In this document: positions 1 through 64,000 of the stretch, piece by piece
How positions within the stretch are numbered: position 1 is the first letter of the stretch
Layout of the letters: every line of letters starts with the position of its first letter
Origin: Globodera rostochiensis
Taxonomy: Eukaryota; Nematoda; Chromadorea; Rhabditida; Heteroderidae
Direction of reading: 5' to 3'
Assembly (NCBI GenBank): GCA_018350325.1
Contig: JAEVLN010000004.1
Coordinates: 3,410,001 to 3,474,000, forward strand
Length of the DNA stretch: 64,000 nt
Notes under the pieces: model-generated
The model's input: the letters and a program-made list of their open reading frames with translations, nothing else
Told to the model about the DNA's origin: nothing
Databases searched by the model: none
Program-made: the position numbers and the translations under genes

Positions 1-159
1 CTGACCCACTGCCCATTTATGCCAAATGAAACTAGGGCTGGTGGGGCCAACATTGAATTCTTTTATTTGTTAGGCTAACGGCCCAAAATTTTCCAACGAC
101 CTCTCAAGATTTGGCATAAATGACCGACACGCTTTCCCTCAAAAGGGGTCCTCTTTTAG

Positions 160-297
160 TAAGGTTCTGAATCAAATATTCCAATGCCTCAGTGAACGTC
201 GCCGCATTGCATCGGCGCTGGTGGATGCGCGAAGATCGGAGGCGGCTGAAGAGGGCAACAAAGAAGCGCCTGGACGAAGGAGGGAGAAAGATGATTA
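160..297 (+). CDS. possible terminal exon of a gene entering from the left edge
   Basis: An open frame runs from about 160 to a TAA at 295-297 and is rich in Arg, Glu and Ala (…RRRIASALVDARRSEAAEE…), ending in a basic/acidic tail. The base composition is more coding-like than the AT-rich DNA after it. No family is recognised and no start is visible, so it would be the last exon of a gene that begins outside the window. It could also be a chance frame. Confidence 0.3.
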
Positions 298-2767
298 AGC
301 CTTTCGTAAACTTTAAAAGGATTAAAATGTATTAACGGCTTAATGGCCATCTGGAGAGTCAGGCGGTTAAATTATGCATCCTTCCCAATTCCCTTGTGCT
401 CTGAGCCGTATCCTCCGCCCCTCTCGTGCAACTATTTAAGCTCAACTCAAATTCAATAAATTATCCTCTCTTCATTGGACGTCGGTTCATTTTTTTATGA
501 ACCAAGGGACTCGATTGGGGGAGTGTGGGGGGAGGGGAGGGGGGAGGACAATTTTCTTTTACTTCTTGAGAGGTGACAATGGCCCGGTGGGGGAGGTGCC
601 AACGCCTTCGACCCCATTGCTGTCGACGACAAGCTTCCTGTTCCGTGCAGTTCTGACTGAACGGAATTGTTCGATGTTGCCTGCAAGAGCAAAATGTTAT
701 GGGGCAACCTCCAAAACAAAATGGCAGTCTTATGCCAAAAAATGAGGATTATCTACCTCCGGAGATAGCTATTCTAAGTAAACATTTAATGATAAACATA
801 AACGTATTGCGATTGAATTGGGGACGTTGATCCTTCAGTGATCAACAGAACACCTAAAGCCCTCAGTTAGCTTTTCTTTTCGGGACATACCAATCAATAA
901 ACAATGCGAATTATACTTTTGCCATAAAAAATAAAATGGAACGACCTCGGCAATGACGTCAGACGTAGAGCATCCGATTGTGGAGGATGAAGCGGAGGAC
1001 TTCATCAGCGCCAAATGGAAGAGACTGTCGTCGGCGAATGGTGCTTCTTAAATGAGGGAATAATGGGTCGAGTGATGAAATGATGGGAGAGGGTGAGTAA
1101 AAACGACGAATGGGGGGGGATAGGGAAGGAACGAATAAAGATTTGTATTATCGGACGCGTAATTATTGATCAAATCGTCATCAAAAAGGTGTTGGGACGG
1201 ATGGGTGGAAGACGACATGGAATGAAAGAAAGATGGGCGATCAGCAACACAGCGATTGAGAAGCACAGAAATAACCGACCATCCCAGATCAAAGCTTTAG
1301 ATCAGTTAAATTTGCCAACCATTTTGTGCTTTCGCTAGATCTTTGTCCCGTGAATGACGGCGAACATAAAAAGCGTTTTGACTGCCGACCCCGGCACGGG
1401 CACAAAAGGACGACGAATTGTTGAAGTGGCTATGGTCGGTCCTGTCCCAACTCGTATGAAAATAGAAGTTTATCAATTAGTTAATGACACCTATAATGTG
1501 GTTGAATGACGTCATGTTCTTTGAGCACTGAAACGTTAGACACATTCTCCAACGTTCCACCAAATGTGTCATCGGTACCGCGTGTTGTTGAAAGGTTCAC
1601 GTCATTCATCCCGCTAAAATTGTTGCAATAAATCCCCTTACATATTTTAAATAAAAATGGCCAAAATATCAAGCCAATTCTTCCACGAGAAAGGACAAAA
1701 ACATAAAACTAATTGCTATCGACATCAAACCGACCACAAAAAAGAAACAAACAACCCTTTTTTTTGTTTTGTGTTTTGTCACTGGAATTATTTTTTACGC
1801 CAAATTAAGCAATAAAACTTCTTAATTAATCAATAAACTATAATCAAAGCACTAATCGCCACACCTCAACGTTCCGGATGCCAATTTTGAGCACAATGGT
1901 TGCGAGACAATTTCAGAATTGGCCGACGACGACATTTCATCTCCGCCACTGTTGCACTTTCTGCGTCGCATTTTTTTCAGATAATTCGGCAGCAGCGTCG
2001 AATTGGGCGTTGAACCTGCCAATTTGTAGATGGGCAATGCTGTGGTTGAGAAACGAGAAATGGCACTAAAAAAAGGAAAACGATTGGGTAACCGAATTCA
2101 AAAAACTAAAATCCAAAAACGCATATTCGTGTAATCGGAAGGCGCCTTGGACTAAATTTGGTAGAGGAGGAATCCAACGAAATGATGCCCCATTTTCTTT
2201 TTTTGGGCGAGCTAATGGGAAAGCGACCAAAGGAATGGGTCGATAATCAAATTCACTGAATGTTTAGGCATGAGAATCCGAAAAAGAATTGAATTAAGAA
2301 AGAAACAAATAAACTAATTCCAACCGCAACTTCCAAGGACACATTCTGGACTTAAGTAAGTCGGATTCTGTTCAATCAGCCGGAGTTTGTAGCACAAAAC
2401 GTTGGGGTTCAGGTTTAAAAGCGAAAGAAACATTCAAATTATTTGACACACCGCTCTCCGCTGGCGTTGCACTGTCGAAGAGGGTAGCCATTAAGCGCAC
2501 TTTTCTCCATTTTTTCACAATCAACGGATTCTCTCATGAACAGCAGTTCGAGCAACGATAGAGGCCGTGCCGGAAGTGATGCAGAAAGTCGTTGTCTCGG
2601 TAGACGGAAACGGGGGGCTTTTTGAGCAGAGAAAATAGAACTAGGGGAAATGGCTAAAAAACGAAATTATTAACGAAAAGCAAAAAAGCCTATAACATTT
2701 GTTGCAGATTGTGAGATTATCACCCATGAAACCCCAATTTAGGTAATCACAAATTCACCAAAAATAT
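298..2767. other. stretch without a supportable gene
   Basis: Mostly AT-rich intergenic DNA with a G-rich patch at 518-545. Two short minus-strand frames look weakly exon-like. One, near 2545-2635, reads a KKPPVSVYRDNDF-type segment ending in two cysteines. The other, near 1930-2040, is an Ala/Asn/Gln-rich frame. They may belong to the unidentified minus-strand gene to the right, but the connections could not be traced and no domain was recognised. Confidence 0.4.
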
Positions 2768-3628
2768 TTAAAAAAATAATTCACTTCGGATTTCTTCGAC
2801 GTGAATGTTCATTTCACGCTCAAATAACGTGTCTTCACTCCAGCAAAAAACCAATTCGCTAAATGCAGAAATTGGAGCAGTATAGAGATGGAAGGAGGGA
2901 TTGGTTCGATGCTTTGCAATGGAACGAGCGAAAGAGTCCACCTTAATGAGCGAAAAAAATTGTGGTTTTTGAAGAAATGGCACGTCCATTTGTTTTAACT
3001 CACAAAATTTCCATTGGATGGAATCTGATCGGACAGAGAAGACGAAGGAATTGCCATTGGAGCAATGGAAGAGGAAATTCTGACAGAAAAATATATTCGA
3101 TGATCATCAGGTCGAAAGCTGGTATAATATGATAATGGCCCTTCAAAAGACCAATCCAATGAGCAAAATTGTGTCTGGAATAGTGAAGAAAAGATATTTT
3201 ATTTGATTTGTTGACTGGCAATTCAAATTGAACATAATTTATTTGCATTTCGATTTTTTAAATGTCACCTACCTCGTCGTCCATCACAATTTCTCTTTGC
3301 CCATCACAATATATTTTGCGGAAGTTTTCGCCGGTGTTTTTTCTGGACAAAATCGGCTCGCTGGGAACGCGATGTAACACTGTGTTGGCGGTGCTTAAAA
3401 AAAGATTAAATTATTAGTAAAAAACGAAATTATAAAGCATGAGAAGAAAAGTTCACTGAAAAAGCTGCTGATATGAAGAAGAAGGCCTCGTGATGCGACA
3501 ACAAATTCTTTTGACGCAAGAACTGCCAGTCCTCGGATTTCCACAACTGTCGTTTCTAAAACTTCCACGCCGGCGTTGTCGAGCAGTGGCGGTGTCGCCG
3601 GTCGATGGCTGTAGCAGAGGAGGGGCAA
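2768..3628 (-). CDS. unidentified minus-strand multi-exon gene, partial model
   Basis: Four minus-strand segments look like exons. The first (about 3600-3430) reads …VEVLETTVVEIRGLAVLAS…. The second (about 3390-3282) ends …GQREIVMDDE before a GTAGGT donor. The third (about 3187-3005) follows a TATTCCAG acceptor and ends before GTGAGT. The last (from about 2945) follows ATTAAG and ends in a TAA at 2768-2770 after …HVEEIRSELFF. The junction between the third and last segments keeps frame across a 57-bp intron. I do not recognise the product. The first two junctions are uncertain and the start was not found. It lies tail to head behind the rga-1-like gene on the same strand. Confidence 0.4.
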
Positions 3629-4354
3629 GGCACTCGCTGAGTACGGAGAACAACCGCCGTCGCCGACCGAAGCGAATGGCGTGGTGGAAGAGGGACCAAG
3701 CGAGCAACAACATCAGTCAAAACAATTCCTAAAAGTGAATAGTTAATAAAATCAGGGTTCTCAAAAAATCCGCTTCTCCAAAAGTCAATAATTTTTTCAA
3801 TATGATAAAAATCCATGTAATTATCACCCACCAATATCCAATGTTAAAAAATTACCAATTTATTTCCACATTTACAAAAAAATAATCACGAGCGTAACCG
3901 ATTTTTAACAAAAAAGGCGAATCTATGTACGCTGAATACATGGACACATCAAGCACTTTCTGCTGAACGGCATGGCATTGAATATTTTACCTTGCCCATG
4001 CCACGCACAAACGCTAGCTTAGTTTTGGAACGTCGTTCTCTCTTCTCTTTTGGCTTTGCGTGCGTACTCCTTCCCCTTCTCTATTCCCCTTGCTATTTGA
4101 GAAGAATTAGAGATATGGATTCTTTCATTTTGTTTGCACTTTTTTAACGCTTTGAAAAGTGCTCTCTTTCGCCTTTTTGTATTTATCTCTATATTATCTT
4201 CTTTTGGTGTTCTTGAAAGCAAAAGCTAAGCAACAAAAAACTGCCACACCATTTTTTAAAACATTTTCAAAAGCTGCGAACGGCTAAAAAATGGCAAATA
4301 ACGCTTCTTCGATTGCTTTAAGATCTTTTTATTTGCTTAATGTCAAACATCCAA

Positions 4355-6626
4355 TTAATAATTATCTACAAAAATTTCGTCAAAATTCTTTATCAAAGAG
4401 TAGCAAAAGCTATTCAAATTATTCAGTTGGACCATCGGAACCTAAACAAAAAAATTATTCATCTCTCATAAGCATGACTGTTTTCACCTGTTGATCGGTT
4501 GGCCATGTCAAATTTGGACCAAAAACAACGCTAAGATTGTTGGCATCCATCAAATTCTGCTGACTGTGCTCCGCCACCTTCGCGAGGAATTCAACAATTT
4601 TTTGCAAAAGCAAATAATTCTCCAATGGCAATTTTTGGACCAATATGCGTATTTCCACGAGGCGATTGGTCCTTTCAACTCCTTAAATCTTACTGTAATA
4701 TATATCAGTGCTTTCAGATCTGGGGTTTGGCCTCATTTGATGGATTTTTAGACATTGATGAGTTTAAATTGAGGTTTTTGTGGGTTTCATGATTTTGGTG
4801 ACCTTTTTGGCGTTAATAAAACGTTTTAAAATTTTTTGGCGGCGCCCATTGTTACCGACGAATCTCTGCAAAAAGATAAAAGGTTTTTGAAAATGTTATC
4901 TGGAACCCGCGTAAATATGCCAACGATAGGTTGAGGTTGCTGCCCAACCCGTCTTCACCATTCAGGAGGGCGAGTTCTGGGTACAATTTGTTTGTGATCA
5001 GCGGCTCTCCGAGAGAACGAAGAAATGTTTTAAGCAAAGCAGCGGCATGAATAACGCCGCTTTGCACGTCAGAATTAAACATCGGGTCGTTGATAAAGTC
5101 AATTGATTCACCTTTAAGAATTTTTTGTTATTGATTTTTAAGGGATATTAAGTCCATCGTTAGTATCTCTTAGTTTCTTTTCGATTGAAAGGGAATTAAA
5201 TGTAAAACGCCAACACTAACCCATGTTTATTCGATGCTGCAATGTTTTGATATTGGCCACAGGAGCCGATCGTCGGAAAATGCCTTCCATTTTGAGTCCG
5301 TAAGTGCAAAGAAAAGTGATCAGCTCCAACACAATCGGCGGCAAATCCGAATTCGGATGGTGATCCAAAATGCTATTGTAAAAACGCATTTATTTTGATT
5401 TGTTTTTTCCCTTATGCGTTACAATTTCAATGAGACATTGAACTGTTGGGTTGGGCGTGGGGGTTGGCTTTGGGCGGCTGTCGCGCTGTCATCAAGTGCC
5501 GAGTTTGGAGTTTTAGAACGCATCGAACGATCGTATCTAAAGTAGGCATTATTTGGTAGCTTTCCAAGGTTTAAATCGGGGTTTGCAACAAAAAATTTTT
5601 TGACGTAGGTATACTTTTTTCGATAGCAACCCTGGTTTAAAAACTGACTAATTCATCAGTACCATCCGTGTGGTTTTAGAATCAACAAATGGACGACCAA
5701 AAAGATTTTCTTTATTTTTATATTTCACCTGATGATTGGCTCTGGCAGGTTGAGACTGTCAGTGGAAATAATGGAATTCAGCTCGTCAAGCCCATTCACA
5801 TAATGCATTTTCTGTTCGAATTTAAGTGAAATCAATGGCTGGAAAAGCGTCCATAAGAATCGAATGAACCGGGTCGGATGGACAAGATACAAAGCCTTAA
5901 CAAACTTTAAATTTCTATTTTTCGATGGAAATTACCTTCAGATTTTTTTTGTATCTGAAATGAAAAGTTTACAAATTCAAATTGAATGCGGAACGGTCTC
6001 ACCTTCGATCCAGCAGTTGATATGCTTGAATGAGCCATTTCAGTGACGGTTTGTTGTTGGAACGGAGCCCGTAATGGAAATAAATGATGGTATAGTCGCA
6101 ATCAACAATTTTGTCGAGCGTGAATTGAATAAATCTGTTAATTAAAAAATTAATAGTTTTTAGCTCAAAATCAAACCGAAGAAATTTGTAATGGTCAAAA
6201 CTTTTGTTGGAAGGCAATCGATACGCATAAAAAACGACGACGGGCCTAAAAAATTCGATTCTTGTCAAAATACATAGTTATAAGCACCTCCCAGCCAAAT
6301 CACCATCTGCGAACACGTCAATGATTTCACCGCTAGAAATGTCGCCAAAATCCTCTCCAAACGGATCGTCCTGCTGAGTCGTGCCCAATTCACTTTCGAA
6401 ATTGTCCCTCTCCAAAAATGATTTTGTCATGTCAACAGCAGAAGCATTTTTCAGTGAATGAACGTCAGCTAAATTTTTAGATCAAATGTTTAGAAATAAA
6501 AAACACACAGTTTAGATCATCTGGCGTGAGCAAATCGTCGTCTACAAAACAATCGTCCACAACAAAATCGTTGTTGTTGCTGCTATTTGTCGGCTCGGCT
6601 TCTTTACATTGCGTTGAAGAATCCAT
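4355..6626 (-). CDS. rga-1: Rho GTPase-activating protein, p50RhoGAP/ARHGAP1 type (BCH + RhoGAP)
   Basis: The product would switch off Rho-family GTPases in the cytoplasm or at membranes. The ATG at 6626 begins an acidic low-complexity N-terminus (MDSSTQCKEAEPTNSS). A CRAL-TRIO-like BCH domain follows, with exons at about 6250-6170, 6135-6004 and 5903-5728 reading VVFYAYRLPSN, FTLDKIVDCDYTIIYFHYGL, KALYLVHPTRF and QPLISLKFEQKMHYVNGL. These match ARHGAP1 in order. The RhoGAP domain carries the catalytic arginine finger in EGIFRRSAP (about 5270), then LLKTFLRSLGEPL (about 5020), LPLENYLLLQKIV and ANNLSVVFGPNLTWP (about 4510). The last exon, after TTGTTTAG at about 4442, reads NNLNSFCYSLIKNFDEIF and stops at 4355-4357, the normal end of the family. 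There are about nine exons with short introns. The gene is divergent from mesd over about 270 bp. Confidence 0.85.
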
Positions 6627-6893
6627 AACGGACCTTCACAAAAAAGGGATTAATTTTTACGCTCTCTTACAAAAGTTTTTGTTTTAAGTTTTAATCGAAT
6701 TTTTGAAATTTTCTTGCCAAAATGAATTTTTTGAAAAATTTTTCTTGCCAAGAAATTTTTTTATAAAACTTTAATAAAATTTCTTGCTTTTTTAGGCGCC
6801 TTTTTGCAGTTTGATTTGTATTTTTTATGGTTAAAAATTGACAAAAATGTAATGGGTTAAAGGCATTTTTATTTCTGAACCCGTCTCGCCTTA
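6627..6893. promoter_or_regulatory. shared intergenic region between divergent rga-1-like and mesd genes
   Basis: About 267 bp of very AT-rich DNA separates the two divergent start codons, so any promoters for both genes must lie here or be replaced by trans-splicing. T-runs and repeated TTTCTTGCCAA motifs (about 6710-6790) are seen. No specific transcription-factor site is claimed. Confidence 0.4.
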
Positions 6894-7531
6894 ATGGTTC
6901 GGCCGTTCACCTTTTTGTTTTTGCTTCTATTAACGACAACATTTGTTTCTCCAAATAAACGTAAAGACATTCGTGATTACACTGACGCGGACATTGAAAA
7001 GCTGTATGACCAATGGGAAGCATCTGACGAGGACGAACTTGCGGAGGATGAGAAACCACCCTACCAACAAAAAGGGCCGCAACTTGACCTTGAATCACTT
7101 CGACAAAAAGTTTTTTTCAATTTCTAATTTATTTTAGTTAATTTCCAAGGTTGATTCACCGGATGAGCTCATAAAACTGACAAAAAGGGGCCAAACTGTG
7201 ATGATGTTTGTGTCTGTGAAAGATCAAAAAGCGGTGGGCAAAACGAGCAGAGATTTCACCGATAAAACTTCTTCTCTATGGCTGTCGAACTTCCACAACA
7301 ATCACATCGATGCAAAAGTATTCATTGTCGCGGATGACCGCGTTCTTTATATGTTTTCAGGTAGAAATTATTTGGAATAAAAATTTAATTCGATTTTTTT
7401 CATCAGAGGGTTCACAAGCTTGGGATGCACGCGACTTTTTGCTCTTGCAACCAGAATGCGTTGAAGTTGTATTGGAGGGGAAAACAATTGCTGGCAAAGG
7501 AGCAGTGGAGCAAAAACACGAGGAACTTTGA
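6894..7531 (+). CDS. mesd (bmy-1-like): MESD, endoplasmic-reticulum chaperone for LRP/LDL-receptor family
   Basis: MESD helps the beta-propeller/EGF modules of LDL-receptor-family proteins fold in the endoplasmic reticulum, and so supports Wnt and lipoprotein receptors. Three exons (6894-7109, 7138-7360, 7407-7531) join in frame to 187 aa. They encode a signal peptide (MVRPFTFLFLLLLTTTFVSP) and the family's opening KDIRDYTDADIEKLYDQWEA. An acidic stretch comes next, then the core VMMFVSVKDQKAVGKTSRD, SSLWLSNFHNNHIDAKVFIV and WDARDFLLLQPECVEVV. The C-terminus is HEEL, a plausible variant of the KDEL-type retrieval signal. Length and order fit the family. sec-6 starts 218 bp downstream on the same strand, close enough for a nematode operon. 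Confidence 0.9.
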
Positions 7532-7748
7532 TTGGCCCACAATTTATTTATTTATGCCCATTCACTTAGAAGCATTTGACTTTCATAATGATGTTAACGT
7601 GGTTTTTGATCAATGATTAAATATTTATTATTTAACGGGTTTTCTCATCAATTAAAATTGTGTCCTTTCATAAAGAAGATTAGGTATCTATTTTATGACA
7701 TTTGCCTATTTTCTTTGCTGGGCAGGTTCTCATAAATCAGTTATCTAA

Positions 7749-10700
7749 ATGGATGCTCATCAGCAGAACGGAGTCGAAGACTCAGCAGTTTCGCAGATTG
7801 CATCGATGTTTCAACGACCTTCTCAATTGGAAAAGATTGACGAGCTGCTCAAAAAGGCTGAGAGGAAAAAGGTGCTTTTTCAGTTCAGGGAATGACAAAT
7901 TTAAAGAACGAAGACAAACAATACACTCAAAAATATATTTTTAAATTTTGGGCTGCCGTTGAGGCAATGCTGAGGACGGGCGTCCAATCGCAGTTGGAAG
8001 GCATTCGCTTGGCAATTTCGCATCTGCAGGTTGTCGGAGAGGAGGTTAAGCACATCGACAAAAGGCAATTTTTGGATTTTAACATATTACTTTTTTTCCT
8101 CTTTTAAAATTGGAAAATTTGAGGCGTTGTAGGATTGCCTCGGATGCTGCCAATTCCGTTAAAAGTTTTTTGTTTTCAAAATTTCTTCAAACGGTCAAAG
8201 TCGGCATTTTTGGATGTTTTAGTGAGTAACTTTCTCAAATTCAGCATGCAGGAGATCTTCGCCCGGCTGCAATCCATCCCATCCGCGCGAATCAAATTGA
8301 AAGAATTGAGCAAGGCGAACAGTCAGCACAGCCAATACGCAATTGCAATGGACAACATCAAACACATTTGCAACTTGGCCGACACCAACGAAAAGACGCA
8401 CGAGTCAGCCTTTTTTTACGATCAGAAAATAGAATTTTTGATCATTATTTTAGTTTTATACTCGATGGAAAGCTGTTGCTTGCGCACAAAAATGTGATGG
8501 AGTTGGAAAATGCCAGGGACGATTTGATGTTCGAAGTGCACAAATTGAATTCAGAACGCAGAGAGTACGATAAAAATGTGCGTTTTTTACAAAACGATTT
8601 TTTCACATCCTACTATTTTTGCTGACTTACACTCCCCCCCCTTTCTCCTCCCAATTTAGCTGCTCAAAACCTATTTCTCTGATGTGGACAAACTTGTCGA
8701 TGCCTTGGGCAAGCAGATTTGGTATATTTGTTCACGAGCTTTGGAAGCAGTGCAAGGCAACGACAGCGCGCTACAGCAGTTGGTGTCAGCATTGAGGATC
8801 ATTGAACGAGAAGAGCGGTACTTTACTGAAGAGAGATTTCTAATAATGTGGCTATTCAAAGCTAATAAAATTTAAAAATGCGTAACATTTTATTTCTTAA
8901 AGATTTTATAAATTCTATATAAAGTAAAATCAAAAACATAAACAAAAAATCTTAATATAGACAGAATTGAGTAATTTTTAACTGAAAAATTGGGACTTTT
9001 TTTTTTAAAAGAACAGAATTGACACTTATTACCTGGATCAACGGCTTATGTCCAACAATTTTATGCCACCGGGACGGCCAAGGCAATGGCGGCAGCGTTT
9101 GTTCGAAGTGTTGCTGAAGAATGTGCACGACCGGCTGGAGGGTAACCAATTGGAAGACAAAGCCATCAATCGCCAGTGGTTGGCGAGGTGATGGTACCGA
9201 TTTCCATGAAAATAATTTATAGTATTTATTTTCTTCACTTTCCCAGGTATTTGGAGGCGTGCCGCCGACGGGTTGTGGATGACCTGAGGCTAGTCAAAAC
9301 GTCGCTTTCCGCCTGTTTTCCTCCCGAGTACAACATTTACGACCGCTACATCAAATATTACCATGACAGCATATCGCTTCATGTAAATTTTTGTTATTTT
9401 TTTTAAATTTGTTTTTAGATCAAGAAATTGGCTTCCGATGCACTTGAGAAGAACGAGCTTGTCCAGTTGCTCAGTTGGATCCAAAGTTATACGTAAGTTC
9501 ATTCAAAGCCATTTACTTTATAAAGATTTTAATTCATTTTACAATTCAGTGGTGAACAAATGTTGGGCCATCCCAAATTGGGCATTCAAGCGCAAGCGCT
9601 GCTCCAAGAGTTTCCGCTGTTGCCCAAGTCGACCACCAATCATTTGCACGACCGTTTCATAGAAATGACGCGGAGGGACATGCACGAATGGTTGGACAAG
9701 ACGCTGATGCAGGAAAAAGATGTGAACATTAAGCAAAATATTTTTGAATGAAAACCAAAATTCTTAAATTATTTTTTTTCGCTACGTTTCACATCAAATG
9801 CCGAATTTCGTTTTCTCCCCTTTAAATGTTTTGTGGGTACGATGACTTAAACTTTCACTGATTTTCTCTGTTTAGGATTGGTATAAGCAAGTGCCGCCTG
9901 AGACGGACAGCAACAAATTTTATTACACGCAATTGCCTAGCATTTTGTTTGGCATGGTCGAGGACACGGTTCGGTGGCAATTAAAAAATGAAAGATACGA
10001 AAAAATTTGTTTATATTTTCGAGTAAGCATTCTATTGATTTCATTTTTATGATTGTTTCAGGTGTCTTTATCCAAAGAAATTTCGCAAGAAATTGTCCCC
10101 CGGGCGATTGACGTTGCGGTCGACGAGTTTATAATTTTTTCGGGCAAATACAAAGAGGCGGCAACAGCGTACAAAGGCAAACACTTTGAGGACCGCTCGC
10201 ATTTCCAAAGTTATACTTCAACTAAGGTGAAAACACTGATCAAAAATTGTGCCCCAAGAAAAAAAAATGAAACTTTAAATTGGTTGGCAGATCTTATAAA
10301 ATTTATATTAGCTTGGCTTTATTTCTTCAAAAACCCATTTGAGTACAGAGCGACTGCGATAAGCGAACGATTTTCTTGATTTGATATGCAATTTTGGATC
10401 ACTGCTGAACCCTTAGAACCCAAACTCAGTTTAAAGCCCAAAATTTAAAAACCGCAGATAGCAATAGCTAACAACTTGGACATTTGTGTGGAATCAACGG
10501 ACAAACTCGAGAAGCACATTCGGCTAACGATGGAAAGCGGCGCTCTCGACGGCGCTTCCTCACCCGAGCCGTCCGGTGGCGTGTCTTCGGCACGTTCCAT
10601 CGGATTTTCAGTGATCAACCGACAGGAACTGATCGGAAAAATGGAACAGCTGAAGAAGAAATGGCAGTTCGGGATACAGTTTGCGTGGGTCATTGAATTT

Positions 10701-11980
10701 GATACATTTAAAAAAAGTCATTTATAATCAATTTTTTATTAGATTATTATGGATATCCTGTTTAGTGTAACGGCACTTATCGAGGAAGTGGTGGAGGATG
10801 TTCAAAAGCACATGGAACAATTGCTAACCAGGACCTGGTCAACCCCATTTAATTCACTCACAAATCAGCCATTTTGGCAAATTGCCTTTTAGGCTCTTGG
10901 GCTCTGCCGATCTGGACACAATTTGCATCACTTTGGCCGACTATTACCGCGATTATCGCCACCTTCGGGTTGGCACGCGCTTCACCCTGCTCAATGAGTT
11001 GCTGTTTAAGCTGATCTCCGAATTTATCATTGGTCTCGAGACCCGGTTGGTCGTAGTAAAGTATGGGTTAATTTTGCTTTCACCCCTATCCCAAACAGAC
11101 GCTTGACATTCTCAAAGTATGAGGAACGCCATTTGGCCGCCGAGCGGATCAAAGCGGACGCGAAGCGCGTGGAACAGCAATTTGCAACTTTTTTTGAGGA
11201 TCCCGACTATCCGGTGAGATAATTTGTTTTTAACTGCTTTGGGTTGGATTTGTACTAATTTGATTTGCTTTTTTGGGTAACAATTTATGGTGAGTTTTGG
11301 TTTGATAAAGAAATTCATAGCATCGAAAAAATACCGTTTAAAGATGCCGACAATTTCTGCGGTGCTTCTCGCTGTTGCGGAAGTATTGGATTTGCGCGAC
11401 AAAACACTTCTGTCATTGGAAGTTTCGACGATGATGCGCAAATTCCCCGACATTCCCGCCGAGTTTCTTACTGCACTTCTCCAAATTCGCGAGGACATCG
11501 GGCGCAGCGAAGCGAAGTGAGTACAATGGAAGGAACGAAACGTTAAAGATTTAATGAAACGCCCAAATGCATGGTTTTTTTCAGTAAGTAGCAAATGATC
11601 AAACAAATTTGTTTTGAAAAGGTTAAATCTATGATAAGCATTTCGTGGAAAACTGTCCATTTCATATGAAAAACACGAAACGAACATTTTTACGCCTAGT
11701 TCTGTTTGCTATATTTTTTTAATTTATGAAACCAAAGACGATATTCTTTTTTTTTTTTGCCTGTCACAGAAACATTGCGGAGGAGGCGTTGAACAACACG
11801 CGCTACCACTCCCGGGGGGACCCGCAGGTCCGACGGCTCTTTCAGTTGTGTAAATCGGGCGCTGGCGGCGGCGCTCGTCGTGCACTGCCCGCGTTGGAAT
11901 CAACGGTGCAGAATATGTTCGCCACCATCATAACTACTACAAAGTCTACGACGGCTTCCTCAAATTTGGGCTTTAAATGA
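7749..11980 (+). CDS. sec-6: Exocyst complex component SEC6 (EXOC3)
   Basis: SEC6 is a core exocyst subunit that tethers secretory vesicles to the plasma membrane. The ATG at 7749 opens MDAHQQNGVED, then FQRPSQLEKIDELLKKAERKK, which matches the SEC6 N-terminus. Later exons give LRTGVQSQLEGIRLAISHLQ (about 7970), the helical rod, LRIIEREERYF (about 8795), RYLEACRRRVVDDLRLVKTS (about 9245), YYTQLPSILFGMVEDTVRWQ (about 9920), GSADLDTICITLADYY (about 10895) and LEVSTMMRKFPDIPAEFLTALL (about 11420, shown in part). The stop is at about 11978-11980. Fifteen or more exons follow the order of human EXOC3. The second intron's acceptor is unclear: the conserved AAVEA residues lie before the nearest usable AG. 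Individual boundaries were not all resolved. Confidence 0.88.
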
Positions 11981-12864
11981 CGAGGGATGACGTGCGAAGA
12001 ACGACGATCCATAGTCTATTCTCGCTTCCGTTGTATGTAATTTTCTTTTTAATTAAAAAATAATAATTTATTCTGTGCAAATAATGCACATTTATGGTGT
12101 GTGTCACAAGGACATATCGGGGCGCGGGCGGGTACAAAAAAAGGGGGGGGGGAAGCCAAAGACCTATACCCCTCCTGGTACATATTGGTTACCATGTCTG
12201 AATATTTTCACCATAATTTATTTGCTTATTTTGAAGTTCATTTCTGATGTGAATTCAATGGAAAACAATTGAAAAGTTTTCTAATTCAACAGAAATGGAA
12301 AGATCGTTTTTTTTGTTTGGGCCTTTTCCAATCAGAACAATCAAAGCGTTCCGCTCATTATTTTAAGAATGATTCGAATTGCCTTTCGATTGCATCATTC
12401 TTCTATTTCTTTTTTTTCAATTCGTTGCGACTAAACATATTTAGCACCTACCTAAAATGGGCAAGAAAATCGATCAAATTTATCAATTTGTTTTTTGGAT
12501 ATAATTTTGTAGACTGTAAGCCATCCTTTTTGCTATCCATTCGTCCATACAGAGATTAATTGTAATATGGTATACTTTTTCTGTCACCGAAATGGTGCAT
12601 TCATTATTTGGGGTGGGGTGTACTTTGTACTTTCTGTTGAGCGTCTCGTCCGATAAAGTCGGGGAAACTACTCCCATCATCGCCCTGCCCGTGATCATAG
12701 GCCGGCCCTTCGTCCGTCCGTTTCGCTGCTGATATCAGCAAAAATTCATTCTTAAGGCACCCCAAACAAACTCTCAGACCATCCCATTCATTCCTCCACT
12801 TTGTTCTTTGGATTGACCGAATTGGACGCTCTGCTCCTCAAATTCTGTCATTTTTGGGCCAATT
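11981..12864. other. intergenic, sec-6 to LRRC58
   Basis: AT-rich spacer with a G-run at 12143-12152 and an AT-rich likely 3' untranslated region directly after sec-6. No coding frame in this stretch has support beyond chance. Confidence 0.5.
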
Positions 12865-15300
12865 ATGGCGAATGTCGGAGGAGAAGAGCAGCAACAACAA
12901 ATTCATAACGTCAATGGAAGTGGGGATGAACGAGATCGGTGAGTTGCGGACACCGTCTCCGCAGTGACAGCCGCTTTCATCAATCCAGGGATGTGCACGA
13001 CGATAGTGATGAGGAGGAGGAAGAGGGAGGAGGAGAACCGCCACAGAGGGCATCATCCTCCTTTTAAAAACAAAATAAAGTCCAAAAGCATTCCAGGCCT
13101 ACTCAATTTGTTTGGACCGGACAAAAATGGACAATTTCCTTTTTTGGACTTTGGCACCTTCCAAACGGCTCTCACCGCCGCCTATAACGGATGGGTCGGT
13201 CCTTAGTTTTTGCAACCTTCACTGGTAGGGGGGGGGGCCTGAAACTCATTGGGTGTACCAGATTTCGAGAATCCGTGACCGGGATTACAAGAAATAAAAA
13301 CCGGGATTTTACATGGCGAAAAGCGGGATTTTTCTCGGTCCCGGTCAGAACCGAGACTTCGCGGGTTCGAGTCCCGACGGGCGGCCAATGACCCTTAGAG
13401 TTGGCGTAGGCGTACCCGACCACACTTTGATCTGTTGTAGATCGATCACATCGTCGTGCCCGCCCCTGGACCCGAACAAAACCCTTGTGATTAAGCGCGT
13501 CTTTTCATCATCAGAGGGAGGAGGTGGTGCAAATGCACAGTGTTGACTTGTCTCAACGGTAATTTAAAAAACAAATTGGGGAATTTGTAATTGCCTCTGA
13601 GAAGCCTTTCGAGACCGATGCCTTCTTCACTTTTAACATGGCGGGAATATTCGGATGGGGAGTGTTGGCTAAAATGAATCAATGGCCGCGTCGCAGGTAC
13701 ATCGACACTCTTCCCGCCTCTTTTTTCCTGGGCGATCACGCACCGTACAAAGACCACGCCGCCATTGCACTGCTTAACTTGGCGCACAACCAATTCGTCT
13801 ATCTTCCGCCAATGGTGCCACAGTTCATCAACTTGATAAGGTGTTGCTTGGAGGGGGAAAGGGTTTAAACGATTATTATACTAGCTTTTAGCAATTTCCC
13901 GTTCAGCCTAGATATAAGCAACAACCAACTGGCCACACTGCCCAAGGCGAGTCATTTCGAGAAAGGCATCTCCCAATTCCATTCATGGCACGGAGCCTTT
14001 CGGGGATTTTGGGGCAGTTTATGTAAATGGAGGCTCAACACATTTTGCACGCCACTTAAGGAGATCTCTTCGCTGAAAAGCCTTCGCGAGCTTTCACTTC
14101 GGAACAATTTGCTGGAAAATTTGCCCAAAGAATTCCAACGCCTTCAGTGTCTTCAAGAGTTGAACATGTCCGGCAATTTGTTGGAACAATTTCCCCGAGA
14201 ACTGCTGCAGATCAAAGTAGACTGAATTTTTTCTTGTTTTAAGGGGGTGGGGATTGGTTAAGAGTCTGATCGATTCTTTGATCATCCATTCCCCATAGTC
14301 TCTTCGCGTGCTCTATTTGGGTGCCAACCGTCTCCAATCACTGCCGTCCGGCATAGCCCGTCTGACCAACCTCCAAGTGCTGTACCTAGGCGGAAATGCG
14401 CTCGTCGACGTGCCGGAGACCATTGGGCGGCTGTTTGAGCTGACCTCGCTAGGCCTGGCGGACAATCGGCTGGAGCAGATACCGGCAGCCATTGCCGACC
14501 TGCGCAAGTACAGCTCGAATTCATGACTATTTTTCCACCGGGTTTTAAACAACATGAACTTCTGTTGCTTTCAGTTTGCGCAATCTGGCATTGCACAATA
14601 ATCGGCTGAAGGTGGAGTTTTAAGCAATGATAAAACGGTTCCAAATATTTGGCTCCGTATTTACAGACTTTTTAGCCGGCACGCAGTCATTTTCGTATAC
14701 TTTCCAACAGGTCCTTCCGCCCGGCATTGCACGTCTGAAGAATTTGGAATATTTGAGTCTCCGCAACAATCCTCTGGTCACCGATTTTGTCAACGAAATT
14801 CTGTTGGAGCCGCCAAGCCTGAAGGAGTTAGCCGCCCGGATTGTCAAAATTCGCTTTCCACCGAATGTTTATCGGTCGGTGTTCCCAGGGGATTTAGTCG
14901 ACTATCTCAGCACAGGTTGGAGGAGACGGGCAAATTATTTTTCTATTTAAATGATTAAGCCAATCATTGTGTGAACCCGAAGTGTAAGGGCGTTTACTTC
15001 GAAGCGTGCGCAGAATTGGTTAAATTTGTCGACTTTTGCGGCAAATATCGCGTCCCGTTGCTTCACTATCTCTGGTAGACAGAGAGAAGGTGTACAAAAT
15101 ACCCCAAATTTGTTGAAGTTCGCCACGCTGCTCCACCAACACGCCCGCCTACGCGTACAGCAGTGGCTCCTCCTCCGAATCGGACGACGACCTTTTCCAG
15201 CAGCACCTCCAACGCAATGCCAACCAACGTGCTCACCATCCCTGCACAACCTCATCCATTTCGGCCAACGCGAAGATGAAAAAAGTGCTTCTGGGCTGAA
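12865..15300 (+). CDS. lrrc58-like: Leucine-rich repeat protein, LRRC58 family
   Basis: A cytosolic leucine-rich-repeat protein. Human LRRC58 has been reported as a ubiquitin-ligase substrate adaptor acting on cysteine dioxygenase; this is recalled, not checked. The ATG at 12865 opens a Gln-rich then acidic N-terminus (DDSDEEEEEGGGEPP, about 12990-13050). From about 13755 come some nine LRRs: ALLNLAHNQFVYLPP, LDISNNQLATLP, LRELSLRNNLLENLP, LQELNMSGNLLEQFP, LYLGANRLQSLP, LYLGGNALVDVP, LGLADNRLEQIP, LALHNNRLK and LEYLSLRNNPLV. The family's C-terminal region follows: LKELAARIVKIRF, the Cys motif NPKCKGVYFEAC (about 14975), VKFVDFCGKYRVPLLHYL, a Ser/Asp tail and KMKKVLLG*. The stop is near 15299. 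The N-terminal exon link is less certain because the intron at 13060-13600 carries a tRNA-like segment. Confidence 0.85.
13310..13392 (+). other. tRNA B-box-like segment inside an LRRC58 intron
   Basis: GCGGGTTCGAGTCCCGAC at about 13362-13379 forms a perfect T-arm with a pol III B-box core, followed by GGGCGGCCA, which resembles an acceptor 3' strand. No matching 5' acceptor strand or D-arm was found upstream; instead there is a CCGGGATT/TCCCGG-rich sequence. It is more likely a tRNA-derived repeat fragment than a working tRNA. Confidence 0.4.
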
Positions 15301-15735
15301 CATGTGAGTGCCGTCGACCCCCTTTTATTCTGTCCATCCCTTTCGATCTCTTTCCTCTCCCCACTAACTTTTTTCCCTTTCATCCGTCGAAGGAAAATTT
15401 AGTGTTAACCAGTTTTGTCTGTCAATGATTTGGTCTAATTAATAAACAGTAAAACAATAACAACCAATGTTTACTAAACGTATCATTGTAAGTGAATACA
15501 CCGTCCCCTGGTATAAGTACGCGCCTTAAAAGTACCGGATATTTTATCCAAATAGAAAGTTTTAACAAAATCAAAAATCTTGACGTATATTCCTATGTGT
15601 GTTCTTTTCATCAAAGGCAAAACCAACAAAAAGGTAACAACGATGTCGAAAAAGATGAGCAATGAGAAGATGGCTGGGAGAAAGGCGAGGAACATAATTC
15701 TCTAGGAATCCCCAATCTGTCTTGGCCAAATTGCT
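15301..15735. other. intergenic between convergent LRRC58 and dnj-9 ends
   Basis: AT-rich convergent 3' spacer. A minus-strand frame (15695-15483) has hydrophobic residues but does not resemble the missing DNAJC11 C-terminal domain and was not used to extend it. Confidence 0.4.
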
Positions 15736-18187
15736 TCATTTCCTCCGCATTCGGCGATAGATCAGTCGTGCAGTGTTAAAGGCAATAAGTGGAATAAAAA
15801 TGCCTTTGACAAAGGCCCGGACGACGTCCTCCTGGTTGTCACAAAGGACGAAACAGAATTCGAAGCTGGACACGCTGGTGCTGATCCTGAAATCATTCAA
15901 CCCGTTTAAATTTGAATTCCGGTTCCCGGAATTTTTATTTAACCGGCTCTACGGAATTTTGATGGATTTTTATGAATGGATATGATGTCGGCCCTTTGTC
16001 TTTTTCCCCACTACCGGGGACATTTTGTCCGATTTTTGCCTACCGGACCTTTTGCCCGCGTACGCCCAAAAATAGCATACTTTCGCCTGATTCATTGAAT
16101 AAATTGCATCTTTTTTTTATTATTGCAAAATCCGGGTCCGGGTGATTTACCCGATTATCCGAAAGACGAATTTGAACAACGCCAACAAATGGACCTGATG
16201 CTGGACAGTAGCAGAAAAGACGGATAGCTGAGCGTGAGTTTGAACGCAATGCGTGAATATTTGGAAATCTGACACTCGTAGCTCAACGATGGAGTGATTC
16301 CGTGCATGGAGATGCGCGTCCTCACTGTCCATTTGGAGTCAACGCCGAACCAGTGGTACACAAAACGAACGTAGTGGAAACCGGTAGTCGAAAGCTTGAA
16401 TACAAAATAGTCATTGGCAGATTAGCCTAACGCCCCCCCCCCACATTAATCAAAAGCAAATAAAACGGTTATTCCTCGGCTGATTAATTTTATTGCTAAT
16501 TTGTAAATGCATTTTAACAATATTTTCCCGTTAATAGAAAATTTACTTGAAGATTTGCAATAAAATTTGAGCGGCCATGTGCAGAGTTGCTAAACAACGA
16601 AATAGAGACATTGTTGGGAAAATTGAGCGCATAAATGCCTTTCCATCCGGGCAACAGAGGTGCAATCAAGGCTTCAAACAAAAAATTGCTTTATATAATC
16701 AGAATGTTCAAACTGCACGCACAAGCATTGATTGACGGCGATATTGACGAATCAAGTATAGAGTAAGTCAACATCGGTTCGATGGTAACGGAGTATCGGT
16801 GAAAAAAAGACTGGGGCGAAGTGTCGGCCAATGTGATTTTAGTCGAGATCTGAGCCATCTCCGGAGATGTGGTGAGCGTTGTCTGAAATAGAGTCCATTT
16901 TTGAAAGAAAGGGTAAGAAATGTGGACAGTAAGGGCAGAAAACCCGGAAATCCCTTAACCCGTAAATTTCTTATCTGGCAAAAATACCAGGGCCCGTATA
17001 CGTCTGTGCGATTTTATTTGGAAAGTTACTTAAAAATAGAAAAAAAAAAACTTTTTTTTGCTCGCGATTTATCAAAAATAATTTTTGCGGTGGAATCCGT
17101 TCCCATCAAATTTGTGTGAAAAAATCAATCCAGTAACCTTACCCCCGGGATGGAGACAGACAGTAAGGGCTTAAAACCCGGAAATCCCTTACCTCGTAAA
17201 AACCCTTTCCGGGCCGGCCCTACACGAGCTCTAGTCTGAAATACACAAAAAAAAAACAACCCAAAAATCTGATTTTTAGGAGTTTTCGAATCTTATAAAG
17301 CTAACCTCTTGCTGGATGCCGAGAGAGTAAGCCCATTTATGCCACAATTGCACATTGCCATTTCCAATCCCTCGCTCGTCGAACAGAGTTTGTCCACCAA
17401 GTCCAATTTTGTGCGAGCCAACTAAGGCACAATCGACACTTTGGCCCAATCTCATGCCAAGGAGTTCAGGCCCATACCTTAATAGTCCAACTAATTTACC
17501 TATTAAAATAATTTGGTCACAGAGACGCAGCCGAGGCGATCCCTACCAGCTCGGAAATTTAAAATGCTAATTAATTCACACCTGTCCACCTCTTGAAAGC
17601 ATCCGATGAGCGAAAATTTTGTGAAGAAACTGCTGATCGGATTGATTATTTGCAGCATTATCTCATGGTCACGCAACCGGCAAATAAATTCATACTCCCT
17701 CCGAATGTCTTCTGCAGTGCTCGAATACTCGACCAATTGCCAGCCCTGGAAAAATTATTTAATTAAAAATTTGAAAATGTTAAGTTTTTTACAAATTTTG
17801 AATGTTTTAAAAAGAAACAACCTGCAAGTTGATTCCTCGAACGCCCATCACGTCGTAAATGCGACGCATGCACGGATCCATCAAAGCTAATTAAATGCCC
17901 GATTTTGATAAATCCTAAACATATTGCGAACTTTTGTGCGCCCTTTGGAGCTCTGCAAATATTTTGTCCGCCTCCTTTCTGTCCGGGACGTCCAAGTTTA
18001 AGTGTTTGTCCGGATGGAAAATGAGACATCGCTGTTTGTACGCCTTGTGGATTTCTTCAGTGGTTGCGTCTCTTGGCACACTCAAAATAACGTAGAAATC
18101 AATGTCCTCCTCCTCTTCGTCCTCTTCAGTGAAAGTCCAGTGTTCGCCACCAAACGTTGAACGATCATCATCGTCAAACATTTGCAA
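15736..18187 (-). CDS. dnj-9: DNAJC11-type J-domain protein of mitochondria, apparently C-terminally short
   Basis: DNAJC11 associates with the MICOS/sorting-and-assembly machinery that shapes mitochondrial cristae. The minus-strand start at 18187 (or Met at 18181) gives an acidic leader, then a J domain with helix II and HPD: AYKQRCLIFHPDKHLNL. Next come LMDPCMRRIYDVMGVRGINL (about 17870) and GWQLVEYSSTAEDIRREYEF (about 17755), both diagnostic of DNAJC11. Further exons at about 17480-17307 (GLGGQTLFDERGIGNGNVQL), 16883-16760 and 16400-16165 (ISMHGITPSLSYECQ) cover the beta-rich DUF3395-upstream region. The last exon (about 15890) has the hydrophobic segment FVKGIFIPLIAFNTARLIYR, then RRMRRK and TGA at 15736-15738. 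The human protein continues about 140 residues past this point. Either a further exon was missed, or the protein or assembly is short. It is convergent with LRRC58. Confidence 0.8.
16916..17235. repeat. repeated GACAGTAAGGGC…GGAAATCCCTTA segment in a dnj-9 intron
   Basis: Two near-identical segments of about 40 bp lie at about 16924-16965 and 17159-17200. Both read GACAGTAAGGGC, then AAAACCCGGAAATCCC, and are followed by a CGTAAA motif. They flank an AT-rich stretch inside the intron. They could be the ends of a small element or a local duplication. No target duplication was identified. Confidence 0.45.
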
Positions 18188-18661
18188 AATTTTGATGCAC
18201 TGAAACTAGAAATAAAGAATATCTGAGAAATCTTTCTTAATGAAAACGGGTTTACTAATCATATTTCTCACCACCAACAATTTTCGGTTAGAGCAGCTGG
18301 TCCCTCCCCCCCGCCCCCGCCAAAAAGCATGAATTCGATCATTAGTTGCCTTTTCGATGTAATTTGTACTTTTGTTTTGAATTGTGATATAAAGATTGGG
18401 CAGTCTTGAACAAGGTTATGAGCTGCTAAACGTTTCTGAGATGCAGTGACCCCACTCGAGAAAAAATAAACGATGCGCCAAAAATATGCCATTTTGCCAC
18501 TAATTCAAAAAAACAAATTATATCACGCAACTAGTGAGAAAAACGACAAAAGGTTAACCTTGCTTCTCATGGCGAGCGGCGCAAAATTTTGCGGATCATA
18601 CTCATCTTGACGAGAGGAGTCGATTGGTATATGGGGCCATCAGTCTTTAGATCTTGCACAA
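18188..18661. promoter_or_regulatory. intergenic region between divergent dnj-9 and TMEM9 starts
   Basis: About 470 bp separates the two divergent start codons. It holds an AT-rich stretch and a short C-run at 18303-18316. A minus-strand frame here (18492-18268) has no support. It probably contains the promoters of both genes, but no element is identified. Confidence 0.35.
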
Positions 18662-20826
18662 ATGAACCTAAAATTTGTTATCTCCGTTTTATTCGTTTAT
18701 TTCTTTGCCCATTCTACTAAGGTAACAATGTTAATGAAGATAATGGTGATGACCAAGTTTGTTTCGTATTTAGGCTAATTTTGAGGACACGCGCTGTCGA
18801 TGTACTTGCCCGAGTACAGAGTACTTCTCCTCAAAAAACAAAACTCCTGCAGAACACTACAGAAGATATTATACGAAGACCAACCTGAACTCAGCAAATT
18901 GGTTTTAATCTGATGCATAGTTTAATTTATTTTATCATTTAGCAATACTCAAGCTGTTGTGAAACAGGTGGTGTTGAATGATGTCGATGCCTCTCGCTTG
19001 GATGCCTTTTTGGCCAACTGTAACTGCAGATTCGAGTCCAGAAATTCTCTACTTTTGAAGGTATGTTCTGCTTTCATTGCTTAACAGTGGCGAGAGCCGC
19101 ATCTTGATTTTTGCAGTAATAAAATATTAGTTTTATGCAGGCCGTACCAAGGGGGGGGAGAGAGCCTCTCCCCCCTGAAATGTTTTTTGTTAAACAAAAA
19201 CAATAGGGGATGTTTTGCAAAATTAATAACCAACTCGTTAAATTTTCAAAAAAAATTTTTAGGTGGTGGTGATTTTTGTGATCTGTGTACTGCTAGGACT
19301 CGGCTCTTACATGATGTATTTGGGGTAATCTTAAAGAACATTGGTCCCGATTTTTTTTTTTGTTAATGGAGGTTTTAAGCAATTCTGAGAAGTACTCGGG
19401 GGTTATCGAGGTCGCTGATTACGAATATGACATCAGATTTGTCATATGACATCATCTAATACATGATTTCAACATCTAAGATTTTTTGAGAAAAATTTTT
19501 TTTTTCCGTTTCAACTGTTTCAGCTAGCATATTCTATCATCTTCTAACTAATATTAACATGGATATCTTTGCGTTTTGCGAACAATTCTCCTCCATTGAA
19601 CATACAATTGCTTATATGCAAAAGGATTCTCTAGAGGGTATTCGGTGGCGTAGAATCCGAATCTGATTTCCTTTTAAGCCAATATCGAACCCCGGACCTG
19701 AATTCGAACAATTGTTCCAAATAGTTTTTAGCCGACTTTATTTGCTTGTAACTTCCTTAAAAGTGGTTTTCGCGTAAATTGTTTTTCAGCTTCATGCTCA
19801 GCTCAATGAGGGGAATCGATTGGTATATGAATTGCTCGGGTTTGTTCCACTACCATAAAATCGATTTTTGAAAATTTTGAATTTTGAAAATTTGGTCGAA
19901 ATCGGGTTCCTGGTGCGGATTCGGTTGAAAAAGATGTCAGATTCGAATTCTACGCCCCCGAATACCCCTAGAAATACTTTTTTAGCGGCTTTACAAAAAA
20001 AAAATTATTTAATTTTTTTTTAAACATAGATGTTGAAATCATGTATTAGATGATGTCATATGACAAATCTGATGTCATATTCGTAATCAGCGACCTCGAT
20101 AACCCCCGAGTACTTCTCAGAATTGCTTAAAACCTCCATTAAAAAAAAAAAAATCGGGACCAATGTTCTTTAAGATTACCGTATTTGGTGGTGGTTGAGC
20201 CAATGCTCAGGCGGGAGCAGCCGTTCATCCCTTATCGACGGCACGGCGACGACGATGATGATGTTTGTTTGAATACATTCTGGTTTCAAGATCCTTCTTC
20301 TGACGTCAGTGACACGATGGTTGCGTCCGATTTGGACGAGCCAACAGTTACGGCTTTTTATTTGTCTTTTCTTCACTCATTTTTGTTACGATTCCATGGT
20401 AATCCCGAGGAATGGTATGTAGAAGGGCTTGGAAGGGAAGAGCCGTAACGAATCTGTGGGTTTCGGGAGGTGTGGGGCTGGAGGCTAACATGGTTGTTTT
20501 TGAATGGATATAAGAGACTAAGCTTTTTAGATCGTTTAACCTTAAATGGGCTCGAGAAAGATGTTTGTATTTGATTTTTGGCCCAATCTCAGATGGAGGA
20601 GAACATTTTCGCGAATCCAAGGACCTCCGGCGTCGAGGAGGCGTCGAGTGAACAGCAACGGCCAAGTGAACTCCAAATGCGATCAAAGCAGGCCAATCAG
20701 CAGCATAGCGGCGGCACAACCCTACACGAAAGAGTGCTGAACAGAGTGGCCTCGGAGCAGAGCAAGTGGAAGAATAGCGTGGAAGAACAGCGGCGGAATG
20801 TGCTCGACCATTCAGTGCTGAATTGA
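18662..20826 (+). CDS. tmem9-like: TMEM9-family lysosomal/endosomal membrane protein, coding exon interrupted by a transposon
   Basis: TMEM9 is a single-pass late endosome/lysosome protein linked to V-ATPase and CLC exchangers. Exons are 18662-18721 (signal peptide MNLKFVISVLFVYFFAHS), 18774-18901 (NFEDTRCRCTCPSTEYF, the family's Cys motif), 18943-19060 (LANCNCRFESRNSLLLK), and 19263 onward (membrane segment VVVIFVICVLLGLGSYMMYL). After the element come VVVEPMLRREQPFIPYRR to 20262, and 20593-20826 with the C-terminal TLHERVLNRV…WKNSVEEQRRNVLDHSVLN*. An 857-bp inverted-repeat element splits the codons after the membrane segment. Reading through it meets TAA at once. Splicing at sites in its ends (19324/20175) keeps frame, adding five codons, for 229 aa. 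The empty site also reads in frame. The gene is therefore either active with a new intron or broken. Confidence 0.85.
19324..20180. mobile_element. 857-bp terminal-inverted-repeat element (MITE-like) with 8-bp target duplication
   Basis: Both ends begin GGTAATCTTAAAGAACATTG, and the inverted arms stay nearly identical for about 165 bp. The element is flanked by the direct repeat GTATTTGG at 19316-19323 and 20181-20188. An 8-bp duplication fits hAT, P or Merlin-type transposases; the GG start is not the usual hAT CAG. No transposase frame lies inside, so it is non-autonomous. A second inverted-repeat element is nested in the middle. The near-identity of the arms suggests a recent insertion. 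Confidence 0.9.
19631..19972. mobile_element. nested inverted-repeat element, ends CTAGRGGTATTCGG
   Basis: The left end at 19631 reads CTAGAGGGTATTCGGTGGCG, then TAGAATCCGAATCTGA. The right end at about 19940-19972 is its inverse (TCAGATTCGAATTCTACG, then CCGAATACCCCTAG). It sits inside the larger element in TMEM9. A related left end occurs at 39577. No coding frame was seen. Confidence 0.7.
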
Positions 20827-21019
20827 CTCAGTGGCCCATTGATTCACTTCGTTTTTGCTCATTTTTGTCATGTGTTATTTTTTGTGATTAATTGCGCTTT
20901 TGTGAGCATCATTATCTTGTTAAAAGTTCAATTAGTATAATTACAATTAAAATGCAGTTGTGATGCCTGTTGCATACTTAATGTTTGTTTTGTTTTATGC
21001 ACATTGACTCTTTAAGCAG

Positions 21020-24000
21020 ATGTTCTCTCAAATGCATCGCATTCGTCTCGCATCTCCGCTTGGGCTTTGTGAGTATATTTAGAAAAGGATTTTGTTTCTT
21101 TTATATTTGTTTTGCTTAGTGGGAATCATTAGATGGAAAAGATTGTCTGGATTAAAACACCGGTATTCGGTTCTGGGATTGTATTTCGTTTTTAGATATT
21201 CGATGGCGTGGGATCCATTCGTTTCGCCGGGGGCGGATGATGAAGACGGCAGACGCTGTGGGTCAAACATCGACGGGGTCGTCAGACCAAGCGTGGTGGT
21301 TACGACTTATCGCTCCTTCCCGCGTGAGTATAAAATGTATTAGAAATTTGGGAGAATTAAAAAGGTTTTATTTTCTCCGTTTTTGAATTGAAGGCCTTAT
21401 AAAAACACGTCGAATTTTAAATTTGAAGGCGTCACCATCCCCTTCCACCACCGATTACGAAGTGTTCAAACAGCAAGATTCCATTGGGGTAAGTCAGTGC
21501 TTAAGGGAATGAAATTTGCAGTTCCAATTTTAATTTTTGGATTTAGTCATTATGCAATTACATAAATGCAGTTTAAGGAATCGGGAACTAATAGTAACAA
21601 GCCAGTGATGGTCGTCCGTCTCGCCGATGCCCCGGGTGGGAGGCTCTCCACCTTTTTAGGCCGAGTCGGCGAGTCCGTCGTCATCTATGTCGCCAAGTTA
21701 GTGACTTTGGCAGTTTTGTTTGTTGGCGGCTGCCAACTTTTGCTGTGGTACTTCGGAATTAAGGTCTGCTGGTTCGGAATTCGGGATAGGGGGGGGGAGA
21801 GTCTTGGAGATTTTCCTTTATTTTGCTTTTTGATGTGGAGGAAACAATTTTCGGGGTGGCTGAACGGGGAATTCCCTTGTCTACGGACTTGGTATTCGAC
21901 GGCAAATGTGAAACTTGTGTTTTTTTTTGTTGCTCAACTGATGTTTAGAAAAGTTTAGTTCGGCCTTAAAATTTTTTCAAATTTTCAAATTCTTGACGGA
22001 GTGGGGAGCTTGCCCCCTGGATATTTCCCTGACTAGGTAGAACGAGAGGGGGATGGATCAATTGCTGTGACAAATTTGTTATAATTTCAGAAGGTGACCG
22101 TGCACACAGGTGGCACTTCACTGCTCGAATCGCTTACCGATCAGCCGAGTTGGACAACCGATAAAGTGGACGTGACCTTCGAAGACGTGCGCGGGGTTTG
22201 TGTTTATATTTATTTATCCATTGTATACGAAATAATGATTTTGTTTTGAGATGGATGAGGCGAAGTCTGAGGTAGAAGAAATCGTCGATTATCTGAGGGA
22301 TCCGCGACGCTACACGAATCTCGGGGCTCGATTACCAAAAGTATGTTATTTTAAATATATATTATTCAAGCTCTGTGTTTTCTTAGGGCGTTTTGTTGGT
22401 CGGTGCGCCAGGGACAGGCAAAACCCTTCTGGCGCGTGCCATCGCGGGTGAGGCGGACTGTCCATTCTTCCATGCGGTCGGCTCCGAATTTGACGAAATT
22501 CTCGTTGGACAGGGTGCTAAGCGAGTCCGTGAACTTTTCCGTGAGTTTTTTATTTTGAGTCCCGAAAAAAAGCATAAGTGGCCATTTCTACAATTTTTGA
22601 ACTGAAACAAATGCGCAGGTCTGGCCAAGGAGAATCAGCCCTGTGTGGTGTTCATCGACGAGATTGACTCGGTGGGCTCAAAACGGACGAACAGTGCCAT
22701 CCATCCACACGCTAACCAAACCATCAACCAACTGTTGGCCGAGATGGATGGCTTCGAGCAGAACCAAGGCGTGATTGTGATCGGTGCCACTAACAGGGTT
22801 GACAACTTGGACAAGGCTCTACTCAGGCCGGGCCGGTTCGATGTCCAGGTCACGGTCTCAAAACCGGACTTGCCGGGCCGAAAGGACATCTTCAGGTCAT
22901 TTCATCGAGAAGTGAAAGCAGGAAAACCTTTTAATTTTCAGATTGTACCTGGACAAAATTGTGCATGGCGACATCCACATTACTCAGCTGGCCAAAGGCA
23001 CGACTGGATTCACGGGAGCAGGTGGAGATGAATGGGGAACTTGAATGTTGTTATCTTTCTTTGAGTTTATTATATAATTTAATTTGTGACTTTAATGTTT
23101 TGCACGTTATTTGACTTAAATGTGGTTTTTTAGATATTGAAAACCTGGTCAACCAGGCTGCGCTGAAAGCGGCCAAAGAAGGTGCGAAGGAAGTGAACAT
23201 GCGCCATTTGGACGAGGCCAGAGGTCTTTTATTTTTTTGTTTGAATTTAATTTGCAAAAAGAGTTTTAGACCGAGTTCTGATGGGACCCGAACGGATCAA
23301 GGGCCGCTTGCCAGACGAGGAAGAGAACCGTAACACCGGTGGGCCAAAATGTTTGATTATACGATTGAAATTTTTTTAAGCCTATCACGAGGCGGGCCAC
23401 GCAATTGTCGCTTTGTTCACTAAACACGCGGACCCCATTCACAAAGTGACCATCATCCCCAGAGGCAGTTCGCTTGGCCATGTGAGTTTTGTTTTGCGTG
23501 AACAACGGTTCATTATTTTAAATTTAGACACTTTCTAATTTTTGGGTTCTGGTGGATTTGGACTTCTCGAGGCCTACTAATAGAATCTGGTTTCATTAGC
23601 TCCCAATGTCCGAGACATGGGATCCCTAAACGTATTGGCGCAATTCAGACTTCGCAACTGCCGGAGAAAGATCGTCACCAGACGAGCAGGGCGCAATTGC
23701 TGGCCACCTTAGACGTTGCGATGGGCGGTCGGGTGGCGGAAGAGCTGACCTTTGGGCAAGAAAACATCAGCACGGGCGCCTCGTCGGATTTGCGTCACTG
23801 CTCGCAGGCAAAGAAAGGATGGTGTTGATTTATAAATTGTATTATTTGTACAGGTAGCAGAACAAATGGTCAAAGTGTTCGGAATGAGCGACAGGGTTGG
23901 ACTTCGCGATTTCTCTGTGAGTGATGGAATTTTGCGTTTTTGATAGCGGTGGTTTGGATTTGTTTTCCAAGTCACGCGTCGTAATTCTACATTTTTTTAT

Positions 24001-24381
24001 TCAGTTGGAGCCGATTGAATCTGAGAACGGGTTTAGGGCGGACAGAGGCCCGGGCACCAGTGAGATGATAGACCAGGAGATCAAAAATCTGTTGCAGCAG
24101 AGCTATGAACGTGTTAAGGACCTGCTGACAAGGCGAAAGGTTCATGGACATTGCTTCGTTACATCAATTAAGTAATCATTTCATTAACAATCTTTCAGAA
24201 GGAACATCTTTTGCTTGCCGAAGCGTTGATGGAACACGAGACACTCAGCAAGTCGGACATTGAGAAGCTGTTGAAGGGGGAGAAGTTGTCCAAACCGCCG
24301 CCGCCGCCCAAGCAGCAACAGAACAAGGGCCGAACCCTAGCGATCGGAAAGAAAGCGAAGGAGGAAGGCGGACGGGGATGA
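21020..24381 (+). CDS. ymel-1: YME1L-type mitochondrial i-AAA protease
   Basis: An inner-membrane ATP-dependent zinc protease that faces the intermembrane space, processes OPA1 and removes damaged proteins. Sixteen exons join in frame to 644 aa. They give an Arg-rich mitochondrial presequence ([16 protein letters not shown]), a membrane segment ([20 protein letters not shown]), and the AAA module with Walker A GAPGTGKT (about 22405), Walker [12 protein letters not shown] and [20 protein letters not shown]. The zinc protease has HEAGH (about 23390) and the Asp-bearing ISTGASSDL (about 23770), then [14 protein letters not shown] and [12 protein letters not shown] helices. The end is a basic PPPPPK/QQQ tail and TGA at 24379-24381. 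One intron (23808-23853) uses GC-AG, forced by the in-frame CSQ|VAEQ join. The start at 21020 follows TTTAAGCAG, a possible trans-splice site 194 bp after TMEM9. AATAAA lies at about 24405. Confidence 0.93.
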
Positions 24382-24991
24382 AACGGATATATTTGATCAT
24401 TGAATTAATAAACGCATATACATATATTGTTTTCTAACCTATATTTGGTTGAATTTTGAGGTCGGTGTTATTTGTGGTTTGTTTCTGGTGATGCCGCTTC
24501 CGGGAATTGGACGGCATTTTGAGTTTTGTGAGTATTGGGACCAGGCGCGATTTGATTAATTCGACATTTGTAAGAAGGTAAAGCATTGACACGAGCTCTT
24601 GCGTCAATATCGCTATTAATTCTCGCATTTTTAATTTAAAACCTCCGAACCCATCGAACTTTGTGCGTGGCTGGCCGCCCATTTCCGGGCTTTATTACCT
24701 CTCCAATTGCGGTGACTTTTGTGGCAACCAATGCCATGGCGGGACGGGGGGGGGTCAATTGCCTTCACTCCAAGCGGAATCGTTAATTTGCTTCGTCGAA
24801 GCTCAAACATAGCGCTCAAAAGCAGGGGAATTGAATGGGACGGCATTTGGGTGGAAATGGAAAATTCATGGGAGGGACGGACAGAACAAGTGCATACTGT
24901 ACCTTTGAAGGACCCGAAAAGTCGCAGAAATTTTGGCCTAAACAATTTTTGTGCCATTCATTCACTGAAATTCTTTAAACTTTGCCAAAAA
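24382..24991. other. intergenic, ymel-1 to first upstream exon of the RFX locus
   Basis: AT-rich at first (end of the ymel-1 3' untranslated region), then mixed with a G-run at 24744-24756. No frame here resembles a known protein. Confidence 0.4.
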
Positions 24992-27169
24992 AAATGCGTC
25001 AGGGCCTTCAGGCAATGCCAATGCCGACGGTTTCTACGAGTGCCGGCGGCTATGCCGGTGCCGGATGGGCCATCTTTGGTGAGGCGGTTGGGAACATTGC
25101 CCGTTGCCTGCGGGGATGCGTATTTATTGGATTTGGAGGGTTTCGATCCTTTCTTTCTAGGGCAGTAATTGCGTTAGGCATTTGTTTCTGCTTGCTTTTT
25201 GGGAAAATAGCTTAAAAAACACTTTTCCCGTAGGCCAACTGCCGAACCATTCAAATGCCGTGGCCGCCGCTTCTTCAACTCATTCCGCGCACGCGCTGTT
25301 TGCCGCCCACGGCGCCGCCGGGTTTGCTGGTGCGGCTGCTCTGTTTGCTACCGTATCCGCCGGACCGTATTCCCATCCGGCACTTTTTCAGGGGTACGGT
25401 GAGATTTGGGATTGGAATTTTTGGGAATATAAAAAATTGTTTAACTCATCCGGCCAGCACAAGACGCTGTTGACAATTCCAAAGGGGCATTTCATTCCAT
25501 GCCCTCTGAATTTTTAAGAATTTTCCAGACCAAAGCGACCAAACCCAATCTCTTGCCCTTCCAAAATGGACTTCCGTCCCCCGGGGGCACACCTGCCCCC
25601 ACCCCCCAAAATTCGTTCATTTCGCTCCGTCCAGCCCCCGCTTGGCCGATAATTGTTGGGGCCGAAGCCCTGCAGTTCATTCTCGTTCGCCCCATTAGGC
25701 GATTAATCCGGGGATATTGATGGGAGGGATTCGGTCAAATTGGCAATGTCCCCTGCGGCACAACATCCGGCACAGGTGTGGGATGGGCAAAGTGATTAAA
25801 ATGAAAGCTTTCATCAAAAAAAAGACCAAATTTGATGTGAGTCGGTCCTGACTTTGGAAACCAAAGGCTTTTAAAAGAAGAAAAGAGATTTATTTGGCCA
25901 AAATAGGGTCTTAAATTGAGCTCCGTTCCGTTTCACCCGACTGATGGTCGGCTGTCCTGACGACCAATTCCGTCCATCCGAAACAGAATATGACGAAAAT
26001 GGCACTTCCATTTGCTTCATTGCTTTGGAAATGCCCCTGGAGGCGGCACGGTGACCAAGGTGATCGCCATCCCCATGACGGCCCAACGCGGCCAACCCTT
26101 GATGTCATGGCACCGCAATTTTGCCATGACATCGTCGTCAAAATTCGGTGTGGGCGGTTGCCGTGCCGATGGTCTCCTGGGCTCAGCGCCTTCGGGGTTT
26201 GCTCAGATCCTGAGTCCTCGAGGGGATGTTCCCTAGGAGATTTTCCTTCTCCAAGGCCGTAAACTGTTCACATGGTCACCGTTATGAACTTTGGTGGCCC
26301 AGGTGAGGGTATGCGGTGTGATTTGTTGCCAGGGGAGGCGTTACAATTGGTGGTGGGAGCCCCGGGTTTACAGCCCCGTCCCTGACGATGGACGGTGTGC
26401 CATCCCGACCACTGTGTCCTTGTCCCCCCCCCGGTCCCCGTGGTGATGGTCGCCAACACGACGGACGGTCGGCACGGCACGAGGGTCCGAGTTGTGCCGA
26501 AACCGACTACCTCTATCTTTTATCCATCACCAGGACATCGCATTCCGCCTACTTTTGCTTCACACAGCCAGCCATTCTATCCATTCATTCCACACCCGCA
26601 GTCCTCCCGCCCGCAATATCCAGCATTTCCCAAGTCCGCATTTTTGTGAACATTTATTCATATTTGGAAATTGACATTTTAGTCACACAACCAAAACATT
26701 GAAACTTTCGACCCCGAAAATGTTCTAATGAATTTTTCACATTTATCTTCTAAGATTTTCGTCCTCACGCCGTTCGGTGAGTTTCAACAAATTTGGCATT
26801 TACAAATTAGGGATATAATTTATATTAGACCGAAATTTGCGGTTAAAAGCATTCCTTTCATTCGGCCAAGAATTTTTGGTTGTGCAAGGCACACCGTTTG
26901 GAAAGCCCAGAGTCTGTTTACGGAACGGGGCCTAAGGTGGCACCGCCAGAAACAACCCTCCCCTCCCTGGGGGCATATTACCGTCTTTCCCCGGAGGCAA
27001 ATGACCGGGAGGCAGAGAGGGCGGGGCAAGACGGTGTCCAGCGGCGTCCACTCCTCCCTCCACCGGCACCGCCCCCAAATTCGCACTGAAATGAGCACAT
27101 TTCGCACCCAAAAATCACATCAAAAAGTCCCCAAAATCCTCTAAATTCTGTGCCATTCCAAAATCCAAA
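24992..27169 (+). CDS. putative 5' exons of the RFX gene or a separate low-complexity gene
   Basis: Two exon-like frames join well. The first, 24992-25077 (MRQGLQAMPMPTVSTSAGGY, then GAGWAIFG), ends at a GTGAGG donor. After ACTTTTCCCGTAG at about 25232 comes an Ala-rich segment (NAVAAASSTHSAHALFAAHG, then AGPYSHPALFQGYG) ending at GTGAGA (about 25398). A later Pro-rich frame lies at about 26420-26649 (PTTSIFYPSPGHRIPPTF). These could be first exons of a long daf-19 isoform, since the C. elegans gene has long and short isoforms, or an RNA-binding-protein-like tail. There is no domain to decide, and the joins after 25398 are unresolved. Confidence 0.3.
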
Positions 27170-30100
27170 ATGATGTTTATGTGCTCAAACATGTTGGACG
27201 AGGACGAGATGTCCGACAACAACCCTCCCATTTTCGTGCCTCCCCCGTCCCTAGGGCCGCCAAGTTCGGCGAATGCCGGTGGTGCCGTGGTGGTAATTGA
27301 GGAGTTGGACAGTCGGCACAACAGCAACATTGGCGTGTTCCATCACCATAATTTTTTGCCTCCACTGATCTCCGGGGGGGACGACGATTTGTCGGGGAAT
27401 GTGGCGGGGACGGGGCCACGCGGTGGCGGGGACAGTCCGCCGTCACCGTTCTCGTCCGCCTCGACGGCGGCGGACCTTTCGCCGTCCGATTGGTGCTGGC
27501 TGGAGCCATCACCGCCGCAGCCGAACCTTGGGCCCCATCAACACCAGCTCCCGAATAACCCGTCGTTGTTCAGACAGCAGCACCACACATACGCGGCGGC
27601 AGCTGCAGCTGCGACAGCCGCGGGGTTCGAGCAGAACAACAACGCCGGAGGGCACCCGGGCGGCGTCTACGGGGACCAACACCCGTACTATCAGGTGGGA
27701 ACCACCAATTTTGTGTTTTTTCAGAAAATGAAATGAGTGTTTGGGTTAACAAAATTTATTTTTTGAATTTGTGCCGAATGAGGGACGGGAAAGATTGGTG
27801 TTTGATTAGTTTATTTTAATGAAAGGATACACAATGGACGTGGGAATTTCCGGTTTAATTCATTTGCCTTTCCTAAGCCGGCCCTTCAAATCAAATTCTT
27901 CCGCTAATTTAATTTGTCCAACCTTTATGGCCTGCCAAAGACTCAAAAAGCTCGGTTCTCATGACAACGGGCCCATTTTGTAGTGCCACTAATGACCAAC
28001 GACATTTCGTTGTGCGCGAGCGTATGGTGCCTTAAGCCCCCGAGGGCACCGAGGGAAGGCCTTAGCCCTATGGCCCCTTAGGCAATCAAGAGGGAGGGGA
28101 AATCCCTCGAGGAGTGCGCGGCTGGATGGACTACGATAGGCCCAGCGGCGGCTGATATCGGCAGATTTGCTTCTACGGCCTTTGTGCGTGCCATCGTCGT
28201 CTTCGTCTGCCAAATATCCCCTCAGGGGACGTTATTTGGGCACATCGATTACGGACACTTTATCTTCAAACAACAAATTATTATAACATTCGTCTTCCAC
28301 TACACGTCAAATAACGCCGGTTCAAGCGGCATGGAGTTGCCACCTTTTCTGGCCACGGTGTCCTCTTCTTCCTCCTCCCAATCTTCTTCCAAATCGTCTT
28401 CCTCAATCGTCCTCCACCATCACCACCCGTCGATGGGCCATTCCCACCAAATGCACCACCATCAGCAACAAATGGTTACTCCGGCCGGCTGTTGGATGTA
28501 CAGCTTGGACTCTTCGGGTTCGTCTCCGCCTCCGGTGACCTGCTTGGAGGGCCGAAAACTTAGCCCAGCCGACTTTGGCGGCACAAACCAACCGATTACT
28601 TTCCACATTTTGACCGCGCCGTCGCCAGCCACGCAACAAGACACTGCCGTGGTGCTCCAAGGCACTGCACCGGCATATTTCGAGCCCCAACGACGCATCG
28701 TTCAGTTGAGCATGACACCGCCGTCACTTCCATCAAGCGCCACCGCCATGATGGCATTCGACGGGACCGGAGTGAGCAAACGGAATTCCGGGGATTTTCG
28801 CAAAAAAGTTTGGAGGCCAAGTTTCATGTCCAAAAAGTTTCACCTTTTTATTTGGTTGCTCGGAAGAAGTTTGAACGCTTTTTTGCGCTCGAAGGAATTT
28901 ATAAAGGGGCAATTATTGCCGGATGATTGGAGTTGGCGCTGGTGGGCGAGGGCAACGGCATTAAATGGCCACGGATTGGCCCTGTTCCCCTAGGAACCGT
29001 GCCGTGGACCCGGAGGGAAAATCCCACAAGGCAAAATGCCACAGCTCCTCAGGATTTCCATGGCATTTTTACCTCATTCCATCATCACCCGGGGTTACCG
29101 CCCGCCTTTGGCACGCACTAGTGCCACCTTTTCTGGACTTAAAATATGTTCTGCGGCCCAACTGTGGAGCCGCAACCGCCACCGCCATTTTGGGAACGGC
29201 CCGTTGCTGCACACAACGGGCCCAACACGGGCATCTACGTAGTGGTGGTCGGAGGGAACCAAATTAATCAAATTCAGGTCGAACAATTAGCAAAATTGTA
29301 CATTGTTCTGAAACTTTTAAAGTTTTTAATTTCAATGTACTGCTTTATTATGTTTCTCTTTCAGCACTATCAGCCAGTTCAACAGCAGCAGCAAAGTTCC
29401 GGTGGAAATACGCCTCCCGCGCTGGGCCAAACAGTGCACACGACGTATGTGCTGAGACAACAACAACAACAACAACAGCAGTTGCACCACCCGACAGCAG
29501 CAGCTGTTCAGCAACATTTCCAACGGCACAGACAACGGACGGAAGTCGGTGCAGCACATTTGGAAGTAGGACAGAGCACTCTGAGGGCACATTTTGGGGT
29601 CGTGGGGGGGGGTAACGGGTTGCCCGCTATTTCAAATCCATTGATGGCATTTTGAGTGAAACCAATTGAAATTGATGAATTTCAGCAGAAGCAATCGCTT
29701 GTGGTGGTGGTGGAGGCGGGCGGAAGCGACAGGGACGACGAACACGGCAACAACATCGACGGAAACAAATTGGGGGACGACGAGGACGGCATCGCTGGGG
29801 ATGGCACCGAAGACGACATGGCACTGCTCGCTGAAGATGGCGCGCAGGAGGCCGGCGGTTCGGGGCATACGACACGTGCCGCACCGGAAACGGTCGGTTT
29901 AAATCAGTCCGAACTCTTATAGCATTTGGCACAAAAACCTTCCCAAAAGACGAAGCGGCAAAATTTGGGCATTTCAAAATTGGCCCAAAATATTTCCAAC
30001 AATGGCACTTTCGCTTTCCCCAAACCATCAAAGGCCCGCTATTCTACCGTATAACTTGCTCTCCCACTTTCCTCTCTTCCGGACAAAACAAATTTATGGC

Positions 30101-33100
30101 CCAAAAATCGTTGGCGGAGGGGGGAATTTTGAAAATTTGTAAAATTGGACGGTTCTTAACATCTTTTCGATATAATAATTATGGTGCTAATGACGATCAT
30201 TTGGCCTCTAATTACGAACAGCGGCACGGCACACAATTGTTGTTTATTTCGTTCGCCAGCTGCAAGGTGTGCAGAAAATGGGTTCATCCGACGGACGCAA
30301 ATAATTGGGATTTGAGGAGGAAAGGGACGGACGGGGGGGGGGAGAGGGCGGAAGAATGGCATCGCCGCTGTCGTCGGCATTCCTAAAAGGCATTTGGGGG
30401 AGGGCATTGAACATTTGGTGGATTTGTTGGGGCTGTGGGGGAGAGGAGAATGAATGGTTATGCTGGGGGCGATGTTGGGGCTGTTGGGGGCTGGGAACCC
30501 CCTGGGGGGGGGTGAAAGCGCTGGTCAACCCCTGGGGGGGGGGGGAAAGCGTTGGTCAACCCCCTGGGGGGGGGTGAAAGCGCTGGTCAACCCCTGGGGG
30601 GGGGATGAAAACGCTGGTCAACCCCTGGGGGGGGGGGGGAAAGCGTTGGTCAACCCCCTGGGGGGGGGGGGGGGAAAGCGTTGGTCAACCCCCTGGGGGG
30701 GGGGAAAGCGTTGGTCAACCCCCTGGGGGGGAAAGCGTTGGTCAACCCCCTGGAGGGGGGGGGGGGAAAGCGTTGGTCAACCCCTGGGGGGGGGGATGAA
30801 AACGCTGGTCAACCCCTTCTTTAGAAACGTTCGGTCGGACATTTAAGGCTTTGCATTAAAATATGGCGTAGAAGGACTTAAATGCGGCGGCTCTCGTGCA
30901 ACTTAAGAAGCAACAATTTCAGTTGGCATGGCTTCACGCCAACTACGAGTCGTACCCGGGCGCTTCGTTGCCGCGGTGCACTCTCTACGAACACTACCAA
31001 AAGTGATTTAAACTTTCAATGTTAACTTTAACTTAAAATTAAGCCATTGCCGTGAGATAGGCTTAAGTCCGGTCAACGCGGCTTCGTTTGGCAAATTGAT
31101 TCGGAATTCCTTCAAAGATTTGCTAACGCGGCGGCTGGGCACGCGCGGCAACTCCAAATATCATTATTCGGGGTCAGAAATTTGGAAGAATTTGGCATTA
31201 AAGCAAAAGATTTGGAACAATCTGGGGAGGGTTTAAATACAAAATGCATCTCCGACAGAATCCGGATCAAGCCGAGCAGCGCGTTACTGCAGGAGGGGTT
31301 CCAGCGGGCGCAACAGAACGGCCCCGACGCTTCGGCACCAGACGAGCAGCAACGGCATCATTCGACAGCGCGCGGCACGCGGCGCCACGGCACGCGAAGG
31401 GCGGCCAGTCACCAACAGCAGGCGCAGAAAAGTGCGGCCACAGCCACGGAGCCGAACAGCAACAGCAGCGGCGGCACCATTGACGTGGCCATGATGGAGC
31501 TGGATGGCACAGGCGCGGCACAACGACAACAGCGCGGACAGAGGTCGTTTATGTTTGAGGAAAGATTGGAATTTGTTTTGAAATTTGATCGATGCCCCGA
31601 GGGTAGCGAATTTTGAAAATTTATTTCGTTTTTGGCTGAATTCCGACAATTTCCAGCGCGGATTTTCCGCTGCCCGATGCGTTGTCGACGCCCGCTGACT
31701 CATTGCCGTTTCCGCGCATTTCGTTGCCTTTGGACGATTCGTTGGACGAAGCGCTGTTGCCGCTGGGGCTGACGGTCCTTTTTTCCAAATCTTTTTTTTT
31801 CAATTAAACTTTTAGATTCAACACGCACTCAAGTTTCAAATGGATTACGAGGCGCACAACAGAGTAAGTGACTAATTAGTTACCTAATTGTTTGGTGATT
31901 AACGAACCCTTTAAATTTCTCGACTCAATCTTAGACTCAATTAACGCCTTCCCGGGGAGTATAAATTCTCTTTCATTTGCAGGAAGTTTTGGAGTGTTTG
32001 CGCAATCTTCGACTTGAATCGGTGGAAAGTGTGTGGGCTCGCTTTTGGGCTGGCGCCTCCGAGTCCGACCACGCCGAGGGGGCCGTCGGGGAGGAGGAAC
32101 TGTCAGTTTTTTTAATTTTTAAAAATTCGGTATAAATTTCTTTTAGGCTGCCCGGAGGCCATCAAATGCAATTGAGTCGCGAAGTGTTGTACCGGTTGTG
32201 CACGGTGCCGCAGTTGTTGGGCTTTGTACAGCACGTGGACCTGTGCTTCTACCAGCTACTGCTTGACCAGCTGTTGCCCGACCCGCTTCGCCCGTCCCTA
32301 CCAGGTCCATTCCCACCCAAGTTGAGAGCTCGACTCATTGAAATTGTTGGTTTCTGGATACTCCAAATTTTAGCATTTTGATTTTGGTGTCCAATTCCGT
32401 TGTTTCAGCCCATGCACACGGCACTGCCCATCGGCATCAACTTCTATTGCCCCAAATGCGTCCATTTGCCAAGAATCTTTGCGCATGCATGGCCAAAGCG
32501 TTGGGCGACGGCGCGCCGTCCGCGTTGCGCGAGTTGAAGTTGGCCGGCGTGCGGCTGCTGTCGAATGCCATCACGCGGCTCAGCTCTGTCGCTCATTTGG
32601 CAGTCACCGCGCGCGAGGTGCTGCACAGTGACGAGCAAATGGCACAAATGCACGCCGACTTTGACAGGTGTTTAGGACCCAAAAGTTGCATTTTGAGTCA
32701 TGTGATCTGCTACTTATGACTTTGGAGCAAATCATGAAAGCCCTTAAAATGTTTTTAAATTTTATTAATCCTTTAACTCGAATTAATTTCTTTCTATTTT
32801 ATTTAAATTTTTAATATCAGATCCCATTAAATCAATTATTTGTATCCGACAAACCCTTTGGTCACTTTCTGAAAGCATAAATCAGATATACTTATACTGA
32901 AATTCAGGTTGGACTTTCCGGTTCTGCACGAGCAGGCTGAGGTAGTTTTTTTTAATAATTTGTTTGTTATTGGATGCGATGTTCGAGAGTCTCGGAGAAT
33001 TTTCAAAGGAAACATTTTCATCTTAATGATTTTGATTAGAAAATGATCAGATTAGAGCATCAAATTCTTACTTGCTGAAAGCAACAAATTCGAATACAAA

Positions 33101-34863
33101 ATGATTAAAACAAAAAGAACGGAATTTGAATGAAATTGAATGCGTTCAAATTGTGCCAGTGGTGCTGCGATTGGTCCCCGAGTTGGCTGCGTTCGCTGGA
33201 GCAGCAATTCGGCGCAGGGCTTGCCCAACGCCGGCGGCTAGAAGACTGGGCCGATTGGCTCGACGACCTTGCGGCGCGAGCGTTGCAGTCATTGGCACCG
33301 CTCACGACGACACGCTCACAAAAAACGCCGGAGGCGCAACTCGCCCGCGGCAAGCGGCTGCTGCTCGCGTGGACCTTCTGGAGGTGCTGGAAGTTTTAAA
33401 CTAAAAGGCAATTCAACATACTGAGGGCTTCTGGTTCATTTGCTTTCCTAATCACTAAGTTATGACTAATCGCGCCAAACTGTTTGGATCCGTACCTTTA
33501 TGTACGAGTCCCCCCCCCCCCTCTCTTAAGTGTAAGGATTTGTGTGTTCCGCTGGTTGGAAGTGAACGGTTAAAACGCCTAGGGCGGGGGCAAAAGATCA
33601 TCCATAAAGAAGAAGGCTAATGGGACGCCCCGGTAGCTCAGTTGGAAGAGCTGCCCACGGATTGGGTGGAGGACGTGGGTTCGAGTCCCACCCGGGGCTA
33701 ACATTTTGCCTATTCTTTACTGGTAGCACCGGATGGTTGCCCAACCGTCGCCAGCGAAGCGATCGATGTGTGATCGATCGATGGACCGAGGGACCGGTCC
33801 CGTTGAGGATGGAGCTGTAAGGATTTGTGTGTTCCGCTGGTTGGAAGTGAACGGTTAAAACGCCTAGGGCGGGGGCAAAAGATCATCCATAAAGAAGAAG
33901 GCTAATGGGACGCCCCGGTAGCTCAGTTGGAAGAGCTGCCCACGGATTGGGTGGAGGACGTGGGTTCGAGTCCCACCCGGGGCTAACATTTTGCCTATTC
34001 TTTACTTAAGTTAGGCGGAGCCTATGGTGGAAGAAATAAAATTTGGAGAAAATCTCAGAATTTTACAGTTCTTTGGTGCTGCGCGACTTTACCCTCCGTT
34101 CAGCCGCGTCCTTCGGCCAATTCCACTTGGTATGCACAGTTTGAAGTTGTTGGTAATTAACACATGGACATATTCATAATGTTTAGATTCGACTTCTTTT
34201 TGACGATTATTTGTCCATCGCGGTGGAACGTCGTCTCGCTCAGCTGAACGGACAGCCAGCAATTGCCCTAATGGCGCCCGAGGCAATACCAACATTTGTG
34301 AAAAAGAACAAAAACGCCGTCTTTCAGTGGCTCCAGCTTCGCCCGTCGCCCTTTGCCCTGCCTATGCAACCGCAACAGCAGCACGTTACAGTACCTAACA
34401 CTGCACCCCTCTACTGTAGTCATCCGCCACCTCCGACTACCGTATCGATGTACGTCCCAGCCAATTTCCCTTCACCTCTGCCGACAACGACGACGTCGAG
34501 CGGTTCAGCGATTTTGGCTCAACAACAGCCGTTCTTTGGGGGCCATCATCGTCCGCAATCATTCCATCAAAACGTTCGGTTAAAAAGAAATCTCTAAGGA
34601 GTTTTTGTTTTTTAAAGAGCCCGCTGCATCCATTCGTGGATCCGTTACCGCCCCCGGGGCCCGAGCCGCCGTTGGACATGCTCAACGGCTCGGAAGAAAC
34701 AGCCAACGCGTCGGAAGACTGTAGAGGCGGAAGCGGCAACGGCGCAATTCGCTACGTAGGTGCTGGCGATTGTGCCGCAGGAGACGGAGGAGGACGACGC
34801 AGGATCAAGCAGGAGCAGGACGAGACTGTGGATGAACATGAGCAATGTGAGATGAATGGATGA
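27170..34863 (+). CDS. daf-19: RFX-family transcription factor (DAF-19/RFX1-3 type)
   Basis: DAF-19/RFX binds X-box promoters and drives ciliary genes in sensory neurons. The N-terminal exons are low complexity: Pro/Gly/Asp (27170-27693), Ser/His (about 28320-28775), Gln-rich (29146-29640) and acidic (about 29700-29922). The DNA-binding winged helix starts at about 30898 with [20 protein letters not shown], then TLYEHYQ. It continues at 31048 with [20 protein letters not shown] and [20 protein letters not shown], with all key RFX residues present. The dimerisation region follows: [20 protein letters not shown] (about 32178), [20 protein letters not shown] (about 32533), [16 protein letters not shown] (33235), AWTFWR, and [20 protein letters not shown] (about 34080). 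The tail is Pro/Gln-rich and stops at 34861-34863. AATAAA lies near 34940. The start at 27170 is the best visible Met; upstream exons are possible. Introns hold a minisatellite and two tRNA-like genes. Confidence 0.85.
30490..30822. repeat. minisatellite with variable G-runs in a daf-19 intron
   Basis: About ten units of roughly 27-36 bp share the core AAAGCGYTGGTCAACCCC, separated by CTGG plus a run of 7 to 14 G. The length differences between units are almost all in the G-run. The array lies directly upstream of the exon that opens the DNA-binding domain. It translates as open Gly/Trp frames, which are not considered coding. Confidence 0.9.
33627..33699 (+). tRNA. tRNA-like gene, copy 1, anticodon arm abnormal
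   Basis: Seventy-two nucleotides plus a discriminator fold as a cloverleaf. The acceptor stem is GCCCCGG/CCGGGGC (7 bp), the D-arm stem GCTC/GAGC around AGTTGGAA, and the T-arm GTGGG/CCCAC around TTCGAGT. A-box and B-box promoters are intact. The anticodon region TGCCCACGGATTGGGTG pairs only if shifted by one base, giving loop ACGGATT with no U before the anticodon position (apparent GGA). A normal Ser tRNA would need a long variable arm, which is absent. It is likely a tRNA pseudogene or tRNA-derived RNA, although transcription is possible. Confidence 0.6.
33912..33984 (+). tRNA. tRNA-like gene, copy 2, identical to copy 1
   Basis: Exact repeat of the first copy 285 bp downstream, with the same perfect acceptor and T stems and the same abnormal anticodon arm. 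The downstream sequence TAACATTTTGCCTATTCTTT includes a T-rich stretch that might serve as a weak pol III terminator. The identity of the two copies points to a recent duplication. Confidence 0.6.
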
Positions 34864-35359
34864 GAATGTTGGGAATTTGAGCTTTTTTTCATTATTGTCC
34901 TTAAAAGTTTGATTGATAGTCAATTTTTTGATCAACCAATAAACTGCTGATTTTGATTATCGATGCTCAATTTTTAAATATTTAACTAACACTTCGCTAA
35001 TTTAGCTGTGAGATCGTGTGCAAATGAGTTTAAAAAATTCAAATTTTATGGCGCTTTTCTTTTGGCCTTTCACTTTGTTTTTGGCGCATTTTGCTGTCGG
35101 GCAAATGTCCGTTCGCTGTCGCCGTTTGGGGCACCGTACTCGCGAGCAGTGGTAGTTTGGTTACGGTACGTCTCCGACTCCTTCGTCTGCCGATCAAAGC
35201 GCTGAATGGCCGTTGGTAACGCTGTTGGAGCAGCACGGGACGCGTGGACATCACCAACAGACAGAGGGACAATGAAACTGGAACGGATTGGACTTGATCT
35301 GTTTTTCTGATTGTTGAAAGTGATCTGATTATCCTTCCCAAAGGAATGAATGGAATTTC
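34864..35359. other. intergenic between convergent daf-19 and a minus-strand membrane-protein gene
   Basis: AT-rich daf-19 3' end with AATAAA near 34940, then mixed sequence. Short frames on both strands (for example 35341-35039 minus) are not supported by any family resemblance. Confidence 0.4.
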
Positions 35360-36300
35360 TCAGAATCGCTTAAAAAAATGCAAACTTCCGATTAGCGCAG
35401 CGCAGAACAGCATGGACAGCAACACAGGTGCAAGGCACGGTCTAAACCGCAGAAGCTGTTCATCTTCTGACCTCAAGGACAGCATCATGGCAATGTCTTT
35501 GGCCGTGGACAGTGCCGGACATTGGGACGGTGCTGAGCTGTTGGAGCCGTTCCCAGACGGCCTGGAGATGATCATCAGACCTTGCAAAATGTGATAAAAT
35601 AAGCAATCCGAATAAGTGCTACCATGGCCACTTTCTAGGAACAAAAGACTGCACAAAATTGTGCAAGTCAGGCAGCTCAGCAACAGCAACCATCGGGAGG
35701 CTCGGTCCTCTGAACGAGACCTGCAAGATTTTAAATTTTTGGATTTTGGCAGCCTTTGGGTATTCTAAAATTGAATTGCTGTGATCACAATTTTCTAAAG
35801 TTGAAGAGGCTAGAGACTTAACAGTTTTTTCTAATCCAAAACCTTGCAACGATGAAGGCAAATACGGAGCAGAGCACAGCGGCCAACGCGGATGACACGC
35901 TAAAGCGGGACTCGGTCAGGACGTTGGACAACGCGTCGACGCCGAGCAGTAACAGAGCGAGCAGGAGATAGGCCATGCCCAACCAAAGGAACAAAGAACG
36001 AGAGGGAAGAAGTTCGGTAGGATGATCAGTTGAAGTGTTGTGGTGGTCATGAAAGTTTTTGCTCGGATGGTCGACGAATGAACGGACGGATGGGAGACGG
36101 GCTGATGAAGAATGATCGTGAAAGTTTTGTTTGTTTTGACTGGAGGTTGGGCGGAAGTTGGAATGACCCGCCGGCGAGGGATGCTCACGATGGTTTATTA
36201 TTGTTGTGACGGAAGTGTTAATCAAAAGCGATCGGGCGGATGGAAGGGTTTCGATCGGAGTTCGATTGGATTGGCCATTGGTTGATGGCCCAACACTCAT
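35360..36300 (-). CDS. uncharacterised multi-pass membrane protein, 258 aa
   Basis: Three minus-strand exons (36300-35843, 35720-35623, 35580-35360) join in frame with GT donors and TTGCAG/TTGCAAG acceptors to 258 aa. The first 110 residues are polar, rich in Ser, His and Pro (HDHSSSARLPSVRSF, FHDHHNTSTDHP). Hydrophobic segments follow: LFLWLGMAYLLLALLLLGVD, ALAAVLCSVFAFIVA, WLLLLSCLTCTILCSLLFL and, near the C-terminus, LAPVLLSMLFCAALIGSLHF. This suggests four membrane spans with a cytoplasmic N-terminus. The family is not recognised; the four-span layout is reminiscent of small tetraspan proteins, but no signature motif is seen. It is convergent with daf-19. The frame-perfect joins across two introns are the main support. 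Confidence 0.6.
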
Positions 36301-39286
36301 GCTTTATATATATTCTTTTTTGATTAGAACAAAATGAGTTTGTTTTGCATGGGGAGCATAAGTTGCGAGGAATTTGACCCCTCGGGCGTTAAATGTACAC
36401 ATAAAGCCGGTGTTTTTGTTGTGCCCCTATGAAATTCGTCGTCTAAACAGATGTGGGGGCGAAATGGATCAGATGGAGTCTCCCTCAGGGCACACCCTCC
36501 ACATATTCCAGCACCCGAGGGTACATGCTTCACCCCGCCCCCGCTTCTCCCTCGGAGTACACCTTGGCTTATGCCATTGATTGATCAGTTTCCATGAACT
36601 CCCCGGTCCGCTAAAGATCGTCCTAATTTGAGGACACTGCTGACAAATGAAGTAAAGAACTCAAATCAAAACGATTGGTCCATGGGAAGGAAGGAACACC
36701 CCCCCCCATTCAGCCGCCCCCTCAGTCCAATTGGCGGCGGATGGCCCCAAATTGCTATAATTTTCCGCCCATCGAGTCGATGCTTTTAATTCGTTTTGAA
36801 AACAAACAGACCCCCCGGGGGCTGTCGAGAGCCCGAAGGGCATCGAAAGGGGAGGAGAGCAAAAAACCAAAATGTACATCCAGCAGCAGCAGTAGAGAGG
36901 GAAAGATAAAGTCGACGAGGGGGGGGGGGAGTGACTTCCCCTGAAAGGACCTTTCGATGGGTTGGAGAGAAAGGTAATGGGGAGGCGGGAGAGGAGGAGG
37001 GGGAAGGGACACTTTGCTCAACCGTCCAACACCGAAGGCACTGTCCGTCCAGAGTCCGTCCGTCCGACCGACCGGACCGTTGTTGTGCATCGATTCCTCC
37101 ACCACCCCCAACCCAAACTCTCACCATCCTGCAGCTCACCCCACCCACCACCACTACCACCAGCAGCAGACATCGGCGGGGGAGGGGGGGGGGGCAATGT
37201 GTTTTTAGGCGACCCCTTGGGGGACGAAGACGATGTGGAGGAGCATCTCCCATTAATGAGACAAAAAGTGGAAGGAGAGGGGACAGACGATCGTTGCCCT
37301 GCCCTGACCAATTCACATCGAAGGGGGGGGGGCGGTCGGTAACTGCATTCCTAATACAATTCATCCAGCAGTCGTGGACCAAAAAGGCCCCCCCCCACAA
37401 ATTTAAATCCATAAAAATTAATTAATTTAGAAAAGTCCATTGGGAGACGACAAACCTACAGCAGCTTCCGGAAATATGCATTTGCGTAAATCGAGCATTT
37501 CCCAATCGTCGTTCTCATCCTTCCTCTGAATCTCTTCCATTTCTCATTTCTCTGTCCACTTTCTCAGCCCATACAAAAAATGTACATCCGTCATTAATAG
37601 AGAGTGGGGGGGGGGGGGGGGGGGGAGGGGGGGAGGGGGGTGGCAGAGAGAAGAGAGAGGCCGTCAGTCATCCGAGACGAATCAATCAGCGGACGGGGAC
37701 GACGATGAACAAAACAATCTTTGGACTTTGCTGCGTAGGCGACGCCTGGAGGGTGGTGAACCAACCAGCCAGCCCTGTCCCTTACTTAGGCCCACCAGCA
37801 CCCCTCCGGCGACGGGGGGGGGGGGGATGGAAGGGAAGGGAAGGGAAGGGAAAGGTGGGGGGAGGTACCCACCCTTCCAATTCCACCCATTTCATCCGTC
37901 CTCCATCCTTCCATTCCATCCTCGTCTCTTCGACTCGGCCACATCGTCCGAGACGGGGAAGGGGTGAGGTCCCATCCTGTGGCCTGGCTGCTGCTGTGGT
38001 GCGCTCTCCTCATCCCACCACCTCGTCCCATCCCGCCGGTCGCCGGATGGACGTGGTTCACCCCCCCCCCCCCCAACACTCTCTGCCCTCCCACATATGT
38101 GCTGCTGCTGCTGCTTCCACTGCTTGTTGCTTCATTTGGGCCGTGGACGCGCCCGCGGGGGCTGGAAACTCCACATATTACTTGGGCGATGAGTGTTTTT
38201 TACGTTATTTCCAGTCTAAATCCCCCTCCTTTTGCGTACGTGCGCCGTAAATGTGTATGGCACCCGCCCCTCCCCCTCTCATCGGCCTTTTCTCTCATTC
38301 ACTTATTTCCTGTTCTTCCTTCCCCCCGGGGGCACTTCCCCTCTAAAAAACATCTGTCTGGCACCCCCTCCCCCCCTCTCTCCCATTCTCGCCCCATTCT
38401 CTCTGGAAAGTCCCGCGTCCCAAAAACGTTGATTCCACCTCCCTCTCTCGACTCTATTTAAGCGTTATTTCCAGCTTCCCCCTCCCATTTCGTCTCCCCT
38501 TCTGCGTACGCCGCAAAAAACGTCTGTCTGGCATCTTTTCCCAACTCTCTCGCTGTCCCGTGCTCTCTCCATCTCTTCCCGTCTCGTCCGTCTGCAATTG
38601 CCGTTTTGTTTGAGCAAATATATTCGCCTTCTCCCGGCTCACTCACTTCATTCCCCCCCCCCCCCATTCATTCCCCTCTCCCCCAGCATCGTATAATCGC
38701 AACATTCATTCGAAAAATGCCTGCGTTTTAATCAAAAAACAAAAGTTTTCAGCATAAAATTGTTGTAATAAGCCTCAATTCCTAACAAAATTGTGGTTTA
38801 AAATCAGAAATTTGTTTATTCCGCCTCATTTAAATTCATATTCAGATTTTTGACAAATATTTCTCGCAGGGAACTCGTATGATTCCTTTGAAAATGGCGT
38901 TACTATTTCTTGGCGTTTTGTTATAAATGAACATCTCTTCTAAAATGCGTAAAAATGGGGCTAAATCGGAGGTTTTTTTTAAAAATGTCTTGCAGATTTT
39001 GCTGACCGATAAATAAGGCTATGTATTTGTATTTGTTGGTTAAACATATCCTAGGCTTCTATTGGTAATTTCCATTAGTTTCAACTGTTCGCTATGATAA
39101 GCAAACTTTAGGGAATTTGAAATTATTTTAATCAGTTTTTTGTTTGATTTAGACCATTTGCTATATCGTATATTCTGCTCCATGGAGCTATAGGAAGAAA
39201 ACAATTCATTTCACTTCTCCTATTTTCTCTCTAATGAAAAATAATTTTGTTTTAATTAATTAACAAATTACAAAATATTTCCTTCT
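36301..39286. other. gene-poor region rich in homopolymer and polypyrimidine DNA
   Basis: C-runs (36700-36709, 38059-38072, 38656-38666), G-runs (36921-36930, 37186-37194, 37324-37332, 37605-37640) and a strongly pyrimidine-biased plus strand at about 38230-38700 dominate. Long frames here (for example 37705-38250 plus, 37412-36786 minus) are Pro/Gly/Arg low-complexity products of this composition and are not called. From 38700 to 39280 the DNA is AT-rich with nothing recognisable. Confidence 0.6.
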
Positions 39287-39527
39287 TTAAACTGCAACCA
39301 CAGCAACGCCAACGGCTGCTTCTGGCTGGACAACGACCCAGTCATGGTTCTTCTGCTCCAGCGTGTATTGACGGCTGCTGAGGTATTGAATCATGACTGA
39401 GGCGTTGTCTGGCGAATGCATCGGCCTCAATCTCCATGCAGCTGCACGTGTACATATTAAACGGATGTATTCACGAATCTTCAAATTTTCCTTTTCCGGC
39501 GGTTTTTCCGCTTTCGTATCGAAGGGT
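39287..39527 (-). CDS. possible C-terminal exon of an unidentified gene
   Basis: After a TTGTCCAG acceptor-like site (about 39530 on the minus strand), an open frame reads KPFDTKAEKPPEKENL, KIREYIRLICTRAAAWRL, SSRQYTLEQKNHDWVVVQ and ends Ala/Val-rich at a stop near 39287-39289. The composition looks like protein, not repeat. No upstream exon was found; the DNA just upstream is a dispersed repeat. The family is not recognised. Confidence 0.35.
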
Positions 39528-39576
39528 TTCTGGACAATCCGTCAGTGATTATTAAAAGTCGAAAAAATGTGTTTCT

Positions 39577-39760
39577 AGGGGTATTCGGGGGCTTGTCCAA
39601 ATTGACCTACGTTTCGACCAGTTCTAGCCCCTAACCCGAATTCAAACTTTTCGAAAATTCAAATTTTACAAAAATCTATTTGGCTCAAAACCATTTGAAA
39701 AGTATGAATTCGGTCAAATTGCCTTTTCGTGTCAGATTCGGACTCTACGAGTACAATTAC
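39577..39760. repeat. partial copy of the CTAGGGGTATTCGG repeat family
   Basis: CTAGGGGTATTCGGGGGC at 39577 matches the left end of the element nested in TMEM9. An internal TTCAAACTTTTCGAAAATTC-type block and GTCAGATTCGGACTCTACG near 39731 match its right half. The terminal right end is missing or diverged. Confidence 0.55.
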
Positions 39761-40310
39761 GAAACGGAAACGAAACTTAATTTTTTAAATTTGTTTTTTT
39801 TTGTTTCAGGTTTCAGCGCATCGTTTACTAAAGAAACAATTCAGATGGCATGAACAATGAAATTTATGGACGCAGACAAAAGCAATTGGATGGATATTTA
39901 GTATTTTATATGATACTCTTTTTAACTTGTGATCTTATTATTATTGTGTGAAATTTGTTGTGACCCCCTCAATTCCGTTAACGGAGGTACATTTTTTTAT
40001 TGTTTTAAAAATTACGCGATTTTCTGGAGGGCGTTCCAGGACATTTCACGCATTATTGCAAAATCGGACGTTTCGCAATATGTAGAAGGAAAAAAGACGT
40101 TTCACAAAAATTTAAACTGTAAAGTAATCTTGCCATTTAAAATAAGTTTATTACTAATTGAGCAAAATGATAACATAAACTGGGGTAGTACAGGACCGGT
40201 ATGGGTTTCCGGTCCCGATTTTTATGGAAGTCCTGTTTGGGTCCCGCGGGACCGGGATTAAATTAACACCTCTAATGATGACATCATCGAGCGACAGAGA
40301 TAAATTGTTT

Positions 40311-40633
40311 ATGGTTCCCGGCTTACAATTTTGAAATTTTCACCCAACAAATCGCCAAAAACTTTTGTCCATTGTGCCAAAATATGAATAAACCCAGAAA
40401 ATCCGGCTCTAATAATGACCAAACGCAATGTTAAGGTATTCAAGGAGTCATCAAACGACCAAATAATGGAATTTCGTGCGTTAGGCTTAGAGTGGAGTCG
40501 AGTGATATAACATTTGTTCAATTTAGTGAAGTACAAATTCTTTCCTAATCGGAGTGTTAACGGAATGAATGAAATACAGAATTTAAATATAACCGGAATT
40601 TTGTTTTGAATCGCTTTCATGTCTTGTTGGGAC
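40311..40633 (-). pseudogene. unidentified open frame cut at its 5' edge by a hAT-like element
   Basis: From a Met at about 40620 the minus strand stays open to 40309-40311 in an AT-rich setting, reading IPVIFKFCISFIPLTLRL, WSFDDSLNTLTLRLVIIR and GFIHILAQWTKVFGDLLGEN. The composition resembles members of expanded nematode gene families, but no family can be named. The hAT-like element begins at 40634, exactly upstream. It is either a gene fragment or a single surviving exon. Confidence 0.35.
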
Positions 40634-41557
40634 CAGGGTTGCAACGGATTGGGAAAAAAGTCGGATACGGATTTCGGATCGGATTGTTCTTGAGAAAAAA
40701 GTCGGATACGGATTTCGGATCGGATAATTTTTAGAGGGGGGGGGGGGCAAGCCAAAAAAAAGTCGATTCTTAGTTTTGTTGAAGTTTAACTAAAAATTTT
40801 GTCGATTTTTATTTTTCAAAAATACAATTTTTTTTGCGAATTCTGCTTGCGGGGTGGGGGAGGGGTCGGCGGTGCCGATAGGCGCCGCCGAGAAAATTTT
40901 GAATTTTTAATGTGAATTTGTTAAGAAAATTGGTCAAAAAAATGTAAGTTTATTTATAAAAATACCAAATAAAAAAATTTTAGGGAAAATTTCGATCTGT
41001 TGGGTGGATTTTTTGTATAGAAAAAGTCCCTTTTTAGGGGGGTACATTTTGTTTTATTGCTTTTTTCTTGCGAAATTTTGGGGAAAAATATTGAATTCTT
41101 CAAGAAATTTCAAAAAAATGCTTAAAAATTGCATTTTTCTCAAGAAAATTGCTTAAAATATTGATTTATTACGGAAAAATCGCGAATTATTGATTTATTC
41201 TCAAAAAGCCAAAATATTGATTTATATTAACTAAAAACCCGCTTTTCAAAATGAATGCTATTTCCGGGCTTCTCTCATGATACCCTATTCGCAAAAAAAA
41301 CATGTTAAAACTTGAAATCTCGACCCTATTGATAAGCCCTTCGGTATGCTATTATATTTTACTCGTTGGTTCATTTTTTTGTGTTCAATCATATCGGACA
41401 ATTATCCGGATTTCGGATCGGATTTGCCAAAATTTGTCGGATCGGATTTCGGATATCGGATTGGCGCCCAAAATTTGTCGGATCAGATTTCGGATATCGG
41501 ATTGAGAAAAACACCGGATTTCGGATAACGGATTTCGGATGATCCGTTGCAACCCTG
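40634..41557. mobile_element. 924-bp non-autonomous hAT-type element
   Basis: The left end CAGGGTTGCAACGGATTGGG and right end ATCCGTTGCAACCCTG are inverted, with the hAT-typical CAG start. The flanking direct repeats GTTGGGAC at 40626-40633 and 41558-41565 give a perfect 8-bp target duplication. Subterminal regions repeat CGGATTTCGGATCGGAT several times (40660-40735; 41398-41545). The interior is AT-rich without a transposase frame, so the element must be mobilised in trans. Confidence 0.9.
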
Positions 41558-41565
41558 GTTGGGAC

Positions 41566-42528
41566 CGGTAATTGTTTAGACCCCTATATGACCCCCCCCC
41601 CCCCCCCCCCCCCCCCGCTTTTTCGAAAATAAAAAATTCCGTGGCTTTTGGGGTCATCCTTTTGACTTTGTGTAATTAAATGATCTTCGAAATTCGATCA
41701 GACTGAGGAGCCTGACATTTCTCGACTTTTCCCTTTTTTCGCCCTCCATTCCGGTTGCCTTTCTCGTGATTATTCATCTCCCCCCCCCCTTCTCCAACTC
41801 CAACCTGTACATTGATTGATTGATTACTCATTTGGGGGTTGTTTGTGTATTTGTATTGGCGTGTCCCTCTATTTCTTTCACTCCCCAACCATTGGACATT
41901 TTCGATAAGGCCATCTGTTAGAATTTAAAATATTTGTGCCAAAGAGGACGCCAAAGTGTTAAACCTTCCCGTTTCCCCGGATTCTAATTCAACAAAGGTT
42001 CGAATGCGGTACATTTGCGGCCCAATGTTTCGTCTACTGTACTGATCATCGGAGTCTGAACTGTAGGCTTTGATTTGATCAGTTCTCGGCTCCTTTCGAG
42101 ACTCATTTTGAATTTAATTTCTTTGGGTTTCGGGACGAAACCAAATCAATTTAATAAATAATTGCTTCTCTTTATGTTTCAAATGTTTATTTGCTGCTGA
42201 TAAGAGGACGCCATAATTATTTTCTGTTGCCATTGTCCTAAAAATGTCAAAAAGCCTTCGACCCGATTTTATTTGAGTCTTTCTTTATTATTTGAATTTT
42301 TTAAGAAATGCACCCTTAAACAATTAATTTAAACTTTTGGATTCACTGGGAAAGCTTTCCCTGCGCGTCTTCTTCACCTTTCGAAAGAAGCTAATAGCGA
42401 CATCGAATTTGCATGTAAAAGATTGTTTCCGCGGCGCTTTGCCGCCCATTGCTCAAGTGTCCGTCCGTCCGTCCGATGTTTTTTTCGGCCGCCTTTTTCC
42501 ACCAGCGTCATCATCCCTTGGGGGGAAT
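41566..42528. other. AT-rich spacer with a long C-run
   Basis: A run of about 29 C spans 41588-41616, and another lies at 41780-41788. The rest to 42528 is AT-rich with no supportable coding frame. Confidence 0.5.
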
Positions 42529-42625
42529 TGGAGGGGTTGGGGATCCCTTGGGGGGAATTGGATGGGTTGGGGATCCCTTGGGGGGAATTGGATGGGTTGG
42601 GGGGGGGGGGGAGGGGGGGGGGGAT
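42529..42625. repeat. short 30-bp minisatellite ending in a G-run
   Basis: Three near-identical copies of a 30-bp unit with TTGGGGGGAATTGGA and GGTTGGGGATCCC, then a G-run with one A (42598-42622). Confidence 0.85.
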
Positions 42626-42860
42626 CCTTCTGCTGATGATGATGATTCTGATGTGATTTTTTGGTTGGGGGGGGGCTAAATTTATTTTGGCGGTATTTTT
42701 AACCATTAATTGCCCGCTATGCTTTTTGCCCCCGCCCATCCATCATTAACGCTACAGCAGAAGGCGAATCTTATTGGGCGGTCCAAAAATGCGCCTCCAT
42801 TTGGGACTTTGTGTGTAAATGTATCCTCAGCAGACCATCTAACGATACAAAAGGAATCCT

Positions 42861-43290
42861 ATCTATGATCTGATCAAAAGGATCCTAGAATCTATGATCT
42901 GATCAAAAGGATCCTAGAATCTATGATCTGATTAAAAGGATCCTAGAATCTATGATCTGATCAAAAGGATCCTAGAATCTATGATCTGATCAAAAGGATC
43001 CTAGAATCTATGATCTGATCAAAAGGATCCTAGAATCTATGATCTGATCAAAAGGATCCTAGAATCTATGATCTGATTAAAAGGATCCTAGAATCTATGA
43101 TCTGATCAAAAGGATCCTAGAATCTATGATCTGATCAAAAGGATCCTAGAATCTATGATCTGATTAAAAGGATCCTAGAATCTATGATCTGATCAAAAGG
43201 ATCCTAGAATCTATGATCTGATTAAAAGGATCCTAGAATCTATGATCTGATCAAAAGGATCCTAAAATCTATGATCTGATCAAAAGGATC
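42861..43290. repeat. 29-bp tandem repeat, about 15 copies, GATC-rich
   Basis: The unit has the parts ATCTATGATCTGATC, AAAAGGATCC and TAGA and contains three GATC sites. Copies differ mainly by GATC to GATT in the middle site (about four units). The array is almost perfect, which indicates recent expansion or homogenisation. Flanking DNA is unique. Confidence 0.95.
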
Positions 43291-45098
43291 TGATCGTTGC
43301 AGCTCTCCAGCAGATCACTTTAACTTTCTCTTCAATTCTAATCTAAACATTTATTTTTGGACAGTCATTAAATTGAGTGGGTCGAGATGTTGTGGGTTTC
43401 CTCCTCCGAGATGAGCTGGTCGTTGAGGGGGCGCGGGGGCACTACCGGACTTTTGAGAGAGTTTTTTCTTTCGAGTGGAAGCCTCTTCAGAAATTTGCTG
43501 CTAGGCGAGGGGTTGAAATCGCAAAAATTTTGGGTCCGCACAGATTTGGAGAGATCAATCACCGAAAAACTTATTTGAAATAACTAAAATCGAACTCTTC
43601 TTCATTATTTGCTGGAGAGCATTCTATTTTTGTCAAATTATCTATTTTTGTGCTTATCAAAACAACAGTCTTTAATCAGATCAGATCAGTGATCGCCATT
43701 GAACAGCTCTGCTTGACGGCGGCCCATTTCTGTTAAAGTTATAACAAATTTCCATAATGATCAGCCGTGATCAAATTTAATTAAAATTTCGGGCAAAGAC
43801 AAAATCAGAAATCGATTGATCACTTCGGGGGATAGTCCAGCCCCGAGAAAATTGCCCGAGGCGCTGATCAATGTGCGCCGCCGCGCATTGCAAGGCATTT
43901 CGTGTGTCGAATTGAGCGCGCAATTTTGCAAATGCTCCCCCCCCCCCTTCCGACCCGTCGATTCATTCTCGACGCTCGCTGACCACAAAATTCTTCACGA
44001 CGAATTCCTCCCATAGTCATCCAGCACAAACAACAAAATTGGGGGAGAATGGGCGGCGGAGGGGGGGGGGGGGGGGATGATGGAATGGGGTGGTCAAACC
44101 GATCGGACGCGATGAGAGGAGGAGAATTGGGCCGGCCCATTGACCCCCCCCCCCCCATCGACGGGGACATTCTCTCCCCCCGAGGGCCACTCCAATTCAC
44201 TTCTTCTCCCACAAACTCAGCCCAGCCCCAAGAGACGCTGTTTTGTCCTCCCGAAACCCCAGCCCCCCAAATATTCTCGCGACCCGCCAAATCGATCCAA
44301 ATGCAAATTCCCCTCCAGCCATTCCCCCCCCCCTTCACCATTCATACACAAGTTGGCCTGCCAATCGGCCTCGATGGTTTGGCCTGAGACGCCCAACAAA
44401 TGCCTTTTATTAAATTGCTCCTTTAAATTAGTCAAGACTGAAATTGCGGTCGGTCTTTGCTTATTCCGAATCCCCCCCCCCATCTGTCCCCCCCCCCTCG
44501 TCCATTCATTCGCCAAAATTGACACCGGCGAATGATTTAATTTTGTGTTTTTGCCGGCGCTGATTCATCCGATTCATTCATTCACCGCCCAAAAAAGCGT
44601 CTACAAAATGTGGGAAAATGCGCCGTCTCACCTTACCAAAATGACCTTCACGGCGATGAATCGCCAAAAAGGCGCTTAAAAAGCGACTTTTGTTTGGGAA
44701 ATTGGCCAATTTTGCAGCCGATTTGTTCGGAACGGTCCTAAGGGTCAAATTCGCCCCGTAAAAAGCCAAACTTTTCGCTTGCATACCGAAAATTTCAATA
44801 AAATATGTTTTTAAATTTGGATTATTCTTTCAATTTGATTAGTTAGTCGATCCGCAAATAGTAATTCAGTAGAAAATCCCCTCGAAAGCCCCGACCCGAT
44901 CAGATTCGATCCCGGATGCCGCCGAGTCATTACTTTTTCTTCATCCATTTCCCCATTTTCTGTCACTAATTCGATCAACCCAATTTTTTGCCTGCCAACT
45001 CATCAGAAGAGGACGCCATTTCTTCCCGTTAAAAATTCTCTAATGTTTTGAATATCGGTCGAACACATCGGCCCGAGCAGCCGAAGACGCTGGTAGGA
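43291..45098. other. gene-poor spacer with C/G homopolymers
   Basis: Contains C-runs (43938-43949, 44145-44157, 44472-44480, 44490-44497) and a G-run (44060-44076). Frames such as 44343-43868 minus are Gly/Arg/Pro low-complexity. Nothing coding is supported. Confidence 0.5.
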
Positions 45099-46893
<1,795 letters not shown>

Positions 46894-47817
46894 GGGAGGC
46901 GGTGATCGAAGGGCGCGGGTCATTCAAAGCGATTAAGACCAGGCCAAATCAATGTTAATAACTAATAAAGTTGAAATTCCCTTTCGTTTTTCCAATATTC
47001 TATTCCCAAGGCAATGCGACGAGTTCCGCCGGGTATAATACCCCCCCCCCCCCGGAGATTAATGGAGAGATTAAGGCCTTCGATCGGGCGAATGATTGAG
47101 CACATTTAGCACACGGCCGAAAACAAAAGTCACGCCATAAATCAAAGGACACAACAGCAAAAAAAGAAAATCCAGTCTTTCCAAGTTTCCCCCCCCCGTC
47201 CCCCGTCCAATAGGCCAAATGTTGACGATTTTGGGGAGAATTATTATCATCGGGTTCGAATCCTTTCAATACCATCATCATAATGTGGAGATAATACCTT
47301 TAAAGAGTGATCAATTGACTTCGATTCTCCTGGGCCTGATCTGCTGGGTCACTTCAGTTCTTGCAGCTGATCGGAAAATGCCGAAGAAGCTGTTAATTAC
47401 GTCATGACAATGGCATTTACTGATTGGACAAGCCCTCTCTGTCACTCTTACCACAAATTAACGTCCCTCCCCCCTCATTAACCTTACTCTTTGTCCGATG
47501 TTCACCAGCTGTTGTCGTCGTGACGTGTCGGCTGATCGATCAATTGCTTAAATCCCCGGAGGGAATTTCCCCTCTCCTCGATGAATTCTTTGAACATTTT
47601 CTTCGCTAAATGCTTCTCAAAACCGACAATTTTCACTTTTTTTTGTTTCTTTTGATTTTGGCGGATAAAATTTCAGGCGATGAATGGGAAAAATTTGATC
47701 CGTTCATTCAATTCTTTCCCTCCCCTCCGACATAAATATTTTAAGCCCCGGTTTTTTGTCACTTTAAAGTTTTATCACATTTTTTCAGATTTACGTGCCA
47801 TAAACAGAACAAAATAA
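46894..47817. other. intergenic, G-block to WH2 gene
   Basis: Mixed sequence with C-runs at 47041-47054 and 47190-47196. No gene recognised. Confidence 0.4.
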
Positions 47818-50800
47818 TGGCATTTGTTGGCCATCCAGTTTTGGCAGTGAGTCTATTAGAATCATTTTATTTTAATGTTTTGTTTTTGAAAATGTTTGGA
47901 TCGCTTTTTCATTTTCAGGACATCCGCAAAGGCTTCCGTTTGCGGCCCACCCAAACGGTGGACAAGTCCAAGCCGATCATTCAGGCGGAGGGCGAGCAGC
48001 TGCCCGACCTGCTCCATAACCCCTCGCCGTCGCCTGCGCCTGCACCACCGCAGGCGCAGAGCAATGGCACGCCGAGGGCGGCGCCGGCACCGCCGCCACC
48101 CCCGCCGATGCCCGCCGCAAAGGATACCAAAAGACAACTGAAAAAAACGGCACAGGTCCAGAACGGCACAATTAATAAATTTAATTAAATCACGGCCATT
48201 TTAAATATAATTGTAAATATTTCATTGTTATTTTTAATATAAATAAAAGTTCATTAATTATTGTCAGACGCAAAAAAGCGCTGGCGGGCAACCGATGAAC
48301 GCCGACCAGCGGCAAAAGTTGTTGGCACAAATCCGTGCCGGGGGCGTCAGTCTGCGGCGCGTGCACACGGCGGATAAGAGCGGCCTGATATTGGACGAAC
48401 AGCAGCAACGCGCACTCGGCACTCGCAACGGCGCCGCGTCGCCCCAATCGTTGGACTCGCAGGGGTGAGAAGAAGCAAATGGCACCTCTCAAATGGCATT
48501 GGTGAAGCGTACGTATTGCCAAAATTTGAAGAATGATTCTCGGCATCGCTTTTGGGTAGAAATTAGAATTTTTTTCGATTGTACGTACGCTGACTTAAAC
48601 GTTGTGGTACTAACCAATGTTAGCCAATTATTTAGTCTGCCCTTTCCCCGAGTGAATCTCAAAAACTCTCTGATCAGTACACTGATCAATTGTAAATCGG
48701 ATCAATCAACGCACTAACCAAAACCTGTGAAATGAAATAAAATGATACATAACAATTCCTTGGTGCTCTCATTTTTGGATAAATCCAATTTAGGACCTGA
48801 ACAGACCAAAATAGGATTAGCTCTGTTCGAAATTGGTTCAAATTAATGAACAATCTCTGCTGCTGGTGAAAACCCGGGAGTTGATCAGAGTTTGGTTGTG
48901 GTCAGATCCTTTTGACTCAAAATCACTCAAAACTAAAATAAGTGAAATTTTAGAAAAATGATGACATCCTTCCCACTCCTTTGTATTTGCATTTAATCTA
49001 TTAAAATCTCAAAAATGAGGTCATAGGGAAGAGATTTTCATTTTAGGTTACTTTTTGTTATAATATTTTTATCTTTGCTCAAAATCGCGATCACCGACCA
49101 ACCGATCGCAATTTCCCCCCCCCCCCCCCATTTCTCCCATTGTATAAAACGATCGAAAATGACATTTTTGCATCATTCACTTAGGTTTCGAGCTTTTTGA
49201 GTTACAAATGAGTAAATTGGCGTCCTCCTCCGACAGGAAGAGTCCGAGCCCGCGGACGACGCCGTCCTCCTCCTCAGCTTCGGCCCTCTCGCCGACGCCG
49301 ATCAGTGCCGACAACAGCGGTTGTTGCCAACGGACACTGTCCGACGACTCGTCCGACTTTATGTTGATGATGAACGGCTGCGTTCAACAGAATCACTATC
49401 ATCTTCATTCTGATCATCAACATTACCTTCCTGATCATCAACATAATTGTCCTGGTCATGATCTTCACCAACAACAACCTCCTCAACATTGCACTCCTCC
49501 GACCCTCACATTCCTTTCACCATCCGACATGGTCATAGGTCGAATGCCGAGCCCGACGACTTCGCCAGCAAAATGCCATCAGGCAAATAATTTTGAATAA
49601 TTCAAAATGTCAAAACGCTGTAAGGCAAATAATTTTGAAAAATTCAAAATGTCAAAATTCTGTCAGGCAACAACAATTATTCGGGTGAATGGAACCGCCG
49701 GCAGAAGGGACAGTTACTCTGAGGATCAACAACAGCCAAAGCCGAAAAGTGACTTCCAATTCGATGAACAAAAGGTGAACGGATTAAGCAAATCATTTCT
49801 TTTCTCCTAATCTTTCGTTATTCAAAATTTCACCATTTAAGAAATACTTCTTTATCTTTTGTGCCTTTTTACAAAATTTGCAACATTTTTTTGGTTGCAA
49901 AATGAATATTCAGCAAGTTTTGGACCGCCAAGGCGAGGTGGCCACGCTGTGCGCGCAGCGGTCGGCCAGCGCAAAGATCGTCGCATTTCGCAAGCTTCAA
50001 CAACGGCATCAGCAGCAAACGGAGTCCGCCGCCGCCTATTGCACGCTGCCGAGGAAGGCCAGGGCCCAGACGCCGCAGCAACATTGGCACGCCTCGGTAC
50101 ACCCCCCCCCCCCAATATGTTGCTGATATGATTTATGATCCTTAGCGGGTCGATCAGAGACCCGATCATTTTTTGGATCAATGCAACCGCTAAATTGAAT
50201 TTCAAAATAAAAGATGAGTTCGCCACAAAATGGCGGCGGTACGTTGCCGTCAATGCGTTCGCCTCGCGCACTGCCAACACTTGCGGGCGGCACAGCCACG
50301 GGGCACAGTATCCATTCCAGGAGAGCACAATCGCCGTCAGATTGGCATGGCACCAAATGGCCACCGGCGACGACGACAAAAATTGCAGTTAACTGCTCAA
50401 AAGTACAATTTAATTGAAAAACAAAATATAAAGAACTTCACAATGTTCAGCCTCCATCGAATACACAGCAACAACGTCTACAAAATCCCTTTAATCAACA
50501 ACAGAATGCCAATATTGTGCCAACTCCAAATTTACGCTGGCGTTCCCCCTCTCCGCAGGCGCAAGACGATGCACGCCCAATGTTACAACGTTCTGCCAGC
50601 TCGTCCATGGCTCAATTTGCGCCTGCTGAACTGTCGGCACCGGCACAGTCGTCAGCCACCTTCCGGCCATTTGGCCAAAGAGTGACTGGCGGTGGGGCAC
50701 ATCGCCAACATTTTGAACGGATAAGGCAACAAAACAAAACAAAATAAAAAAGGGTTTTAATTTGAATTCACTTTTTAGGGGAAGTTTTGAGGACGCGGAA

Positions 50801-51334
50801 AAAAAGAATGGGGCGGCGGAAAGAAATGCGGCGGTGTTGTGGAAGCGGGCGGCCCAGGAAAGGAAAAGTGCCGGGGAAGTCGGGGCCAATCCCGGCACAA
50901 ACGGAGGGGTTGCCACGGTAAAATTTCAGTCCTTTTTGAATTAGGCACGCCTTTCCCGCAGATTTTTGTCAACGGCGGCCACCTCAGCCGATTTTCTGTT
51001 GGAATTGGACAGCCTCAAAAAGCGCAACCCCCGCCGCTTCCGACTTCGTCCCCGCCGGAACTTCGGCAGAAAATGCGGCCGTTCACTTCCTCCCCGTCGC
51101 CCTCCCCCTCCCGGGAAGTGATTCGGTTGAAGACGCCCACTAACGGAGTCGACCTTCGAGATTTGCAGGTTAAATAAATAAAAGTGGATAAATAATAAAT
51201 GCTAATTTGAAAATGTGCCAATTTAGGGTCTGGACGGGGCTCAGCTGGCGGCCCTTCGGGCGGACTTCAAATTTGCCATCGATTTGGATGGGGACGGCAA
51301 TGGGAAGCGTCTGATCCGAATTGTGAGAAGATGA
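47818..51334 (+). CDS. WH2-motif, proline-rich putative actin-binding protein
   Basis: The exon 47818-47847 ([10 protein letters not shown]) joins 47919 onward to give [20 protein letters not shown], a good WH2 actin-monomer-binding motif. A Pro/Ala-rich linker follows ([20 protein letters not shown]). The exon from 48268 has [20 protein letters not shown], then ADKSGLI, which looks like a second WH2 motif. The exon from 49186 is Ser/Pro, then His/Gln-rich. Later exons (about 49900-50100, 50215-50390, 50780-51168) are Ser/Arg/Pro-rich with [19 protein letters not shown]. The last exon, 51227-51334, reads [20 protein letters not shown], then IVRR*. The order recalls WIP/Cobl/espin-type actin regulators, but no known member is matched along its length. 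Middle exon joins are uncertain; poly-C runs flank some introns. Confidence 0.6.
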
Positions 51335-51457
51335 GACGGATCAAGAAAGAATTATGGAAAACCGATTAAAACATTGTATTTTATTTGCTCGATGCATAAA
51401 CCTTTAAAATTTATTCAAATTACGCACTTTAAAATAAATGTTCGCTTTCTATTCCTC

Positions 51458-51846
51458 CACTAAAATGAACGGCTCCAACGCAAATTGATCGGACAATTCA
51501 TCACGTCCAATTGCTGTAATTTGGGGGGAACGCCGAGACCGTTGGAAAAAGGAGGCGAAACGATAGGGCGGCAGATCGCCAATAGGGCGCTTAATTTAAA
51601 TTTAAAATTTTGCACCGTTCCAAAACTTGCAGCAAAAAGCCTAATTATTCGTTACAAATAAATGAAGTCAATTTATTAGCTTTCATCTTTAAATAATCAT
51701 CAAACGGCTCGAAATCCTCGAATGTTCATGCTTTCTATAAGAATTAATCTGACCTTTTCGAGGGCAACAAGCAGCGGGTAACTGTCCGTGCCGCTCACCA
51801 AATAGCACAGTATCCACATCAGCAGGAGAAGGAAGCGCAATGGCAT
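51458..51846 (-). CDS. possible small secreted peptide gene
   Basis: The minus-strand ATG at 51846 gives a strong signal peptide (MPLRFLLLLMWILCYLVSGT) followed by DSYPLLVALEK and a GTCAGA donor. A downstream frame at about 51590-51458 (PTVSAFPPNYSAIG, then QFALEPFILVEE*) could be its second exon. Alternatively the unspliced frame ends at 51700. The promoter-proximal DNA is AT-rich. The product is unknown; it could be a neuropeptide-like or secreted protein. Confidence 0.35.
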
Positions 51847-51969
51847 TTTAAAGTTAAATGATTTTAATTGTATTTGAATGAATGAGTCGGCCGACGTTTG
51901 AATGGAATGTTTTGGTTTGTTGTTGCTTTTATGCGAAACTGCGCCTGCCAACTTGCTCCACCCACCCAC

Positions 51970-52667
51970 TCATTTTTTGCTGCTAAATTTTAAGGCCAAA
52001 ATTGGAAAATTCCCTTTTTGGACAATTTGGGGGGGGGCGATTGGCCCGGCGGAAATTGGCCCTTTCCATTTTTGGCCTTACCGAAAGGCCAGAGGGCTTA
52101 GCACTTCCGTCTAAAGAGTTTATTAATTCGCGACGCCCAATCCGTCCGCCCGCCCCCTAATTCATTCATTCATCCGGCCGCCCGATCAATTCACAAAAGA
52201 ATCAAAATGTTTTGAAATGTTAACCCATTTTCAAAATGATTTTAAAATACATTTGCAAATGCCATCCCATCATTTCTTTCTTTCTTTTTTAATATGGTCC
52301 TTTTCTTGTCCATTAAATTGTATTTGAATTAGAAAAGTTGTCAGTTCTTGGCAATTTCGGTTGTCCACCGAACCAAACTTCGGATATCAGAAAAAAGAGA
52401 CGTAGGGGATTTGAACCTGGGTTTTGAATTTAGTGTATTTTTATTTATTTTTTAAAAAACTTGGCAAAATGTTTATACGGTAATAAAATGTAAAAATACG
52501 CGCTGTGCAGTTGTCCAGTTTTTATAAAACCTTCTTTCCAAAGCCGAATTGTAAAACAAAATAATGTTCTTATTTCGGAAGACTTTGATGGCACTCTGCT
52601 GTACATTCTTTTTTTAAAAGTAAATTTTTATTTATTTTTATGTTTTAGCGATTCTCCGAAAATTGTT
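51970..52667. other. intergenic upstream of sdhb-1
   Basis: AT-rich DNA with no coding frame of note. TTTTATGTTTTAG at about 52636-52648, about 20 bp before the SDHB start codon, is a plausible spliced-leader acceptor. Confidence 0.45.
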
Positions 52668-54145
52668 ATGCTCTTTTCCAAAATCCCGCCCTCTTTTTGC
52701 ACTGTTCTACGTGCTGCTTCGACGAGTTCGCCAGCTCGCGGTCCAAATGTGAAAACCTTCGAGATTTATCGCTATGACCCTGAAAAACCGGAACAAAAAC
52801 CGTTTCTTCAGGTATACCTTGAATTTTTTTGATTGGTGTTTTTTTAATTTATTTTAGAAGTATGACGTCGATCTAACCCAATGCGGAACGATGGTTTTGG
52901 ATGCCCTGATCAAAATCAAAAACGAGATGGACCCGACTTTGACATTTCGTCGCTCGTGTCGTGAAGGTTGCTTTACCATGTCAAATTTATTAGTTCCGAA
53001 AACTTTTGTAATTTTGAGTTAGGCTCCGTTCTGGTTAACCAACCATTTTGATGCATATGCAGAAAAGGAAAGAGCCAAAGATTTACAAAATGTTCAGGAA
53101 TATGCGGCTCGTGCGCAATGAATATAGGCGGCGAGAACACGTTGGCCTGCATTTGCAACATAAATAAGGACACAAAATATTCCACCAAAATTTACCCGTT
53201 GCCGCATATGTAAGTGCCGTTCTGCTGAGAGGATTCTTTTTTTATTTCGATTTGTTGTTTATTTTTACTCGAGAGCAAAAAAAGAGGAAATTTCTATGAG
53301 ACCCCCACCCCAAACGATATCCGACCAGATTTTGCAGTTTTTGGACCCATTTTTTAAATAAATCCCGCCAGAACTTCTAAACTTTCGCGCGCCGACTTTC
53401 TGACTACGTCCCGATAATACCCTAAAAACCAGAAAATTCATTAATGAGTTGATTGCCATTAAGGTACGTAGTGAAGGATTTGGTTCCCGATATGACACTG
53501 TTCTACGAGCAGTACGCTTCGGTCCAGCCGTGGCTGCAGAAGAACAGGCCGACCGAACTGGGCAAAATCGAGAACTTTCAGAGCCAGGCAGAGCGTGATA
53601 AATTGGTAGGCAATGGAACTGTGACGTTTCAAACAAACAGAAATATTGGGGAGTTCAGAATGTTCTATCACGTTTACTTCCAGGATGGGCTGTACGAGTG
53701 TATTTTGTGCGCCTGCTGCAGCACTTCGTGCCCGTCCTATTGGTGGAATTCCGACAAATATTTGGGGCCTGCCGCACTGCTTCAATCATACAGGTGATCA
53801 AGTACGGATGCACGGTAAAGAAGGATGGGTGGAGGGCGTTTTTCTTAAGATTTTTGTAACTGAACAATGTCCGAGACTTCATAGTTTCGGTCTTTTGCTA
53901 TTAGGTGGATCGTTGACTCGCGCGATGACAAAGCCAAGGAGCGGTTGGCCCGGCTGACGGATCCGTTCAGCGTGTTCAAATGTCACACCATTTTGAACTG
54001 CACCAAAACGTGCCCGAAGGTGGACACTTGTTAAAAGCGAAAATTAAAATTTGAATTAAAAGAAATGCTTTTAATATTTTTTTAGCATCTCAACCCGGCA
54101 AAAGCAATTGGCGAGATCAAGAAACTGCTGACCGGGATTGAGTAA
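52668..54145 (+). CDS. sdhb-1: Succinate dehydrogenase iron-sulfur subunit (complex II, SDHB)
   Basis: SDHB carries electrons from the flavin of SDHA to ubiquinone in the mitochondrial inner membrane. Seven exons (52668-52811, 52858-52966, 53098-53209, 53464-53605, 53684-53793, 53905-54019, 54086-54145) join in frame to 263 aa. They give a short presequence ([19 protein letters not shown]), [17 protein letters not shown], the [2Fe-2S] site [20 protein letters not shown], then C. The [4Fe-4S]/[3Fe-4S] region reads [17 protein letters not shown] and [18 protein letters not shown]. All Cys ligands are present. The end [14 protein letters not shown] is typical. A terminal AATAAA overlaps the stop region (about 54144). 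SDHB is part of the site hit by SDHI compounds such as fluopyram (known for the family). Confidence 0.96.
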
Positions 54146-54183
54146 TAAAATAAACGTTGAAACATTCCAATAAATATTTGTAA

Positions 54184-54525
54184 TTAATTAAGCACAAAGC
54201 CAGAGCCGAAACAAGCGGTGACAGCAACAGCATAAAAATGAAAGTCCAGAATTTCATAATCGCAATTTATGCTTAGCAAAATATATAATCCAAAATTGAT
54301 ATAATAGTTGATCGGTGAATAAAAGTATGGTGGCGATGGAATTGTTTCATAAAACTGCCTGTAAATAGACTTGTTTTTCAAATTGGTCTCGCGAAATGAT
54401 TTTGGGAATAATCCGTGCATCAATCGGTTCTCTGTCCAGTGACCGAAACTCCATTCATCTTTCGCTGCTTTACATTTCGATTGGAGGTGGTTTTTGTTCA
54501 CGTCGGAAGAGAACCGATTACACAA
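54184..54525 (-). CDS. hypothetical 113-aa frame convergent with sdhb-1
   Basis: A single open frame begins MCNRFSSDVNKNHL and includes KDEWSFGHWTENRLMHGLF. It ends with a weakly hydrophobic C-terminal half (INFGLYILLSINCDYEILDF). There is no recognised family, no second exon and no clear promoter. It ends about 40 bp from the SDHB stop. It could be a small membrane protein gene or chance. Confidence 0.25.
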   Translation of the reverse strand: MCNRFSSDVNKNHLQSKCKAAKDEWSFGHWTENRLMHGLFPKSFRETNLKNKSIYRQFYETIPSPPYFYSPINYYINFGLYILLSINCDYEILDFHFYAVAVTACFGSGFVLN

Positions 54526-55018
54526 TTAACGAGCGAACCCACTGGGTAAAAAGCATTTAAAAGTGTTATAAAAAGGACCAAAAAGAAAAGACGCTAAAAC
54601 ATTGCCTTGCGGGGCCAATGATCGATCACCCTCAATCGTTCCCTGGGAGAAGCGATCGGAGTTCGATGTGTTACAATAAAACTAGAACTTTGATCAGATG
54701 GGTTTTGCCATATGCTTGCTTATCTTTAGAGGACACAATGAATTGGCTAATTTTGTTTGGCTTAGTCAAACAAAAACATTTGCTCTGTCAGAGGTACGCT
54801 GTGTCATGTTCTTTAACCCAAACTTTGTGGTCAAAAAGAAAGAAAATTTAAAAACTTTGGGCGGGGCTCGGCGCGCCTTTCACTTTGCTGTTTTCGCCCC
54901 TCCCCCAATTCGTCGGGCTGTTTAAAGTGCGCCTACGGGCGTCAATTGGCCATTTCATTCTTTCTGGTGCCCGAAACAAACGCTCCAAACTTAAACATTT
55001 GGCGCCAAATATTTAAAA
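54526..55018. other. intergenic, sdhb-1 to the MIG-18-like gene
   Basis: Short frames at 54618-54925 plus have no domain and no splice support. A C-rich patch lies at 54898-54906. Nothing else is recognised. Confidence 0.35.
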
Positions 55019-57348
55019 ATGTCCTCAAACGTCCCTCTAAATTCGGTGGCCGCCATGGCTGTGCTGTTGTTGTACTGCTTCGTGTTGTCTTTAGCTGTGA
55101 AGGACGCACAGCAATTGGAAGGAGAGAGCAAAATTGTGGAGGAAAAGCGGCGATGTTGGGGCAACCAAAATGGGGAGGAGAAAGCCCGGTGGTACAGCGA
55201 GGGGGAGCAGGTTGCGCGATGAATTTTTGGAAGCAAAAGACTCTTCTCATCGTTCAACAGATTGAAAGCGGCACGTTCGTCTACGAGTGCCGTGACACCA
55301 AAGTGGTGCCGGTCGGATGTTTGGACGAATCCGGGTCGGCGGAGTCTGCCCAAAACCTTTTGATTAAAATGAAATTTCAGCCGTCAAATTGGGCTCAAAG
55401 AAATATTCGTGTCAAAGGGCCTTCTGATGCAATGTTCGCTTTCCCGATGGGGAAGTGAGGTGCAATTGAAAACCATTGGCTGTGTGCTTGAGGGAAAGCA
55501 GAACAAAAGCGTCGTCCCCGTGGGGAAGAATTGGGCAGAGAAAGAGGTCCGATCGAATTCAGTGAATTTTAAAATTAAAAATATTTCTTTTTGAAGAGTC
55601 AGACGTGGTGGGAATGTGCCGTGGAGGGGACGGCCGTGAGGGCACGGCTGGGCGGGTGTTTGGACTTGGAAACTCTGAGCCGACTTCGGATCGGCGAAAG
55701 CATTGACCGCGGGCGCACAACGTAAATTGTTTTTATTTTAGGTCCTTAAAATGTTAAATTTCAGCTTCGAATGCCAATCCAAAGGTGCCGATGTGGTAAA
55801 AATGGTGGCGGTTGGATGTGTGAGCAGTGGCGGAGAGCACCAGCGAATCGGACAGCAATGGCAGGTGGGCAGAAAGGGCAACTTCCATAAGCCTATTAGC
55901 CTTAACTTTTAGTCCCCCCCCCGCCGTCCCTTTCAAAATCCAATCAAATTACCATCCCTTACGCCATTTAAAGTTTGTTATTTGAACTATTAAACTTAAT
56001 TAGGTAAAACATTTTGGTCGTCGTAAGTCAAAATTGGGAACCGTTGAAATGAAAAAAACGATTAATTTCCGCCTCGGGCGAACTTCTTCGATGGCCCGTC
56101 GGGAAAGAGAAGGGGCGGGAGTTGAGGTGGAACGGAAGTGTCAGAAAAAACATTTGGAAATCGTACAAACTTTTCTTTTTTTGTTCGATGGGTCCCACAC
56201 GTCCACCCGCTGGACCGGTTCATCGCCGCCGGAGGGGACGGGTCGGCTCGAAAATAGGGGGGCCGTTGGGGGGGCCTTTTTTATTCGGGGGGGGGGGCAA
56301 AAAAATACTGAAAAATGCCTTCGCAACTTCGAACGATGGATGGGCGATGATATTATTAAACTGCGCTGGTTTTGTTCCAAAACTGAAATGTAAACACAAA
56401 ACGAAAAAAGTTAACAAAACTAATTTTGGATATTTAGAAGGCAAAATTGTGCTTTATTATTTATGTGAAAGAAAATTTGTCAATTTGTCAAAAAGTTTAG
56501 CCGTGAATACGGTACTTCGATTAATGAGGGTTTACGGTACGATTCAGGACGGCGACTTCCTCTTCTACTGCAAGCGGACTGCCGCAGGGGCGTGCGAGAA
56601 GAGCTGTGTTGGGTGGGTATTTTTTGCTGCTTTTTTATGAATTCTTTTCATTTTAAGCTGCGTGCTGCAGGGCCGTCGTCTGTACGACGGGGACCGCCTT
56701 CAGCAGAAGCGCACCGTTTTCCAATGCGAGATTCGGCCCAAACGGCACGCGCTCAGTCCCGTCGCTTGCGTGTCGGAGAGCGGCGTGGAGCGGGTGATCG
56801 ACTGCAAATGGTGCGCGAAAGCATATTTTAAAGTAGCCAAAACGGTTTTTTGTAGGAATGATCAGTCCAAGGACGGCACTTATCGTCTGAAGCGGCACTG
56901 TGTGCTGCGTGAGGGACGCGCCGATATTGACACTTTGGGCTGTGTGTTCGAGAAGGACGGAGTTTCTCGGTAGAATATTTGTCATGAAACCGAGTCTACA
57001 TGATTTTGCTGAATTCTGATCTGATCTGATTCCCAGATCAGATTCATATTAGACTGGTTCAATCACTTGATCATTTTGACAATCATTCAATCATTTATTT
57101 GATGGTTTCAGTCTCACCCTAAAGGCCGGCACTTTCACGATCTGGCGTGAAGCAATGGTTAGTGCCCGAATCCGTTTGGCACAATGCCGTCATTTTGCCA
57201 CAACTTGCAGAATATTTCCCCGTTGGGCGTGTCGTGTCGACGTGCGCTGGTGGACGGCGACGAATGGCCTCTGCTGGAGACGTTTTCCGCGTCGGAAGTG
57301 GCCGACCGGACCAACGGACTCACGGAGGACATCGACCCGCGCATTTAA
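55019..57348 (+). CDS. secreted cysteine-repeat protein, MIG-18-like fibronectin-I-type family
   Basis: The ATG at 55019 is followed by a signal segment (MAVLLLYCFVLSLAV). Repeated modules of about 60 residues share a pattern of Trp/Tyr, then Gly, F-x-Y/E-C, and GC-V/L. Examples are RWYSEGEQ joined to IESGTFVYECRDTKVVPVGC; KTIGCVLEGKQNKSVVPVGK; QTWWECAVEGTAVRARLGGC; FECQSKGADVVKMVAVGC; GDFLFYCKRTAAGACEKSC; RTVFQCEIRPKRHALSPVAC; and GTYRLKRHCVLREGRADIDT, then LGC. About six modules occur over ten or so exons. The end is EWPLLETFSASEVADRTNGL and a stop at 57346-57348. The pattern fits the nematode MIG-18-like fibronectin type I repeat, in secreted proteins acting on extracellular matrix and cell migration. 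Family assignment is by pattern only; several exon joins were not traced. Confidence 0.6.
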
Positions 57349-59133
57349 CAAATTCAGCTGATCGAATGTTGGAACCGCCTCCCCCAGCACTTTGGCCCAA
57401 ATTTTTTTTTTGTATAATTAAACCAAACAGCAAACGTTTTCCCGTTAAATTAAAATCCGAAATTACCTAATTAAGTCCGTTAAAGCACCAAATAAAATAG
57501 GTTAAATTCTCACGACAATTATGTCAAACTTTGTAATATTGGAATATTTTGTAAAAATTCATCCGAATTGGCGAATGAATGTACTGATTGAACTCTGTGG
57601 GGGGGGGCATTGACCTTGGTTAGATCAATTGTTTCTGTTTCGCAAAAACATTTTCTCCCCACCAATTTTAAACATTGTTCCAAAAATAACCAAAATTGCA
57701 GCCGATCCAACCCAACCAATCGACCATTTATTCTCTTTCAGCGGCCTTTTTGCCTTTGCTTCTTCCGGACTTAAAATTTAAAAGTGATTAAATCGCTTCC
57801 ACAAAATGACCAATCCCTCCGTTAAATTCGTCCGGTTCTTCCCCCCCCCCTTACCGCAGAGAGTGAATGGAAAGCATTTGGAAGCATTCGCCCGTCCCTT
57901 CCGGACTGACTGGACATTCATTTTTGTGGGGGGGGGGGCAGTCCGAAAGCGGACCTGCGAGTGCATTCACTCACTGTTAATGAGCATATTTTGCATTTAA
58001 CACAACGAGAAATGCGCGGTGTGAAGAAGGGATTTTGGACTGATTGCCCCAGGGCAAATTGCAACGCACGAGCCCCCAGGGGATGGATAATGGATAAATC
58101 TGATTGAGATCAGTTCCAAACAAGATTCTGTCGATAATTTCAGAGATCTCGGGCGAAACTCTTGAAATAGTAAAAAATTCTTAATGGAAATGAAATATTA
58201 TTGTGTTGTCAACTTTTATCGTTCTGATCCAACTTATATTCCCACGCATTCCAAAGTCTGATCAGCTTTTTCAAAAAATAGTCTCAAATATCATATAAAT
58301 AATAAATAACTCGATGGTCGCATAAATCTTAACCATTCTTTAGCCCATCTCCTTAAAGCAAATTACGCGCTCGGGGGGAGGATGAGAATATTCATAAATT
58401 CGATTCTTCGGGGACCTCCAGACAGACAGACGGCGGGTGGGCGGCGAGTGCTGCTGCTGCTGTTGGATGTGTCGTCGGGATTTGGGGGATTTGCGCTAGC
58501 GGCGATGGGCGATGACCCAAATTATCCTCCACCAAATCCACAGCGTACATCCTGCACAGCTGCAGCCGTCCGTCCGCATGGATCGATCGGAGTTTTGCCT
58601 TTTTTTGTCCGTTCGTCGAATTAGGGGGGGGGGGAGGAGGGGGTAATGTTGGAAAACGGAGAATCCACTCAAACAGTTCGTTCCATGTTCTCGCGCGAAC
58701 ACTTTGCAAGGCTTCAAGCTTGCGGCTTTGGGAACAAAATCCTCTCAAAAATCCGCCCGATTTTCTCAAAATGACCATTGACCAATCATTTCCTACGCAT
58801 TCTTTTTAAAAAACCTTTTTTAAAAAAGGGCCATAGGCCAAAAATGTTTAAAAACAGTCAGCCTTTTTGCTTTTTAATTGGTCTTTCCACAGCCGATCAC
58901 AACATTGTTGCCTGAGCCCCAATCGCGCAATATAATAAATAATATTACAACAAAATGATCGAAACCCAAAAACCCCAAAGACCAACCAACACTTGCAGAG
59001 ACCCCCCCCCCCCATTTTTATTTTACCGCTTTTTTCAGAGGGCGGAAAATACGTACATTTCTATAAATTAATTGGGAAAAAAATGAAATTAAATGGAACA
59101 ACTTTTAATATTTAGAATTTATTTGGAAATTCG
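57349..59133. other. intergenic, MIG-18-like gene to NRF-like gene
   Basis: AT-rich DNA with C/G-runs (57600-57607, 57841-57850, 57928-57938, 58624-58632, 59002-59012). Frames such as 58778-58392 minus are low-complexity. No RNA gene or promoter could be identified. Confidence 0.45.
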
Positions 59134-62100
59134 ATGGGTTTTTATTTTGCATTCTTTTTGGCCTTTTTGCCCTGCATTTTGGCCACAAATTTGACTCATT
59201 ACCCGGAGAGTCGCGTTTGGTCATTTATCCGATCGATGCCGCGCCGATCGGTGGGCGAACGATGCGCCAAAAGTTTGGACTTGGTTTGCCGAATTTGCAA
59301 TTTTCAGCTGCTTATATTAATTCGCAGGTCGAAACGTATCTGCAAGATCAAAGAACGCTAATGGCACAGCGAGAATTCTTTTCTGAAGCGTTCAGTACCG
59401 GGGTACGCAAAAGTTTCCCTTTTTTTTTCTTATTTTATGGCATTTTCTTTTTAGGATGCTTCCCAATTCATCAGTCGCGACCAAGACCGCTGGTTGTACA
59501 ACGCGTTCATGTGCATCAAAGCGGCCGGGGAGCAGACGTACAGCGCGTCGGAATATCCATTGCATTACTGTAAGGAATTTCATTACTGTAAGGAATTGCA
59601 TTACTGTAAGGAATTGCATTACTGTAAGGAATTTCATTACTGTAAGGAATTGCATTACTGTAAGGAATTTCATTACTGTAAGGAATTGCATTACTGTAAG
59701 GAATTGCATTACTGTAAGGAATTGCATTACTGTAAGGAATTGCATTACTGTAAGGAATTGCATTACTGTAAGGAATTGCATTACTGTAAGGAATTGCATT
59801 ACTGTAAGGAATTGCATTACTGTAAGGGAGGGGCGGCATTGCATTTACTGTAAGAGAGGGACGGCATTGCATTACTGTAAGAGAGGGACGGCATTGCATT
59901 ACTGTAAGAGAGGGACGGCATTGCATTACTGTAAGGAATTGCATTACTGTAAGGGAAAGGGAGGAGGTGAAGTTTTAAAAATTCTTTTCAAATTTAATTT
60001 AAGGTTATGGTGAAACAAAGCCAGGTAATGAGAGTCGCGGACCGCAGCAGCAGCAAATTGCGTATGGAATGTGCATACCGAGCACATGCAGCGGGGAGAT
60101 GGACAGAATGGAGGTGATTTTTCAAAGCTTGCTTAATAAGCTTTTCAAAATGCCATTTGAATTCAGTTGCTGAAAGAGTGGCAGCACAACGTGCACATCG
60201 ACAGTGTCAAGAGCAATGGCTCACGCGAACTGCTCGACGCCGATGACCGCCGTTTGCTATTCGGAGACTGCACAAAGTCACGCCATACGCGTCAATGGTG
60301 GGAGCAGCCAGTGCCGCTGCTGCAATTCGCTTTTGACATGGTGCTGGTCGGACTGATCAGTGTGGCCACCGTACTCCACTGGCGACGGGGCGGCAGAAGC
60401 AAGTCCGTCCGCTGGGCGCCAATTCAAATTCTGAACCAACCAACACAAATGGAAAATTGCCATTATTCAGCCTGAATCCGAATGCCAAATTCAAATGTGC
60501 CTTCAGGTCTTTACGGGTCCAACTGCTCTTGTCCTTTTCCGCCGCGAGGAACATGAAAAAGATGGTCCAAATGCCAAAAGACTTGCAGGTCTCTGATTGT
60601 TTAAGCCTTGCAATTTCTGTTTTTGTAGAGCACGATCACTTGCATGTTCGGCCTACGCTTTCTCTCCATGGTTTGGACTCTGATCGGCCATTCCTTCATC
60701 TTCGTCCAGGCCTTTCTGTCCAATGTCGACGAGTTCAAAGATGATTTGGTCGACAATTTTTGGTGAAAATTGCAAATTTGACACAATTCACTGTCCGTCC
60801 GACCCTCAGGAACCAATGGATCACAAACTTCACACTCTCCGTCGTAAGATTTCTCGCTAAATTTACGGGTCCGCCTATTCTTTTTTTTTGGAAAAGGCAA
60901 TAGGTTTAGGTTAAAAGTCTTTTTTTCCCTGAATTTGTAAAATCGGTCGCCCCGGTTCTTTAATTTCTGAAAATGCTCTCACGACGTCCAGGACGTCTTT
61001 CTCGTGCTGTCCGGCACTCTCACCGCCTACTCCTGGTTCCGACGGGCTCAGCAGCCGCACTCTGTCGAAGCGCGTGTGGGATGGACCGCCTGGCCGTATT
61101 GGCTCCGTTTCTACCGACATCGGCTGGTCCGACTGTGGCCGGCCTACATTTACACACTATTCGCCGTCACAACCCGCGTTAGCGTCAGTGATTATTGCAT
61201 TGATTTAAACGATTAGATGCTAATTAATATGCTTTGATCAGGATAATTAATGAACACAAAAAGATCAGATTCTAATTAATATGCTTTGATCAGGATAATT
61301 AATAAACACAAAGAGATCAGATGCTAATTAATATGCTTTGATCAGGATAATTAATGAACACAAAAAGATCAGATTCTAATTAATATGCTTTGATCAGGAT
61401 AATTAATAAACACAAAGAGATCAGATGCTAATTAATATGCTTTGATCAGGATAATTAATGAACACAAAAAGATCAGATGCTGGCTGACCTGCTCGGACAA
61501 AAGGATATTTTAGGTTACTCATTACCATCCAATGTGGCCGCCCACTGACCCGGCCGTCCAATGCCCCAAACATTGGTTGGAAAATGTGCTGTTCATTAAC
61601 AGTTTGACGGACAACCGATGTTTACCGTGGACATGGTCAGTTTTATTGGGAGATGGAAATTTTTAAATTGCTTTTACAAATTAGCATTTGACCTTTTAAT
61701 TACCTCGAATGCTCAACAAATTGCCACTGGTGATGTTTAATCCAGTTGCCTTAGGCAACTTCACTATTAATGTTGTAATTAGTGAGCGAACTTTGTTTTC
61801 GGCACAAAAATGACCCAATTCGATACCACGGCGTCTAAAGGTATATCGGCACGGAGTTCATCTTCTACTTGCTCTCTCCGGTGTTTTTGCTTGCCCTGCG
61901 CCAGTCTCCCGTCTACGGCCTTTCTTTGGTGGGCGCCGTCTCCGCCGCTTCAGCGCTGGCCAATTTGGTCAAAAATATTCAAAAATTTAATTTAATAAAT
62001 TCGATGTCTGTTGGAAAAACTTCAGATCACCATGCTCCAGTACAACTTCCCGCCGACGCAAATGTTGTGGAAGCAACCGCCCATTTTCTCTCCCGACTTT

Positions 62101-63474
62101 ATCAAAGTCGGATGATGAAGCCAAGGCTCTTCAATTCTGGCTTAATTCTTCCATTCATTTCAACTCCGGTTCCAAAAAAGGGCCCAAAAAGCCAAATTCT
62201 TAAAGTTTCACCGGATTGGTTCTGACCAGTGCAAAATTCTCCGACCGGGCTTATTGTGACAGAAATTCCCGTTTTTGAATTTGTCCACGATTCAGCACCA
62301 CCTGGTCATCTACATCAAGCCTTGGTACCGGATTGGCCCTTACCTGGTCGGCTTAGTGCTCGGCTTTGTACTGGTTAGCAATAAATATTCAGAAAAGATT
62401 TTTTGCAATTCTTTCTAATTATTCTCAATTCCTCAGGCTGTGCAGTCCGTCTCGCCACAACGGAAGCGTTCCGAAGACGCGCGTTCCTTCCGTTTTGTTT
62501 GGGCGGGATGGGCAATGGCATGTGGTGCCGGGTTCTGGTCTGTGTTCGGACTGTACCCGGCACTTCAAGGATGGGATTGGTAATATTAAAGTTGGGAAAA
62601 TTCCATTGATTGCATTTTCTTTGCTAATTTGTTTAGGCCTCTTTATCACCTCTTCTACGGCAGCTGCGCCCGCACAATTTTTGCGATTGCCCTCAGCTGG
62701 CTGATTTATGCGTGCCATACCGGCATCGGAGGCCCCATAAACTGGGTAAAACTATGCCCAATAGTGAAACTTTCCCAGCCGACGCTTTGAAATGCGTAAA
62801 ATGATGCCCCGGGGGATAACCGATGGAATATGTCCTGATGGATAACAAAATTGAAAATTCCTTTTGTTTTCAGGTGCTAAGCCTCAGTCCGTTTCTGCCT
62901 CTGTCTGTGCTCTCATATTCCGTTTATTTGGTAAATTTTGTAAAAAAATATTTTGAATTTGTTATAATTTCTGTCCGATTAGTTCCACATGATCCCCGTG
63001 GTGTTCACCTATATGATCAGCCCATTCCCGATCCATTACAACTCAAAATTCTATGTGCTCATACATTGCGTTGTCCAATTGGCAATTTCATACGGATTCG
63101 GTTAGTTTTTTAAATTAAACATTTATTTAGTTGAAAATAATTCTTTTTTTTTTGTCTCATTAGGAATGATCTGCACACTTTTGGCTGAACTGCCAGCTCT
63201 AAACATCGAACGCATTTTATTAAGTCCAAAACGTGAGCTCCCGCGCGGGGAGCATTGTGTTGAAGAAGACAAAAAGAACGGTTACGGTAGTGCCGTCGAT
63301 GGGTACGATAGCGGTGCCATGAGAATGGCGGTGCCGTCAGTAACCGTTGAGAAGGATGTGGAGGAGGCCGGAGGCTATTCGACGAGTTGCGCAGATGAGG
63401 AGGAGGATGAGGAGGAAGAGAGGGACGAGGGGACAGAGAAACAGAGTGACAGGAACAGACACATAAAGATTTAG
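59134..63474 (+). CDS. nrf-6-like: NRF-6-like multi-pass acyltransferase-3 family protein
   Basis: NRF-6-type proteins (nose resistant to fluoxetine) are multipass membrane proteins of intestine or epidermis tied to lipid transport and drug uptake. The ATG at 59134 gives a signal peptide (MGFYFAFFLAFLPCILAT). A one-base frame change precedes the mature luminal domain (PIDAAPIGGRTMRQ, then DASQFISRDQDRWLYNAFMC and QQIAYGMCIPSTCSGEMDRM). The acyltransferase-3 region follows: LFLVLSGTLTAYSWFRRA (about 61000), WPYWLRFYRHRLVRLWPAYI, WYIGTEFIFYLLSPVFLLAL (about 61845), KPWYRIGPYLVGLVLGFVLA (about 62320), GGPINWVLSLSPFLPLSVLS and IPVVFTYMISPFPIHYNSKF. A Ser/Glu-rich tail ends at a stop at 63472-63474. 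Two introns or exon ends carry tandem arrays (59559-59950 and 61214-61480). Some joins (about 60420-60470) were not resolved. Confidence 0.85.
59559..59955 (+). repeat. 18-bp tandem array of splice-donor units in the NRF-like gene
   Basis: Fifteen consecutive 18-bp units carry the core CATTACTGTAAGGAATTG; three read TTTC instead of TTGC before ATTACT. Longer units with GTAAGAGAGGGACGGCATTG follow. The first GTAAGG sits exactly at the exon end required by the next exon (TAC T|GT TAT GGT, acceptor at about 60004). Each unit repeats that donor in the same phase. The array translates as repeats of LHYCKE and stays open to about 59853. Confidence 0.93.
61214..61480. repeat. 52-bp tandem repeat in an NRF-like intron
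   Basis: About five units of 52 bp share CTAATTAATATGCTTTGATC and AGGATAATTAAT. Units alternate between two types (GATGC, TGAACACAAAAA versus GATTC, TAAACACAAAGA), giving a 104-bp higher-order period. The array lies inside an intron between exons of the acyltransferase domain. Confidence 0.93.
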
Positions 63475-64000
63475 CTGAGAAAAGCACAAAAAGGCGTAGA
63501 GAGAGAGAGAAAGAAAAGGCTTTTACAAAAAGGGAAGTGACAGAGAAGCAAAAAAAGAAAAGAGAATGGACAACAATGAGAGGGAGAGAGAAAGACAAGA
63601 GGTTAAAGAACAACCACCCCTCGGGCGTGTGACTTCTTCCCATATACAAATCCAAAAGGCGCCGTGCCAACCATTGTGTCGGTCCCCTCCCCCCCGAGTT
63701 TCTGTCATGTTTCCCACACATCGAATTAAATACGTACAGAGAGACACAACTGTACCCACACCAAAGCTGGAGGTAATTGCCATATATTCATTCCCCTCGT
63801 CATTATTTTTTTGCGGTCTTTTCGGTGATCAATTAATTATTCATTAAAAACAACATAATCAAATAACGAACGGCACACGTGGACCCCCTGAGGCACTAAT
63901 CATATCCATCCAATGAAATAGGATGCGCCCGCAGGGGTTTTCTTCGTCTCAATCCGCCGCCCCCAGCTTTTTTTCAAATTGTGATGTTCAGCAGTGATTG
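63475..64000. other. region downstream of the NRF-like gene
   Basis: A purine-rich plus strand (GAGAGAGAAAGA-type, 63480-63605) may be 3' untranslated region. A C-run lies at 63687-63694. No gene is recognised up to the window edge. Confidence 0.45.

Follow-up and report, generated by a model that had tools for sequence, protein, structure and literature searches.

Transposons that enter exons and are then spliced from the pre-mRNA are known from maize (Ds and dSpm) and from Caenorhabditis elegans (Tc1), with the splice sites at or near the ends of the element. The Merlin superfamily of DNA transposons is defined by a transposase of the IS1016/IS1595 type, target-site duplications of 8-9 bp and inverted repeats. 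The origin of new introns in animals is an open question. In the introners of Aureococcus, as presented in the available parts of Gozashti et al. 2022 (PMC9860276), both splice sites lie inside the element, the target-site duplication is 8 bp, and splicing leaves 4 + 8 = 12 bp in the mRNA; the words nematode and Merlin are absent from the main text of that paper. A passage of PMC11118728 counts Merlin among the DNA transposons widespread in nematodes. No introner report for Globodera or for Merlin was found in the literature covered, a coverage outside which most subscription papers and preprints fall.

The locus studied here belongs to Globodera rostochiensis and lies in the window, which is the whole stretch of 64,000 nucleotides of contig C34 that was analysed; searches covered a genome of 92.6 Mb. 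An earlier note on this DNA had described an 857-bp inverted-repeat element with a perfect 8-bp duplication that splits a conserved exon of a TMEM9 gene, and this description was exact at base level (Table 1). The 5' end of the element is GGTAATCTTAAAGAACATTGG and its 3' end is the reverse complement. The arms, which had been given as near-identical over 165 bp, are indeed near-identical, with the outer 38 nt 100% complementary and the inner 132 nt 98% (overlap 10), and their measured span is about 160 nt. Taking out the element and one duplication brings back the family reading of 224 aa, with a Tmemb_9 Pfam match of E 2.1e-32, and the gene is otherwise intact across its six exons. Unspliced read-through meets a stop one codon (Gly) past ...SYMMYL, confirming the immediate stop that had been claimed.

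Table 1. Coordinates of the TMEM9 locus (positions of the window) and of related copies elsewhere in the genome. The slash marks a splice junction.
Feature	Position	Strand	Remark
TMEM9 exon 1 (ATG)	18662..18721	+	spliced reading
TMEM9 exon 2	18774..18901	+	spliced reading; 83% to H. trifolii TMEM9
TMEM9 exon 3	18943..19060	+	spliced reading; 86% to H. trifolii TMEM9
TMEM9 exon 4, pre-element part and first base of the element	19263..19324	+	homologues continuous across the site
Left target-site duplication GTATTTGG	19316..19323	+	GT at 19316 is an alternative donor
Non-autonomous Merlin-family element, 857 bp	19324..20180	+	family via the 1492-bp relative
Proposed intron, 850 nt, G/GTAATC ... 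CTTTAAG/ATTACC	19325..20174	+	one of two workable among 715 GT-AG pairs
TMEM9 exon 5, first six bases from the element	20175..20262	+	81% to H. trifolii TMEM9
Right target-site duplication GTATTTGG	20181..20188	+	
TMEM9 exon 6 (stop TGA)	20593..20826	+	Pfam match, H. trifolii match
Transposase-bearing Merlin copies	C12:341444-342935 (1492 bp); C19:about 617912-619394		identical over 1483 bp
997-bp family copy in DP exon	L046 4000-4996, C15		8-bp duplication GGACAGTC
GGTAATCCTAAAG/GGTAATACTGCAG variant places	C8:1286573, C23:5332352, plus places on C2, C5, C34, C67		

The TMEM9 protein of Heterodera trifolii, the top homologue (75%), gave six matches in the genome, five inside the window and a weak sixth on contig C11 (27%, two stops), and the Tmemb_9 Pfam model matched a single place, the last TMEM9 exon. 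As far as searched, TMEM9 appears to be a single-copy gene; a further intact copy, which the earlier note had named as evidence against its reading, was found neither with the protein nor with the model. Among 65 homologues found, 62 were aligned and 60 span the insertion site (P0055 and P0061 fall short of it), and at the protein level none of the 60 shows extra residues there. At the exon 3/4 junction the H. trifolii protein (P0001) is longer by about 15 residues (CVPFNVVPLFPSLFP), apparently an intron retained in its gene model.

The GT at 19325-19326 and the AG at 20173-20174 on which the earlier reading depended are both present. Splicing between them would add five codons (GLPYL) in frame, and the six exons then sum to 690 nt, a multiple of three as had been stated, and encode 229 aa with a Tmemb_9 match of E 1.5e-29. 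When GT-AG pairs were tested with an intron of at least 41 nt, an acceptor no further than 20188 and the remaining exons fixed, full in-frame TMEM9 was obtained from two of the 715 pairs, both through acceptor 20174 (donors 19325 and 19316), and in-frame TMEM9 therefore exceeds chance. Donor 19316 lies inside the duplication and adds two codons (SYMILPYLVVV) instead of the five added with donor 19325. The sites were scored with a small, local matrix built on 14 introns from DP and TMEM9. By this matrix donor 19325 is weak (score 0.16, rank 31 of 48 GT), with three of the 14 known donors below it in leave-one-out, and acceptor 20174 is middling (score 3.0, rank 9 of 35 AG), with one of 14 known acceptors lower. 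Donor 19316 scores better than 19325 (4.41, rank 4); if TMEM9 is spliced, it is therefore perhaps 19316 that is used, giving SYMILPYL. The sequence GGGGTAATC agrees only partly with the published G. rostochiensis donor consensus, given in a passage of PMC4901422 as AAGG[T/C]AAGT.

The element has a predicted fold of -420.5 kcal/mol (z -49 against 20 shuffles), in which donor and acceptor pair with each other, both inside the stem. The fold as such lends no support to the suggestion that the arms bring the two sites together; sites paired in a stem could equally be hidden, and the hairpin was dropped as a splicing helper, arguing neither way.

The family was searched with a 21-nt terminus allowing up to two mismatches, which found 35 ends genome-wide, while the reversed-pattern control found 0. 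Nineteen fetched places together with the window make a family set of 20, 12 of them with both ends; one sister-variant place was also fetched, the listed ends C78:1040881, C5:2418548, C56:2924362, C56:2954629 and C67:1183422 stand outside the set, and further related repeats exist beyond the reach of terminus patterns. The 12 complete copies show perfect 8-bp duplications in five cases, 9-bp duplications in three and imperfect or no duplications in four. The 1492-bp relative on C12, with the same ends, contains an open frame matching DDE_Tnp_IS1595 (PF12762, E 1.2e-17), one of the features by which the family is assigned to Merlin; 22 matches to IS1595-type transposases were found genome-wide. 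An IS1595/ISXO2-like DDE transposase (in the relative), duplications of 8-9 bp and terminal inverted repeats are thus found together in this family.

The window copy retains the remnant of a transposase start (MDIFAFCEQF) in sense orientation relative to TMEM9, and its positions from ~305 to 820 match other genomic repeats at up to 96%; by its sequence it is a non-autonomous derivative of the Merlin family. It has a 100% identical counterpart of 857 bp on C4, in the reverse orientation, and the TMEM9 insertion is therefore recent. Identity within this pair and between the two transposase-bearing copies points to recent movement of the family as a whole.

The terminal repeat provides a donor, G/GTAATC, and when reversed at the other end an acceptor, CTTTAAG/ATTACC; with both in one inverted repeat, the element is a candidate for removal in either orientation. 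The G before the donor and the ATTACC after the acceptor leave seven bases, which with the 8-bp duplication make 15 nt, and hence five codons would be gained and the frame kept. Simulated insertions into random sense codons with an 8-bp duplication gave no frameshift and a stop in about 8%, whereas with a 9-bp duplication all shifted the frame. Two other AG-bearing TIR variants would shift the frame with a duplication of 8 or 9 bp, and in TIR variants without AG in the tip the tip is unusable as acceptor. Variants GGTAATCCTAAAG and GGTAATACTGCAG have the tip AG acceptors TTTAG/G and CTGCAG/T, and would add 16 nt when the duplication is 8 bp.

A second coding insertion was found in the gene for DP, the E2F partner, which is single copy in that both genomic Pfam DP matches fall within one gene. 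The DP protein of H. trifolii aligns on either side of the insertion site and lacks the inserted sequence, and the transposase remnant of this copy is opposite in orientation to that of the TMEM9 copy. Splicing at the element ends would add five codons (ITGQS) in frame. Frame-keeping is weaker evidence in DP than in TMEM9, since 19 of 995 GT-AG pairs keep the DP frame. The UniProt entry A0A914HTI4 (G. rostochiensis DP) maps onto the locus with 498/498 residues, and its first intron ends TTCTTTAAG/ATTACC, which is the acceptor of the element; AAG ends two of the ten other introns of this model. The intron uses an internal donor (CGA/GTACTT) and not the outer donor of the element. A0A914HTI4 lacks the conserved N-terminal coding part of DP, which lies upstream of the element and has an open frame. 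The protein model starts with 20 residues from the right arm of the element (L046 4866-4990, C15:72215-72339). The published model shows that a gene finder chose the acceptor of the element, and is no proof of the outer donor. A passage of PMC4901422 describes the 2016 G. rostochiensis gene set as built with RNA-seq intron hints; that A0A914HTI4 belongs to this set and that a hint covered its first intron are assumptions. With the same in-frame positions and a published acceptor, DP strengthens the core idea of the earlier note, that a transposon brings its own splice sites into a coding exon.

The earlier note had proposed to test how many genome copies sit in coding exons; a coding location was demonstrated for two of the 20 family places, those in TMEM9 and DP, and is possible for the other 18, a count that by itself does not show an introner burst at genome scale. 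Open frames of 94-154 codons span the site at five places (L040, L041, L044, L052 and L053), and no Pfam match was obtained for the crossing frames of L040 and L053 or for one flank frame of L041. Of 40 places with other TIR variants, none was demonstrated in a conserved exon, most being judged on flanks of 120-150 bp; these places are partly dependent, as L059/L060 and L061/L062 have the same flanks, and L066 and L070 do too. An open frame was present in 15 of 22 variant flanks of one set and in the L059-L062 join, and eight variant-flank peptides were put to Pfam. With flanks this short and few of the open frames put to Pfam, coding insertions may have been missed. Two of 20 against none of 40 are too few for a coding preference over the other TIR variants. 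Selection on duplication length was likewise set aside: a duplication of 8 bp is found in both coding copies, but also in five of the eight cleanly duplicated copies.

Two further gene-like neighbourhoods were considered and dropped. In a VPS13-like gene on C15 (L047 3754-4325, C15:363803-364374), the end of an exon coincides exactly with a Merlin terminus (KYRPN/GGTAATC). The element has lost its right half there, the VPS13 matches end at profile position 329 while those of the C1 and C11 loci go on, and no VPS13 Pfam match was found downstream on C15 in six frames. The locus is probably a truncated duplicate, and was not retained as a third coding case on account of the half element and the end of the matches. 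On C34 (L112 88-540, C34:4299387-4299839), a 288-bp relative directly follows a stretch of coding appearance (LARARLASKA), whose resemblance to Vma22/CCDC115 reaches a Pfam E of 0.3 only. The terminus of this relative might be the 5' splice site of a Vma22/CCDC115-like gene; it was left uncounted given the E value and the lack of a frame-consistent junction by eye.

We consider it likely that the Merlin insertion in the TMEM9 exon is spliced out as a new intron through its own ends, with the frame kept. A recently active Merlin family of G. rostochiensis has inserted into an exon of the sole TMEM9 gene, and its terminal repeat, acting as donor and in reverse as acceptor, would let the element leave the pre-mRNA in either orientation. 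The seven element bases and the 8-bp duplication would stay behind as 15 nt, and TMEM9 would gain an intron together with GLPYL, or two codons through the duplication donor, at the end of a membrane helix. We infer that the spliceosome would remove the element efficiently. The insertion could instead be a recent loss-of-function allele, unspliced, with its stop one codon in, and tolerated or segregating, which we regard as unlikely. The identical sister copy makes it too young for gene decay, donor 19325 is weak and read-through stops at once, all as such an allele would have it. Furthermore, no Globodera-named TMEM9 appeared in two homologue sets (65 and 62 homologues), several matches being nameless and protein length restricting the candidates; this absence fits a disrupted annotation and equally a disrupted gene. 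Against a null allele, acceptor 20174 restores full TMEM9 with two donors, and the like in-frame insertion in DP sits in a published model, which means that one such insertion, at the least, is tolerated.

The DP model also bears on a reading in which no end but the acceptor end takes part, CTTTAAG/ATTACC being joined to an internal donor or to a spliced leader to give 5'-truncated mRNAs. Spliced-leader trans-splicing occurs in nematodes, A0A914HTI4 begins in the right arm and joins its internal donor to the element acceptor, and in an acceptor-only DP a start codon lying about 20 residues further on would leave the DNA-binding and dimerisation domains in place. However, the stretch before the element, coding for the N-terminal part of DP, has an open frame and can be aligned to H. 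trifolii, and in TMEM9 acceptor-only use would be null, its product lacking most of the protein; we hold this reading to be quite improbable. Removal of the whole element through its own ends is the reading we prefer for TMEM9.

If that removal takes place, a transposon could enter coding exons nearly without harm by virtue of the 7 + 8 = 15 arithmetic, which holds in both orientations. The chances seem evenly balanced that an active nematode Merlin serves as a living introner system and has a transposase-bearing relative in the genome, a symmetric repeat and insertions that are frame-neutral with an 8-bp duplication. The transposase-bearing relative, identical recent copies, a single-copy target and fixed sites occur in one genome with public RNA data, and intron birth is thereby directly testable. 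In addition, the DP case indicates that Merlin insertions in exons corrupt gene annotation.

Compared with introners in general, two unrelated genes, TMEM9 and DP, are hit in coding exons, frame-compatible sites lie at the element ends with poor to middling strength, and orthologues lack the sequence at protein level (none of 60 for TMEM9, and H. trifolii DP). The family is thus introner-like, and its membership among introners is conditional on splicing; no earlier report was found for this transposon superfamily or for this group of animals. Exon insertions of Ds/dSpm and Tc1 use variable cryptic sites and often give imprecise products, whereas here the arithmetic gives one fixed in-frame pair. 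As in the Merlin superfamily at large, the longer relative carries an IS1595 domain and the copies show 8-9 bp duplications and inverted repeats, but here donor and acceptor are both contained in the terminal repeat. The Aureococcus introners, in the available parts of PMC9860276, are likewise DNA-transposon-like, have an 8-bp duplication and add whole codons (here 7 + 8 = 15 bp). They account for many introns, with efficient splicing reported in the introduction of that paper, whereas splicing here is a prediction and coding insertions stand at two of 20 places; furthermore, the elements described here are 857 and 997 bp long, have arms of about 160 bp, belong to Merlin and reside in a plant-parasitic nematode.
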